From Candidatus Nitrosopumilus sp. (lineage in GTDB: Archaea > Thermoproteota > Nitrososphaeria > Nitrososphaerales > Nitrosopumilaceae): a DNA stretch of 50,545 nt. Location of the stretch: the NCBI GenBank assembly GCA_029863275.1, contig JAOTVS010000010.1, forward strand, positions 1-50,545. Direction: 5' to 3'. Shown here piece after piece: positions 1 through 50,545 of the stretch; the stretch's first letter is position 1; each line of letters begins with the position of its first letter. A program made the translations under genes and the position numbers. Below the pieces are notes generated by a model. That model did no database searches. It saw nothing but the letters and a program-made list of their open reading frames with translations, and was not told the DNA's origin.

Positions 1-396
1 TGGAAATTAGAATCTCCAGATGAAAAACAAGTACCAGGACACTCTTCTAATCTTGTTGCACACTCTGATAACTGTGATAGTACATGCACTATAACAATGA
101 GTAACTCTCTTGATCTTGGGTCATACTCTGGTGCAACCCTATCATTTTGGAGATACGTTGACAAAGATCTGGATAACGGTGAGTATCTTAAAGTAGAATT
201 GTATGACGGTTCTCAATGGAATACTATCTATAATTGGACTAATAATGCAGGTGATGATGATACATGGCACCAAGAAACTGTAAATCTTGATAGTTATCTT
301 GGTGTAAGTAACTTTAACTTGCGATTTGTAACACATGAATCCCACCAAAAGGAGATAGTGGAAGTAGATGACATCGAGATAGTTGGTCTTTTCTAG
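1..396 (+). CDS. C-terminal end of a large secreted protein (partial, beta-sandwich module)
   Basis: The reading frame is open from base 1, so this is the last 131 residues of a gene that begins outside the window. The visible part looks like an extracellular beta-sandwich (MAM/choice-of-anchor-like): alternating hydrophobic strands, the core LSFWRYVDKDLDNGEYLKVE and an ending LRFVTHES...VEVDDIEIVGLF. Such a module, with its closing strand carrying an acidic VDDIEI motif, is common at the C-terminus of secreted proteases and surface proteins. Two cysteines (DNCDSTC) near the start of the visible part could form a disulphide. There is no C-terminal membrane anchor. The function of the whole protein cannot be told from this end. 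A start at ATG 97 is possible on paper but would cut the domain, so I reject it. Confidence 0.7.
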   Translation, partial: WKLESPDEKQVPGHSSNLVAHSDNCDSTCTITMSNSLDLGSYSGATLSFWRYVDKDLDNGEYLKVELYDGSQWNTIYNWTNNAGDDDTWHQETVNLDSYLGVSNFNLRFVTHESHQKEIVEVDDIEIVGLF

Positions 397-589
397 AATT
401 TAATATTATTAGTAAAAAACCGGCTTTTCATGTGTAAACAGAAGATTTGTAAACACTTCTCTTATGAATTTCTAAAACATCAACTTCAATCCCCATGGGA
501 CTATTTTGTTTCCAAAAAAAGTTCATCTCAAGATTCAAACTTAGAGATTATTTTTCAAAGGTATGACATTTTAAATTTTTATGAATAAT

Positions 590-1108
590 TTAAAATGACA
601 TAGTTACTGAATTATTAGAAATTATTATCTTGCTATCTTTTTCTAATGTTGATTGAACTATTGCTTCAAAAAATGCTTTTAAGAAGATTGATCCATTTTT
701 TCCAAAGTCATGGTGTACACTGATAGTATTATTGCTTTCACTTTTTTCAATATCACACATTCCATAACCACAGTGTTCAAAATACATTTTGATAAATTCT
801 GTAACTGAATCAGAAGTTATCTTTTTCCATTTGAATAATATGAAATCTTTTGGTTCTTTTGCTCCTATAGATTTTGCAAAATTAATAATATTTTTCTCAT
901 CAAGCGAATTTAGTAGTTCCTTGAAAGCTCCTTTACTCATTTCAATTATGCCAAATTTTTTCATGTATTGTTCAACCTCTACGTGATTTCCAAAAATTTG
1001 GTTGGCTAAAGTATTAAGACTGATACGCTTATCCTCGGCCTCTTTTCTTAGACCTTTTTCATATTTCTCATCTAGTCGGAATGTAATTGTTGATGTTTTT
1101 TTGACCAA
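590..1108 (-). CDS. Ribbon-helix-helix DNA-binding protein with an unknown C-terminal domain
   Basis: 172 aa. Residues 1-45 read as a ribbon-helix-helix (MetJ/Arc/CopG) fold: the strand TSTITFRLDEKYEKGLRKEA, then a helix containing ISLNTLANQIF. This is followed by about 125 residues that I do not recognise. They include FGIIEMSKGAFKELLNSL and a beta-rich end with HHDFGKNGSIFLKAFFEA. RHH proteins are usually dimeric repressors or antitoxins. The long C-terminal part suggests a ligand- or partner-sensing domain rather than a plain antitoxin, and no toxin gene lies beside it. It is divergent from the rhodanese-MBL gene (starts 72 bases apart), so it may regulate that sulfur gene pair; that is inference from position only. 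Confidence 0.65.
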   Translation of the reverse strand: MVKKTSTITFRLDEKYEKGLRKEAEDKRISLNTLANQIFGNHVEVEQYMKKFGIIEMSKGAFKELLNSLDEKNIINFAKSIGAKEPKDFILFKWKKITSDSVTEFIKMYFEHCGYGMCDIEKSESNNTISVHHDFGKNGSIFLKAFFEAIVQSTLEKDSKIIISNNSVTMSF

Positions 1109-1179
1109 ATCCTCTTTGTAATTGCAACTAATTGCAGTATAAACTTCTTCATTAAATTCAAAGAAAGTTATCTTTATTC

Positions 1180-2583
1180 ATGCATCAAACTATTGAAAAT
1201 ATGGAAATATCTGGTGACCAACTAGAACAGGATTTAATCCAAAAAATACCGATACTTTTGTTTGACCTTCGAATGAAGGAAGATTTTGAGCAAGCTCATG
1301 TAAAAGGCTCTGTTCATGCGGTATGCAATGCTCAAACAAAAGAAAAGATAATGACAAAAATCCCCAAAAATATCAAAATTGTATTAATTTCTGAACCTGA
1401 AGACTATGCTAAAGAGACTGCCTCTATGATGAAGTCATTTGGATTGGATGCCTATTTTCTTGATGGAGGTTTTTCCTCTTGGAAGGGCAAGGTAACAAAA
1501 GGTCAAACTGGAAAAATAATTTTACCTGATGAGCTAGCCCAAAAACTAGGAACTGTATTTTTACTAGACGTTAGAGAAGCAAAAGAGTTTTCAGAATTTC
1601 AAATTCCGGGGAGTGTAAATATCCCACTAGGAGAACTCTTTAATCCAAATACTATATCAAATATTCCCAAAGACAAACAAGTTGTAACTATATGTCCACA
1701 TGGAAATCGTGCAATGATTGCAAGCTTTGCTCTAACCAGAGCAGGAATTGATTCTCAAACACTTGCAGGTGGATTAGCAGGATGGAATCAAGTACTCAAA
1801 TCTGTAACTATTGTAAAGGAACCAACCAAAATAATCCAAATCCAAAAAGTTGGAAAAGGTTGTTTATCACATATTGTAATATCAGATAACCAAGCAGTAG
1901 TAATAGACCCTTTGTATCCTTTTGAAAAATATATTGATATTTCTCAACAACAAGGATTTCAAATCACCAAAGTATTTGATACCCACCAACACGCAGATCA
2001 TGTATCCTCTGCAAGAGATCTTGCAAAAGCAACTGGAGCAAAATTATATCTTTCAAAGTATGAAGGGTATAACTATGATGCAAACTTTATTGGAGATGCA
2101 GATGAAATATCTTTTGGCAAGACCAATCTCAAGGTAATTCATACTCCAGGCCATACACCCGGAAGTCTAAGTTTTTTAGTTGAGGAAAAATATGTCTTTA
2201 CTGGTGATATCTTGTTTGTTGAATCAATTGGAAGGCCAGATCTAAGGGACAATGCAGAAGAGTTTACAGAAGATCTTTACAACACACTGCACAACAAGTT
2301 ACTAACACTTGAAGATAGTACAATGGTATTTCCAACGCATCATGGAGAGGATGTAAAATCTATTAATGATGCCTTTTATTCCACAATACAAAAATCACAA
2401 AAACTTCCATGGCTTGATATCTCAAAACAAGATTTTGTAAACAAAGTAGTTGCAATAACTCGTCCCCGACCAATGAATTATAGAAAAATCATTACAGTCA
2501 ACAAAGGAGAGTTAAAACTTGTACAATCCGAGATTCCTGATTTGGAAATTGGTCCAAACAGATGTGCAATAGATGCCAGTTGA
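1180..2583 (+). CDS. Rhodanese-rhodanese-metallo-beta-lactamase protein (persulfide dioxygenase-like)
   Basis: 467 aa. Two rhodanese-like domains come first (about 15-105 and 110-210), then a metallo-beta-lactamase (MBL) domain (about 215-420). The second rhodanese keeps an active-site loop with Cys172 (CPHGNR). The first has VLISEPEDYAKE at that place and no cysteine, so it is probably non-catalytic. The MBL domain shows the metal motif HQHADH (residues 269-274), His325 in HTPGHTPGS, Asp343 in TGDILF and a histidine pair at 387-388. These are typical of glyoxalase II/ETHE1-type enzymes, and the ETHE1 branch oxidises glutathione persulfide to sulfite. The usual fusion order is MBL then rhodanese; here it is reversed. 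The gene overlaps the downstream TauE/SafE exporter by 11 bases, consistent with making and then exporting oxidised sulfur. The physiological thiol is unknown. Confidence 0.85.
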   Translation: MHQTIENMEISGDQLEQDLIQKIPILLFDLRMKEDFEQAHVKGSVHAVCNAQTKEKIMTKIPKNIKIVLISEPEDYAKETASMMKSFGLDAYFLDGGFSSWKGKVTKGQTGKIILPDELAQKLGTVFLLDVREAKEFSEFQIPGSVNIPLGELFNPNTISNIPKDKQVVTICPHGNRAMIASFALTRAGIDSQTLAGGLAGWNQVLKSVTIVKEPTKIIQIQKVGKGCLSHIVISDNQAVVIDPLYPFEKYIDISQQQGFQITKVFDTHQHADHVSSARDLAKATGAKLYLSKYEGYNYDANFIGDADEISFGKTNLKVIHTPGHTPGSLSFLVEEKYVFTGDILFVESIGRPDLRDNAEEFTEDLYNTLHNKLLTLEDSTMVFPTHHGEDVKSINDAFYSTIQKSQKLPWLDISKQDFVNKVVAITRPRPMNYRKIITVNKGELKLVQSEIPDLEIGPNRCAIDAS

Positions 2584-3364
2584 AATTCTTTTAGAACCTC
2601 TGAATCTTTTTCTTTCTATTATTTCTGGAATAATCATAGGATTCAGCCTTGGATTAGTAGGAGGTGGTGGTTCTGTTCTAGCTGTTCCATTGCTTTTGTA
2701 TGTAATAGGCGTAAAAGATGTTCATTTAGCAATTGGAACATCAGCCCTTGCTATAGGAATTATTTCCCTAATCCATCTGATTTCTCATAGACGAAATGGT
2801 CATCTCAAAATCAAAAAAGGCATAAAATTTGCCCTTCCTGGAATTGTAGGGACAATAATTGGATCGCAGTTTGGTTTATGGACTAGACCAGAATATTTGT
2901 TAATTTTATTTGCAGTTTTTATGATAGCAATTGGAATTTTTATGATTAAAAAGAAAAATTCTCATATTGAAACAACTAGCGGAAAATCTGGACTTATTTT
3001 AATTAAAAAAAATCTTTTTCTATCTGGTTTTTCAGTGGGTATTCTTGCAGGTTACTTTGGTATAGGTGGAGGATTCTTAATAGTTCCCACCCTGATGTAT
3101 TCGGGAGGATTAAACATTGCACAAGCCGTTGGCACATCTCTAATTTCTGTTAGTTCCTTTGGTCTTGTAGCTGCTGGAAGGTATTTTGTTTCAGGTAATG
3201 TTGATTTCATTATTGCAATGTTGATTATTATTGGTGGCGTTTTAGGTGGATATATTGGAATAAAAGTATCAACAAAAATACCCAAAAAAAATCTGGTAAA
3301 GATTTTTTCAATTTTGTTGTTTAGTGTAGCAGCATATATCATAACAAAAACAATTTTGGTTTAA
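2573..3364 (+). CDS. TauE/SafE family sulfite/anion exporter
   Basis: 263 aa polytopic membrane protein with about eight hydrophobic segments in two halves. Each half carries the family's glycine-rich signature: GFSLGLVGGGGSVLAVPLLL near residue 25 and GILAGYFGIGGGFLIVPTLM near residue 160. The internal repeat and length match the TauE/SafE (DUF81) family, whose members export sulfite, sulfoacetate or other small sulfur and carbon anions. It starts 11 bases inside the rhodanese-MBL gene in another frame, so the two are almost certainly co-translated. That context favours sulfite or thiosulfate as substrate, but the family is broad and the substrate is inferred. Confidence 0.88.
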   Translation: MPVEILLEPLNLFLSIISGIIIGFSLGLVGGGGSVLAVPLLLYVIGVKDVHLAIGTSALAIGIISLIHLISHRRNGHLKIKKGIKFALPGIVGTIIGSQFGLWTRPEYLLILFAVFMIAIGIFMIKKKNSHIETTSGKSGLILIKKNLFLSGFSVGILAGYFGIGGGFLIVPTLMYSGGLNIAQAVGTSLISVSSFGLVAAGRYFVSGNVDFIIAMLIIIGGVLGGYIGIKVSTKIPKKNLVKIFSILLFSVAAYIITKTILV

Positions 3365-3404
3365 TTACAAATCATTGCAAGATAAACATATTCAATATAT
3401 CTGA

Positions 3405-3719
3405 GTTTTTCCTAGTAATAATGTAGCAGGAATAAATAAACAATTTAATAATAAATCTGGAATAAATTTTACTTTACTCGTAGGTGGAATAATTGCTCTA
3501 GCATGTTTACTTTTGGCATACTTGATGTTCTTTACTGCTCCCGAAGAAAATAAAGAGATGGTAAAGGTGATTGCAATTATGGAATCCGGGTGTATAGCTG
3601 AAACTTTGGATGGTTTTTCAGTAAACATTGGTGATTTTAATGCATAGCCAGGTCAACATGTTGATGCTCTAGTTGATCAAAAACAAAAAGAGCGTGCCAC
3701 TGCAATAAACCTATTCTAA
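3405..3719 (+). pseudogene. Broken small single-TM protein gene (in-frame TAG, no start codon)
   Basis: Read in one frame, this stretch gives a plausible small membrane protein: a polar N-terminus (SNNVAGINKQFNNKSGINF), a transmembrane segment (TLLVGGIIALACLLLAYLMF), then an extracellular part containing EENKEMVKVIAIMESGCIAE and GFSVNIGDFNA. A TAG stop at 3645-3647 interrupts the frame. Beyond it the sequence still reads as protein (PGQHVDALVDQKQKERATAI) up to a TAA at 3717. No ATG, GTG or TTG precedes the TM segment after the upstream TGA at 3402. Two lesions in an otherwise protein-like frame suggest recent decay; TAG could be a one-base change from CAG (Gln). A sequencing error is the alternative. 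No function is known to me. Confidence 0.55.
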
Positions 3720-3724
3720 TTTTT

Positions 3725-3823
3725 TTACTTTAAAATATAGTACATCATCAACCCAATTATTACAGCAATTCCAATTCCGGAAATCTGAATTATTATCTTT
3801 TTTTTAGTAGTAAGAATTTTCAA
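3725..3823 (-). CDS. Tiny single-pass membrane protein (32 aa)
   Basis: A 32-residue frame starts at TTG 3821-3823, three bases after the stop of the PiT phosphate transporter. It has a basic N-terminus (MKILTTKKKII) followed by one hydrophobic helix (IGIAVIIGLMMYYILK), giving a predicted N-in single-span topology. Its tight spacing behind the transporter suggests translation from the same mRNA and perhaps a role as a small accessory subunit. The only start available is TTG, which is common in this window. No homologue is recognised, and a chance ORF cannot be excluded. Confidence 0.4.
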   Translation of the reverse strand: MKILTTKKKIIIQISGIGIAVIIGLMMYYILK

Positions 3824-3826
3824 GTT

Positions 3827-4813
3827 CTACACAAACAAGTGAATTAGATAAGTAATCCCAATTCCCATTGCAGCGCTTCCAGGGATGGTAATTACCCAAG
3901 CAAAAACAATTTGTCTTCCAACTTTCCAACGAACTGCTCTCTTTCTGCGAGCAGCCCCTGCTCCCATTATAGTGCCTGTAATTGCATGTGTGGTACTTGC
4001 AGGAATTCCCAAAACTGCAAAAATGGCCAGCATTAGACCACCACCAGTTTCTGCTGCAAATCCTTGATAAGGTTTAAGTTTAGTTACCTTAACTCCGAGT
4101 GTCTTTATGACTTTGTATCCTCCAAAAAAGGTGCCTAATCCCATTGCAGTTGCTGCTGCAAGTATTACCCAAAGGGGCATCTCAAGGTCAGGAACTAGTT
4201 CTGCAGAAAACAAAATTAAAACTATAATTCCCATAGTTTTTTGTCCATCATTTGCACCGTGAGTAAGGGCAAACCATGCTGAAGAAATTATTTGTAATCT
4301 ACCAAATGTTCTGTTTACTGGTGCAGGTTTCCGATTTGCAAATACTGTAATTATCAATCCTGTTAACAAAAGTCCAAAAATAATCCCTCCGATGGGTGCG
4401 ATTACTATTCCTGCTAATACTTTTGTTAAACCACCATAAACAAGTTTTTCAAAACCCAGCCCTGCAATACCTGCCCCCATTATTCCACCTACCAAAGAGT
4501 GACTGTTTGAAATTGGTAATCCGAAATATGTACACAAAGTACTCCAACCAATAGCCCCTGCTAAACCTCCAACAATCATGTAAACTGTAATATCATCCGG
4601 ACTGACGATACCTTTAGCAATTGTAGTGGCTACTGCAACACCAAAAACAAAAGGACCAATAAAATTCATAGCTGCAGATAACGAAACTGCTTGTAATGGT
4701 TTTAACACACGTGTTCCAATTACAGTAGCCACCGAATTTGCAGAATCATTAAATCCATTTACAAAATCAAAGATTAGTGCTATAATTATTGCTCCAATCG
4801 CGATTTCTAACAT
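3827..4813 (-). CDS. PiT family inorganic phosphate transporter
   Basis: 328 aa, strongly hydrophobic with about ten membrane segments. It carries both PiT signatures: GFNDSANSVATVIGTRVL near residue 20 and THGANDGQKTMGIIVL near residue 185. The inverted repeat with a GANDxxx motif in each half is diagnostic of Pit/PNaS transporters, which take up phosphate (or metal-phosphate) with H+ or Na+. It follows the DUF47 gene by 9 bases, an arrangement widely seen as a low-affinity phosphate uptake operon. The ATG start at 4811-4813 directly precedes the first TM segment. Confidence 0.93.
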   Translation of the reverse strand: MLEIAIGAIIIALIFDFVNGFNDSANSVATVIGTRVLKPLQAVSLSAAMNFIGPFVFGVAVATTIAKGIVSPDDITVYMIVGGLAGAIGWSTLCTYFGLPISNSHSLVGGIMGAGIAGLGFEKLVYGGLTKVLAGIVIAPIGGIIFGLLLTGLIITVFANRKPAPVNRTFGRLQIISSAWFALTHGANDGQKTMGIIVLILFSAELVPDLEMPLWVILAAATAMGLGTFFGGYKVIKTLGVKVTKLKPYQGFAAETGGGLMLAIFAVLGIPASTTHAITGTIMGAGAARRKRAVRWKVGRQIVFAWVITIPGSAAMGIGITYLIHLFV

Positions 4814-4822
4814 AAATTTAAC

Positions 4823-5452
4823 CTACGTATATTTCAGAACAATATCTTCAATGACATCAGCTACATCTACACATCTATCTGATGCAGTCTCCATTGTTTC
4901 ATAGATGTCTTTGAGTTTAATAATATGAATTGGATCAGTACTTGTAAAAAGCTCTTTTATTGCATCTCGATATAGATCATCTACTTTGTGTTCAATGTCA
5001 CTAGTATTTCTGCAATGATTAATCATATCTTGAGGATTTTTGATACGTTGTAATTTTGATATCATATATTGAACCTCTTTAGTAGCATTTACAAGTTCAT
5101 GTGCCATTTCTAATGAATATGGTGGAACTTCGGTAATTTGATAACTGGATAACCTAGCTGCAATACCATCAGTAAAGTCAATCACATCATCAATTTTTGA
5201 GGCTATTCTCTGCATATCTTCACGATCTAAAGGAGTAATGAAGGTCTTGTTTAACTCTGAAAAAATATCCCGTGTAAGAAGGTCGGCTTCTCTTTCAAGT
5301 TCATGTATTTTTTTAGGATATTCTTCATTTGAGAGATCAGAAAATAAAACCACAAGTGCTTCAGATGTTTCAACGGCTTTTTTGGCAAGGTCATCAAGAA
5401 TTGTTAAAAGTTGTTTCTCATTGGATTTTATCCAAGATAACCATTGACCCAT
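4823..5452 (-). CDS. DUF47 (PhoU-like) phosphate transport accessory protein
   Basis: 209 aa, almost wholly alpha-helical and charged, matching the DUF47/PhoU_div family in length and pattern. It has repeated helices with ExxxD metal-binding-type motifs (HELEREADLLTRDIFSEL, REDMQRIASKIDDVIDFTDG, DIEHKVDDLYRDAIKELF, ETASDRCVDVADVIEDI). The N-terminus is MGQWLSWIKSNEKQLL. DUF47 proteins are usually encoded with PiT transporters and are thought to modulate them; here it is the first gene of the pair. The promoter appears leaderless, with a TATA-like GCTTTAATTAC about 25 bases before the ATG and a 16-bp dyad (5484-5499) just upstream of it. Confidence 0.9.
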   Translation of the reverse strand: MGQWLSWIKSNEKQLLTILDDLAKKAVETSEALVVLFSDLSNEEYPKKIHELEREADLLTRDIFSELNKTFITPLDREDMQRIASKIDDVIDFTDGIAARLSSYQITEVPPYSLEMAHELVNATKEVQYMISKLQRIKNPQDMINHCRNTSDIEHKVDDLYRDAIKELFTSTDPIHIIKLKDIYETMETASDRCVDVADVIEDIVLKYT

Positions 5453-5472
5453 AATTTGATGATAAAATTATG

Positions 5473-5499
5473 TAATTAAAGCCTAGTCCACGTAGACTA
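5473..5499 (-). promoter_or_regulatory. Promoter of the DUF47-pit operon with an adjacent 16-bp dyad
   Basis: On the minus strand a TATA-like element (GCTTTAATTAC, 5473-5483) lies about 25 bases before ATG 5452, the spacing expected for a leaderless archaeal transcript. Immediately upstream, at 5484-5499, is TAGTCCACGTAGACTA. It is symmetric at 14 of 16 positions (TAGTC...GACTA arms around ACGT). A dyad overlapping the BRE/TATA edge is a typical place for an archaeal repressor site. The link to phosphate control is inference. Confidence 0.4.
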
Positions 5500-5691
5500 T
5501 GTGTAACTATATAGAACAATACTACATTTTTCATTCTCAACTCTCTGTATCAAATTAAATCCCTTTTATTCATCACATCTTTTGAATCTATTTCTGTTTT
5601 CGACATGGGAGTTGATTTGATTCAGCATAAAATCAATTTGAGATCTGTTTAATTTAATAATTCAGATCATGGATGAGGTGTTAAATCAAAC

Positions 5692-5808
5692 ATGACAACT
5701 CAATATTGCTCTAAATGTGGAAGCTTTATGGTAGAAAAAATTATCCATGAATCTGGAGCCCAACTCATACAAAGAATATGCCTATCGTGTTGCTATTCCA
5801 ATAAATGA
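5692..5808 (+). CDS. Small zinc-ribbon protein (38 aa)
   Basis: ATG to TGA, 38 residues. Two cysteine pairs, CSKC near the N-terminus and CLSCC near the C-terminus, are separated by about 20 residues (SFMVEKIIHESGAQLIQRI), the layout of a single zinc ribbon. No partner gene is evident: it sits alone between the divergent phosphate operon and the secreted 532-aa protein. It belongs to the class of free-standing tiny zinc proteins that recurs in this window. Role unknown; nucleic-acid or protein binding is the usual guess for such folds. Confidence 0.6.
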   Translation: MTTQYCSKCGSFMVEKIIHESGAQLIQRICLSCCYSNK

Positions 5809-5906
5809 CTTCTCGGAATTACTTTCGTATTTAATACTTGGATTAGAAAACTCAGAAATTACAATTTTTCGAATTATATTTTAAGCTCCTTTGAATATTC
5901 AAAGTT

Positions 5907-7505
5907 ATGATCCCAAATTTGGTTTGGACTACATTGGCCGTAATGCTTTTAATTTCGTTTTCTCCAGTTTATGCCCAGCATCATTCAGGTTCTCTTGCCC
6001 CACCTATTGATTTTGATGGATTAAAATTGGCAATAAGCACATTGCTTACGCCTGAGGATTTTACTCTTGATGATTCAAAAAATGCAAATCTCTCAATTAG
6101 GTTATTTGATAGTGATACTAACACTAATGTGAAAAGCGTTACATATCGTGTCCAAATTTTCCATGAAGATGATCTTGTTGCAAATGAATATTTTTTTGAT
6201 GAAGATGGCAAATTAGATTTAGAAATCAAACCAAAAACAGACTGTCTTGAGCAGGAACTTTGGAAATGTACAAAATATTTCGGTGAAAAACATCCAATTG
6301 CTGGGGGTTATTATTCAAGAGGAGAATCAGTCCCAGTTATCCAAGGACCCGTGTTTGATAAGAGTGGGCAATATAATATCAAAGTATCCATTGTAGGTGC
6401 AACAAATCCTAAAACAATGACAACAAAAGATTTACTTTTTGAAACCTTTGTAAACATTCCACAAAAAGAAACATTTCTATTTAAAACAGCAAATGCTCAA
6501 GAATATCCAGTTTCAATAAAATCTTACAACAGCAAAATTTCAAATTTCAATGACAATGAAAAATTGGATAAAATATCATTTAAAATAATTCCAAACCAAC
6601 AAAATATTCATCAACATGAAATAGGTTTCACACAATTAATTATTTTACAAAAAGACTTTTTGTCTTTCAAACAAGGTTATGATGTAGATGTATTTGTAAA
6701 AGGTATGCAGCTAGATGACAAATTTGTTGATTTTGATAATTTATCTCCTAATGAGAATATCATCAGAATAAAAATTCCACATGAAGAATACATGTCATTA
6801 GAAAAAAATGATAATAACCCATTAACAGTTGAAGTTTTGCCGGGAAACTTGATTGAATATAGTTTTCTAGATTTAACCTTTGATAACAACATTCAGGCAA
6901 ATGTATCATGGGATTCAAAATCAAGGACAGGAGAACCTATTTCATTTACTTTTTCTTTTTTTGATGCAGACAATAATCCGGCAAAAGAAATTCTGTTTGC
7001 ATATAGTATAACTGATTCATCTGGAAAAGAAATATGGTCAAATATTGGCACAAGTGAATCTCATATCGGTATTTTGGCCAAAAATGGGGTTATCCAAGAG
7101 TCCATTTTTATCCCAACTTATGGAGAATATCAGTTAAAATTAATTTTGACTGGTCAAAACTCTCAAAATTTTGAAGAATTTTTTACATCAAAATCTGATC
7201 TCGTTATTACTCAACCAGGAATGAAAAAAGAACAAACTATCACCATCCCATCATGGATTAAAACGAATGCAGGTTGGTGGTCAACAGGAATTATTGGAGA
7301 TCAGGAATTTGTACAATCAATTCAATTTTTAATTAAAGAGGATATTCTCAAAATTCCAATTACAGAATCTAGTTTATCAAAAACACAGGAAATTCCAGAT
7401 TGGATTAAAACGAATACAGGATGGTGGGCAGAAGGATTGTTAGATGATTCTGATTTTGTTTTAGGAATACAATTTCTAATATCTAGTGGAATAATGGTAA
7501 TCTAG
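5907..7505 (+). CDS. Secreted protein with two C-terminal WIK-(N/T)-GWW repeats
   Basis: 532 aa. A signal peptide is clear (MIPNLVWTTLAVMLLISFSP then VYAQHH, cleavage after A-Q-like motif). The middle is beta-rich with PEDFTLDDSKNANLSIRLFD, an HxxE-type segment and an Ig-like part around residues 330-440. The C-terminus has two copies of a roughly 38-residue repeat: IPSWIKTNAGWWSTG...FVQSIQFLIKEDIL from about residue 446 and IPDWIKTNTGWWAEG...FVLGIQFLISSGIM from about residue 495. This WIK-GWW repeat is frequent at the ends of secreted thaumarchaeal proteins and may anchor them to the cell surface or S-layer; that role is inference. There is no C-terminal TM helix. No enzymatic motif is recognised. 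Confidence 0.8.
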   Translation: MIPNLVWTTLAVMLLISFSPVYAQHHSGSLAPPIDFDGLKLAISTLLTPEDFTLDDSKNANLSIRLFDSDTNTNVKSVTYRVQIFHEDDLVANEYFFDEDGKLDLEIKPKTDCLEQELWKCTKYFGEKHPIAGGYYSRGESVPVIQGPVFDKSGQYNIKVSIVGATNPKTMTTKDLLFETFVNIPQKETFLFKTANAQEYPVSIKSYNSKISNFNDNEKLDKISFKIIPNQQNIHQHEIGFTQLIILQKDFLSFKQGYDVDVFVKGMQLDDKFVDFDNLSPNENIIRIKIPHEEYMSLEKNDNNPLTVEVLPGNLIEYSFLDLTFDNNIQANVSWDSKSRTGEPISFTFSFFDADNNPAKEILFAYSITDSSGKEIWSNIGTSESHIGILAKNGVIQESIFIPTYGEYQLKLILTGQNSQNFEEFFTSKSDLVITQPGMKKEQTITIPSWIKTNAGWWSTGIIGDQEFVQSIQFLIKEDILKIPITESSLSKTQEIPDWIKTNTGWWAEGLLDDSDFVLGIQFLISSGIMVI

Positions 7506-7731
7506 GTAGAATCAAAGCCTATTTTTATAATGAATCAACATAAGACACCAAGTTTAATTTTCTTAGGTATACAAATTGTTTAATTTAAAATTAAGTTTAC
7601 AATTTTCCAAATGTGTAACATAACTTCATGACACAATATCCATTCGTACTCACAAAATTCCAAAATCTGTAAAAATTCTACTTGACACAAAATTACCTTT
7701 AATACATTTTAGATGTCTTATTACATTACAC

Positions 7732-10700
7732 ATGACGAACACCAAAACAACATTTGCAATTGCGTTTCTTGCAATCTCTTTAGCATTAGCTTTGGGTTCT
7801 GTAGATGATGCATTTGCAGTACCAGTACCAATCAACTTGCCAGGATTTGAAAGTCCAAACTTAGGAAATGGAAAATGGACACCAACATATGCTGCTAATC
7901 CAACTGAATGGCAATTTTATGGCACAGCAGGAGTATTCAACCCAAAAACTCAGCATATTACAAATGAAGCTCCTGAAGGAAAAAACACTGCATATACTAA
8001 CAACGGCTATCTATGCCAAGATCTTGATACTAAAGTACAAGGAGAAATAAAATACACTCTATCAGTCCAGGTAGGCACAAGAAATGAAGGCCTTCCAAAT
8101 CAATTCCACTTGTTCTTATTTGATCAAAGTTTTACCGTACTTGCACATTTACCATACACTGAGGGAATTGTACCTCCACGAGGACAGTGGGCAGAAAATA
8201 CAATAGAGCGCACTGTATATGATGGCGACCCTTCAATTGGTAAAAACTTGAAAATTTGCTTATACTCTCCTCGAGCTCAATCAAACTTTGATGATGTTAG
8301 ACTAGATGCAACTCCACTTTACGGCTCTATTGCAGGACAAAAATATGAAGACCTCAACGGTGATGGCCTACGTGATTCAGGTGAGCCATACCTTAATGGA
8401 TGGACAATTTTCCTAGATGAAAATGACAATGCAGAACTAGACCCTGGTGAGTTGCGTACAGTTACACAAGACATTCGTGGTATCCCAGGAAACTATCTAT
8501 TTGAAGAGGTACCCCTAGGACACTATCACATCTGTGAGATAATGCAGTATAACTGGGCACAAACAGCACCTGGTTCACCTGCAGAGCCTGAATGCTTTGA
8601 TGTGACTTTGGAATCAGGTTACAGAGAAATTACAGGATTAAACTTTGGAAACGAAGTACTAGGTGAGATTCACGGCCAAAAGTATGCCGACCAAAACCTA
8701 AATGGCATACGTGATCACGGTGAGCCATACCTTAATGGATGGACCATATACATTGATGAGAATTTCAATAGAGTACTTGATGATGGTGAATACAGTACAG
8801 TAACCCATGAAAATGACGCAGGCAAAATAGGTGTGTACAAGTTCACAGGACTAATTGAAGGACACTATGATGTCTGCGAAGTAATCCCTGATGAATGGGA
8901 GCAAACCCAACCAGGAAGCGCACATGATCCTGCATGCTATGAGGTAGACATTGACTATTCAGGCAAAAAAGTAAAGGGATTAGACTTTGGCAATTTCAAC
9001 TATAATCTTTATGGCGCAACACTAACTGTAATTAAAAATGTAATTAACAATAACGGTGGCACTGCAGCACCTGAAGACTTTGTGATGAATGTAACTAATC
9101 CATTGTTTGTTCCATTTACAACCTTTGCAGGATCCGCCCAAGGTGTAGAGATTGCAATTGCTGCAGGACAAACAATTGTAACTGAGAATGAATTGCCATT
9201 GTACAACTCTAGTATGGATGGTGATTGCAACTTTGTAGCACAACTTGGAGTAGAATATGTTTGTACCATTACTAATAATGATAAAGCACCAGGATTAACT
9301 CTGATTAAAAATGTAATTAATGATAACGGAGGCATTGCAGTTCCAGGTAACTTTACAATGACTGCAACTGGACCTACTACAATTTCAGGACCAGGACCAA
9401 TTGTAGAGTCTGATGAGTCTTTTGTTGCAGGAGAATACACACTATCTGAGACTGAACTATTTGGATACGAGTCCGGCGAATGGTCATGTGTAGGTGACGG
9501 TATTCAAGTAGACAATACAATTACACTTGGTCTAGACGACTCGACCACTTGTACTATCATCAATGATGATGTAGCCCCAACATTGACTGTAATTAAAAAT
9601 GTAATTAACAACAACGGTGGCTCTGCAGTACCTGCAGACTTTACAATGATTGTTACAAACTCACTCTTTGAGCCACAAACAACCTTTGCAGGATCCTCTG
9701 AGGGTACAACCATCCCAATTGATGCAGGATACACTGCAGTATCTGAGGCCAAACCAATATCATACATGAGTGATGGAGGAGAAGGCGACTGTGAGTTTAT
9801 CGCAGAATCAGGCATGGATTACACCTGTACTATTACTAATGATGACCTAGCCCCAGGATTGACACTTGAGATGAACCTCATCCAAGATGACAACGGCTTT
9901 GCCCACGCCTCAGAGTTTACGCTATCAGCTAATGGCACCACACCATTTTCAGGACCAGGTCCACTTGTACAATCAGGTGAGAACATTGTAGCAGGAATAT
10001 ACTCACTTGATGCAACAGGATCTGAATATTACACATACAGCGACTGGACATGCAGTGCTTCCCAAATTGACAGTACTACTGTATCTTTGCCATTTGGGGC
10101 AGCAGTATTATGTAGTATTACCATTGATGATAAACTAGACTCTGATGGTGATGCAATTCCAAACGAGTTTGATAACTGTAAAGATGTGCCAAACTTTGAG
10201 CAACTCGACTGGAATGAGGATGGCATTGGTGATGCATGTGCACCATCTGGTGGAGATAACGAATGGGACACAAGACCAACATTTGGTGTAAATCATGAGG
10301 ACTATCAAAGCATGATAGTTGATAACGGCTTTGCATTTAATGGCAATACATTTAGTGTAACTGATAACCACCACACACCATTTGAACAACAGATAATTGA
10401 GATAGGTGCAGTAAACACATTTGCAGCAACAGTATATGCTGACAAGGACCTTAAGGTACAAGAGTTCCTCTTTGGAGTACCAGAGGTTGGAATGGGACAC
10501 CTAGCTGAGATGCGAGTAGAGGTATGGTATGACAATGTAGGTGATATTGCAGACATTAAAGTAATTCAAGACACTGAGGTAATTGACCGCTCTACGCTAT
10601 CAGTTACCCACAAGACATCAAAGTGCCTTAGTTCAGATACTGAGGAGAACTGTAACACCACTACAATGTCAGCAGTTTTCCTAGAACCACTTGCAGACAG

Positions 10701-11202
10701 TGTCATGGCAATAAAGGCAATAGACTTTGCACTCAGAGACCAGACAACTTATCTTAATGACGGATTTGATATATCGGGCGATTCTCTTAATCCAATGAAA
10801 ACTATGATGATTCCATCTACCATAAAAGGTGAGGGATTAATCCAAGTTACCCAGAATGAAAAGTACAGTGACTATTGGAGTGCACAAGATGGCCGAATCT
10901 TTGAGATGAACTCTTTTGGCTCATTCAAGCAGATTAATCTTGCCTTTGAGCGATTCTCAGATTCAGGCAACGCACTAACTAGACTTCACTCAAACTTTGG
11001 CAAGATTGTAGAGTATGAGGCAAACAGAGCAGTTGGAGTCTTTGATGCAAGCAAACTAGTATCAGAGTTACCTGCTAGTTTCTCACATGATATTACCATG
11101 AGTGAGAGGTTATCCGAAGAGGTAATAACTGAGATGATAATTCAGCAGCACATTGCACAAAAGGTACTAGAATCCATGGACCAACAAGCCCGTTGGAATT
11201 AG
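7732..11202 (+). CDS. Large modular secreted protein (SdrD-like, collagen-binding-like and TSP3 modules)
   Basis: 1156 aa. The signal peptide is MTNTKTTFAIAFLAISLALA...DDAFA. Order of parts: a carbohydrate-binding-like sandwich (about 30-195); two SdrD B-type modules (about 198-305 and 310-425) with GQKYEDLNGDGLRDSGEPYL and GQKYADQNLNGIRDHGEPYL calcium-loop motifs; four prealbumin-like repeats starting near 430, 521, 617 and 709 (LTVIKNVINNNGG... ending CTITNDD); a thrombospondin-3 calcium repeat near 802-840 (DSDGDAIPNEFDNC...DGIGDAC); and a unique roughly 315-residue C-terminus. There is no membrane anchor. These modules are typical of bacterial and archaeal adhesins or S-layer-associated proteins. 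The same prealbumin-like and TSP3 modules occur in the protease at 47648. Function: probable cell-surface structure or adhesion, inferred. Confidence 0.88.
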   Translation: MTNTKTTFAIAFLAISLALALGSVDDAFAVPVPINLPGFESPNLGNGKWTPTYAANPTEWQFYGTAGVFNPKTQHITNEAPEGKNTAYTNNGYLCQDLDTKVQGEIKYTLSVQVGTRNEGLPNQFHLFLFDQSFTVLAHLPYTEGIVPPRGQWAENTIERTVYDGDPSIGKNLKICLYSPRAQSNFDDVRLDATPLYGSIAGQKYEDLNGDGLRDSGEPYLNGWTIFLDENDNAELDPGELRTVTQDIRGIPGNYLFEEVPLGHYHICEIMQYNWAQTAPGSPAEPECFDVTLESGYREITGLNFGNEVLGEIHGQKYADQNLNGIRDHGEPYLNGWTIYIDENFNRVLDDGEYSTVTHENDAGKIGVYKFTGLIEGHYDVCEVIPDEWEQTQPGSAHDPACYEVDIDYSGKKVKGLDFGNFNYNLYGATLTVIKNVINNNGGTAAPEDFVMNVTNPLFVPFTTFAGSAQGVEIAIAAGQTIVTENELPLYNSSMDGDCNFVAQLGVEYVCTITNNDKAPGLTLIKNVINDNGGIAVPGNFTMTATGPTTISGPGPIVESDESFVAGEYTLSETELFGYESGEWSCVGDGIQVDNTITLGLDDSTTCTIINDDVAPTLTVIKNVINNNGGSAVPADFTMIVTNSLFEPQTTFAGSSEGTTIPIDAGYTAVSEAKPISYMSDGGEGDCEFIAESGMDYTCTITNDDLAPGLTLEMNLIQDDNGFAHASEFTLSANGTTPFSGPGPLVQSGENIVAGIYSLDATGSEYYTYSDWTCSASQIDSTTVSLPFGAAVLCSITIDDKLDSDGDAIPNEFDNCKDVPNFEQLDWNEDGIGDACAPSGGDNEWDTRPTFGVNHEDYQSMIVDNGFAFNGNTFSVTDNHHTPFEQQIIEIGAVNTFAATVYADKDLKVQEFLFGVPEVGMGHLAEMRVEVWYDNVGDIADIKVIQDTEVIDRSTLSVTHKTSKCLSSDTEENCNTTTMSAVFLEPLADSVMAIKAIDFALRDQTTYLNDGFDISGDSLNPMKTMMIPSTIKGEGLIQVTQNEKYSDYWSAQDGRIFEMNSFGSFKQINLAFERFSDSGNALTRLHSNFGKIVEYEANRAVGVFDASKLVSELPASFSHDITMSERLSEEVITEMIIQQHIAQKVLESMDQQARWN

Positions 11203-11247
11203 ATCAAAATAACTTAATCTCTCGCAAATTATCATATGAAATTTTAC

Positions 11248-12087
11248 TCATCTAGATATACTAGGATATTCTGTAATCTCTTTTGAAAGTAAGGCTTTAC
11301 AGATATCCCAAGGAGTAACAACCCAATCTTTGTAAATCACATATGGATGCTCCATGTCATACATCATTGCAGATACTTCATTTATCGTCAGATTATCAAA
11401 GATCACTCGTGCTTCTTCTAAATCAATTGTGTTGGCAGGAACGCTTAAGAAATAATCCATATCTTTTAGATGGCGCATTTTTTCTGTTATTGTTTCAATA
11501 ATTATTCTGTCATTGAGATATTTGTTGGAATTCTCAAGCAGTATTTTTCTAGTCTTATTTTCAAACATGGATTTTATTATTGACCCCATAGTATCGTCCT
11601 TCTTGAAAGTCACGCGAGGTTTTTTTTCTAAATCACTGATTGATAGATTTGTTTTACATCTCATTCCAATCTCAAGGATTTTTTTGGCAGAGATTGCTGA
11701 ATAATGATTCCATTCATTTTTTATAATGGCGTATGCTCGTCCTCTTTTTTGCCATTGCGTCATCAAATTCTTGTATTTTGTATCATCTGTGACTGTTACA
11801 GGATTTGCCTCCATGATATCCTCTACCCTAGTTCCGTAAAATAGGCTCGAGGTAGGATTTTTCAATAAATTTTCCATGATTTCTTTTCCCCCAACTACTC
11901 CGATAGGTTTTCCATCATCTAATACCAATACAGAATCTGTTGCAGATTCCAAATATTGGGCAAGCATTCCTGCAACTACCCAAACTTCTTTACCTTTTTC
12001 AACAAAGATACAAAGGGAATAGGTAAGAGTTTCAGGAAGTAAGTCCCTAAGAGTGCGTTCTGCTAGGGGGTTTTCTAGGCAAGCCAA
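11248..12087 (-). CDS. CBS-domain protein, second of a tandem pair
   Basis: 279 aa. Residues about 10-145 form one CBS pair: VWVVAGMLAQYLESATDSVLVLDDGKPIGVVGGKEIMENLL, then VEDIMEANPVTVTDDTKYKNLM...RGRAYAIIKNEWNHYSAISAKKILE. A second, more divergent pair follows (DDTMGSIIKSMFENKTRKILLENSNKYLNDRIIIETI). CBS pairs bind adenine nucleotides and gate other activities. It overlaps the end of the upstream CBS gene by 13 bases and is clearly its paralogue (same block order), but it lacks the zinc-ribbon tail. Target unknown. The pair could act as a heterodimeric energy or nucleotide sensor; that is inference. Confidence 0.82.
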   Translation of the reverse strand: MACLENPLAERTLRDLLPETLTYSLCIFVEKGKEVWVVAGMLAQYLESATDSVLVLDDGKPIGVVGGKEIMENLLKNPTSSLFYGTRVEDIMEANPVTVTDDTKYKNLMTQWQKRGRAYAIIKNEWNHYSAISAKKILEIGMRCKTNLSISDLEKKPRVTFKKDDTMGSIIKSMFENKTRKILLENSNKYLNDRIIIETITEKMRHLKDMDYFLSVPANTIDLEEARVIFDNLTINEVSAMMYDMEHPYVIYKDWVVTPWDICKALLSKEITEYPSISR

Positions 12088-12962
12088 CTAATATCCCCCC
12101 CACAATGAGGACATGCCTTCTTTAATTCTTCTGAGCGTTGAGTAATCCCATCCAACAGCAAAGTTAAACAGATATCCCATGGACTAACTGAAATGTCTTT
12201 GTAGATTAGATATGGATGATCCATTCTGTACAGCTTTCGGCAAATTTGATTCAAGTTGAGATCTTCTTTGAGAACAGTTACCTCTGGTAGTTCTATTTGA
12301 TTTACTGGCAGCTCTAAAAAGTTTTCAACATCAGGATGAAACTTTAAAATTTTTGAAATCTCTTCAAGAATTATTCTATCACTAATAAACTGATTAGAAT
12401 ATTCTAATAAAAGTTTACGAGTGTTATGCTTAAACATCAAATCAATTATTCTTCCAAGTGAATCATCTAGGCTAAAAGTAACTATCTTCTTTTTTGGAAT
12501 CGAAGATATTGAAATGTTTGACTTGCATTTTATTCCAACTTCCAACATTTTTCTTGCAGATATTGGAGAATATCCTTTAAAGGAATTGGGTGTAATTGCA
12601 AAGGCTCTTCTAGATTCTTGCCATCTTTGCATCAGGTCATTGAATATAAGATCCTTTTCAACGATGGGTACCTTTTCATACATTATTTCTTTTACTTTAT
12701 TTTCGTACTGAAAATCACGTGTAGGGTTTTTTCTAACATGGTCTAAAAGATCGTATCCCCCTACTATGCCGACAGGTTTCAAGTTATCGTCACGGATTAC
12801 AATCGAATCAACTGTTGATTCAAGATACTGAACACACATCTCAGTTGCCACCCAAACCTCTCTGTCTTGGTTTAGATAGACACATGGAGTATCAGTCAAA
12901 CTATCAGAGAACATTTCCTCTAGGGTTAATTTAGAAATATTCGAAACAGTAGATGCGGCCAT
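12075..12962 (-). CDS. CBS-domain protein with C-terminal zinc-binding CPHC motif
   Basis: 295 aa, first gene of the tandem. CBS blocks are visible at VWVATEMCVQYLESTVDSIVIRDDNLKPVGIVGGYDLLDHV, KVKEIMYEKVPIVEKDLIFNDLMQRW...RRAFAIT and again DDSLGRIIDLMFKHNTRKLLLEYSNQFISDRIILEEI. The C-terminus carries CPHCGGDISWLA, half of a zinc ribbon that could be completed by dimerisation. The paralogue downstream lacks it. A TATA-like element (ATTAAAATACTA around 13000) supports the ATG start at 12960-12962. Likely a cytosolic ligand-sensing regulator; what it regulates is not evident from neighbours. Confidence 0.82.
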   Translation of the reverse strand: MAASTVSNISKLTLEEMFSDSLTDTPCVYLNQDREVWVATEMCVQYLESTVDSIVIRDDNLKPVGIVGGYDLLDHVRKNPTRDFQYENKVKEIMYEKVPIVEKDLIFNDLMQRWQESRRAFAITPNSFKGYSPISARKMLEVGIKCKSNISISSIPKKKIVTFSLDDSLGRIIDLMFKHNTRKLLLEYSNQFISDRIILEEISKILKFHPDVENFLELPVNQIELPEVTVLKEDLNLNQICRKLYRMDHPYLIYKDISVSPWDICLTLLLDGITQRSEELKKACPHCGGDISWLA

Positions 12963-13251
12963 TTTTACAATTATAAATACGGAAATTTAGTATTTTAATA
13001 GATTCTTGATTATTATCATTAAGAATAACTCAAAATACTTAATAAATTTAAAGAAATTGCCAAAAATAATGAAATTATTTTTCTAGATTATTTTTCTTTT
13101 TTAGTATTTTTTCAGTTAAACTTTTAGCTCTACAAAAAATCCAAACACTATGCTGTCTAAATTCATTCCAAAAAATTACTTCAAGTCTCTTCAGATTAAA
13201 ACATGAAGTTACTTTCTACAGATTTAATACATGAAATCTAATTAGTGATTT

Positions 13252-13827
13252 ATGGAGTTAAATGTAATTACAAATGATTATGATGCATCTAAGACTGGCG
13301 AATTCCCTTGTATTTCATGCCATACCAACTGCTGCAAAGAATATGTGATATTTGTAAATGCCCATGACATTTATCGACTTTCAGTTGAATTGACAATGGA
13401 ACCAGAGAGTTTTCTTGAGATTTATGGAGCAAAGGATTATGATCTTGGAATAAAGGTGAAAGAAGGCTTGCTAGATCTTGCTTTAAAACAAAAAGATAGC
13501 AGATGCATGTTTCTTGAAGAATCTAAAGATGTCTTTCGATGCACTGTAAATGACTTTAAACCAAGTGTGTGCAAATCATATCCATTTCAAATGAAAAATG
13601 GGAGATTGATTCAGATGAGTGAAAAGATGTGTCCTGTAGATTGGAATACTAAAGAATTTGAGGTTATGATGAAAACTCATCTCAAAAAAGATAAAGATGA
13701 ATGGAAGTTTTATGACAATCTTGTACTTGAATGGAATGCAAAGAATGGAATAAAAAAACCACTAGCTGAATTTTTGAAATTTATGCTAGATAGAGTAGTT
13801 TTAGAATTTACAAGGACAGATAATTAG
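13252..13827 (+). CDS. YkgJ family cysteine-cluster protein
   Basis: 191 aa. The family's cysteine cluster is present: CISCHTNCCKEYV near residue 22, then CMFLEESKDVFRC and SVCKSYPF in the middle, and a later C in KMCPVDWN. YkgJ (UPF0153/CxxCxxCC) proteins are predicted to bind zinc or an iron-sulfur cluster; their biochemical role is unsettled. The PSVCKSYPFQ segment is strongly conserved in the family. The gene stands alone, with promoter-like AT-rich DNA upstream. Confidence 0.85.
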   Translation: MELNVITNDYDASKTGEFPCISCHTNCCKEYVIFVNAHDIYRLSVELTMEPESFLEIYGAKDYDLGIKVKEGLLDLALKQKDSRCMFLEESKDVFRCTVNDFKPSVCKSYPFQMKNGRLIQMSEKMCPVDWNTKEFEVMMKTHLKKDKDEWKFYDNLVLEWNAKNGIKKPLAEFLKFMLDRVVLEFTRTDN

Positions 13828-13951
13828 TTTCATCTCTGCATGATAATTTGTGTTCTATTGAATGAAAAATATTTGAATGAATCTGTGTACCTTGTTACCC
13901 CCAAAATGAGAGTCTACTTGACCACATCGTCCTTTTAAAGAAACTAAAATT

Positions 13952-14926
13952 TTATTTTAAATTTATCTCTAAAAATTCTATAGTTTTTTGCCATGCATCC
14001 ATGGATTCTTCTGGAGCATATCTCTCACCAGAAGGATTTGCAAAAGCGTGATTGACATCTGGATAAATGTAAATGTCATTTGGAATTTCAAGTTCATTTA
14101 ATGCAGATTCGAATTCCTTTACTGATTTAGGTGGAATTCCTTGGTCAAGCTCTGCAAAAATCCCTAAAATTGGCCAATTAATTACAGATAGCCTCTCTTT
14201 TTCAGTAACTAATTGTCCATAGTAGATTACAGTGGCATCAATGTCATCATTGCTCAAAGCAAGATTAAGTGATTGTCCACCACCAAAACACCATCCAACA
14301 GACCCCATTTTTTCAGGAGCATATTTTTCTTGCACATACGATGATGCAAAATTCATGTTTTCATTCCAATACTGTGAATCAAAAGAGCTCATCAATTCCC
14401 GTGCCTCATCTGAGGTCGTAGCTAATTGCCCATCATACAAATCAACTGCAAATACAATATACCCATGAGATGCTAGTTTTTTTGCCATATCACGAATGTT
14501 GTCATTTAGTCCCCACCACTCATGAATCATAATTACTGCAGGATACTGACCATCCATACTTGGTCTGGCCAAGTATCCTTTAGAATTTTGAAAATAGTTT
14601 ACATCTTCAGTTTCCACTGAAAATTCTCCAAGGGTAAAGACTTCAGAATTATTGTTCTGATTTTTATTATAATCTGGTAGAATGTGCATTGCCCAACCTC
14701 GTTCTATTAACTTTGAAACAGAACTTGGTTGTAGACACGCTGGTTTTCCATTAGAGATTTTCATTACAAGTTCGAGTCCCTCCGTACAAGTAACTTTTGT
14801 TGGCTCTACTCCTTCATTGATCTGTTTTAGTGGAGGTGGAAAATATGCGATAGCCTCTGCATTTCCTAACTGTAATGTTACAATGATTATACTTAAAAAA
14901 ATTATTATAATTCCTGAATGATTCAC
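13952..14926 (-). CDS. Secreted dienelactone hydrolase family protein
   Basis: 324 aa. The N-terminal signal peptide is GIIIIFLSIIIVTLQLGNAEA. Residues about 40-85 form a small module with two cysteines: CTEGLELVMKISNGKPACLQ...KLIERGW. The alpha/beta-hydrolase domain follows, with the oxyanion-region IHEWWGLNDNIRDMAKKLA, the nucleophile elbow GWCFGGGQS (Cys as in dienelactone hydrolase), an acid in ILGIFAELDQGIPP and the catalytic His in YPDVNHAFANPSGERY. DLH-fold enzymes hydrolyse lactones or esters; export suggests an extracellular substrate. The two-cysteine module recurs in the Met/His-rich secreted protein at 37489. Substrate unknown. Confidence 0.88.
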   Translation of the reverse strand: MNHSGIIIIFLSIIIVTLQLGNAEAIAYFPPPLKQINEGVEPTKVTCTEGLELVMKISNGKPACLQPSSVSKLIERGWAMHILPDYNKNQNNNSEVFTLGEFSVETEDVNYFQNSKGYLARPSMDGQYPAVIMIHEWWGLNDNIRDMAKKLASHGYIVFAVDLYDGQLATTSDEARELMSSFDSQYWNENMNFASSYVQEKYAPEKMGSVGWCFGGGQSLNLALSNDDIDATVIYYGQLVTEKERLSVINWPILGIFAELDQGIPPKSVKEFESALNELEIPNDIYIYPDVNHAFANPSGERYAPEESMDAWQKTIEFLEINLK

Positions 14927-15469
14927 ATAAAGTATCTTATCTATTGATATTTTACTATTTCTTATTTTTGTACCTTCATCTATTTCTAGACTATTTTGAT
15001 AGTTACATGCAAACTGATCAATTATTTTTAAATTTTAAATTATAAATCTTCAAAAAAGAAAAATCAAATACAATTGGTAAAAATCTTACTTTTTGTTATA
15101 ATCTGGATTAGTAGGATTTTTGACTCATGAAGGGGCATTTCCTTTTTACTGACCCTGTAGATCAAAATTATTCTTTACGGTTCCAATGACTATCACAATA
15201 ATATCCTTCTTTACAATAAACTCTCTTTCAGTCTTAACATGTCTTTTGCACATAAGATGACATTGTATTCATTGTGTAGATACCGCCTTCATTCTAATTA
15301 ACCTGCCTTTTGCAGAAACACTATAAGGAGAATCAATGCATTTTCTTTGTCGTAGTAGTGTGAGTTTGCATATCTGAAAAGAAGGACTGAATTAACTACT
15401 CAGCTACGATAAACTTTACAGGAAACTCTCATTTGTCTTCTTTAATACCTAGTAAGGAGATAATAAAAC
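14927..15469. other. Intergenic region holding a decayed zinc-finger gene and a promoter
   Basis: AT-rich DNA between the dienelactone hydrolase and the first small-protein cassette. It contains a probable gene remnant (15168-15270, listed separately). Near its right edge a TATA-like GATAAACTTTAC (about 15408-15420) and a Shine-Dalgarno-like AAGGAG (15454-15459) lie ten bases before ATG 15470. I see nothing else of note. Confidence 0.5.
15168..15270 (-). pseudogene. Probable remnant of a tiny zinc-finger gene
   Basis: No intact frame exists, but two frames joined by one frameshift give a zinc-finger-like protein: CHLMCKRHVKTER in one frame, then VYCKEGYYCDSHWNRKE followed by TAA (15168-15170) in another. 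A two-base change around the GAAAGAGAGTT stretch restores continuity. The first cysteine pair is spaced CxxxC rather than the usual CxxC, so an extra codon may also have been gained. No start codon is clear. It lies beside a cluster of intact tiny zinc proteins, which makes decay of a family member plausible. Chance similarity is the alternative. Confidence 0.3.
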
Positions 15470-15580
15470 ATGTTAAAAGAACTATTTTTAAGACTAAAAG
15501 GAAAACGAGGAGCGACATTAAAAGACATTGATGCATTCAAGGAATCTGAACAAAAATACAAAAGGAGTTTGGAAAAATAA
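15470..15580 (+). CDS. Small lysine-rich protein (36 aa), first gene of zinc-finger cassette A
   Basis: ATG to TAA, 36 residues, highly basic and helical (MLKELFLRLKGKRGATLKDI...YKRSLEK). An AAGGAG sequence ten bases upstream supports the start. The stop TAA is followed at once by the ATG of the C2H2-type protein, so translation is coupled. A protein of exactly the same length and similar charge opens the inverted cassette at 16975-17085. Function unknown. Confidence 0.6.
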   Translation: MLKELFLRLKGKRGATLKDIDAFKESEQKYKRSLEK

Positions 15581-15712
15581 ATGACCTATAGTTGCAAACA
15601 TTGTAATTTTAGGTGGGATGCATGGGAAGGAAATTTTCAAAAGGTACTCAACCATGAAAAAACCCATTTAAAAAATTCAAAAACAATATCTGTGGAGAAA
15701 ATTAAGCAATGA
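15581..15712 (+). CDS. Tiny C2H2 zinc-finger protein (43 aa), cassette A
   Basis: 43 residues. Cys5, Cys8, His25 and His29 form a C-x2-C-x16-H-x3-H finger (CKHCNFRW ... VLNHEKTH). The protein at 16869-16973 has the four ligands at the same residue numbers and 16 of the first 29 residues identical, so the two are paralogues. It starts directly after the stop of the 36-aa protein and its stop overlaps the next start (ATGA). A single archaeal C2H2 finger could bind DNA, RNA or protein; which one is not known here. Confidence 0.7.
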   Translation: MTYSCKHCNFRWDAWEGNFQKVLNHEKTHLKNSKTISVEKIKQ

Positions 15713-15840
15713 TTCAATTAGATGATTTAAAAATTTGTGACAACTGTGGTAATGCATTTGCAAAACAACTAGGAGATAAGGCCATGAACCGTTGTCCAGC
15801 TTGTAAGACATGGAGAATGGAGAACAAAACTAAAAATTGA
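15709..15840 (+). CDS. Tiny zinc-ribbon protein (43 aa), third gene of cassette A
   Basis: 43 residues beginning in the ATGA overlap with the C2H2 gene. Two cysteine pairs, CDNC (near residue 10) and CPAC (near residue 29), give a zinc ribbon; the tail is basic (KTWRMENKTKN). It is the third gene of a compact three-gene unit. The equivalent position in cassette B also holds a two-CxxC zinc ribbon, but beyond the cysteines the two ribbons are not clearly alike. Function unknown. Confidence 0.62.
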   Translation: MIQLDDLKICDNCGNAFAKQLGDKAMNRCPACKTWRMENKTKN

Positions 15841-16004
15841 AAAACATCACAAACCTCCGTAAATTTATCCAATGGTTTTTTCATTATAATGTAAAAGAGA
15901 AGTCCCATTGGTGGAAAGAACAATAGTTTTTGAAAGGTGAAGTTTTAAAGAGTGAACAGTTGTATTATTTGTATATACAATAATAAACAATATTTTGAAT
16001 TAAC

Positions 16005-16538
16005 ATGGTGAGTTTTAATCTAGCAAGTGTATTTTTGCAAGCCCCCCAAAGTATTGATCTTTCTGTTATAGCGATTATAGTTAGCTCCTTAACTGCAATA
16101 ATTCTTGCATTCATGGTTTTAATAACTTGGAGAAACATAAAAGAAAATACAAAGGCAACCTATTCTCAGTTATTACGTGGGTTTCATGAGGATTTAACAA
16201 CTCGTCTAAACAAAAATTCTGTTCTTAAAACTAGAGAAGATTGTCAGAGATATGCAAATGATTATCTAAATACGGTAGACGAAATTGCTTTCTTAAACAT
16301 AAACGGAAAAATTCCGCAGGGAATTGCCAAATATCTTGGAAGATTTTTTGCATATGGTTTGAACATTATTGATTGGTACGATGATATGATTCAGGAAGAT
16401 TTTCTGGAAACTGCCAAGAAAAACTGGCCCAACTATTTTCGTTATTGTGAGAAGTACAGTATTCGTTTAAACCCTGAAGACAAACTTCCAAAAATAATGT
16501 TAGATTACAATCAATTGAGAGATAATGAATCACAGTGA
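16005..16538 (+). CDS. DUF4760-like membrane-anchored protein
   Basis: 177 aa. There is one N-terminal transmembrane helix (LSVIAIIVSSLTAIILAFMVL, about residues 20-41), then a helical cytoplasmic domain starting TWRNIKENTKATYSQLLRGF and including YLNTVDEIAFLNINGKIPQ, YLGRFFAYGLNIIDWYDDMI and FETAKK-type helices. The layout matches DUF4760, a family of single-TM proteins of unknown function sometimes found near mobile or defence genes. It lies exactly between the two inverted zinc-finger cassettes. A TATA-like TTGTATATACAATA about 30 bases upstream fits the ATG start. Confidence 0.6.
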   Translation: MVSFNLASVFLQAPQSIDLSVIAIIVSSLTAIILAFMVLITWRNIKENTKATYSQLLRGFHEDLTTRLNKNSVLKTREDCQRYANDYLNTVDEIAFLNINGKIPQGIAKYLGRFFAYGLNIIDWYDDMIQEDFLETAKKNWPNYFRYCEKYSIRLNPEDKLPKIMLDYNQLRDNESQ

Positions 16539-16557
16539 CTAAAAATCTCAAAAACTT

Positions 16558-16647
16558 TTAATCTATTTTACATTGGCATTTTTGTTGTTTGTCAAATCTA
16601 GGAAATTTTAGTTTATGACATACTTCACAATATAGTTGATTCGACAT
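16558..16647 (-). CDS. Tiny cysteine-rich protein (29 aa)
   Basis: 29 residues from ATG 16645-16647 to TAA. Cysteines are spaced CEVC and CQC, with a histidine after the first pair (CEVCHKL), enough for one zinc site; the rest is basic. It is the last small gene in the minus-strand run downstream of cassette B, about 80 bases after the zinc-ribbon gene. It is very short, and only the cysteine pattern and its neighbours support it. Confidence 0.45.
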   Translation of the reverse strand: MSNQLYCEVCHKLKFPRFDKQQKCQCKID

Positions 16648-16728
16648 TACTAATGTAAATAGAACTCAAGTAATAAGGATAGCACATTACAAATCTAAAA
16701 TAAAATTTTCCGACATGAGAATTAAAGT

Positions 16729-16869
16729 TTATTGTTTCTGAATTGTCTCAACATAACCATTTGCGTTTAACAAATTCCCACATGTTTGACATTCCCATTT
16801 CTCGTCAGCTTTTGTGTGTTTCTTATTTGTAATCCTTGAGGTATTACATACCTTACAGCGAACAGACAT
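16729..16869 (-). CDS. Tiny zinc-ribbon protein (46 aa), third gene of cassette B
   Basis: 46 residues. Cysteine pairs CKVC (residues 5-8) and CQTC are separated by about 20 polar, lysine-rich residues: a zinc ribbon. The start overlaps the stop of the preceding C2H2 gene by one base (TAATG), indicating coupled translation. Its place mirrors the zinc ribbon of cassette A at 15709. Function unknown. Confidence 0.62.
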   Translation of the reverse strand: MSVRCKVCNTSRITNKKHTKADEKWECQTCGNLLNANGYVETIQKQ

Positions 16870-16973
16870 TACTTTATTTTTCCTTGATGAGTTTTTTCAT
16901 GTTCTCGTACTTTTTCAAAAGTATATGAAGTTCCTTCCCACGTGAAATTACAATATTTGCATTGATATTTCAT
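16869..16973 (-). CDS. Tiny C2H2 zinc-finger protein (34 aa), cassette B
   Basis: 34 residues. Ligands Cys5, Cys8, His25 and His29 (CKYCNFTWEG ... VREHEKTH) sit at the same positions as in the 15581 protein, with 16 of 29 residues identical including YxCKxCNFxW and the FxKV..HEKTH end. It ends five residues after the last histidine, so it is essentially only the finger. One base separates it from the upstream gene's stop and it overlaps the downstream gene by one base. Confidence 0.7.
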   Translation of the reverse strand: MKYQCKYCNFTWEGTSYTFEKVREHEKTHQGKIK

Positions 16974-16974
16974 T

Positions 16975-17085
16975 TTATTTTTCTGATTTTCCTAGTTTTG
17001 CTTTTTTAAATTCTTGGTCTGCATTTTCGTCCTCTGTAATTTTACATGAACCAAATTTTAGTTTTTTAATTATTTTTTCGAACAT
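16975..17085 (-). CDS. Small lysine-rich protein (36 aa), first gene of cassette B
   Basis: 36 residues, ATG 17083-17085 to TAA. Basic N-terminal helix (MFEKIIKKLKFGSCKI), then an acidic-to-basic tail (TEDENADQEFKKAKLGKSEK). Same length and gene position as the 15470 protein of cassette A; sequence likeness is weak apart from the basic LK helix at the start. A TATA box (17104-17117) ends about 20 bases before the ATG, so the transcript is probably leaderless. Confidence 0.6.
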   Translation of the reverse strand: MFEKIIKKLKFGSCKITEDENADQEFKKAKLGKSEK

Positions 17086-17103
17086 AGTATAGTTATGGTT
17101 TAC

Positions 17104-17117
17104 CTTGATATATACTG
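17104..17117 (-). promoter_or_regulatory. TATA-type promoter of cassette B
   Basis: On the minus strand the sequence reads CAGTATATATCAAGG. Its centre is about 26 bases before the ATG at 17085, the normal distance from an archaeal TATA box to the transcription start, predicting a leaderless mRNA for the three-gene cassette. The divergent gene at 17219 shares this intergenic region. Confidence 0.5.
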
Positions 17118-17218
17118 GCATAATTTCTGAAATTTACGCCTAAGTTTCTATATTGATTTCTAATAATCTATAAACTTTAATGCATGGATATATATGGATC
17201 ATGATCTACTATATAGAT

Positions 17219-17314
17219 ATGGAAAATAAAGAAACAACCCCAACAATTGTAGTCGGCAACGACGACAAAAAAGAAGAGCCAAAGAAAGAAGACTCTGCTA
17301 AAACAGACAAATAG
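17219..17314 (+). CDS. Small charged, probably disordered protein (31 aa)
   Basis: 31 residues from ATG 17219 to TAG: MENKETTPTIVVGNDDKKEE then lysine/glutamate-rich. Low complexity and charge suggest disorder. An in-frame ATG at 17201 would add six residues (MIYYID). A TATATATGG stretch about 25 bases before 17219 supports the shorter form as a leaderless transcript. It is divergent from cassette B. Coding status rests on frame composition and promoter only. Confidence 0.45.
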   Translation: MENKETTPTIVVGNDDKKEEPKKEDSAKTDK

Positions 17315-17344
17315 GATTACCCCTTTTTGTTGAGATGATCAATA

Positions 17345-17620
17345 ATGCTGACTGAAATTTTAATTCAAATTAGAAACGAACTGACTAATCAGATCTCTTT
17401 GGCAAAAAATAAAGATAACAAAATAAATTCAAAAAAACTTGTTCAACAATCTGATATTCTAAATGAAAAGATTGTATCATCTAAAATTTCAGAAGAAGAC
17501 AAATTAATGTTACAGAAATTCTCATCAAGTCTTGTTCAAGGAAATTCTACTGCTAGATCATTGAGATATGAAAAACAAGATTTAGAAAGAGTGATTTCAA
17601 ACCTAAATTATTTTAATTAA
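17345..17620 (+). CDS. Hypothetical small helical protein
   Basis: 91 aa, starting MLTEILIQIRNELTNQIS and ending LERVISNLNYFN. It is entirely helical in appearance, with heptad-like leucines and isoleucines and no cysteines. There is no signal peptide or TM segment. I do not recognise a family; a dimeric coiled-coil is plausible. It follows the 31-aa protein by 30 bases on the same strand and may share its mRNA. Confidence 0.6.
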   Translation: MLTEILIQIRNELTNQISLAKNKDNKINSKKLVQQSDILNEKIVSSKISEEDKLMLQKFSSSLVQGNSTARSLRYEKQDLERVISNLNYFN

Positions 17621-17798
17621 ATTTACAATAGTTTGGTTAGTTTAGAAAAGATATTTACAAAAAAATGATTTCAACATTATTTTGAAGTGTTGTTATAATC
17701 CATAAAAAAATCTTATCAACAATATCAAAACTAAGAATATCTATTAGTTGAAACTAACTTTACATTACTTTAATACAGATAATTGTACTTGATATTCA

Positions 17799-17963
17799 AT
17801 GGGAAATAATTCTTGTAGAAAGTGCGGGTTAAGAATGGAAGTACATCAAAATTGTTCCATTTGTAAAAATGCAATTGAGTTTATTTGCCACAAATGTAAT
17901 CGCAATACAAACAAAGAAATTCATTCAATGTGCTTGGTAAAAAATATGCTTTTAACAACATAG
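17799..17963 (+). CDS. Small multi-zinc protein (54 aa) next to TFB
   Basis: 54 residues with four cysteine pairs or part-pairs: CRKC, CSIC, CHKC and a later C with nearby His residues (IHSMC). This could make one cross-brace or two zinc sites. The stop is 7 bases before the TFB start, on the same strand, so the two are probably co-transcribed. Linkage with a transcription factor suggests a role in transcription, but that is inference. I know no named family for it. Confidence 0.6.
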   Translation: MGNNSCRKCGLRMEVHQNCSICKNAIEFICHKCNRNTNKEIHSMCLVKNMLLTT

Positions 17964-17970
17964 TAAAAAT

Positions 17971-18891
17971 ATGACTATACAAAAAATTGAAGAAATTGAA
18001 TTAATCTGTAATAATTGTAATATCTCAAAATTAGTAACTGATAACTCAACTAGCGAAATTGTGTGTTCCAATTGTGGATGTGTGATCACAGAATCAGTCC
18101 AAGACAGGGGATTAGAATTTCAAAACTTTGCAGGAGTTTCTGACAATAGAAGAACGGGTCCGGGGTTGTCACCTAAAATGCACGACAAGGGACTTTATAC
18201 AATAATTGATACTTATAACAAAGATTCTATGGGAAAGCCACTCTCAACAAATACCGTTCAAACATTTGCTCGATTAAGAAAATGGGATAAAAGATCCTAC
18301 ACCAAAAATTCAGCCGAACGAAGTCTGAAAAGTGCCCTTCAAGACCTAGGCAATGTACAATCAAGGCTAGGGCTCTCAGATACCATAATTGAAAGAGCTT
18401 CTATTTTTTATAGGAAGGCCTCAGAGCGGAATCTTATTCGTGGAAGAACCATAAAAGGAATGGCAGGAGCATGCCTGTATGCTGCATGTCGAGATTTGGA
18501 ACATAATAGAACTCTGACTGAAATTGCAACGCAACTTGGAATAGGAAGAAAAGATCTTGCCAGGTCATACAGATCACTTTTCAGGGAATTAGGGTTTGTA
18601 GTATCAATTGCTGATCCAATAAAATCTATCAACAAAATTGCAAGCAAAATTGGAGTAAAGGAAAAAACTATTCGTAAAGCAGTATATGTTTTTGATATGG
18701 CCCAAGAAGCAGGAATTGTTGCAGGTAAAAATCCAGAAATTATTGCAGCAACTGCAATTTATGCTGCGTGCATGTTGACAGGGGAGAATAAATCACAGTA
18801 CGAAATAGCTCTTGCTGCAAGTACCAGTACAGTTTCTCTAAGAAATAGAATTTCAGAATTTAGAGATAAATTAGATTTATTTTCAGAATAA
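17971..18891 (+). CDS. tfb: Transcription initiation factor TFB (TFIIB homologue)
   Basis: 306 aa, close to the usual TFB length. An N-terminal zinc ribbon (CNNC ... CSNCGCVI, residues 12-36) is followed by the B-reader region (QDRGLEFQNFAGVSDNRRTG) and two cyclin folds. The first includes ARLRKWDKRSYTKNSAERSL and the GRTIKGMAGACLYAACRD segment; the second includes IRKAVYVFDMAQEAGIVAGK and PEIIAATAIYAACM. It recruits RNA polymerase to TBP-bound promoters and reads the BRE. Thaumarchaea commonly encode several TFBs, so this may be a specialised copy. It lies at the end of the small zinc-protein cluster. Confidence 0.95.
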   Translation: MTIQKIEEIELICNNCNISKLVTDNSTSEIVCSNCGCVITESVQDRGLEFQNFAGVSDNRRTGPGLSPKMHDKGLYTIIDTYNKDSMGKPLSTNTVQTFARLRKWDKRSYTKNSAERSLKSALQDLGNVQSRLGLSDTIIERASIFYRKASERNLIRGRTIKGMAGACLYAACRDLEHNRTLTEIATQLGIGRKDLARSYRSLFRELGFVVSIADPIKSINKIASKIGVKEKTIRKAVYVFDMAQEAGIVAGKNPEIIAATAIYAACMLTGENKSQYEIALAASTSTVSLRNRISEFRDKLDLFSE

Positions 18892-19171
18892 CCTAGTTTT
18901 AAGACTATCTCATAGATATTTTTTCTGAGCAGATTTCCAAAATTACTTGGATTTTCTTCATTCCATCTTTTTGTCTGATAGTTGATGTAAAAAAAAACAA
19001 TGAATCATCTCATTGAATAATATTCTAAAAAATTTTATCAATTAATTTTTTGTCAAAACTATCACCATTTTGCTTCAAATTTTAGAATTGCTTGAAATCA
19101 ATACAAGGAATTGAAATAAAGCGAACAAATAAACCATATAGTATTATGCACATATACCGTAATTATTTTGC

Positions 19172-19300
19172 TTGAATAAAAATAAAATTAATGAACAAAA
19201 AGACTGCATAATCTGTGAGCATTCCTTCTCATGGCACAGAAAAACTACATCTGGTAGAATATGTGATTATCTAGGATGCTCATGTGTATTTGAAAATTAG
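19172..19300 (+). CDS. Tiny zinc-binding protein (42 aa)
   Basis: 42 residues from TTG 19172, the only usable start, to TAG. The pattern is CIICEHSFSWHRK...GRICDYLGCSCVFEN, that is, CxxC, a histidine, then C-x5-C-x-C, compatible with one or two zinc sites. Isolated, with TATA-like DNA (CATATAGTATTATGC) about 30 bases upstream. Another member of the tiny zinc-protein class in this region. Role unknown. Confidence 0.5.
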   Translation: MNKNKINEQKDCIICEHSFSWHRKTTSGRICDYLGCSCVFEN

Positions 19301-19382
19301 GATCTATTTTTGAATAATGTTGAGAAAACCATCTTAATAATTTTTATTTAGATAACAAATAGTTGGAAGGATAGAATTAAAA

Positions 19383-19631
19383 TTATTTCTTGGATTTACC
19401 AAGTAATTCCTCAATAATATAACTTCGAACATTTGCAAACTCCCAATTTTTTAGATTTGCATTCTTACATTCCTCTTTAATTATGAGACCTGCCAAACCA
19501 TTACTCCAGATGTGACGTTTTGTGTCATATACCTCAATAATTTTTCCATGTTTTGTAATTTTGATTGCTCCATGACACCTTTCAATTATTTGCAATCCCA
19601 CTTTTTGGTAGACTTTTTCAAAATTGACCAT
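19383..19631 (-). CDS. Hypothetical small protein
   Basis: 82 aa. Alternating strands and helices (IIERCHGAIKITKHGKIIEV, HIWSNGLAGLIIKEECKN, NWEFANVRSYIIEELLGKSK); no signal peptide or TM segment. Two well-separated cysteines. I do not recognise a family. Its codon use looks normal for the window and the frame is well filled, so it is likely real. It stands alone between two gene-poor stretches. Confidence 0.6.
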   Translation of the reverse strand: MVNFEKVYQKVGLQIIERCHGAIKITKHGKIIEVYDTKRHIWSNGLAGLIIKEECKNANLKNWEFANVRSYIIEELLGKSKK

Positions 19632-20083
19632 ATTATGTTAAAGTGTCATCATATCAAAAAGGTTCAGGTACATTTTCCAACAAACTCACGTTATTTTAGT
19701 TATGACGCAAAACTCAGGGTTAGAAGGTATGGATTCCCTTTATGCTAAGCATCGATAAATCGTCAGCACCTCAAATTCTAATGGTTTTTTGGAATTTTTT
19801 TCTACCATTAATTGACTTTATCAACATTTTTGAAACCTTGGAAATTACTAAAAAGTGATTCTTCTCACTAATTTCTTTGAAATATTCTTCAATTTCCAAG
19901 ATTATTCTTTATAGATAATTCTCATACATCAATTGAATCAAACATTAAAAATAAAATATTCTAAAACCATTCGGTTCGATTTTTAATCCTTTTTAATATC
20001 AGAATCTTGAAGAAATTTCAATTAATCTACATAGGATACTTTTACAATAATATAATTAGAGCCTCAGTAGATAATAATACAAA
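19632..20083. other. Gene-poor AT-rich stretch
   Basis: About 450 bases before the SPFH gene. Short frames exist on both strands, but none shows a recognisable motif or credible start. A TATA-like TACAATAATATAAT around 20043-20058 is positioned to drive the TTG-started SPFH gene. No RNA gene or repeat recognised. Confidence 0.45.
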
Positions 20084-20947
20084 TTGTCTAGATTTGGAGA
20101 ATCAACTAAAACCATCAATGTAAGCGCTGGAAAGAGTATTTTTATTGGAATTATTGCACTGATTTTAATTGGTGTGATAGCCTCAGCATCAGTACAAATA
20201 GTTGATGCAGGAAATAGAGGCGTTTTGCGCCATTGGAATGCAGTCGATACAAGTGTTCCTCCACTAGAAGAAGGACTCCATTTTGTTGTTCCATTTCAAG
20301 ACTCTGTGGTAAACATTGAAGTTAGGACCATGAAATTTGTAGAAGAGACAACTTCTGCTTCAAAGGACCTTCAAACTGTATCAACCGAAGTTACAGTGAA
20401 CTATAGACCAGCACCCAATTCAGTCCACATACTATACAAGGAAGTAGGATTAGAGTATGAAAACAGAATAATTCAACCTGCAATAGAAGAAGTGGTAAAA
20501 CAAATTACTGCCAAATATAATGCAGCCGAACTAATCACAAAACGGCCACAAGTTAAATCAGATATTACACAAGAAATCACAACTCGTCTAAGTGTATACA
20601 ATATACACACAGATGTAGTTTCAATTACAAATTTTGAATTCTCTTCATTATTTGACCAAGCAATAGAAGCTAAAGTAGAGGCAGAACAAAAGGCCCAAAA
20701 AGCAGAAAATGATCTAATAAGAATACAAGTAGAGGCAAGACAGCTTGAAGCACAAGCAGAAGGTCTTGCAGCTGCTAACATTGCAGAGGCATCAGGTGAA
20801 GCTCGAGCAATAGAAATCATTAATGAGGCACTTGCACAAAATCCATTTTATTTAGAATGGCTCAAAACACAAGCGTGGGATGGAAAATTACCTCTAGTTG
20901 TAGGAGAAGGTGGAACACCACTGATTCAGATTCCAATTAAACCATAA
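20084..20947 (+). CDS. SPFH/prohibitin family membrane protein
   Basis: 287 aa. It starts at TTG (no ATG upstream), supported by a TATA box about 30 bases before. An N-terminal TM helix (IFIGIIALILIGVIASASVQ) is followed by the band-7 domain (AGNRGVLRHWNAVDTSVPPL ... STEVTVNYRPAP ... QITAKYNAAELITKR) and a long alanine/glutamate-rich coiled coil (about 185-250: AEQKAQKAENDLIRIQVEAR). Prohibitin-like proteins form ring oligomers at the membrane and scaffold proteases or lipid domains. No partner gene is adjacent. Confidence 0.92.
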   Translation: MSRFGESTKTINVSAGKSIFIGIIALILIGVIASASVQIVDAGNRGVLRHWNAVDTSVPPLEEGLHFVVPFQDSVVNIEVRTMKFVEETTSASKDLQTVSTEVTVNYRPAPNSVHILYKEVGLEYENRIIQPAIEEVVKQITAKYNAAELITKRPQVKSDITQEITTRLSVYNIHTDVVSITNFEFSSLFDQAIEAKVEAEQKAQKAENDLIRIQVEARQLEAQAEGLAAANIAEASGEARAIEIINEALAQNPFYLEWLKTQAWDGKLPLVVGEGGTPLIQIPIKP

Positions 20948-20963
20948 GCTAAAAAATTTTATC

Positions 20964-20990
20964 CCTCAATTAAGATCTAAAATTTTGAGG
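20964..20990. repeat. Small inverted repeat between convergent genes
   Basis: CCTCAA (20964-20969) and TTGAGG (20985-20990) flank a short AT-rich spacer between the ends of the SPFH and VOC genes. It may help end transcription on both strands, though archaeal termination mostly relies on T-runs, which are also nearby (AAAAAATTTTAT). Confidence 0.3.
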
Positions 20991-21042
20991 ATGGCGAATT
21001 TTATTTTTGAAATATTTTAAAAAAATTGAAAATAAAAAAAGG

Positions 21043-21513
21043 TTATTGCTTTGCCAGAGAGGCAAAGTATCCTTCAGCTGCTTTTCTCATCTCCTCAGGA
21101 GACATGTCTTTTTGGTGGGTAGCAATTGCCCATGAATGGCCATAGGGATCTGTAATAGTTCCAAACCTATCTCCCCAAAAAGCATCCATAATTGGCATTG
21201 TCACTTTACCTCCTGCTTGTATTGCCTGATTGAAGGTCTTGTCTGCATCTTTAACATACAAATGAATTGTAACTGCAGTGCCACCTAGTGTTGTGGGAGA
21301 TTTAGAGCCCATATTTGGAAACTCATCGGACATCATAACAAAAGAATCTCCAATCTGAACCATGGCATGCATGATTTTCCCATCAGGTGCAGGCATCTGA
21401 TAAATTTCATTAGCATCAAAAGCTTTTTTGTAGAATTCTATTGCTCCTTTTGAATCACTTACTACCAATGAAGGAGTAGTGGTATGAAATCCATCTGGAA
21501 TTGGTTTTGTCAT
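21043..21513 (-). CDS. VOC superfamily protein (PhnB/glyoxalase-like)
   Basis: 156 aa from ATG 21511-21513. A TTG four codons upstream (21525) is possible, but the family start normally matches MTKPIPDGFHTTTPSLVV. Paired beta-alpha-beta-beta-beta modules are visible: SDSKGAIEFYKKAFDANEIY ... GKIMHAMVQIGDSFVMMSDE and VHLYVKDADKTFNQAI-like ... FWGDRFGTITDPYGHSWAIA. The RFGxxxDPYGHxW end is characteristic of PhnB-like VOC proteins. Metal-dependent chemistry is possible (His, Glu positions), but the substrate is unknown. Confidence 0.88.
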   Translation of the reverse strand: MTKPIPDGFHTTTPSLVVSDSKGAIEFYKKAFDANEIYQMPAPDGKIMHAMVQIGDSFVMMSDEFPNMGSKSPTTLGGTAVTIHLYVKDADKTFNQAIQAGGKVTMPIMDAFWGDRFGTITDPYGHSWAIATHQKDMSPEEMRKAAEGYFASLAKQ

Positions 21514-21641
21514 TACCAAATCCAAACTTTTCCTTTACATAAATCATTATTTCCAAATTAAAGTTCCCTATAATCAAAAACAAAAAAATTAATATTTTTT
21601 TTCAAGAAAGAAATTTAGTTTACCTCCTATCGTACTACACT

Positions 21642-21833
21642 ATGAGTGAAGACCTTATGAAATCAATAATTATTTTAATGCAAAATGATAAAGGCGATAA
21701 GGAAATTTTAATGAGAATCTTAAATGATCTCAATAAAGAAAAAAAACCATTTGGACCAGATAAATTATACCTTAAATCCATGTTGGAGAGGCACATTCCA
21801 GAAGACATAGATCTTCTAGAGTCTTTAGAATAA
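21642..21833 (+). CDS. Hypothetical small helical protein
   Basis: 63 aa, acidic and helical (MSEDLMKSIIILMQNDKGDK ... LERHIPEDIDLLESLE). No motif, TM segment or cysteine. The frame is preceded by a plausible promoter region. I do not recognise it. It is convergent with the small RHH gene 20 bases downstream on the other strand. Confidence 0.55.
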   Translation: MSEDLMKSIIILMQNDKGDKEILMRILNDLNKEKKPFGPDKLYLKSMLERHIPEDIDLLESLE

Positions 21834-21854
21834 AAAGTCAAAAATCAGAAATTA

Positions 21855-22001
21855 CTATTTTTTAATGCTATTTCGTAATATTTTGTTAATTGTGCCTGAA
21901 TAGCTTACTGAAGTTGATGTATTTTGAATTTCTTTTGCCTGAATCATTCTTATTTTTTTATCCAAGTCATCGTCAATCATTATAGTTACTCTTTTTGCCA
22001 T
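21855..22001 (-). CDS. Small ribbon-helix-helix protein (48 aa)
   Basis: 48 residues from ATG 21999-22001. The start is a strand typical of RHH/CopG folds (MAKRVTIMIDDDLDKKIRMI), followed by two helices (QAKEIQN and SYSGTINKILRNSIKK). Length and layout fit a minimal dimeric RHH repressor or antitoxin. No toxin partner is adjacent; it is divergent from the CcdA operon (starts 136 bases apart) and could regulate that operon, which is inference. Confidence 0.65.
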   Translation of the reverse strand: MAKRVTIMIDDDLDKKIRMIQAKEIQNTSTSVSYSGTINKILRNSIKK

Positions 22002-22137
22002 ATTGTAATACTCTATGATTTGAATATTTAAACAGTCTCTAAGTTTTTTCTAGTGCTAAATTTTTTTAAAAAATTACATTCTAAACTATTCTTGAATTTA
22101 ATAGTCAGGTTAAATATCTGAGGAAATCATCAAACAT

Positions 22138-23124
22138 GTGTCAAGTAAGATTGTGGCAAAAAAATATTTAATAATTTTATTGTTTGTTCTTTTTTCATTA
22201 ATTTTTGTTGGGGGAATTTTTGGAATTACAAGCGATATTGCAATTGGTGCAGGACAAGAATTATCCTACCCTTCATGGTTGATTATCTCATATCTTGCAG
22301 GACTATCTATGATTATTTTACCGTGTACACTTCCACTTGTCTTCATAATAGTTCCTCTAAGTATGGGTAAAGGAGGAAAAAAAGGACTCTTGATGGCTGC
22401 TTTGTTTGGTGCCGGCCTTACAATTACAATAATGGTTTACGGATTAGGAATTGGAGTTTTAGGCCAAACAACAGAATTAGACCAAATTTCTATCTACATG
22501 TTTTTAATTGCAGGATTAGCCGCATTTCTTTTTGGTTTATCACAATTAAAATTATTTGAATTAAAATTACCCACGTATTCGGGAACTCCAAAATTTATTC
22601 AAAACAGAGGAGATTACTCAAAATCATTTTTTATGGGATTGCTTTTAGGAAATGCAGGAGTTGGTTGCCCAAATCCAATGTTTTATTGGCTCTTGATTTA
22701 TGTTGCAAGTACTGGGAGTGCAGAAGTCGGAGCAAGTCTGGGAATAGTCCATGGCGTAGGACGAGCTATTCCTTTAATTCTGCTTTCTGTCCTTGCAATT
22801 ATTGGTGTAAATTCCACAAAAGGAATAACTTCCAGTCGGGAAAATATTGAAAAAATTACGGGATGGATGTTAATTATAATTGGTGCATTTTTAATAATAC
22901 AAGGAATTCCGGGAGGACACGAATGGTATGAATCGACATTTATCCATCTTTTTTGGAATAATATAGTATCAACAACTGTAATTCCGCCAGAATTTCATGT
23001 TGGAGAACATATTCATGAATATGATGCCCAAATGCCGCAGGAATTTGCACCAATATTATTTGCAGGGCTGATTATTTTTCCAGTCATATGGTATTTTACT
23101 TGGAGAAAGTACAAAACAATATGA
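22138..23124 (+). CDS. CcdA/DsbD-type thiol-disulfide transmembrane protein
   Basis: 328 aa starting at GTG 22138. An N-terminal hydrophobic segment is followed by about seven more TM helices. The CcdA hallmark cysteines are present: PCTLPLVFIIVPLSMGKGG in the first core helix and GVGCPNPMFYWLLIYVAS in the fourth. A luminal loop has HEWYESTFIHLFW and histidines (FHVGEHIHEYD) near the C-terminus. CcdA/DsbD-like proteins carry electrons from cytosolic thioredoxin across the membrane to reduce extracytoplasmic thiols, for example in cytochrome or copper-site assembly. The ATGA overlap with a YHS protein, and then with a thioredoxin-like protein, supports a thiol/metal pathway. The His-rich loop may bind metal. 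Confidence 0.85.
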   Translation: MSSKIVAKKYLIILLFVLFSLIFVGGIFGITSDIAIGAGQELSYPSWLIISYLAGLSMIILPCTLPLVFIIVPLSMGKGGKKGLLMAALFGAGLTITIMVYGLGIGVLGQTTELDQISIYMFLIAGLAAFLFGLSQLKLFELKLPTYSGTPKFIQNRGDYSKSFFMGLLLGNAGVGCPNPMFYWLLIYVASTGSAEVGASLGIVHGVGRAIPLILLSVLAIIGVNSTKGITSSRENIEKITGWMLIIIGAFLIIQGIPGGHEWYESTFIHLFWNNIVSTTVIPPEFHVGEHIHEYDAQMPQEFAPILFAGLIIFPVIWYFTWRKYKTI

Positions 23125-23255
23125 AAGATCCTGTTTGCGGCATGGAGATAGAAAAAGGAGAACTTTTCTTACATAAAGGCAAGGAATATCGTTTTTGCTG
23201 TGCCACATGTAGATGGGCCTTTGAGCAAAATCCGGACCAATTTATTGAAAAATGA
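23121..23255 (+). CDS. YHS/TRASH-domain metal-binding protein (44 aa)
   Basis: 44 residues. The motif is DPVCGMEIEKGE ... YRFCCATCRWAFEQNPDQFI, the YHS-type pattern (CGM, then CCxxC) of small metal-binding modules seen at the ends of copper ATPases and as stand-alone proteins. It starts in the ATGA overlap with the CcdA gene and ends in an ATGA overlap with the thioredoxin-like gene. Likely a copper (or other soft metal) carrier or sensor linked to the thiol relay; the metal is inferred. Confidence 0.82.
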   Translation: MKDPVCGMEIEKGELFLHKGKEYRFCCATCRWAFEQNPDQFIEK

Positions 23256-23473
23256 TCGTAGAAATTCTCACTACTCCTGGATGCTCTAATTGTAAAGAAC
23301 TTGAAAAAATGTTGGATAAACTTGAGATATCTTATGACTTGATAGACGTTACTGAAAAGTCAGAATATTTAGAAAAATATCCAATTTTTACCGCCCCTGG
23401 ATTAGTTATAGATGGAAAATTAGCATTTACAGGAATTCCAAAAATTGAAGAATTAAAGAAAATTTGTAAATGA
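23252..23473 (+). CDS. Thioredoxin-fold (glutaredoxin-like) protein
   Basis: 73 aa minimal thioredoxin fold: MIVEILTTPGCSNCKELEKM with active-site Cys11 and Cys14 (CSNC), a cis-proline region (FTAPGLVIDGKLAFTGIP) and a final helix. It resembles the small redox-active-disulfide/MJ0307-type proteins. Third gene of the CcdA-YHS-thioredoxin operon, overlapping its neighbour by four bases. It could be the electron donor or acceptor for CcdA; no signal peptide, so it acts in the cytosol. Confidence 0.88.
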   Translation: MIVEILTTPGCSNCKELEKMLDKLEISYDLIDVTEKSEYLEKYPIFTAPGLVIDGKLAFTGIPKIEELKKICK

Positions 23474-23514
23474 GCAGACAATGTTTTTTAAACTGAAGAG
23501 ATTGGAATCAACAC

Positions 23515-23766
23515 ATGACAGACTATTCTATCAACGAAAAAATGATTCTTGTTCAATATGCAATAAAAAAATATGAAAACGAGGCAGTTCTTTTAGAAAA
23601 ATTAAAATCAATTCTATCAGAAAAAGACATTCAAAGAAATATTGACACTTTAATAGGCACCCAAAAAGTTCGAAGAATAGGCCCAGAAGTACTCCAAAAT
23701 AATGAAAGCCACACCGAATTGCCAGATTTGCCAGATAATCTAAAACAAGTTATCGAACAACTTTAG
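23515..23766 (+). CDS. Hypothetical small protein (winged-helix-like)
   Basis: 83 aa: MTDYSINEKMILVQYAIKKY ... LLEKLKSILSEKDIQRNIDT ... GTQKVRRIGPEVLQ. The helix arrangement with a short basic wing-like turn (KVRRIG) suggests a small winged-helix fold, but no strong DNA-recognition helix is obvious. It is 41 bases downstream of the thioredoxin-like gene and may be part of the same operon. I do not recognise a named family. Confidence 0.55.
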   Translation: MTDYSINEKMILVQYAIKKYENEAVLLEKLKSILSEKDIQRNIDTLIGTQKVRRIGPEVLQNNESHTELPDLPDNLKQVIEQL

Positions 23767-23804
23767 TAGTAATTATTAAATCACCGAAAAATTTTCAGCA
23801 TAAC

Positions 23805-24257
23805 ATGATTAACCAAAAGATTTGGCCCATCGTTATTCTTAGCGCAATTGTAATTTTTTCATCATCATCATTGGTTTTTGCACATCCCCATTCAGGTCAG
23901 GTTTTCATTAATGAACATACACATCAAGCCCAAACCGAATACATCTCAATCAATGGAATAATTGGAATAGAGAAAACATCCCTCATGTTCCATACACCTG
24001 AAGAAAATTCATTACCATGGGCATTTGTTGAAGGTAAAATAGCCAATCATGTTTCTGGATATCCAGTAATTATTCAAATTTTTAAAAATGATGAACCGGC
24101 CCATTTTGCTCAAACCGAAGTAACTGAAGATGGAAGTTATGAATACAAATTTAGAGTTTTAAATACAGAAAACGGTAAGACAACTAAAATTTTTAATGGT
24201 GATTATTATGTCACAATTTTCAAGGTTGTATACCTGAACCTAGATAATTTAATTTAA
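23805..24257 (+). CDS. Secreted histidine-containing beta protein
   Basis: 150 aa. Signal peptide: IWPIVILSAIVIFSSSSLVF followed by AHPHSGQVFINEHTHQAQ, so the mature N-terminus holds four histidines within about 16 residues, a possible Cu/Zn-binding patch. The rest is a beta-sandwich (GKIANHVSGYPVIIQIFKND ... TEVTEDGSYEYKFRVLNT). It lies downstream of the CcdA-YHS-thioredoxin operon on the same strand, which adds weight to a metal role; this is inference. Its stop overlaps the stop of the convergent radical SAM gene (TTAA). Confidence 0.68.
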   Translation: MINQKIWPIVILSAIVIFSSSSLVFAHPHSGQVFINEHTHQAQTEYISINGIIGIEKTSLMFHTPEENSLPWAFVEGKIANHVSGYPVIIQIFKNDEPAHFAQTEVTEDGSYEYKFRVLNTENGKTTKIFNGDYYVTIFKVVYLNLDNLI

Positions 24258-25135
24258 AATCCTCTTAATCCTTGAGGTCTTGCAACTTCTGGATGCTCTT
24301 TTATCCATCTAATTTGCTCAAGCATTTTTTGTTTGTCTTGAGGAAATGTCCCTTTGATTGTATATGCATTTGATCCATGATTTGCCCTAAAAATAATTTC
24401 ATCCTTTGTCTCAATATTTCTTAATAATTCTTCTAATTCGATTAAAGCCTCATTATCATTTAATCGCACAAATTCTCCATTATATTTTTGCAAAAACTCT
24501 TCTTTAATTCCATTTTCCAGATATAGAGTAAGTGCTCCGACATATTGAGGAGAACATGCACTAATTACTTCTGCAGTTCCCTCAATGTGTTCCTTTGAAT
24601 ATTTTTTACCACCAAGACCCAAGATAACCATACACGACATTGTATAGCCTGCATCCTTTGCTTTGTTTACTGATTTGATTATTGTTTTTGAGGTGGCACC
24701 TTTGGTTACTTTTTTTAATACAATATCTGAACCACTTTCAATTCCTAAATAAAACATGGTCAATCCTGCATCGTACATTTTTTTAAGCTCCTCTGGAGTT
24801 TTCTTTAAAATATTCATAGGCATTGCATAACAAGAAATTCTCTCAAGTCTTTCAAATTTTTCGTGAATATATTTAACGATTTTTACCATATAATCTGCAT
24901 CAAGATTTAAGGCATCACCATCTGCCAAAAACACTCTTGTTGTATCTGGTAGTTGTTTTGCCATCATGTCAATCTCTAATTTTACTTCTTCCCATGGTCG
25001 TTCTGAATATTCCTTTGATCTGTACATATCACAAAATGAACATTCATTAAAGGAGCATCCCAACGTGACTTGAAAAATCAGAGATCTAGCTTCTGATGGT
25101 GGTCTATACAAGGGAGAATCATAGTTTAACATCAT
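24254..25135 (-). CDS. Radical SAM protein (CX4CX2C type)
   Basis: 293 aa. The cluster motif is GCSFNECSFCDMY (Cys27, Cys32, Cys35), spaced CX4CX2C instead of the canonical CX3CX2C. I know this spacing from the radical SAM subfamily whose N-terminus reads like YRPPSEARSLIFQVTLGC, which is also seen here. Further SAM-domain blocks are TRVFLADGDALNLDADYMV and LTMFYLGIESGSDIVLKKVT (the GIESG strand). No B12 or tRNA-binding domain is attached. Reaction unknown. Convergent with the secreted 150-aa gene. Confidence 0.88.
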   Translation of the reverse strand: MMLNYDSPLYRPPSEARSLIFQVTLGCSFNECSFCDMYRSKEYSERPWEEVKLEIDMMAKQLPDTTRVFLADGDALNLDADYMVKIVKYIHEKFERLERISCYAMPMNILKKTPEELKKMYDAGLTMFYLGIESGSDIVLKKVTKGATSKTIIKSVNKAKDAGYTMSCMVILGLGGKKYSKEHIEGTAEVISACSPQYVGALTLYLENGIKEEFLQKYNGEFVRLNDNEALIELEELLRNIETKDEIIFRANHGSNAYTIKGTFPQDKQKMLEQIRWIKEHPEVARPQGLRGF

Positions 25136-25245
25136 GTTACTAAATCACACACATTAACTTGATTATCTATTTTATACTTTCTAAGGAAATATTGAACTTT
25201 GCAAGCAATACCTTTTAGTTGAAAACTATTTGATGAGGGTAATTA

Positions 25246-25548
25246 ATGGCAAATGATCCTGATGCAAAAAGATTACTTTGGTTTATTTTTACTGGTTCAC
25301 GTGGGGGATTAAATCGATTAAAAATAATCTTTTCTCTAAGGGAAAAACCGTTGAACATGAACCAACTTGCCAAAGAACTTGGTCTAGATTATAAAGCAAT
25401 TCAACATCACATTAAGATCCTTGAAAAAAATAATCTAATTGCAAGGTTTGGAGAAAAATATGGGGTTACCTATTTCATCTCTACCTTTTTGGAAGTGAAT
25501 ATGGAATCATTTGAAGAAATTGCAACAAAATTGGATAAAAGTAAATAA
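25246..25548 (+). CDS. Winged-helix transcriptional regulator (ArsR-like)
   Basis: 100 aa. A winged-helix core is obvious: RLKIIFSLREKPLNMNQLAK, the recognition helix ELGLDYKAIQHHIKILEKNN, then the wing LIARFGEKYGVTYF. No metal-binding cysteines, so it is an HTH_20/ArsR-fold regulator rather than a classical metal sensor. It is followed after 25 bases by a three-TM protein, a pairing in which the membrane protein may be the input for the regulator. Confidence 0.85.
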   Translation: MANDPDAKRLLWFIFTGSRGGLNRLKIIFSLREKPLNMNQLAKELGLDYKAIQHHIKILEKNNLIARFGEKYGVTYFISTFLEVNMESFEEIATKLDKSK

Positions 25549-25573
25549 ACGCACAATAGGTTTCTCTCTCTAA

Positions 25574-25858
25574 ATGGAATCTACCTCCCTAGTGTTATCT
25601 ATTGTTTCAATTGCGAATATGGCAGTTCTTGGAGTTTTAATTTACATTTTTGGAAAAATGTATGTAAAAACCAAGGCACAACTTCCACTTGGAATGATTG
25701 TTGTAACAAGTATGTTGTTTCTTCATAATATCATTGGCGGATTAGCATATTTTTCGATGGACCAACTCTTTTCACATGAAATATTTCCATATATGTTAGG
25801 AGTCGGAATTGCAGAACTAGTAGGATTATTAATTTTTCTAAAAATTACTTTAGATTAA
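25574..25858 (+). CDS. Small three-TM membrane protein paired with the winged-helix gene
   Basis: 94 aa with three hydrophobic helices (VLSIVSIANMAVLGVLIYIF, LPLGMIVVTSMLFLHNIIGG and MLGVGIAELVGLLIFLKITL). A histidine lies in the second helix. Layout and size resemble the roughly 90-aa three-TM proteins encoded next to HTH regulators in many archaea (DUF7521-like); I make this comparison from memory. Probably co-transcribed with the regulator 25 bases upstream. Role unknown, possibly a membrane sensor. Confidence 0.65.
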   Translation: MESTSLVLSIVSIANMAVLGVLIYIFGKMYVKTKAQLPLGMIVVTSMLFLHNIIGGLAYFSMDQLFSHEIFPYMLGVGIAELVGLLIFLKITLD

Positions 25859-25893
25859 TCTTAGTTTAATTGTAGTAGCATATGAGATAATTA

Positions 25894-26337
25894 ATGTTAA
25901 ATGAATATCTTAAACTAAATAAAAATATTTTAATTGCTTTTGTAGTTTCAATTATTTTTTCAGCAATTATTGCCCAAAGTTTAGCAGAACAAGAAGATTA
26001 TCTAAACACCACCTACACTCTAATTTTTGATTATGTTTTTTATTTTTCTACCTTTGGTATTTTATTTTATCTAGATAATAGAAAAAAATATCTTCTAAAA
26101 TCTGGAAAAATTGACAACGATAAACTTCGACAGGACTTAATTAAAATAATTTCATCTCTAGGAATTGCTGAAGTCGTTTATACAATAGCTAGATGGATAT
26201 TACAATACTATTTCTTGTCCATTAACTATGATCCCTATCTTGCTTCAATTGTATCACAAGTTTTATCTACAATTATCTATATGATAGTAGTAAATTTGAG
26301 TGTAAAATTGACGAGAGTGTACAAAGATGACAATTAG
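25894..26337 (+). CDS. Four-TM membrane protein of unknown function
   Basis: 147 aa with about four TM segments: NILIAFVVSIIFSAIIAQSL, TLIFDYVFYFSTFGILFYL, IISSLGIAEVVYTIARWILQ and SQVLSTIIYMIVVNLSVKLT. A basic loop (DNRKKYLLKSGKIDNDKLRQ) lies between the second and third. No motif is recognised. It overlaps the RNase H-like gene by 11 bases, so they are co-translated, although no functional link is obvious. Confidence 0.65.
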   Translation: MLNEYLKLNKNILIAFVVSIIFSAIIAQSLAEQEDYLNTTYTLIFDYVFYFSTFGILFYLDNRKKYLLKSGKIDNDKLRQDLIKIISSLGIAEVVYTIARWILQYYFLSINYDPYLASIVSQVLSTIIYMIVVNLSVKLTRVYKDDN

Positions 26338-26683
26338 CGTGTATGTTGATGGGTCTGGTGGAGAAAATAGCGGTTATGGTTATTTTGTAAAAGAAACTGG
26401 AGAATCATTTTATGAAAAAAAACCAAATCTTACAAATAATCAAGCAGAATACTTGGCAATAATTGCTGCTTTGAAAAAATTTGAAAATGTTAATGATGAG
26501 ATAATAATTTTTAGTGACTCAAAAAACACGGTTAATCAATTAAATCATGAATTTGCCATAAACAATGAGCAATTACGAGAACTTGCTCAAGAATCCTGGG
26601 CCATTATGGGAAAACTTTCCAATCTTACCATTAAATGGGTTCCACGAAAAGAAAATCTTGCAGGTAAAATGTTGGGAAGCTAG
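26327..26683 (+). CDS. RNase H-like (RNase HI-type) protein
   Basis: 118 aa, short but with the RNase H fold signature: MTISVYVDGSGGENSGYGYF (first Asp), NNQAEYLAIIAALKKF (Glu), EIIIFSDSKNTVNQLN (second Asp) and the end WVPRKENLAGKMLGS. The usual fourth acidic residue near the C-terminus (an HxxxxxNxxAD-type motif) is replaced by LAGKM. It probably binds or cleaves RNA in RNA-DNA hybrids; activity with only three of four acidic residues is uncertain. This variant is common in archaea and some bacteria. Confidence 0.82.
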   Translation: MTISVYVDGSGGENSGYGYFVKETGESFYEKKPNLTNNQAEYLAIIAALKKFENVNDEIIIFSDSKNTVNQLNHEFAINNEQLRELAQESWAIMGKLSNLTIKWVPRKENLAGKMLGS

Positions 26684-26746
26684 AAACTGACAGATCAGAA
26701 ATTTCTATGAATAACTTTATTATAGAAAATCTTTTACTTCAAGAAA

Positions 26747-28843
26747 GTGGCCGAGTCTGTTTTTCTCTCACCAAAATCTATAGCAATTATTGGTGCATCT
26801 GACAAAAGAGGAAGTGTCGGAAGTACTATTACATCCAATATTATGAATGGTTTTACAGGAAATGTTTATCCTGTTAGCCCTACTAGAGAAACTGTATTTT
26901 ACAAAAAAGCTTACAAAAGTGTAATTGACATTCCAAAACCCGTAGACCTTGCAGTAATTGTAATTAAAAATACATTGGTAGCTGATGTTTTAGAAGAATG
27001 TGGCAAGAAAAAAGTAAAGGGAGTCATTATCATCACTGCAGGATTTAAAGAAGTAGATGAGGAAGGAGCAAAGAGAGAGCAACAACTAAAAGATATTGCA
27101 AAAAAATACAAAATTCAAATCATTGGACCTAATTGCCTTGGCGTAATGAATTTGGACCCAAAAACAATGATGAATTCTACATTTTTAAAAGTCACACCAA
27201 AATCAGGTCAAATTGCACTTGTTTCCCAAAGTGGTGCAATATGTGCAGCACTGGTTGAAGATGCTAGTGCGCAAGGAATCGGATTTTCTGCAGTAATTAG
27301 TATGGGAAACAAAGCTGTGATGAGTGAAGTTGATGTTTTAAAGATGTTAGCTGAACATAAACAAACCAAGGTAATTGTAATGTATCTTGAAGATATGGGA
27401 GATGGTCAAGAGTTTCTCAAAGTTTGTAAAAATATCACTCGTAAACTAAAAAAACCAGTTCTAGTTCTAAAATCAGGGCGAAGTCCTGAGGGTGCAAAGG
27501 CTGCAATGTCTCACACTGGTGCTTTAATGGGTTCAGATGAAATCTACGAGGCTTTACTAAAACAATCTGGCGCAATTAGAGTTGATACCATGGAAGAATT
27601 ATTTGATTATGCAACTGCATTCTCAAAACAACCACTTCCAACTGCCGGAGGTTTAGTCATTGTATCAAACGCAGGTGGACCTGCAATTATTTCCACTGAT
27701 GCATGTTCTAAATTAGGAATAAGAATGGCCAAAATTGATAGCATTCGTCCAAAAATTGACAAAGTAATCCCTCCATGGGGAAGTTCTCGCAATCCCGTTG
27801 ACATTGTGGGTGATGCGGATTTTAATAGATTTCATAATGTCTTAGATAGAGTACTAAAACATCCTAAAGTTGGTTCAGTAATATCAATGTGCACGCCATC
27901 TGGAACTTTGAACTATGATAAATTAGCAGAAGTAATTGTAAACATGTCAAAAAAATACAAAAAAACAATGCTTGCAAGTTTAATGGGACTAGATGAAGGA
28001 GTTACCAACAGAGAAATTTTAGCTAAAGGAGATGTTCCATATTACACATATGCAGAAGGAGCTATTCGAACTCTTGCAGCAATGATAAAATTCGCAATCT
28101 GGATAAATACCCCTGAAGGAAAAGTAACTAAATTCAAGGTAAACAAAGCAAAAGCAAAAAAAATTTTTGATAAAGTCAAAAAAGAAAAACGCCCAAATCT
28201 TCTTGAAGAAGAAGGATTGGAAGTTCTCAAAGCATATGGAATGCCATTACCTGCAAGTGGTCTTGCAAAAACTGAAGCAGAAGCTGTTAAGGTTGCAAAC
28301 AAAATTGGTTATCCAGTTGTAATGAAGATTGCATCTCCACAAATTATTCACAAATCAGATGCTGGAGGTGTTAAAGTAAATCTTACAAACGACAACGAAA
28401 TTAAAGAATCTTTTAAGACAATTATCAAAAACGCCAAAAAATACAACAAGAAAGCTGAGATCAAAGGAGTCCTAATTGTGGAGATGGTTAAAGGTGGAAA
28501 AGAGATGATCATTGGTTCTAAATTAGAACCTGGATTTGGTCCAGTAATTATGCTTGGAATGGGGGGAATTTATGTTGAGGTTCTAAAGGATGTGACCTTC
28601 AAAATTGCACCGGTTTCTAACAAAGAGGCAGATGATATGATATCTGAAATCAAAACACAGAAACTTTTACAGGGTGTTAGAGGAGAAAAACCATCAGATA
28701 TTTCAAAATTATCTGAATGTATTCAAAGACTATCTCAACTGGTGACTGATTTTAAGGAAATTAAAGAATTAGATATGAATCCAGTCCTTGTTTTAGATAA
28801 GGGTAAAGGCTGCAGAGTACTCGATGTTAGAATAGGCCTCTGA
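26747..28843 (+). CDS. 4-hydroxybutyrate-CoA ligase (ADP-forming)
   Basis: 698 aa from GTG 26747, with a TATA-like ACTTTATTATA about 25 bases upstream (leaderless). Domain order: CoA-binding (SPKSIAIIGASDKRGSVGST), succinyl-CoA-ligase-like domains with the phosphohistidine loop SHTGALMGSDE (His256), and a C-terminal ATP-grasp domain (about 470-698; GYPVVMKIASPQIIHKSDAG, GFGPVIMLGMGGIYVEVLKD). This is the acyl-CoA synthetase (ADP-forming) family. The next gene encodes 4-hydroxybutyryl-CoA dehydratase, matching the Nitrosopumilus maritimus pair Nmar_0206/0207 as I recall it. It activates 4-hydroxybutyrate with only one high-energy bond spent. The 3-hydroxypropionate-specific paralogue is the alternative, disfavoured by context. 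Confidence 0.92.
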   Translation: MAESVFLSPKSIAIIGASDKRGSVGSTITSNIMNGFTGNVYPVSPTRETVFYKKAYKSVIDIPKPVDLAVIVIKNTLVADVLEECGKKKVKGVIIITAGFKEVDEEGAKREQQLKDIAKKYKIQIIGPNCLGVMNLDPKTMMNSTFLKVTPKSGQIALVSQSGAICAALVEDASAQGIGFSAVISMGNKAVMSEVDVLKMLAEHKQTKVIVMYLEDMGDGQEFLKVCKNITRKLKKPVLVLKSGRSPEGAKAAMSHTGALMGSDEIYEALLKQSGAIRVDTMEELFDYATAFSKQPLPTAGGLVIVSNAGGPAIISTDACSKLGIRMAKIDSIRPKIDKVIPPWGSSRNPVDIVGDADFNRFHNVLDRVLKHPKVGSVISMCTPSGTLNYDKLAEVIVNMSKKYKKTMLASLMGLDEGVTNREILAKGDVPYYTYAEGAIRTLAAMIKFAIWINTPEGKVTKFKVNKAKAKKIFDKVKKEKRPNLLEEEGLEVLKAYGMPLPASGLAKTEAEAVKVANKIGYPVVMKIASPQIIHKSDAGGVKVNLTNDNEIKESFKTIIKNAKKYNKKAEIKGVLIVEMVKGGKEMIIGSKLEPGFGPVIMLGMGGIYVEVLKDVTFKIAPVSNKEADDMISEIKTQKLLQGVRGEKPSDISKLSECIQRLSQLVTDFKEIKELDMNPVLVLDKGKGCRVLDVRIGL

Positions 28844-28911
28844 TCGCATTTGTTCCTAAGTATTTTAAATATTGATTTAGAATTTTTATACAAGTTCTAG
28901 GAAGTGTGAAT

Positions 28912-30444
28912 ATGGCAAATGTGGAGAGGCTTAAGACAATTAGAACAGGGGATGAATATATAGAAAGTCTTAGGGGTCGAGATCTTAAAATCTACCTTTT
29001 TGGAGAACTAGTCAAAGAACCAGTAGATCACCCAATGATTAGACCTTCAATTAATGCAGTTGCAGAAACTTATGATCTTGCCGTAAGAGAAGAAGAACTG
29101 GCTTCTGCTCAATCATCTCTTACTGGATTAAGAGTGAATAGATTTTTACATATTGCAGAGAGTGCTCAAGATTTAGTTTTACAAAATAAAATGCAAAGGA
29201 CCCTTGGCCAAAATACTGGGACTTGTTTTCAAAGGTGTGTCGGCATGGACGCACTCAACGCCTTACATTCTACTACATTTGAAATAGATGAAAAACATGG
29301 AACTGACTATCATAAAAGATTCTTGGAATTTGTAAAGATGGTTCAGAACGAAAATTTAGTTATCGGAGGTGCAATGACTGATCCTAAAGGTGATAGAAGC
29401 AAAGGACCAGCAGAACAAGATGATCCTGATTTATTTACTAGAATTGTTGACAAAGATGAAAACGGTATTTATGTTTCTGGTGCTAAAGCTCACCAAACAG
29501 GATGTATAAACTCTCATTGGATTATTTTAATGCCAACAGTTAGATTAACAGAGAATGACAAAGACTGGGCAGTTGTGGGTGCAATTCCTGCAGATGTTAA
29601 AGGTCTGACATACATCTACGGTAGACAGTCATGTGACACGAGAAGTATGGAAGAGGGAGATATTGATGATGGAAATGCAAAGTTTGGTGGACAAGAAGCA
29701 TTAATGATTTTAGACAGAGTCTTTATTCCATGGGACAAAGTTTTCATGAATGGAGAATTTGAATTTGCATCTATGCTAATTGAGCGTTTTACTTGTTATC
29801 ATAGACGAAGTTATGTTTGTAAGACAGGATTGGGTGATGTGCTTATTGGTGCTGCAGCAACAATCGCTGATTATAACGGTGTTCCAAAGGTTTCTCACAT
29901 TAAAGATAAAATTATTGAGATGACTCATCTGAATGAAACAATCTTTGCTGCAGGCATTGCATCATCACACTTGGGCCACAAAATGAAATCAGGTGTGTAT
30001 CTAAATGAAGATATGCTTGCACAGGTTTGTAAACACAATGTAACTCGATTCCCTTACGAGATTAGTAGACTTGCCCAAGACATTGCCGGAGGATTGGTAG
30101 TAACTCTTCCATCTGAAAAGGACTTTAGACATCCAGTTGCAGGTCCATTACTCAAAAAATTCCTTGTTGGAAGAAAGGGAGTTGATGTTGAAAATAGAAT
30201 GAGAATTCTAAGACTAATTGAAAATATGACACTGGGAAGAAATGCGGTGGGATATCTTACAGAATCAATGCATGGAGCAGGTTCACCACAAGCGCAAAGG
30301 ATCCAGATTCAAAGACAGATGCAAATAGGATATAAAAAGAATCTTGCAAAGAAACTTGCAGGCATCACTAATGATATTAAAGAACCATCAGAACCATCAG
30401 ATTACTTTAAGCGGGTTTTTAAAACTGGAGACTCTCTCATTTAG
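28912..30444 (+). CDS. 4-hydroxybutyryl-CoA dehydratase
   Basis: 510 aa from ATG 28912. A GTG two codons upstream (28906) is possible, but the TATA-like TTTTTATAC places the transcription start near 28911. It converts 4-hydroxybutyryl-CoA to crotonyl-CoA, the key radical dehydration of the 3HP/4HB cycle, using FAD and a [4Fe-4S] cluster. The start RTGDEYIESLRGRDLKIYLF is typical. Cluster ligands appear as Cys105 and Cys109 (GTCFQRCVG) and His297...Cys303 (HRRSYVC). The last spacing is one residue shorter than the His292/Cys299 I recall for the Clostridium enzyme. FAD-domain features follow (AGGLVVTLPSEKDF). Confidence 0.94.
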   Translation: MANVERLKTIRTGDEYIESLRGRDLKIYLFGELVKEPVDHPMIRPSINAVAETYDLAVREEELASAQSSLTGLRVNRFLHIAESAQDLVLQNKMQRTLGQNTGTCFQRCVGMDALNALHSTTFEIDEKHGTDYHKRFLEFVKMVQNENLVIGGAMTDPKGDRSKGPAEQDDPDLFTRIVDKDENGIYVSGAKAHQTGCINSHWIILMPTVRLTENDKDWAVVGAIPADVKGLTYIYGRQSCDTRSMEEGDIDDGNAKFGGQEALMILDRVFIPWDKVFMNGEFEFASMLIERFTCYHRRSYVCKTGLGDVLIGAAATIADYNGVPKVSHIKDKIIEMTHLNETIFAAGIASSHLGHKMKSGVYLNEDMLAQVCKHNVTRFPYEISRLAQDIAGGLVVTLPSEKDFRHPVAGPLLKKFLVGRKGVDVENRMRILRLIENMTLGRNAVGYLTESMHGAGSPQAQRIQIQRQMQIGYKKNLAKKLAGITNDIKEPSEPSDYFKRVFKTGDSLI

Positions 30445-30491
30445 AATTAAATAATAATTCTATTTTTATTACTAACCTAGCAGATTTGGAA

Positions 30492-30632
30492 CTAATTGTA
30501 TTTTATTCTAATCGATTTTAATTCACATCTGCATTTTTCTCTTTTTCCACAATAGGGACAATTACATAAACAGTACAATAATGCTTGATTACACGATAAA
30601 CATTTGGTATATTCTGCAAAATCTTCATTCAT
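30492..30632 (-). CDS. Small cysteine-rich protein (46 aa, eight Cys)
   Basis: 46 residues from ATG 30630-30632 to TAG. Eight cysteines in 28 residues: CLSC, CLCNC, PYCG and CRC. This could hold two zinc ions or an iron-sulfur cluster. The tail is basic (ELKSIRIKYN). It lies antisense, 48 bases after the 4-hydroxybutyryl-CoA dehydratase gene. Not recognised; the dense cysteine pattern makes chance unlikely. Confidence 0.6.
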   Translation of the reverse strand: MNEDFAEYTKCLSCNQALLYCLCNCPYCGKREKCRCELKSIRIKYN

Positions 30633-30878
30633 TTGTAATACCACTCATACCTTTCAATTCATATCAAAATTGATAAGATCTTTGACAGATTTACTTTAAA
30701 TTTATTATTATATTTTACAAATTTTGAACAAATGTTAATCTTGAACAGAAGATTATTTTTATTTAATGAATTTATACTTGGTTTGATAGTTTGCCAAAGA
30801 AAAACTTCAATCGCAGAGAAAATTGAAGGCAACGAGTCAATGGATTAATTGTGTGATTTGGTGAGCTATCTTTTTTAC

Positions 30879-31580
30879 CTATTTTTTAGGTTCATAAGGA
30901 TTTTTAGTGTTATTCTTTTTTTTGTTACTTTTTTCTCCCTTTATTTCAGATTTATCATCAGAGATTCTTGAATTAGAATATTCAGAATATGCTGAATCCT
31001 TTTCATGCTTGTCAAGTTCTGAATAATCTTTGAACTTGTCTGAATTATCTGAGTTAAAAGTATCAGAAATTTCCTTTACATTTTTTCGTTTGATAATTTC
31101 TTTTACTACCATAACACCAATCACCAAAACAATGAGAATATAGTTAGTTGGTGGTTTTAAAACCTGAGTTACAAAGCCAATTTTAGGGATTATATATTCA
31201 ACCTTACCGATATACTCTTCTTTGGTTATTGGGAAATCTGTTCCTGGTATAGAAGCATTATTGTTATCTCCCTTTGTTCTAACAGTCCTTGGATCCTCAT
31301 CTGTGATTGCTACTACTCTATGAACTATCACTCTATCATGTCCAGTTGGCCTATCAAATACAATAATGTCCCCTATCTGAACATCTTCAAACAAAACATG
31401 TCCTTGAACTATTAATACATCATAAACTTGTAATTTTGGAATCATACTTCCACTGGCTACCACATAAAATGGATTTTCCGTTCCAAATGCTACTTGTAAT
31501 CCAATCCATATTATGATAACTCCTGCAGCTACAATTAGCAGATCTTTGATAATATTTTTTGAGATTAATCTTTTTGTCAA
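30879..31580 (-). CDS. Signal peptidase I (archaeal/SipW type)
   Basis: 233 aa. N-terminal TM helix (DLLIVAAGVIIIWIGLQVAF), catalytic Ser45 in ASGSMIPKL, His87 in VIVHRVVA (the Ser-His type of archaeal and ER signal peptidases rather than Ser-Lys) and GDNNNASIPGTD at 104-115. A second TM helix lies near 150-170 (YILIVLVIGVMVVKEII), followed by a 60-residue charged, low-complexity cytoplasmic tail ending KKKNNTKNPYEPKK. It removes Sec signal peptides from exported proteins, of which this window has several. Confidence 0.92.
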   Translation of the reverse strand: MTKRLISKNIIKDLLIVAAGVIIIWIGLQVAFGTENPFYVVASGSMIPKLQVYDVLIVQGHVLFEDVQIGDIIVFDRPTGHDRVIVHRVVAITDEDPRTVRTKGDNNNASIPGTDFPITKEEYIGKVEYIIPKIGFVTQVLKPPTNYILIVLVIGVMVVKEIIKRKNVKEISDTFNSDNSDKFKDYSELDKHEKDSAYSEYSNSRISDDKSEIKGEKSNKKKNNTKNPYEPKK

Positions 31581-31622
31581 TTAGATTCACACATATTATC
31601 ATCGATTAAATTTACTTACAAA

Positions 31623-32393
31623 TTATTGTAATTTTGTCCCGCATTCTTCACAAAATTTTGAATCCTCATTATTTACAAAACCACAGTCAGTACATTTTCC
31701 ATGTTGCTGTACTAGAGGTGTCTGTGTATTTCCCAAAAGAATTATGTCACCAATTTTCCCTATGCTATTCCAAGGGATACTTCCCTCACTGCCATCATTT
31801 TTGGTGATGAGCAAAATCATTGTTTGATTTGCATCAATTCCGACTTGTCTTGCTGTTCCAATACTCTTGGCATTCTCGTCATACACAAGCAATCCTTCAA
31901 TTGAACTAATTGACCTAATTGGAGTTGATTCTGTTATCTCTACATTGGATTGAACCTGAGGTGAAACTTGCTGTTGCATTTCAGGGACCACTTCTGGTTG
32001 AGCTTGATTTGGTTCAGATATCATTTGTTGTTGAGCTTCTAAAGGTTTTGCAGCTCCTACTTCTTGAATTTCATCTTGCTTTTTAAAATCCCGATATTCT
32101 GCGAGAGTTGAATTACAATTTTTACAAATGTATTGTCCTTTTTCAGCAAGAATTAAATTTTCGGCAACTTCTTCATTTGGATTTTCATAATCAATTTTTG
32201 GAGGACCTTCAAATTCTCTCTCACATGTATTGCAAAAATGTTTACTAATAATTTCTAAATTTAGTCGTCCAATTGGTGCTAAAAATAAATCCGGTCCACC
32301 CAAGTTACCTTTCATCTGTTGCTCATCATTGATGGTTGCCATTACATAGCCTCCAGAACCTCTTAATTTTTTTAGTCTGAGTTCAGAGCTCAC
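31623..32393 (-). CDS. PRC-barrel-like protein with two zinc-ribbon modules
   Basis: 256 aa from GTG 32393; the TATA box at 32417-32430 predicts a start of transcription about six bases upstream, which supports this GTG over the internal ATG at codon 18 (MATINDEQ). Parts: an N-terminal domain with CNTC...CKNC (zinc ribbon, about 55-95), a glutamine/proline-rich linker (AQQQMISEPNQAQPEVVPEM), a PRC-barrel-like domain (ISSIEGLLVYDENAKSIGTA ... GSEGSIPWNSIGKIGD) and a C-terminal zinc ribbon (CTDCGFVNNEDSKFCEEC). The same C-terminal ribbon type ends two neighbours (33129 and 33654). Role unknown; probably RNA- or protein-binding. Confidence 0.78.
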   Translation of the reverse strand: MSSELRLKKLRGSGGYVMATINDEQQMKGNLGGPDLFLAPIGRLNLEIISKHFCNTCEREFEGPPKIDYENPNEEVAENLILAEKGQYICKNCNSTLAEYRDFKKQDEIQEVGAAKPLEAQQQMISEPNQAQPEVVPEMQQQVSPQVQSNVEITESTPIRSISSIEGLLVYDENAKSIGTARQVGIDANQTMILLITKNDGSEGSIPWNSIGKIGDIILLGNTQTPLVQQHGKCTDCGFVNNEDSKFCEECGTKLQ

Positions 32394-32416
32394 ACCTCAG
32401 TTTTTCTAAAACGTCA

Positions 32417-32430
32417 TTTAAGTATATATC
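32417..32430 (-). promoter_or_regulatory. TATA-type promoter upstream of the PRC/zinc-ribbon gene
   Basis: Minus-strand GATATATACTTAAA lies centred about 31 bases before the GTG at 32393, giving a predicted start of transcription within a few bases of the codon. This decides the GTG start of the 256-aa gene. Confidence 0.5.
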
Positions 32431-32521
32431 AAAACTCTCCCAACATACTAGCCATACCAATACTCATACGGTGAAGATTCTGGTGAAGCTTTTTAGGTAT
32501 CATTAATCCAGTATAATTAGA

Positions 32522-32851
32522 ATGGGAGTAACACAAGTTTCTGATGCAAAATCCTGGGAAATAGATGTAGTAAATTCTGATGTTCCTGTTTTTGTTGACT
32601 TCTGGGCTGAATGGTGTGGTCCTTGTAGAATGGTAGGCCCTGTAGTAGAAGAATTGGCAAGTGATTATGAAGGCAAAGTAAAATTTGTCAAAGTCAATGT
32701 CGATGAAGCTAATGAATTAGCCTCAAAATACAACGTCTTTAGTATTCCAACCTTAATTCTGCTTAACAAAGGTGAAATTGTTAGCCAACAAGTTGGTGCA
32801 GCATCAAAGGAATCCTACAAAAATATGATCGATAGAGCACTTCAAGCCTAA
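32522..32851 (+). CDS. trxA: Thioredoxin
   Basis: 109 aa, standard thioredoxin length. Active site WCGPC at Cys32/Cys35, buried Asp26 (VFVDFWAEW), cis-Pro in FSIPTLILLNKGEIV, and the final helix SKESYKNMIDRAL. Reduces cytosolic disulfides using thioredoxin reductase, and could feed electrons to the CcdA protein. The TATA-like GCTTTTTAGGTAT about 30 bases before the ATG suggests a nearly leaderless mRNA. A second thioredoxin with an N-terminal extension lies at 47031. Confidence 0.95.
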   Translation: MGVTQVSDAKSWEIDVVNSDVPVFVDFWAEWCGPCRMVGPVVEELASDYEGKVKFVKVNVDEANELASKYNVFSIPTLILLNKGEIVSQQVGAASKESYKNMIDRALQA

Positions 32852-32856
32852 TCACA

Positions 32857-32877
32857 AGTTTTTTCCTTTTTGTTTTT
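32857..32877 (+). terminator. T-rich terminator after thioredoxin
   Basis: Three T-runs (TTTTTT, TTTTT, TTTTT) separated by two or one bases follow the thioredoxin stop within 40 bases. This is the form of an archaeal intrinsic terminator; no hairpin is needed. Confidence 0.45.
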
Positions 32878-32942
32878 AAATAATATAGAATTCAATCTAA
32901 GGAACGTTAAACCTTATTAATAATTCCATTTTTCGATAAACA

Positions 32943-33053
32943 TTGGGCGATAGGAAGGAAGTACTACATAATCTCAAATTAATTGGATTTAGTGTTGGAA
33001 TTTGGGCAAATGTTTCTTTGATAATAATGCTAGTAAACCTTACTGGTCTTTAA
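32943..33053 (+). CDS. Small single-TM protein (36 aa)
   Basis: 36 residues from TTG 32943 to TAA. A polar start (MGDRKEVLHNLKLIG) is followed by one hydrophobic helix (VGIWANVSLIIMLVNLTGL). It lies between thioredoxin and the zinc-ribbon-tailed 169-aa protein, with a TATA-like stretch upstream. Conserved function not known to me; support is frame and TM pattern only. Confidence 0.45.
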   Translation: MGDRKEVLHNLKLIGFSVGIWANVSLIIMLVNLTGL

Positions 33054-33128
33054 TTTCTATTAGCCTTACCAAAAATTAAACAAAAAGGCAGTTTGATCCT
33101 AAAGTAATTAATATTCCATAGGGAGTAT

Positions 33129-33638
33129 TTGGATATGTCATTTGGTGAAGTAGATACTCTTAACATGCTTTTTGATAAATTGGAAAGTCTGTTTGATGAA
33201 TCTCAAGGATATTATGAATCATTTCTTGATACAAATAATATGTATAAACAAGGCAAGATTGGTGATCGAGAATTTTTTCAACGATTAGGTGATTATGTAG
33301 TAGCTTACTCTGCTTTAGAATTTTTATCAATTAAAGTAATTTTTGAAATAAGAAAATCATTAAAAACTGGGTCTGTTACCACTCAATCACCTGGATTAAT
33401 GCCAGGAATGGGTCAACCAGGAATGGTACCTCCAAGAGCTGGAACAGCATCTAATCCAGTAGGGGGACCACCAGGTATTGTTTCCGCACAAGAGGCATTT
33501 GGAGATCCTGGAACATTACCATCACCTGATCCAGCACTTATGCCACGACAAACAGTTAGCACAAATGGTTGTCCTTCTTGTGGATCTCAACTTAGACCAA
33601 ACTCAAAATTTTGTACAAAGTGTGGAAATAAATTATAA
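33129..33638 (+). CDS. Hypothetical protein with Pro/Gly linker and C-terminal zinc ribbon
   Basis: 169 aa from TTG 33129; ATG two codons later (33135) is an equal choice. Residues 1-78 form a helical domain (SFGEVDTLNMLFDKLESLFD ... YVVAYSALEFLSIKVIFEIR). A 55-residue proline/glycine/methionine-rich linker (PGLMPGMGQPGMVPPRAG) follows, then a zinc ribbon (CPSCGSQLRPNSKFCTKCGN). The architecture of a helical head, flexible arm and ribbon suggests an adaptor. Not recognised as a named family. Confidence 0.68.
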   Translation: MDMSFGEVDTLNMLFDKLESLFDESQGYYESFLDTNNMYKQGKIGDREFFQRLGDYVVAYSALEFLSIKVIFEIRKSLKTGSVTTQSPGLMPGMGQPGMVPPRAGTASNPVGGPPGIVSAQEAFGDPGTLPSPDPALMPRQTVSTNGCPSCGSQLRPNSKFCTKCGNKL

Positions 33639-33653
33639 AAATTTTTTTTAGTT

Positions 33654-34025
33654 TTATTCTTGTGTTGTTCCGCATTCAGGGCAAAACTTTGCAGTAGAAG
33701 AAAGTTTTGAACCACATTCAGAGCAAAATTTACCTTCTATGATGTTTTCTTGATTTGGATTTCCATACATTTTTCCAGAATTTTTTACAGCACCTGTTGG
33801 AACATAAGTTTCATCATCAATTAGAACTGGAGCAAAATCTTGTTCTACCATAAATGTTAACATTCTGGGAATAGAATTTTCTTTATTCTTAGGATCTACT
33901 ACAGTATCTCCTAACCAGAATGCAAATCTCATTAGGGTCAACTCTGGTGTTGAAAAAGCTAAAGTATGTTTTGACATATATTCTTGGGCAGCTTTTTTTC
34001 CATCAAAAACTTCCATAAATTTCAT
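33654..34025 (-). CDS. Hypothetical protein with C-terminal zinc ribbon
   Basis: 123 aa. The N-terminal 80 residues are helical (MKFMEVFDGKKAAQEYMSKH ... LMRFAFWLGDTVVDPKNKEN), then a short linker and a zinc ribbon (FCSECGSKLSSTAKFCPECG). The ribbon closely resembles those ending the 31623 and 33129 proteins. It is convergent with the 33129 gene, 15 bases apart, across a T/A-rich shared terminator. Function unknown. Confidence 0.68.
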   Translation of the reverse strand: MKFMEVFDGKKAAQEYMSKHTLAFSTPELTLMRFAFWLGDTVVDPKNKENSIPRMLTFMVEQDFAPVLIDDETYVPTGAVKNSGKMYGNPNQENIIEGKFCSECGSKLSSTAKFCPECGTTQE

Positions 34026-34060
34026 ATTTTTTGTTAATGTATAATAGTTTCTGGATAAAG

Positions 34061-34132
34061 TGGACCGGGGGGGAATCGAACCCCCGACATTCGCGTTGCG
34101 AACGCGACATTATACCCCTAAACCACCGGCCC
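34061..34132 (-). tRNA. tRNA-Ala (CGC anticodon)
   Basis: The reverse strand folds as a complete tRNA: acceptor stem GGGCCGG/CCGGTCC, D-loop GGTTTAGGGGTATAAT, anticodon stem TCGCG/CGCGA around loop TTCGCAA (anticodon CGC, reading GCG), and T-arm GGGGG/CCCCC with TTCGATT. The third acceptor pair is G3-U70, the alanine identity element. Discriminator base A; CCA is not encoded. No intron. Confidence 0.93.
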
Positions 34133-34290
34133 TGGTTTTACTTTTTTTAACTGTGCTTTTATTCATTCTCTCAAGGAAAATCTAATTTTCAGGACACAAA
34201 GAACCCAAAAATAACAAAGGCATTTTCTAAAAATTTTTGTGTAAAATGGACAACCATTTCGCTATATACAACTCAACACTGTATTATGTT

Positions 34291-34647
34291 ATGAAAGTTC
34301 TCATAGTTGATGATAATGAGGATATTACGGGTCTTCTATCTAGATTTCTTAAGGCAAAAGGCTTTGAAAATGTGGTTTCAAATGATCCAAAAAAGGGATT
34401 AGAACAGATTAAAGAAAAAAAATATGATGTGGTTCTTCTTGATATGGCAATGCCTGATTTTAGTGGAATTGATATAATTGAGACTTTAGAAAAAGAACAA
34501 ATTCTAAAAGATCAAAAAATTGTAATATTTTCTGCAACTGCATTCACTGATAGCCAAATTAATGATTTGTTAAAGAAAGATGGGATTCATGGATGCTTGA
34601 AAAAACCAATTCAACTAAGTGAACTTTTAACTGCAATTGCAAACTGA
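34291..34647 (+). CDS. Response regulator receiver-only protein
   Basis: 118 aa from ATG 34291 (MKVLIVDDNEDITGLLSRFL); an in-frame ATG 54 bases upstream would add a non-conserved MCKMDNHF... stretch. Receiver hallmarks: Asp7/Asp8, phospho-acceptor Asp51 (VVLLDMAMPDFSG), a Ser/Thr switch in IVIFSATAFT and Lys in GCLKKPIQLS. No output domain, so it acts through another protein (CheY/Spo0F style). A histidine kinase gene follows 27 bases downstream, its likely partner. Confidence 0.92.
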   Translation: MKVLIVDDNEDITGLLSRFLKAKGFENVVSNDPKKGLEQIKEKKYDVVLLDMAMPDFSGIDIIETLEKEQILKDQKIVIFSATAFTDSQINDLLKKDGIHGCLKKPIQLSELLTAIAN

Positions 34648-34674
34648 TGACAACTAAAATTTGGTTGAATTTAA

Positions 34675-35928
34675 TTGAAAGATTTTCCTAAAAATAAAAA
34701 AAATTTAAACTTCTCTGAAAGAAGTAAATCCCAAATTGATCCATCGAAGAGCATACTTAAAAAAATAAAAGAAATTCAAATAGTAAAAGAGATTAAAAAA
34801 CAACAAGAGAGTCTATCAAATTTTAAAGAAGCTTTAGATAAATCTGCAAGTGTTATTATTACAAATGCTAAAGGAAATATAATCTATGTAAATGATGATT
34901 TTTGTAAAATATCCCAATTTTCTAAAGAAGAACTAATAGGACAAAATTCACGAATTGTTAATTCTAAATTTCATAGTAAAGAATTTTTCAAACAAATGAA
35001 ACAAGAACTAAACCAAGGAAAAATATGGAAAGGAGATATTAAAAATAAAGCAAAGGATGGTACATATTATTGGTCAAAGGCAACAATCTCTCCTTTTTTA
35101 GATGAAGTTGGTACACCTGAACAATTCATTGCCATCCTTACAGATATTACAAATCAAAAATTATTAGAAGCAAATTTATCAGAAGCCTTGAAAAATGTCC
35201 GAGATTCAGAACTTGAAAAAAATGAATTTTCATCTATGATGACGCATGAGCTAAATACCCCCCTTGTTCCAATCAGAGGTTATTGTGAAATGCTAAAAGA
35301 TACCGGGACATTCGGCACCCTAAATCCTGATCAACTAGATTTTATTGACAAGATTGAATCAAATGCAAAATTACTTGAACGTTTGATAAGCGACTTACTT
35401 GATGTCCAAAAATTAGATATGAATAAAATGAATTTTATTATTAGCGAATTTTATCTAGAGGAATTTATGGACGACTTGAGGGAAAATAACAAACATCTTA
35501 TGAAAAATAAAAATATTGAATTTAATATAAAAACCCCCAAAAATATAGTCTTAAATTCTGATAAACAAAGATTAAGGCAAATTTTAGATAACTTGATAAA
35601 AAATTCAGTAGACTTTGTTCCTGCAAAAAATGGAAAGATTTCAGTTGAAGTAAAATTAAAAGACAATAATATTGTATTTTCAGTTCACGACAATGGAATT
35701 GGAATTCCCAAAGAAAAACAATCAAATATTTTTAAGAAATTTTACCAAATTGATACATCTGCAACTAGAAACCATGGCGGTACTGGTTTAGGTCTAGTAA
35801 TTTGTAAAGGAATTGCAGAAGGGCTTAAAGGAAAAATTTTGCTAGAAAGTGAATTTGGAAAGGGAACATCCGTTTCTATTTATCTCCCAGCTCCTCAAAT
35901 CAAAACTAGTTTCCCTCAAACAGCTTGA
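34675..35928 (+). CDS. PAS-domain sensor histidine kinase (soluble)
   Basis: 417 aa from TTG 34675; no better start nearby. A charged N-terminus is followed by a coiled stretch, one PAS/PAC domain (about 58-165; ASVIITNAKGNIIYVNDDFC ... GTYYWSKATISPF), a HisKA domain with His191 (SSMMTHELNTPLVPIRGY), and an HATPase (N-box LRQILDNLIKNSVDF, G1 DNGIGIPKEKQ, G2 GGTGLGLVICKGI). There is no TM segment or signal peptide, so it senses a cytosolic cue; the PAS sequence resembles redox/aromatic-sensing PAC types, but no cofactor residue is certain. Partner: the upstream receiver protein. Confidence 0.93.
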   Translation: MKDFPKNKKNLNFSERSKSQIDPSKSILKKIKEIQIVKEIKKQQESLSNFKEALDKSASVIITNAKGNIIYVNDDFCKISQFSKEELIGQNSRIVNSKFHSKEFFKQMKQELNQGKIWKGDIKNKAKDGTYYWSKATISPFLDEVGTPEQFIAILTDITNQKLLEANLSEALKNVRDSELEKNEFSSMMTHELNTPLVPIRGYCEMLKDTGTFGTLNPDQLDFIDKIESNAKLLERLISDLLDVQKLDMNKMNFIISEFYLEEFMDDLRENNKHLMKNKNIEFNIKTPKNIVLNSDKQRLRQILDNLIKNSVDFVPAKNGKISVEVKLKDNNIVFSVHDNGIGIPKEKQSNIFKKFYQIDTSATRNHGGTGLGLVICKGIAEGLKGKILLESEFGKGTSVSIYLPAPQIKTSFPQTA

Positions 35929-36052
35929 TTCAGAAATCATTCTTCAAAAGTTTTAAAAAATTTATTCCTAATCTAGTTTAATATTTGGTTCTTAGATTTT
36001 TCTTGCTTATCGTATCTCAACGCATAATAGTCTGCAAAATAAAAAAAACCAG

Positions 36053-37444
36053 ATGACCTATGACGCTGTGATTACAGGTTCTCATGTTATATTGCCTAGA
36101 GGAATTGTTGATAGGAATATCATAATAAATGATGGAAAAATTGTAGGACTTACCAACGATCTTCCTGCATGTGACCATAAAATTAATGGAAATGGATTAA
36201 TTTCTATTCCTGGACCAATTGATACTCATGTACATTATGGGGTTTACTCTTCAATTGACCAGGCTGCAAAAACCGAATCACATGCAGCAGCTATTGGAGG
36301 AATTACAACAATGATGCGAATGCTTCGGTTAGGAGGTTCCTTCAAGTCCTCTTTACAAAGTCAGTTAGATGCCTCAGCCAAAAATCATTATGTTGATTAT
36401 GCAATTCACGCATCGATTTTTTCAAAGCAACAAATCCATGAGATGAAATTTTGTGTTGACAAAGGTATTACATCATTTAAAATTTACATGAATCTAGGTG
36501 GAGATGTGGGTCATGTGTTTATGGATATGTCACCGTATACATCAGAATTGGAATCTGCTAATGTTGATGTAAATAATCAAATTATTGAGGAAACTGTAAA
36601 GAATGCAGCCTCTCTTGGATGCCCTGTTTTAGTTCATGCTGAAGATTATGAATCTTGTTCGTGCGGAATTAAAACTGCAAAGGAAAAAAATCGTGATGGC
36701 CTGGCTGCTTGGTCTGAAAGCAGATCTCCTGAATTTGAGGTCAAAGCAATCAAAACTGTATGCAAGTATGGACGGGACTATGGATGTACCATTTACTTTG
36801 TCCATATTGGATCAGAACAAGCTTTACAACAAATTGAAAATGAAAGAAAACTAGGAACAAAAATTTTTGTTGAAACATGCCCTCATTATCTTACACTATC
36901 TTATGAAAAACAAACAGGATATCTTGCCAAGGTAATGCCTCCTATTAGAACACAAAAAGACAACAATGTAATATGGAATGCACTATCCAATAACACCATT
37001 GACACTATTGGAACTGATCATGTGGCAAATCAACTCAAACTAAAATTAGGAGGAGAAAATGTTTGGAGTGCGTTAGCAGGATTTCCCGGAATTGGAACAA
37101 TTATTCCTATTTTATTAAGCGAAGGTGTTAACAAAGATAGAATAACACTTGAGCAATTGATCAGATTTACGAGTCTTAATGCTGCCCAAATCTTTGGAAT
37201 GTATCCAAAAAAAGGAACTTTGGATAAGGATTCTGATGCCGACATTACGTTAATTGATTTAAAAAAAGAAAAGAAAGTCTCCTCTGACTTGTTTGGAGGT
37301 TTTTCTGATTATGTTGTTTATGAGGGAATGAAATTGAAAGGATGGCCTGTAAAAACGATGGTCCGAGGAAAGATTATTGCTGAAAACTTTGAGGTAATTG
37401 GCAAATTAGGTCATGGTAAACTTGTTGAACGCCATGTTACATAA
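36053..37444 (+). CDS. Hydantoinase/dihydroorotase-like amidohydrolase
   Basis: 463 aa, the usual length of D-hydantoinase, allantoinase and dihydroorotase type enzymes. Metal ligands are visible: His59 and His61 (DTHVHYG), a carbamylated-lysine motif (SFKIYMN), His in VLVHAEDYES, His in YFVHIGSEQA and Asp in GTDHVA. A metal-loop QEY-type variant is replaced by CGIKTAK. It hydrolyses cyclic amide bonds; substrate could be a hydantoin, dihydroorotate or allantoin. No pyrimidine genes are beside it, so I do not call pyrC. Confidence 0.88.
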   Translation: MTYDAVITGSHVILPRGIVDRNIIINDGKIVGLTNDLPACDHKINGNGLISIPGPIDTHVHYGVYSSIDQAAKTESHAAAIGGITTMMRMLRLGGSFKSSLQSQLDASAKNHYVDYAIHASIFSKQQIHEMKFCVDKGITSFKIYMNLGGDVGHVFMDMSPYTSELESANVDVNNQIIEETVKNAASLGCPVLVHAEDYESCSCGIKTAKEKNRDGLAAWSESRSPEFEVKAIKTVCKYGRDYGCTIYFVHIGSEQALQQIENERKLGTKIFVETCPHYLTLSYEKQTGYLAKVMPPIRTQKDNNVIWNALSNNTIDTIGTDHVANQLKLKLGGENVWSALAGFPGIGTIIPILLSEGVNKDRITLEQLIRFTSLNAAQIFGMYPKKGTLDKDSDADITLIDLKKEKKVSSDLFGGFSDYVVYEGMKLKGWPVKTMVRGKIIAENFEVIGKLGHGKLVERHVT

Positions 37445-37488
37445 ATACTTCGAATAATATTTAAGCAAAATATGGATTAAAAATGTAA

Positions 37489-38400
37489 ATGAATAATCTA
37501 ACTTTAACCTCCATGTTTATTTTTGTCTTGTGTATTTCAGCTTCTCCGTTTTTATTTGAAAAATCTAAGGCACAAGAAAATCAAACTATGTCTCCAAGAA
37601 ACCAATGGATACAATTTGGAGATTCAGATGTCCTATCTTGCAAGGAAGGTTTAATTCTATTACAAAAACCCACTGGAACCCCTGCATGTGTTTCACCGGA
37701 ATCATATCTTAAGTTAGTTGATAGAGGATATGGAAAATTTGACTCATCACAATTGATAAAACGTCCAGAGATGATGACTAGTTTGATGAATGCAATGATA
37801 GTTGATCAGCAATTAATGCATCATTGGCATATCATGATGTTAAATGATTCAAAAATACTGCAACAAACCTTGAGTGATATGATTTTACAACTTAAAGAAA
37901 ATCCAAAATATATGGCAAACCTTTTGGAACCTATGATTGCAAATCCAGAATCTAGAGAGAAAATGATTGAGCATATGAAAAATCATAATCAGATGATGGT
38001 ATCTCTTAGAGATAACTCTGAATGGATGGAATCTGTTCATCAGTTTGTAGAGGATTCTGACGAGGAAAAAATGGATTCTGAGATACACGGAACAGAGGAG
38101 TGTTCTGGATGTCTAAAAATTAAAGAATATCATTTGCAGACTCACAAAGGCTTTCACCATCCAGATGTTATGGAGGATTTAATGCACCATATTTGGGTAA
38201 ATGAAAAGATGAGAAATCAAATCCATACTTTCATGCTTGACTACCCACAACATATGGATCAAATGGCCGACCAGATGATGAATCCTTTACTAGGATTAAT
38301 TATGGATGATCCTGAATTAAGGATCCAGATGATAGAGATAATGTTAGATAATCAAGAATTTATGAATTCAATTAGGCACGAAAATAATTTTTCAGATTAA
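37489..38400 (+). CDS. Secreted Met/His-rich protein
   Basis: 303 aa. Signal peptide (LTLTSMFIFVLCISASPFLF, then EKSKAQ). Residues about 45-82 hold a two-cysteine module (CKEGLILLQKPTGTPACVSP...KLVDRGYG) shared with the secreted hydrolase at 13952. The remainder is helical and unusually rich in Met and His, in loose repeats of about 25 residues such as NPESREKMIEHMKNHNQMMV and DPELRIQMIEIMLDNQEFMN; one CSGC pair lies near residue 205. Met/His-rich exported proteins often bind copper, which ammonia oxidisers need in quantity. Copper binding here is inference. Confidence 0.75.
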   Translation: MNNLTLTSMFIFVLCISASPFLFEKSKAQENQTMSPRNQWIQFGDSDVLSCKEGLILLQKPTGTPACVSPESYLKLVDRGYGKFDSSQLIKRPEMMTSLMNAMIVDQQLMHHWHIMMLNDSKILQQTLSDMILQLKENPKYMANLLEPMIANPESREKMIEHMKNHNQMMVSLRDNSEWMESVHQFVEDSDEEKMDSEIHGTEECSGCLKIKEYHLQTHKGFHHPDVMEDLMHHIWVNEKMRNQIHTFMLDYPQHMDQMADQMMNPLLGLIMDDPELRIQMIEIMLDNQEFMNSIRHENNFSD

Positions 38401-39071
38401 ATAATCTCAAATTTCCCACCAGTTTTTGCTTTATAGATAATATCAGGTTTTTTAAGAAATATTCCTGATTCTAATACACCCGGTATTTGTTTTATTTTTT
38501 GACTTAGTGCTTTAGGATTTTTAATAATTCCAAAATCACAATCTAGTATAATATTTCCATTTTCTGTAAAAAATGGGTATCCTCTATCTAATGAACGCAG
38601 AATGGGTTTTCCTTTTAATTTTTTTATCATAATGGACACTGAATTTCTTGCCAATGGATGAACTTCAACTGGAACAGTTCGAGAAAAGTTTTTGACAAAT
38701 TTGGTTTTATCAGCCATTACAATAATTTTTTTTGCTAAACTAAACAAAATATTTTCCCTCAGTAAAGCTCCTCCACCTCCTTTAATGACAAACTTTTGAG
38801 AGTCAATTTGATCTGCACCATCAAAAACTACATCAATGTGATTGACTTGGTCAACATCTACAATTGGAATTTTATTCTCTAGTGCTATTAATTTTATTTG
38901 AAGTGATGTTGGAACTCCTATTATATTGAATTCTTGATTTTTAATCAATGATCCAAGGGATTTTACTAGTATCTTGGCTGCTCGCCCACTTCCAAGCCCT
39001 ATAATGTAATCATCTTTTACAAATCTTAACGCATCATTTGATAATGCCAATATGGCACTATCATAGGACAA
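38397..39071 (-). CDS. rpiA: Ribose-5-phosphate isomerase A
   Basis: 224 aa. RpiA signatures: IGLGSGRAAKILVKSLG (phosphate loop), VFDGADQIDSQKFVIKGGGG (DGAD and KGGGGALLRE) and the catalytic Glu in VPVEVHPLARNSVSIMI. Interconverts ribose-5-phosphate and ribulose-5-phosphate. The start is directly adjacent to the stop of the coiled-coil gene upstream, so it is the last gene of the Lsm-L37e run. Its stop overlaps that of the convergent secreted Met/His-rich gene by 4 bases. Confidence 0.94.
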   Translation of the reverse strand: MSYDSAILALSNDALRFVKDDYIIGLGSGRAAKILVKSLGSLIKNQEFNIIGVPTSLQIKLIALENKIPIVDVDQVNHIDVVFDGADQIDSQKFVIKGGGGALLRENILFSLAKKIIVMADKTKFVKNFSRTVPVEVHPLARNSVSIMIKKLKGKPILRSLDRGYPFFTENGNIILDCDFGIIKNPKALSQKIKQIPGVLESGIFLKKPDIIYKAKTGGKFEII

Positions 39072-40010
39072 TTATTCTACCTCTGCTTGGTCTAGTTTTG
39101 AGAGAACATTCATGATTTCTCCTTTAATTTTTTCTAAATCATCAGTATCATCTTCATCAAAGTCATCTTCAACATTTACACTTGAAGTTGGTTTTTCGTT
39201 TTGGATAAATCCAAGCGCTTTGAATTTGGTTATCTTTTCAACTTCTTTTGCAAGATCTGGCTTTGCTTCAATTTCTACTATGGGTTTTGGAACAGGAATT
39301 GATTGTGCAATTTCAACTTTCTCTTGGATTGTTGGTTTTGATGGAAGTACTTCATTTACAATTTCTTGCTTTGTTTGATTATGTTTTTCAAACAACTGGA
39401 ATTTGGGTTCTTCATTTGAAAATTTAGTAAGGGTTGTTAATTCAAAAGATTGTCGTGACTTTGCAGGAGGAATAACAATCTGTTTATCTTGTTCCTTGAT
39501 GGGTTTTTCGAAATTAAAGATATTCTTTTTTGGTTTGTTCTCCGTCTGCGACTCTGAATCCTCAGTTTTTGCTTTAACCTCTTTTTTAATTTCGGGAATT
39601 GATATATTTGCATTTGAAATCTTGGAAGATAATTCATATAGTCTTTCATCTAATTTTGATAATTTTTGATCCATCAGAGTAATCAAACCATCACCCACTG
39701 GTCCCAAATCTGGATGTTTACTTGCGATTTCAAGTTTTTCCAATTTTGCTAAAATAATTCCCAACTGATGTTGATACTTTAGCAATAGTTTATCTCGTTG
39801 AATTTTGGGGATGTCTGAATCATATTGGTAAAGTCGGGAGATTGTTTTTGTGAGTATGTCTTTTTCAATTTTTAGAGTATTAATTTGACTTTTGATATGA
39901 GAACTTGCTCCAATACTTAGGAGTTGAGATTTATTTCTTGGTGCCCTTCTTACTGCTGCTGCTGTTGCAACACCTGCTAATGAACTAAGAATTATAGCAA
40001 TTTCTTGCAT
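39072..40010 (-). CDS. Membrane-anchored coiled-coil protein
   Basis: 312 aa. A hydrophobic N-terminus (MQEIAIILSSLAGVATAAAV) could anchor it to the membrane. A coiled coil follows at about 40-135 (INTLKIEKDILTKTISRLYQ ... ERLYELSSKISNANI), then a low-complexity, proline/lysine-rich region and an acidic end (DDFDEDDTDDLEKIKGEIM). Found between L37e and RpiA genes, and translated without gap. No enzymatic motif. Known widely in Thaumarchaea as a hypothetical; role unknown. Confidence 0.72.
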   Translation of the reverse strand: MQEIAIILSSLAGVATAAAVRRAPRNKSQLLSIGASSHIKSQINTLKIEKDILTKTISRLYQYDSDIPKIQRDKLLLKYQHQLGIILAKLEKLEIASKHPDLGPVGDGLITLMDQKLSKLDERLYELSSKISNANISIPEIKKEVKAKTEDSESQTENKPKKNIFNFEKPIKEQDKQIVIPPAKSRQSFELTTLTKFSNEEPKFQLFEKHNQTKQEIVNEVLPSKPTIQEKVEIAQSIPVPKPIVEIEAKPDLAKEVEKITKFKALGFIQNEKPTSSVNVEDDFDEDDTDDLEKIKGEIMNVLSKLDQAEVE

Positions 40011-40178
40011 CTATGTATACCATTTAATCCAGGAATATTTCCTGCGTTTTGCCTCTGGAAAACCACAACTTGCACATTCATGATGACGTTTGTGTAAAGA
40101 ATTTTTACCACACCTTCTACAACGAATGTGGACTTTTTTCTTAGTAAAACCTCCCATAGAAGTTGTACCTTTTACCAT
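40011..40178 (-). CDS. rpl37e: Ribosomal protein L37e (eL37)
   Basis: 55 aa, ATG 40176-40178 to TAG 40011. Short zinc ribbon with [20 protein letters not shown] and basic ends ([16 protein letters not shown]), the eL37 pattern. It lies 10 bases after the Sm-like gene, a pairing widely conserved in archaea. Stop is immediately followed by the ATG of the coiled-coil gene. Confidence 0.95.
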
Positions 40179-40188
40179 CTCAAATCAC

Positions 40189-40422
40189 CTATTTGGATGG
40201 GGGAGGTGATATCATTACGACATTATCTCCTCTAACAACAATGGTTCCAAGAGTATTTGAATCTCCCTCGGTTGGAATTTCCTCCGAAGAATCGAGTAGC
40301 AGGTTCATGTGTTGGTCAAAACCTAGTAAATTACCTCTAATGGTTTTACCACCTTTGAGCTTTATCAATACTATTTGATTGATACTCTCATCCAATACTT
40401 TTACTGCCATATCAACGGACAT
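40189..40422 (-). CDS. Sm-like (LSm) RNA-binding protein
   Basis: 77 aa, all Sm fold: Sm1 motif (VLIKLKGGKTIRGNLLGFDQHMNLLL) and Sm2 motif (LGTIVVRGDNVVMISPPPSK). Archaeal Lsm proteins form rings that bind U-rich RNA. First gene of the Lsm-L37e-coiled coil-rpiA run; the ATG at 40420-40422 is preceded by a likely promoter in the 40423-40482 gap. Confidence 0.95.
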   Translation of the reverse strand: MSVDMAVKVLDESINQIVLIKLKGGKTIRGNLLGFDQHMNLLLDSSEEIPTEGDSNTLGTIVVRGDNVVMISPPPSK

Positions 40423-40482
40423 CTATTTCACTTATTGGCTTTGGTATTGGGGGATTATATTAAAATTTCATTGGTAAAACTT

Positions 40483-41202
40483 TCAATCATGCCCAGTAAG
40501 GCAAGTTTGACACTTTTTTTCTAAATTTTTAATTATTTCAGAAAATAATTTTTGCCCATCTTTTTTTGTAGCTTTTCTTGGATCACCCCAAATTCCATTT
40601 TTTGTGACTTTGGGGAATGATTTTGATGCCATTTTACTGATTTTTTTAATCTCTTGTTTACTCATATTATCAGTCAATAAGCCTTTTTTTGCTAATTTCA
40701 TTTTCACTTGATTTGAGATTGCAAGCATAAGTGAAGTTTCAACAAATCCAGCATGATCAAAATCTCTGTCCATAAAATGCCAATAAGATAACGTAAAAAC
40801 TCTGATCTTATTTTTCATTTTTCCTTGCAATTTACTATCAATATTTTTTATTGCGCTAATATTTCCATGGTGCCCATTAATGATAAAAATTGTTTTAATA
40901 TTATTTTCAAAAAGTGATAAACACAAATCCAAAAGGATTCTTTGTAGTGTAATTTCTTTTAGACTTAGATTAAAAAAAGGTGCATGCTCATGGGATACTC
41001 CATAGGTAATGGTTGGAAGTAACAAATAGTTCTTTTTCTGACAAATTTTCTTTGCAACCTCAGTTACAATATCAGAATCAGTTGATATTGGGAGATGAGG
41101 ACCATGTTGCTCTAATGAACCTACTGGGATTACTGCAATCTGTTTTTTACTATTAACGATCTTCCTAAGGTGAGGATCAAAATAGGATTTAATGTCTATC
41201 AT
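40483..41202 (-). CDS. Creatininase-family hydrolase (possible ArfB deformylase)
   Basis: 239 aa from ATG 41200-41202. A longer version beginning at 41238 would overlap the upstream gene by 31 bases, while this start is six bases after its stop. Metal motifs of the creatininase family: VIPVGSLEQHGPHLP (E and H), DSDIVTEV, and HHGNISAIKNID with INGHHGN. Archaeal members include ArfB, which removes the formyl group in the pathway to FAPy-derived flavin and coenzyme F420 precursors. Position next to PurU makes a formyl-transfer or deformylation link attractive but unproven. Confidence 0.8.
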   Translation of the reverse strand: MIDIKSYFDPHLRKIVNSKKQIAVIPVGSLEQHGPHLPISTDSDIVTEVAKKICQKKNYLLLPTITYGVSHEHAPFFNLSLKEITLQRILLDLCLSLFENNIKTIFIINGHHGNISAIKNIDSKLQGKMKNKIRVFTLSYWHFMDRDFDHAGFVETSLMLAISNQVKMKLAKKGLLTDNMSKQEIKKISKMASKSFPKVTKNGIWGDPRKATKKDGQKLFSEIIKNLEKKCQTCLTGHD

Positions 41203-41207
41203 TTGGT

Positions 41208-42056
41208 TCACTTGGATTTTATGTGAACCTTTCTCCATCGTACTTCAAGCTTATTTTCTAAATGCATTTTCACTGCCTTTAGTAAAGTAACTGCTTCTAA
41301 TTTTTGTCCCTTTCGTTTTATCTCCTCTAATGAATCATTTGGGTCTACCTCAAAGGAATCTTGAAAAATTATTGGCCCTTGATCCAAATTTTCAGTTACA
41401 TAATGAGAAGTTACACCAATTATCTTGGTTCCTCTTTCATATGCTTGAGCATAAGCCATTGCCCCTGCAAATGCTGGAAGTAACGATGGATGAATATTAA
41501 TAATTCTGTTTGGGTACCTCCAAACGAAATTTGGAGTAAGAATTCTCATATACCTTGCAAGAGCAATTAAATCAATATTATATTTTTTACATATGTCAAT
41601 TAATTGCATTTCAGCTTTTTCTTGATCTTTCTCCTCGATAACAACAAATGGAATATTTGATTTTTTTGCCAAAGGATGAAGAGTTTTCTCGGTTCCCACA
41701 ATAACTGAAATATTTCCTTTCAGTGATTTCTTTTTCGCAGAAGATAGAAGTGTTTCAAGACATAATGGTTCTTTTGTTACAAATACTGCAATATTTTTCT
41801 TAGTGTTTGTTTCGTGATGAGTGCTCACATCCATTTTCTCTTTTTTGGCAAGTTTTTGAATTTCTGAATCAAAATTTTCTACATTAATATTTCCTGTAAA
41901 AGATGATTCGAGATACATTCCAAAAAGGCCTTTGATAACATTTTGATTTACTGTTTCTATGTTTCCCCTTTGTGAAAATATAAAATTGGTAAACGCAGCA
42001 ACAATTCCCTCTCTATCCTTTCCTACTACCGTAATTCCAACCACTATTTTTTTCAT
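41208..42056 (-). CDS. purU: Formyltetrahydrofolate deformylase
   Basis: 282 aa from ATG 42056; an in-frame ATG at 42092 is less likely because the TATA-like AAATTTTATTTTTCAG places the transcription start near 42077. N-terminal ACT-like domain (VVGITVVGKDREGIVAAFTN ... GMYLESSF), then the formyl-transferase/hydrolase domain with NIHPSLLPAFAGAMAYAQAY (conserved His and the HPSLLP signature), GVTSHYVTENLDQGPII and Asp. Releases formate from 10-formyl-tetrahydrofolate, balancing one-carbon pools. Formyl cofactor in Thaumarchaea is not certain. Confidence 0.9.
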   Translation of the reverse strand: MKKIVVGITVVGKDREGIVAAFTNFIFSQRGNIETVNQNVIKGLFGMYLESSFTGNINVENFDSEIQKLAKKEKMDVSTHHETNTKKNIAVFVTKEPLCLETLLSSAKKKSLKGNISVIVGTEKTLHPLAKKSNIPFVVIEEKDQEKAEMQLIDICKKYNIDLIALARYMRILTPNFVWRYPNRIINIHPSLLPAFAGAMAYAQAYERGTKIIGVTSHYVTENLDQGPIIFQDSFEVDPNDSLEEIKRKGQKLEAVTLLKAVKMHLENKLEVRWRKVHIKSK

Positions 42057-42115
42057 GACTTTTTTGATGAATGCTTTCTTACTATTTATCATTCACTGAA
42101 AAATAAAATTTAGAG

Positions 42116-42200
42116 TGCGGGAGGTGGGATTCGAACCCACGAACTCCTAAGAGATAGGGTCCTAAGCCCTACGCCTTTGGCCAGGCTGGGCGACTCCCGC
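42116..42200 (-). tRNA. tRNA-Leu (UAG anticodon)
   Basis: 85-base type II tRNA on the minus strand. Acceptor GCGGGAG/CTCCCGC, discriminator A, D-arm GCCTGGCC...GGC, anticodon stem TAGGG/CCCTA with loop CTTAGGA (anticodon TAG, reading CUA), a long variable arm typical of leucine tRNA, and T-arm GTGGG/CCCAC with TTCGAAT. No intron; CCA not encoded. Confidence 0.93.
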
Positions 42201-42247
42201 AACGGATTTGCCGCTAGACACAAATTTATCTATTATTGAACAGCAAC

Positions 42248-43597
42248 ATGGCAAAATTTTTTGGAACAAATGGGATTCGTGGAGTTTTTGGGAAAGATTT
42301 TTCTTTAAAATTTATTCATGATATGACATTATCTATTGCCACGCATTTCAAAGAAGGACCAATTCTTGTCGGTTATGATGGAAGAGATTCAAGTCCAATC
42401 ATTGCAAAGACAATTTGTTCAACAATAAATTATTGTGGAATGGATTGCTTCAATGCTGGACTAATTCCAACACCATGTCTTGAATTTGCTGTAAAAAAAC
42501 TGAATTACAAGGGGGGAATAATGATTACCGCCTCGCACAATCCCCCCCAATATAACGGAATTAAACCTGTAGCAAATGATGGAGTAGAGATTTCTCGAGA
42601 AGACGAGTTAATAATTGAAGATATCTATCTTAAAAAAAATTGGATAAAAAATCCTCTAAGATGGGGAAATACACACATTGAAAAAAAAGCAATTGAAATT
42701 TATGTTAAGGGAATTACTTCTCAAATTGATTCAGAGCGGATCAAATCAAAAAAATTCATAATTGTATTAGACTTAGGAAATGGGGCGCAGGCAGTAACTG
42801 CACCTATTTTTTGTGAAAACCTAGGATGTAAAGTATTTTTAGTAAATGAAAAAATTGATGGCTCCTTTCCAGGTAGAGGCTCTGAGCCAACTCCTCAAAA
42901 CTTACAGTGTCTTTCTGAGGTTGTTCAAAAAAACAATGCAGATTTTGGAATTGCCTTTGACGGAGATGGTGACAGGAGTATTTTTTGTGATGACAAGGGT
43001 AAAATACTAACTGGGGATAAATCAGCACTTGTTCTAACACAACATATCTTACAAAAATTTCCCAAATCTCTAATTGTTACATGCATGAATTCTGGATCAA
43101 GTATTGAAAATATTGCAAACACATTTCAATCAAAGGTAATCCGAACCAAAGTCGGTAGTGTGGAGGTATCTCGCAAGATGGTCCCTACTACCGCTCTAAT
43201 AGGATTTGAGGAGAATGGGGGTTTCATGTATGGACCTCATAATCAAGTACGAGATGGATGCATGACCTTGGCTTTAATGTTAGACCTACTGGCCTTATCT
43301 AAAGAATCATTATCTAAAAAAGTAAATGATCTTCCCCCTTCATTTACTACAAAAGATAAGATCTCCTGTTCTTCAGAGGATGCACAAAAACTCATTAAAG
43401 TTTTAAAAGAAGAATTTCCTCTGTCTGATTCTTCAGACGGATTAAAAATTACAAATAATCCGCAAAACTGGATAATGATCCGACCAAGTGGAACAGAACC
43501 AATCATTAGAATCTATGGAGAAGCTGAAACCAAAGAAAAACTAGACTCATTAATGTCTCAATACGTCCGAAAGGTAAAATCAATCATTTCCAGATAA
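42248..43597 (+). CDS. Phosphoglucosamine/phosphomannomutase family enzyme
   Basis: 449 aa from ATG 42248; a TTG four codons upstream (42236) is possible, but a TATA-like AAATTTATCTATT predicts a transcription start near 42250. Four domains of the alpha-D-phosphohexomutase fold: FFGTNGIRGVFG start, phosphoserine loop TASHNPP (Ser96), Mg2+ loop DGDGDRSIF, sugar loop GFEENGGFMYG, and phosphate-binding end RPSGTEPIIRIYGEA. Interconverts hexose-6- and -1-phosphates for sugar-nucleotide synthesis. Archaeal GlmM and ManB are not separable by eye, so no symbol is given. Confidence 0.9.
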   Translation: MAKFFGTNGIRGVFGKDFSLKFIHDMTLSIATHFKEGPILVGYDGRDSSPIIAKTICSTINYCGMDCFNAGLIPTPCLEFAVKKLNYKGGIMITASHNPPQYNGIKPVANDGVEISREDELIIEDIYLKKNWIKNPLRWGNTHIEKKAIEIYVKGITSQIDSERIKSKKFIIVLDLGNGAQAVTAPIFCENLGCKVFLVNEKIDGSFPGRGSEPTPQNLQCLSEVVQKNNADFGIAFDGDGDRSIFCDDKGKILTGDKSALVLTQHILQKFPKSLIVTCMNSGSSIENIANTFQSKVIRTKVGSVEVSRKMVPTTALIGFEENGGFMYGPHNQVRDGCMTLALMLDLLALSKESLSKKVNDLPPSFTTKDKISCSSEDAQKLIKVLKEEFPLSDSSDGLKITNNPQNWIMIRPSGTEPIIRIYGEAETKEKLDSLMSQYVRKVKSIISR

Positions 43598-43659
43598 CAC
43601 TTTTAAAACCAATTACTCGCATGATGGGAATGGAGAATAATCTCTAACGGTGATAATAT

Positions 43660-44046
43660 ATGGGTAAAGCTTATTATGTAAAATTTGAGACCCCTGAGGA
43701 TTTGGTTAACCCAATCCTAGAGGCAGTAAGAGTTGCATCTACTAGTGGCAAAGTTAAAAGAGGAACTAATGAGGCCACAAAAGCTATAGAACGTGGTACC
43801 AGTAAATTAATTGTTATAGCCGAAGATGTAGAACCACCTGAGGTAGTAGCTCATCTTCCAATCCTTTGTGAAGAACATGGCGCAGCATATGCCTTTGTTC
43901 CAAATAAACAGGAATTAGGAAAATCTCTAGGTATTGACATTACCTCTGCCGCTGCAGCGATTTTGGATGCTGGTGATGCACAACATATCGTAGACCAAGT
44001 TGTATCATCAATTGCTAAAATTAAAGGTGGTAAGACCGATCAATGA
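43660..44046 (+). CDS. rpl7ae: Ribosomal protein L7Ae
   Basis: 128 aa, full length. L7Ae signatures: [20 protein letters not shown] (K-turn-binding), [20 protein letters not shown] and [17 protein letters not shown]. Binds K-turns in 23S rRNA, in C/D and H/ACA guide RNPs and in RNase P RNA. First gene of the L7Ae-S28e-L24e-ndk-infB operon; overlaps S28e by 4 bases (ATGA). Confidence 0.97.
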
Positions 44047-44255
44047 GTGCTACAACTGACGAAATAACTCAATCTGAAATTATTCAAATTGTAGGTAGAA
44101 CAGGCATTGCCGGTGAAGTTATACAAGTTAGAGTAAAAGTACTTGATGGAAAAGACCGTGGTAGAATACTTACAAGAAACGTCAAAGGTTCTGTAAGAGT
44201 TGGAGAAATACTAATGCTAAGGGAAACCGAAAGAGAAGCAAAGAAGATCAAATAG
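44043..44255 (+). CDS. rps28e: Ribosomal protein S28e (eS28)
   Basis: 70 aa, typical length. Recognised by [40 protein letters not shown] and the end [12 protein letters not shown]. Overlaps L7Ae (ATGA) and is 9 bases ahead of L24e. Confidence 0.96.
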
Positions 44256-44264
44256 GTGAAATAG

Positions 44265-44471
44265 ATGAGTCTTTTAGTTAAACCCTGTAATTTCTGTGCC
44301 AGAGCCGTTGCAAAAGGATCTGGTACAATGTTTGCGAAAAATGATGGAACAGTTCTATGGTTTTGTTCTGCAAAATGTAAAAAAAATGCACTAGAGCTAA
44401 AACGTGATCCAAGAAAACTAAAGTGGACTAAAAAATACGTTAAGGGCGGAATTAAGCAAAAGAAACGTTGA
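44265..44471 (+). CDS. rpl24e: Ribosomal protein L24e (eL24)
   Basis: 68 aa. Zinc-binding CNFCARAVAKGSGTMF...FCSAKCKKNALELKRDPRKL; ends WTKKYVKGGIKQKKR. Its stop overlaps the TTG start of ndk by 4 bases (TTGA). Confidence 0.96.
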   Translation: MSLLVKPCNFCARAVAKGSGTMFAKNDGTVLWFCSAKCKKNALELKRDPRKLKWTKKYVKGGIKQKKR

Positions 44472-44869
44472 CTGAACAATCCCTTTTCATTGTAAAACCT
44501 GATGCAGTAGCTAGAAATCTTACTGGCGAGGTAATTTCTAGATTTGAACGAAAGGGATTCAAACTGCTTAAACTAAAATTATTTACTTTTTCAAAAGAAC
44601 AAGCAGAAAAATTTTATGGTGTTCACAAAGACAAACCATTTTTTGGCGAACTAACATCATTTATCACATCTGGTCCAGTGGTTGCAGCTATTATCGAAGG
44701 AAATAATGCCATTGCAACTACCAGAATTATGATTGGAGCTACAAAATCATTTGAAGCAGTACCGGGTTCAATTCGTGGTGACTATGGACTAGGTTTTTCT
44801 GATAATATTATCCACGCATCTGATTCTCAGGAAAGCTTTAACCATGAATCGAGGGTAGCATTTGAGTGA
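44468..44869 (+). CDS. ndk: Nucleoside diphosphate kinase
   Basis: 133 aa from TTG 44468 in a TTGA overlap with L24e. NDK signatures: TEQSLFIVKPDAVARNLTGE, and the active-site segment IRGDYGLGFSDNIIHASDSQ (catalytic His). Slightly short compared with many NDKs. Exchanges the gamma-phosphate between nucleotides, supplying GTP for translation next to IF2. Confidence 0.95.
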   Translation: MTEQSLFIVKPDAVARNLTGEVISRFERKGFKLLKLKLFTFSKEQAEKFYGVHKDKPFFGELTSFITSGPVVAAIIEGNNAIATTRIMIGATKSFEAVPGSIRGDYGLGFSDNIIHASDSQESFNHESRVAFE

Positions 44870-44875
44870 TCTGAT

Positions 44876-46657
44876 TTGCAAATTCGTCAGCCCATTGTGG
44901 CAGTTTTAGGTCACGTAGACTCTGGTAAAACATCTCTTCTTGATAGAATTAGAGGAACAGGTGTTCAAGGTAGAGAAGCAGGTGGAATTACTCAACATAT
45001 TGGCGCAAGTTTTCTACCTACTGAAACAATCAAAGAAACCTGTGGTCCATTATATGATAAATTAGAACAGTCAGAATCTAAAGTTCCAGGACTTTTAGTA
45101 ATTGACACACCTGGTCACGAGGTATTTACAAATCTTAGGGCTAGAGGCGGATCAGCTGCTGACATTGCAATCCTAGTAGTAGATGTTAATCGAGGATTTC
45201 AACCCCAGACAAATGAGAGCTTGAAAATTTTACAAAGCAGAAAAGTTCCGTTTGTTGTTGCCCTAAACAAGTGTGATCAGATATCAGGCTGGAGAAAATC
45301 TGAAACACAATCCATCTCAAAGGCAATTAAGGAACAGGATCAATCAATTCAAAACGATCTTGATCAAAAAATTTATGATGTTGTAGGAACACTTTCAATT
45401 TTGGGATATCAATCTGAAGCATTTTATCGAGTAAAAGACTTTAAATCTGAAATTGCAATTGTTCCAATCTCTGCACGATCTGGAGTTGGAATCCCTGAAC
45501 TTCTTGCAGTTCTAATTGGATTAACTCAGCAATACTTACAGAAAAGACTAGATCAAAAAGAAAAAGAACCAAGAGGAATAGTTCTTGAAGTAAATGATGA
45601 AGTGGGTTTAGGACATTCGGCTAATGTTATTTTGATCGATGGAAGTATTAAAAAAAGTGATTTCATTGTTGTTGCCAAAAGAGATTCAGTAGTTATTACA
45701 AAACCTAAAGCAATTCTTTTACCCAAACCACTTGATGAAATGCGTGATCCTAGAGACAAATTCAAACCTGTGGACCAAGTCATTGCAGCAGCTGGATTAA
45801 AAATAGCATCTCCAGATCTTGAGGATGTATTACCTGGAAGCACATTGTATGTAGCATCTACGGAGGAGGATGCAAAAAGATATGCAAATTTAATCGAATC
45901 AGAAATGAAATCAGTTTTTGTTGATACTGAAACCAATGGAATTACTCTAAAATGTGACACAATTGGTTCACTTGAGGCTATAATTGAAATGCTCAGACGT
46001 TCCCAAGTACCAATAGCTAAAGCAGATATCGGACCAGTCAATCGCCGAGATATCATGGAAGCTAAGGCAATAAAAGAAAAGGATCGACATCTTGGTGTAA
46101 TCCTTGCATTTAATGTCAAAGTTTTACCGGATGCAAAAGAAGAAGCAGAAAGTAGTCATATCAAAGTATTTGAAGATAAGATAATTTACAGCCTAATTGA
46201 TACTTACAATGCATGGGTTGAAGATGATACTGCCCATGAAGAGGATGCCATTTTTTCAGAATTTACTCCAATTGCTAAATTCACATTTTTAAAAGGATAT
46301 GTTTTTCGAAATAATAATCCTGCCGTATTTGGAATTAAAATTGATACGGGTGAACTTCGACACAAAATTCCGTTTATGAATAAGGAGGGAAAAAGTATTG
46401 GTAAAGTTCACCAATTACAACATGAAGGAAAAACTGTAACTTCTGCAAAAACTGGACAAGAAGTTGCATGTTCTGTTCAAGACATTACCATTGGAAGGCA
46501 AATATTTGAAGAAGACGTTTTCTATTCATTTCCACCTTCACATGAAGCAAAACAACTTTTAGGTAAATTTGCACACAAGCTTAGTCCGGAGGAAACTCAG
46601 ACATTAAATGAAATTGTTGAAATTCAGCGAAAACGCGATGCTGCCTATGCATACTAG
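44876..46657 (+). CDS. infB: Translation initiation factor IF-2 (aIF5B)
   Basis: 593 aa from TTG 44876, six bases after ndk. GTPase motifs G1 GHVDSGKTS (near 12-20), G2 EAGGITQHIG, G3 DTPGHEVF, G4 NKCD. The archaeal-type length without the long bacterial N-terminal extension, and the C-terminal domains (CDTIGSLEAIIEMLRR, GYVFRNNNPAVFGIK), match aIF5B. It helps join the ribosomal subunits during initiation. The stop CTAG overlaps the convergent gene's stop by 4 bases. Confidence 0.95.
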   Translation: MQIRQPIVAVLGHVDSGKTSLLDRIRGTGVQGREAGGITQHIGASFLPTETIKETCGPLYDKLEQSESKVPGLLVIDTPGHEVFTNLRARGGSAADIAILVVDVNRGFQPQTNESLKILQSRKVPFVVALNKCDQISGWRKSETQSISKAIKEQDQSIQNDLDQKIYDVVGTLSILGYQSEAFYRVKDFKSEIAIVPISARSGVGIPELLAVLIGLTQQYLQKRLDQKEKEPRGIVLEVNDEVGLGHSANVILIDGSIKKSDFIVVAKRDSVVITKPKAILLPKPLDEMRDPRDKFKPVDQVIAAAGLKIASPDLEDVLPGSTLYVASTEEDAKRYANLIESEMKSVFVDTETNGITLKCDTIGSLEAIIEMLRRSQVPIAKADIGPVNRRDIMEAKAIKEKDRHLGVILAFNVKVLPDAKEEAESSHIKVFEDKIIYSLIDTYNAWVEDDTAHEEDAIFSEFTPIAKFTFLKGYVFRNNNPAVFGIKIDTGELRHKIPFMNKEGKSIGKVHQLQHEGKTVTSAKTGQEVACSVQDITIGRQIFEEDVFYSFPPSHEAKQLLGKFAHKLSPEETQTLNEIVEIQRKRDAAYAY

Positions 46658-47010
46658 GAGGAAAATTCTTTTACAGCTCTTCTAATTTTTAATGCAAGAT
46701 CATCTTTTTGTTTAACTTGAATTACAACTTTGCTATATCGATGATCTTTCAAAGAAAGTGTGATGCATTTTTTCAAATCTTTAACATAGTAAAATGTTAT
46801 TCCTTCCTTTCTGAAAAAAGTTCCTGCCATAATTAAGCCAGGAAAGTTTGTTCCCGCCTTTGGAGTAAATATAAGCCACTTTACAGGCAATGTACTAACA
46901 GATTTAACACAAGACAGCGGAATTCGTAAATTATTTTTCAAGGCCAAAAATTTCTTGAAACTCTCAAAATTGATTATTATTGCAGTTTTTGTAATTGAAA
47001 TTTTTACCAT
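46654..47010 (-). CDS. Small PH-domain-like protein
   Basis: 118 aa. Beta strands and a C-terminal helix resembling bacterial PH-like domains: ISITKTAIIINFESFKKFLA ... NNLRIPLSCVKSVSTLPVKW ... FYYVKDLKKCITLSLKDHRY SK ... LALKIRRAVKEF. The GxFFRKEG turn and hydrophobic alternation fit, but no motif is decisive. Role unknown. It is 20 bases downstream of the second thioredoxin, possibly in one operon. Confidence 0.55.
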   Translation of the reverse strand: MVKISITKTAIIINFESFKKFLALKNNLRIPLSCVKSVSTLPVKWLIFTPKAGTNFPGLIMAGTFFRKEGITFYYVKDLKKCITLSLKDHRYSKVVIQVKQKDDLALKIRRAVKEFSS

Positions 47011-47030
47011 ATTGGGAATCTAATTTTATC

Positions 47031-47426
47031 TTATTTAGAATATTTTTTACAAATCATATGGATTCCAGGTGCTCCAACAGCACCCATCATTTTATCAACG
47101 ATTTGGCCGGATTTGAACATTATAAAAGTTGGAATTGATTGTACTCCAAATTTAATTGAAATGTTTTGGTTTAGATCAACATTTACTCTTGCAAATCTTA
47201 TCTGTGGATATTTCTTATGCATGCTCTCAAATATTGGATGCATCATTTTACAAGGACCACACCATTCGGCCCAAAAATCAACCAGTGTAGGATTTTCTGA
47301 AGAAACTACTTTATCAAAATTACTTGCGTCGAGATCTACAATTCCTGATTGAACCTGAGATTGTCGTTGTATCATCTCCTCAATTTTCTTTTGATTTATT
47401 CTTTCAATTTCTGGATCCTCAGACAA
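47031..47426 (-). CDS. Thioredoxin with N-terminal extension
   Basis: 131 aa. A charged helical extension (MSEDPEIERINQKKIEEMIQ, about 27 residues) precedes the thioredoxin fold with active site WCGPC (Cys56, Cys59), the conserved Asp50 in LVDFWAEW and cis-Pro in VQSIPTFIMFKSG. Differs from the 32522 thioredoxin in the extension and in lacking a neighbouring terminator. The extension may target it to a particular partner. Promoter region is the 220-base gap upstream (47427-47647). Confidence 0.92.
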   Translation of the reverse strand: MSEDPEIERINQKKIEEMIQRQSQVQSGIVDLDASNFDKVVSSENPTLVDFWAEWCGPCKMMHPIFESMHKKYPQIRFARVNVDLNQNISIKFGVQSIPTFIMFKSGQIVDKMMGAVGAPGIHMICKKYSK

Positions 47427-47647
47427 TAATCTAGGAGAGATTAATTCTACTAAAAAATCTATACTCTAATTGTATCATTCAGGGTTACACCATCTTAATG
47501 CTCAAAGTATTGGTTTTAAAAAAACTCAGGAGAGGTACATTATATCATTTTTAAATGACTACAAAAAGAAATTAGTGTAATAATAAAAAAATTACATTAA
47601 GATATATTAACAACAACCCTTAAGTTTTTTAAATTTACATCAAAGCA

Positions 47648-50545
47648 GTGAAGTTTAGTATTTTCGTAATTTTATTAATTCTCAGTCTATCGATAGGAAC
47701 AATATCTACAGTATCATTTGCACAGGTAGAAAACGAGGATAACTCACCACTGTCTTTAGGGGATATTTCATCTCTTGAGGAAATTAAGACAAAGTATGAG
47801 GACATCTCACCGAAAATAAGCCATCGAATCCTAGATTTAATAAATAGTGATAATCCTATAGATACTTCACAAAAAATTGGGGTGTCGTTTGAAAATAATC
47901 AAATGATTCTTTATGTATATGTTAATTCCCCAGAAAATCTACAAGATATTCCATCAGATATTGAAATTCTTTCTTCTTCAGATAATATTATAGTTGTAAG
48001 GGTAAATGATCAACAAATCACACAATTATCTCAATTAGATTTTGTTCAACGAATCGATGTTCCAGTATCTGGAAAATTATTAGCTCATGCCAAAAGTGAG
48101 GGAGTTTCATTTTCATTTGCAGATGATTTGCAAGCCACAGGAATTACTGGAAATGGAGTAAAGGTGGCCATAATTGATCGTGGCTTTTTTGAATTAAATC
48201 CAGAAATAGCATCTAATGTAGTTTTTACAAAAGTTTGTACTGCTTTTAATACAGTTGTTTGTGGAGATACTATTGGCAACTCTCATGGAACAGCAGCAGC
48301 AGAAATTATAGTTGACATGGCCCCCAATGTAGATCTCTATCTCTATTCAACAGGAAATTCTTTGGGTGGAACTGACTTGGTGGATGTACAAAATGCAATA
48401 GATGATGCAATTTCAAAAAATGTAGATGTAATTACAATATCACAAGCATTTCGAGGAATAGGAGGAGATGGAACTTCTGGATTTGAAAAAGATGGAACAT
48501 CATCTCTTTCTAAAAAAGTCAATGACGCTAAAAATTCAGGTATTTTGGTAACTGTAGCAGCAGGTAATTTTGCCCAAAAACACTGGTCTGGGGTTTACTC
48601 TGCAAGTGCAATTAGTACTTCTTTTCCAGGAATCGATTTGCCAGGATATCAAAGTTTAATGGAGTTTCGACCATCTGCTCCTGGAATCCAAAAAGTATGT
48701 CTTCCAGTTACGGATTCTGGAGGAATGTATTTAGCACAATGGAATGACTGGACTACAACAAATCAGGACTATGATCTGTTTTTGTATAACAATGCATTGA
48801 CTGCAAAGATATTTTCTGCGATTTCACCTCAAACAGGATCTCAACCACCACTTGAGATAATTGGCTCACATAGTCCCAAAGCTGAATCTTGTTTGGTTTT
48901 AGCATCTCACAGTTCTACTCAGAATCATTTTTTTCATATAGAAATGGATAATTCGTTACTCAACTTCAACTCCCAAACTGCACCTAGGAGCATTAGTATC
49001 CCTGCAGATGCTACAGGCGCCTTGGCTATTGGTGCAATTAATCAATTAACTGATCAACTTGAATTATCTAGTTCCCGTGGACCAACTGATGATAATAGGT
49101 TAAAACCTGAACTTTGCGGACCGGATAGAACATTATCACATCAAGCAGGGCTTAATCCCTTTGTTGGAACTTCAGCTGCTGCTTCTCATGTAGCAGGGGC
49201 TGCTGCTTTATTGCTTGAAAAAAATCCTAGTCTTTCAGTAGACCAGTTAAAAAACAAGTTAATCGATGAGGCGCGATTTAATCCAAATTATTCTGTAAAT
49301 AATTTATGTGGAAGTAATTCTGGTGCATTATCTCTGCAAGACAGCATAAATGATCCCCCCGTAGTAACAATAACATCTCCAACAAATGGTTCTTCCTTTA
49401 ATGCGGGTAAATCCATATCATTTTCAGGAACTGCAACTGATATTGAAGATGGAAATATTAATTCCACTTTACAATGGACTTCTTCACTTGATGGTTTAAT
49501 TGGAAATGGCCCTGCTTTTTCATACTCTACTTTGTCAATTGGAAATCATATGATTACTGCTATGGCAACTGATTCAGGTGGAGAATCTGGTTCAAAACAA
49601 ATTTCAATCGAAGTACAAGAGGCTGTACCTTGTTCCATTCCTGTTTCAGGAAATTGGATAATAACATCTAGTTGTTTTCTAACTGCAAGTGATTCTGCAC
49701 CTGCAAGTGTAGTTGTTCAAAATAATTCAATCCTAGAGATTCCAAGTGGCATGACCTTAGATATTGATTTTTCAAATTTTAGTTTGACTGTAAAATCTGG
49801 CAGTGGAGTCCAAATTAGGTCAGGTGGAAGCGTTCTAGATACATCTTATGTGGCAGATAATGATCTTGATGGAATTGTTAACGCATTTGACAACTGTCCC
49901 GATGATCCAAACCCTGGTCAAACAGATACTGATAGCGATGGTATAGGTGATGCATGTGATGCTACTCCCAACGGAGTTGCAACCTTGACTATAGTTAAAA
50001 CTGTAGTAAATGATGATGGTGGAGCTGCAACTGCAAGTAATTGGACCATGGATATCACAGGAGCTAACCCATCTAACAACAACTTTGCTGGAAGCGGTAC
50101 TGGTGTGGCAGTTACTATTGATGCTAATACAGCCTTTTCTGTAGACGAGTCTGGAGGTCCAGCAGGTTACGCTAAAACTCTATCAGCAGAGTGTAATGAT
50201 GTTGACGGGTTACCTATAGGTGGATCTGCAACATGTACCATAACAAATGATGACATTGCACCAACCTTGACTATAGTTAAAACTGTAGTAAATGATGATG
50301 GTGGAGCTGCAACTGCAAGTAATTGGACCATGGATATCACAGGAGCTAACCCATCTAACAACAACTTTGCTGGAAGCGGTACTGGTGTGGCAGTTACTAT
50401 TGATGCTAATACAGCCTTTTCTGTAGACGAGTCTGGAGGTCCAGCAGGTTACGCTAAAACTCTATCAGCAGAGTGTAATGATGTTGACGGGTTACCTATA
50501 GGTGGATCTGCAACATGTACCATAACAAATGATGACATTGCACCA
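47648..50545 (+). CDS. Secreted subtilisin-like protease with repeat C-terminus (partial)
   Basis: Starts at GTG 47648 and stays open for 966 codons to the window end. Signal peptide KFSIFVILLILSLSIGTIST...SFAQ, a propeptide-like region, then a peptidase S8 domain with Asp177 (VAIIDRGF), His213 (GNSHGTAAAEI), Asn307 (VAAGN) and Ser509 (GTSAAASHVAGAAALL). About 200 residues with a pre-peptidase-type insert (FLYNNALTAKIF) lie between Asn and Ser. An Ig-like domain (VTITSPTNGSSFNAGKSISF), a TSP3 calcium repeat near 735-772 and identical 94-residue prealbumin-like repeats from about 778 follow. Likely a cell-surface or secreted protease. Confidence 0.9.
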   Translation, partial: MKFSIFVILLILSLSIGTISTVSFAQVENEDNSPLSLGDISSLEEIKTKYEDISPKISHRILDLINSDNPIDTSQKIGVSFENNQMILYVYVNSPENLQDIPSDIEILSSSDNIIVVRVNDQQITQLSQLDFVQRIDVPVSGKLLAHAKSEGVSFSFADDLQATGITGNGVKVAIIDRGFFELNPEIASNVVFTKVCTAFNTVVCGDTIGNSHGTAAAEIIVDMAPNVDLYLYSTGNSLGGTDLVDVQNAIDDAISKNVDVITISQAFRGIGGDGTSGFEKDGTSSLSKKVNDAKNSGILVTVAAGNFAQKHWSGVYSASAISTSFPGIDLPGYQSLMEFRPSAPGIQKVCLPVTDSGGMYLAQWNDWTTTNQDYDLFLYNNALTAKIFSAISPQTGSQPPLEIIGSHSPKAESCLVLASHSSTQNHFFHIEMDNSLLNFNSQTAPRSISIPADATGALAIGAINQLTDQLELSSSRGPTDDNRLKPELCGPDRTLSHQAGLNPFVGTSAAASHVAGAAALLLEKNPSLSVDQLKNKLIDEARFNPNYSVNNLCGSNSGALSLQDSINDPPVVTITSPTNGSSFNAGKSISFSGTATDIEDGNINSTLQWTSSLDGLIGNGPAFSYSTLSIGNHMITAMATDSGGESGSKQISIEVQEAVPCSIPVSGNWIITSSCFLTASDSAPASVVVQNNSILEIPSGMTLDIDFSNFSLTVKSGSGVQIRSGGSVLDTSYVADNDLDGIVNAFDNCPDDPNPGQTDTDSDGIGDACDATPNGVATLTIVKTVVNDDGGAATASNWTMDITGANPSNNNFAGSGTGVAVTIDANTAFSVDESGGPAGYAKTLSAECNDVDGLPIGGSATCTITNDDIAPTLTIVKTVVNDDGGAATASNWTMDITGANPSNNNFAGSGTGVAVTIDANTAFSVDESGGPAGYAKTLSAECNDVDGLPIGGSATCTITNDDIAP
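49981..50262 (+). repeat. 282-bp tandem repeat, unit 1
   Basis: In-frame unit encoding 94 residues (LTIVKTVVNDDGGAATASNW ... CTITNDDIAP). The unit recurs directly at 50263 with no differences that I find by eye over the shared length. It encodes a prealbumin-like module related to those in the 7732 protein. Confidence 0.93.
50263..50545 (+). repeat. 282-bp tandem repeat, unit 2 (runs to the window end)
   Basis: Second copy of the unit; its 282 bases are complete and the window stops one base later. Further copies may follow outside. Identity at the DNA level implies recent duplication or gene conversion. Assemblies often break at such repeats. Confidence 0.93.

Follow-up and report, generated by a model that had tools for sequence, protein, structure and literature searches.

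A widespread, apparently undescribed family of microprotein operons in Nitrosopumilaceae

Background

In Halobacterium salinarum, two small proteins of one operon (brz-brb), one basic and the other a zinc finger, jointly activate the bop gene (PMC3184054, PMC2253796), and the bp4 operon of Halobacterium carries genes for a basic protein (bp4), a zinc finger (OE2447F) and a regulator (boa4) in that order, with a 7-bp overlap (PMC3184054, PMC2253796). By definition, CPxCG-related proteins have two Cys/His patterns separated by 7-40 residues, one or both being CPxCG, CPxCx or CxxCG (PMC2253796). Ammonia-oxidising archaea possess 8-11 TFBs (PMC4084955).

The DNA analysed here (50,545 nucleotides of contig JAOTVS010000010.1 of a Candidatus Nitrosopumilus sp., hereafter the window) belongs to a 1.76-Mb Nitrosopumilaceae genome and contains two cassettes of tiny genes on opposite strands. 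Nitrosopumilaceae are among the most abundant microbes of the sea and drive nitrification; to our knowledge, few of their regulators are known beside the expanded TFB set, and the specialisation of TFB paralogues is a long-standing question. Like brz-brb and bp4-OE2447F-boa4, the cassettes place genes of a tiny zinc-finger protein and a tiny basic protein side by side, are adjoined by a transcription-factor gene (a TFB gene, at part of the cassette loci), and went unannotated until a targeted study; as in the bp4 operon, the basic protein gene comes first and genes overlap. We also count as a likeness that the target of brz-brb, bop, is a membrane-protein gene. In contrast, Brz has a CPxCG-related motif, whereas the finger proteins of the window are of the C2H2 type without a CPxCG-like pattern. 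Unlike brz-brb, the cassettes come with a third protein that is exchangeable, with a promoter class of their own and with an RNA; their neighbours are TFB paralogues instead of Bat-type activators, the lineages being different. No sequence relationship is apparent from a comparison of the finger types, and the resemblance would be one of working, not of descent.

The microprotein operon family to which the cassettes belong is real, widespread and apparently undescribed, no literature on the cassette genes or on the 58-nt RNA associated with them having been found. Apparently new are the operon family itself, the promoter of one of its two classes (class II) and the RNA family, which has no Rfam match.

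The two cassettes of the window

A sequence-only reading of the window had proposed two inverted three-gene cassettes around a DUF4760-like membrane protein. All six ORFs of these cassettes are present at the coordinates and lengths listed below, each with an ATG start, and are genuine genes: their order, which was to be sought in related genomes, recurs in many Nitrosopumilaceae genomes far beyond chance, and they are under purifying selection while matching no Pfam or NCBIfam family over cut-off. That reading had overlooked a fourth gene (16647-16558), an RNA element (15351-15408) and a dedicated promoter (17107-17121). The proteins are here named B (basic peptide), F (C2H2 finger), P (ribbon of the plus-strand cassette), M (ribbon of the minus-strand cassette), T (177-aa membrane protein between the cassettes) and N (fourth gene after M); the plus-strand cassette is of class I and the minus-strand cassette of class II.

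15470-15580, plus strand: B of class I, 36-aa basic peptide with mildly amphipathic N-terminus, an HMM family
15581-15712, plus strand: F of class I, 43-aa protein with a predicted single C2H2 finger (C-X2-C-X16-H-X3-H)
15709-15840, plus strand: P, zinc ribbon of 43 aa (CxxCG ... CPxC), third in the cassette, overlapping F by 4 nt
16005-16538, plus strand: T, 177 aa, with a single hydrophobic segment at the N-terminus and a C-terminal part that is helical
16558-16647, minus strand: N, microprotein of 29 aa (CxxC...CxC), encoded after M as the fourth gene
16729-16869, minus strand: M, 46-aa zinc ribbon (CKVCN ... CQTCGN), overlapping F by 1 nt
16869-16973, minus strand: F of class II, 34-aa protein with a predicted single C2H2 finger
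16975-17085, minus strand: B of class II, 36-aa basic peptide of the MFxKIIxKLKFGSCK type

B and F abut in the plus-strand cassette and are 1 nt apart in the minus-strand cassette. The conserved positions Cys5, Cys8, His25 and His29 and the 16 identical residues among 29 that had been noticed between the two F proteins are correct by direct count. In the family alignment, C5, C8, W12, H25, E26 and H29 are invariant (the two Cys and two His also in a second alignment), and the core M-x-Y-x-C-x2-C-x-F-x-W...H-E-K-x-H is nearly so. Together with a structure model that has strands at residues 2-4 and 11-13 and a helix at 20-39 (pLDDT 85 over the finger), the C5, C8, H25, H29 pattern and the predicted beta-beta-alpha fold characterise F as a single C2H2 finger with a predicted set of zinc ligands. 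The Cys-His spacing is 16 residues, not about 12 as in classical C2H2 fingers; F has no Pfam zf-C2H2 match over cut-off, and its best match in a PDB profile search has E = 0.16.

The third proteins had both been called zinc ribbons. P and M, however, are two different families: profile comparison aligns only 11 columns at a probability of 28%. By direct reading, P (CDNCG and CPACK) and M (CKVCN and CQTCG) fall within the CPxCG-related definition and are similar in size to archaeal microproteins of that class (HVO_2753, HVO_0758), whereas F and B of the window do not fit it and operon architecture is no part of the class. Neither Pfam nor NCBIfam gave a match over cut-off for any cassette protein or T, and PHROGs gave nothing informative, M matching a Lar-like family weakly.

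The ribosome typically has small basic and zinc-ribbon proteins among its ligands, and the cassette products might accordingly be associated with the ribosome or translation, with the ribbons and basic peptides binding rRNA under stress and the RNA element taking part in the same response. Scores of F and M against L37ae, S27e and S27ae are weak, and P has a marginal match (E = 5.3) to an HVO_2753-like zinc protein chain in entry 9fhl, other chains of which include ribosomal proteins. We nevertheless consider this improbable: every one of these scores lies below cut-off, and the patchy, multicopy, exchangeable content and dedicated promoters of the cassettes, described below, are unlike those of ribosomal proteins.

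Distribution, architecture and selection

With a 41-row profile, the F finger was found in 84 of 400 genomes of the order, all of them Nitrosopumilaceae (7 of 66 genera), in up to seven copies per genome; F alone as a query gave 62 matches in 30 of 151 genomes. Titled loci carrying cassette proteins come from Nitrosopumilus, Nitrosarchaeum and other Nitrosopumilaceae. B lies directly upstream of F in 79 of 115 distinct F genes. The gene that follows F is exchangeable: among the same 115 genes it encodes Q (31), R (18), M (16), P (14), a second F (4) or T (1), while three are fused F-M ORFs, 26 have no recognised third gene and two are at a contig edge. Q (CNKCYN...CxCxCF) and R (GFLGDKQ...CxWC) are both Cys-rich microproteins. 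The start of the third gene mostly overlaps the stop of F by 1-20 nt, and translation of the two is therefore probably coupled. N has 11 distinct homologues, nine of which sit 16-82 nt downstream of M or of a fused F-M gene. A five-gene array B-F-P-F-M, which joins both types of the window, occurs in three genomes of one genus (L033, L034, L039).

A check of the dN/dS type had been proposed for the cassette genes. Summed over pairs from different genomes, pN/pS is 0.28 for F, 0.39 for B, 0.23 for P, 0.36 for M and 0.26 for T; since synonymous changes outnumber non-synonymous ones, all five are under purifying selection. Separately, the dS of some B pairs is very low beside that of the F gene next to them (0.03 versus 0.55 for L052/L044; B genes of L044, L046, L050 and L052), and nucleotide-level constraint, of DNA or RNA, in or near the start region of B is possible.

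No relatives were found in phage records, and T was not found in viral contigs. Two viral contigs have an F-like finger when a narrower alignment is used as the query; in one, a tailed-virus-like contig with a portal-like gene (L161 5001-5246, IMGVR_UViG_3300025889_000185), the finger is joined to a further Cys-rich stretch. The portal-bearing contig, the patchy distribution and the many copies would suit an addiction or conflict module of variable regions and sometimes of viruses, in which B would be a membrane-active cationic peptide kept under control either by F and the third zinc protein or by the RNA; the N-terminus of B is indeed positive (mean charge +4.4 over 15 residues) and mildly amphipathic (mean z 1.17 versus shuffles). 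Such a module is decidedly improbable, however, as 36 of the 115 F genes lack a recognised B immediately before them, the amphipathicity of B is a weak signal (28% of B proteins are above the 95th percentile of shuffles), cassette proteins have no match in PADLOC-DB at E<=0.1, and the recurrent neighbours include no conspicuous mobility gene.

Two old cassette classes and their promoters

The two cassettes had been said to look duplicated. Local duplication around the membrane gene is rejected by the alignment scores of B and F, which place the two in separate lineages: their mutual rank is only about 70th of 79, and the nearest relatives of each lie in other genomes, among cassettes of the class to which it belongs. 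By these scores the cassettes are old paralogues of two old lineages. The upstream regions split as the proteins do, 25 having the RNA element, 34 the class-II promoter, none both and 20 neither at the thresholds used. In class I (25 cassettes), a conserved 58-nt element lies some 60-120 nt ahead of B, and the third gene is P (10), R (10), M (1) or none recognised (4); class II (34 cassettes) has a TATA box with a fixed extension, and its third gene is mainly Q or M. The corresponding elements of the window are as follows.

15291-15327, plus strand: putative promoter of the 58-nt RNA, ATTCTAATTAACC at 15291-15303 and TATA-like CTATAAG at 15321-15327
15351-15408, plus strand: 58-nt element, probably a structured RNA
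15440-15469, plus strand: putative class-I cassette promoter, TATA-like CTTTAATA with AAGGAG at 15453-15458
17107-17121, minus strand: class-II promoter ATGCCAGTATATATC, the only exact site in the genome
17114-17140, minus strand: inverted repeat TTAGGCGTAA ... ATTATGCC, which extends into the class-II promoter, a possible operator

The class-II motif AHGYYRGTATATAYC has 21 sites in 23 genomes (approximately 1.1-2.2 Mb), 20 of which are upstream of a cassette: 19 just before a known F cassette and one before a decayed B-F-M cassette. No class-II regulon beyond the cassettes was seen, the only other exact site being inside a coding region. This near exclusivity points to a dedicated factor that would read the class-II promoter, and autoregulation would be the simplest explanation. 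In the window, the class-II TATA box ends about 26 nt before the start codon of B, a distance from which, given archaeal promoter geometry, the transcript is probably leaderless. Many class-II copies add a left arm, TTAGGCRTAA, that forms an inverted repeat with TTACGCC (17140-17114 in the window); the right arm is kept in nearly all class-II cassettes and the left arm in many, which is consistent with a possible operator.

Aligned class-I cassettes share a block of the TTTATA type. The TATA-like CTTTAATA lies approximately 26-30 nt before the start of B, the copy in the window being degenerate, and 15440-15469 may serve as a promoter. Likewise, ATTCTAATTAACC and CTATAAG blocks precede most of the cassette-adjacent RNA copies and many elsewhere, CTATAAG lying 24-30 nt before the RNA start in the window, and 15291-15327 may be a promoter of the RNA.

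The 58-nt element, a probable structured RNA

The 58-nt element (CGUAGURGUGUGAGUUUGCAYAUC ... GAAGGACUGAAUUAACUACUCAGCUACG) is present in a single copy in the genome of the window and occurs in 70 of 250 Nitrosopumilaceae genomes, including genera in which F was not found. Rfam 15 gave no match at E<=1 to positions 14800-18200, and the tRNA that the cloverleaf-like form might suggest was rejected, ARAGORN reporting none there. The predicted fold has a closing stem, CGUAG/CUACG, and three small hairpins. Across these helices there are 28 cells of double-sided change, where shuffles give 12.7 and slid controls no more than 13; U-A becomes G-C in the closing stem and A-U becomes G-C in the last hairpin in 10 sequences each, these sequences being related and the helices having been chosen while viewing the same sequences.

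An RNA structure is likely, its exact form being less sure, as an alternative RNAalifold structure also scores (23 cells). The same observations bear on the rather unlikely alternative that the element is not an RNA but a DNA site, for example for protein binding or recombination, which would be compatible with any reading of cassette function. Conservation is very high (93% mean column identity), the alternative nested fold fits too, and the variable sequences are largely of one genus, so that the pair changes are not independent events. Against a DNA site are the excess of double-sided changes over both controls, the middle hairpin, which is longer in other genera yet still paired, and a TATA-like block at a near-constant distance (about 25-30 nt) upstream of most copies. 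With L196-L212 considered besides the window, the element appears to have a role of its own, because about half of its copies do not precede a cassette and longer-hairpin forms occur in genera without F.

TFB neighbours and proposed function

The window has a TFB paralogue gene, divergent from the class-II cassette and about 1 kb away, the product of which scores 282.6 bits (E=3.5e-84) against the NCBIfam TFIIB model, under that model's own cut-off.

17971-18891, plus strand: TFB paralogue gene (NCBIfam TFIIB model)

In 10 complete genomes (79 TFB genes, 23 F loci), a TFB gene is within 2 kb of eight of the F loci versus 0.5 expected by position rotation (p<=5e-5, approximately 16-fold), orthologous sites within a genus being counted separately. 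Several different TFB paralogues adjoin cassettes, and sharing of variable genome regions could contribute to the linkage. M itself aligns with the profile of the N-terminal ribbon of TFB over its full length, collinear at both Cys pairs (probability 70%, 29 columns), although it stands alone and lacks linker and cyclin folds, the loop separating its Cys pairs is longer, and Pfam gives no match of M to the TFB ribbon. As zinc ribbons generally look alike, this likeness is a hint only.

A regulatory role of the cassettes is plausible. We give an about even chance to the proposal that every cassette forms an autoregulated mini-operon whose products make up a small transcription-regulatory complex. 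F, with one C2H2 finger, and the basic B would contact nucleic acid jointly, each being too small for specificity alone, and the third protein, whether P, M, Q or R, would set the partner or target; M may touch RNA polymerase much as the TFB ribbon does. The complex would tune its own promoter and possibly also neighbours such as T and the TFB paralogues; class I would additionally depend on, or be read together with, the 58-nt RNA. The proposal draws on the constancy of the B-F pair beside an exchangeable third gene, the F-M fusions, the dedicated class-II promoter, the mutually exclusive upstream classes, the enrichment of TFB neighbours, the predicted beta-beta-alpha fold of F, the alignment of M with the TFB ribbon and the joint action of a small basic protein and a zinc finger in the Halobacterium operon. 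Counting against it, single C2H2 fingers can bind protein instead of DNA, and the weak Foldseek matches of the F model, none of them significant, include a ubiquitin-binding finger; the M-TFB likeness is weak, the control P reaching 60% over part of its length (18 columns); and the class-II promoter could be read by a factor other than the cassette products.

An unlikely extension of the mini-operon proposal is a lineage-specific combinatorial system with many B-F cassettes per genome, in each of which a constant B-F half that binds nucleic acid would be joined to an exchangeable ribbon that docks on polymerase or TFB, with dedicated core promoters read by one TFB paralogue and the 58-nt RNA as a partner; if true, it would amount to split transcription factors assembled on demand from peptides of fewer than 50 residues. 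If the cassettes are regulators, a layer of regulation has been missed because proteins of only 29-46 residues are too small for normal annotation. The 15-nt cassette-specific promoter motif, the small RNA family and the link to TFB paralogues offer handles on it.

Membrane protein T and other neighbours

T had been called DUF4760-like, and both are small with an N-terminal TM segment. Membership of T in DUF4760 (PF15956, cut-off 25 bits) was rejected, with no match at E<=10 in the genome and none in the Pfam scan at E<=1. T occurs in 47 of 250 Nitrosopumilaceae genomes and is a recurrent neighbour of cassettes, found near cassettes or the 58-nt RNA in nine listed genomes (G000, G012, G074, G088, G331, G194, G332, G411 and G345), and an occasional member of the cassette array itself, with B-F-T-B-F-M on one strand in G012 (L048). 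T and the 58-nt RNA are divergent and 217-250 nt apart in G088, G411, G345 and L141. This recurrence, and the purifying selection on T, could reflect a signalling unit in which F and the ribbon, tethered to the membrane by B, would form a metal or redox sensor with T. We regard such a unit as quite improbable, since most cassettes have no T nearby, the T genes of one genus lie elsewhere, and the structure model of T is too poor for use (pLDDT 52).

Further small proteins recur around the cassettes. A 54-aa protein with several Cys pairs is encoded just before the TFB gene of the window (17799-17963) and has seven relatives near F in five genomes. Other tiny Cys-rich families are found near cassettes as well, one of them ending in CxDCKRxHCxxGCNCDCHWEP. 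In 11 genomes, 82-aa proteins that by eye resemble single-domain Lrp/AsnC effector-binding domains are encoded at most 2.5 kb from F (for example, L042 4869-5117).
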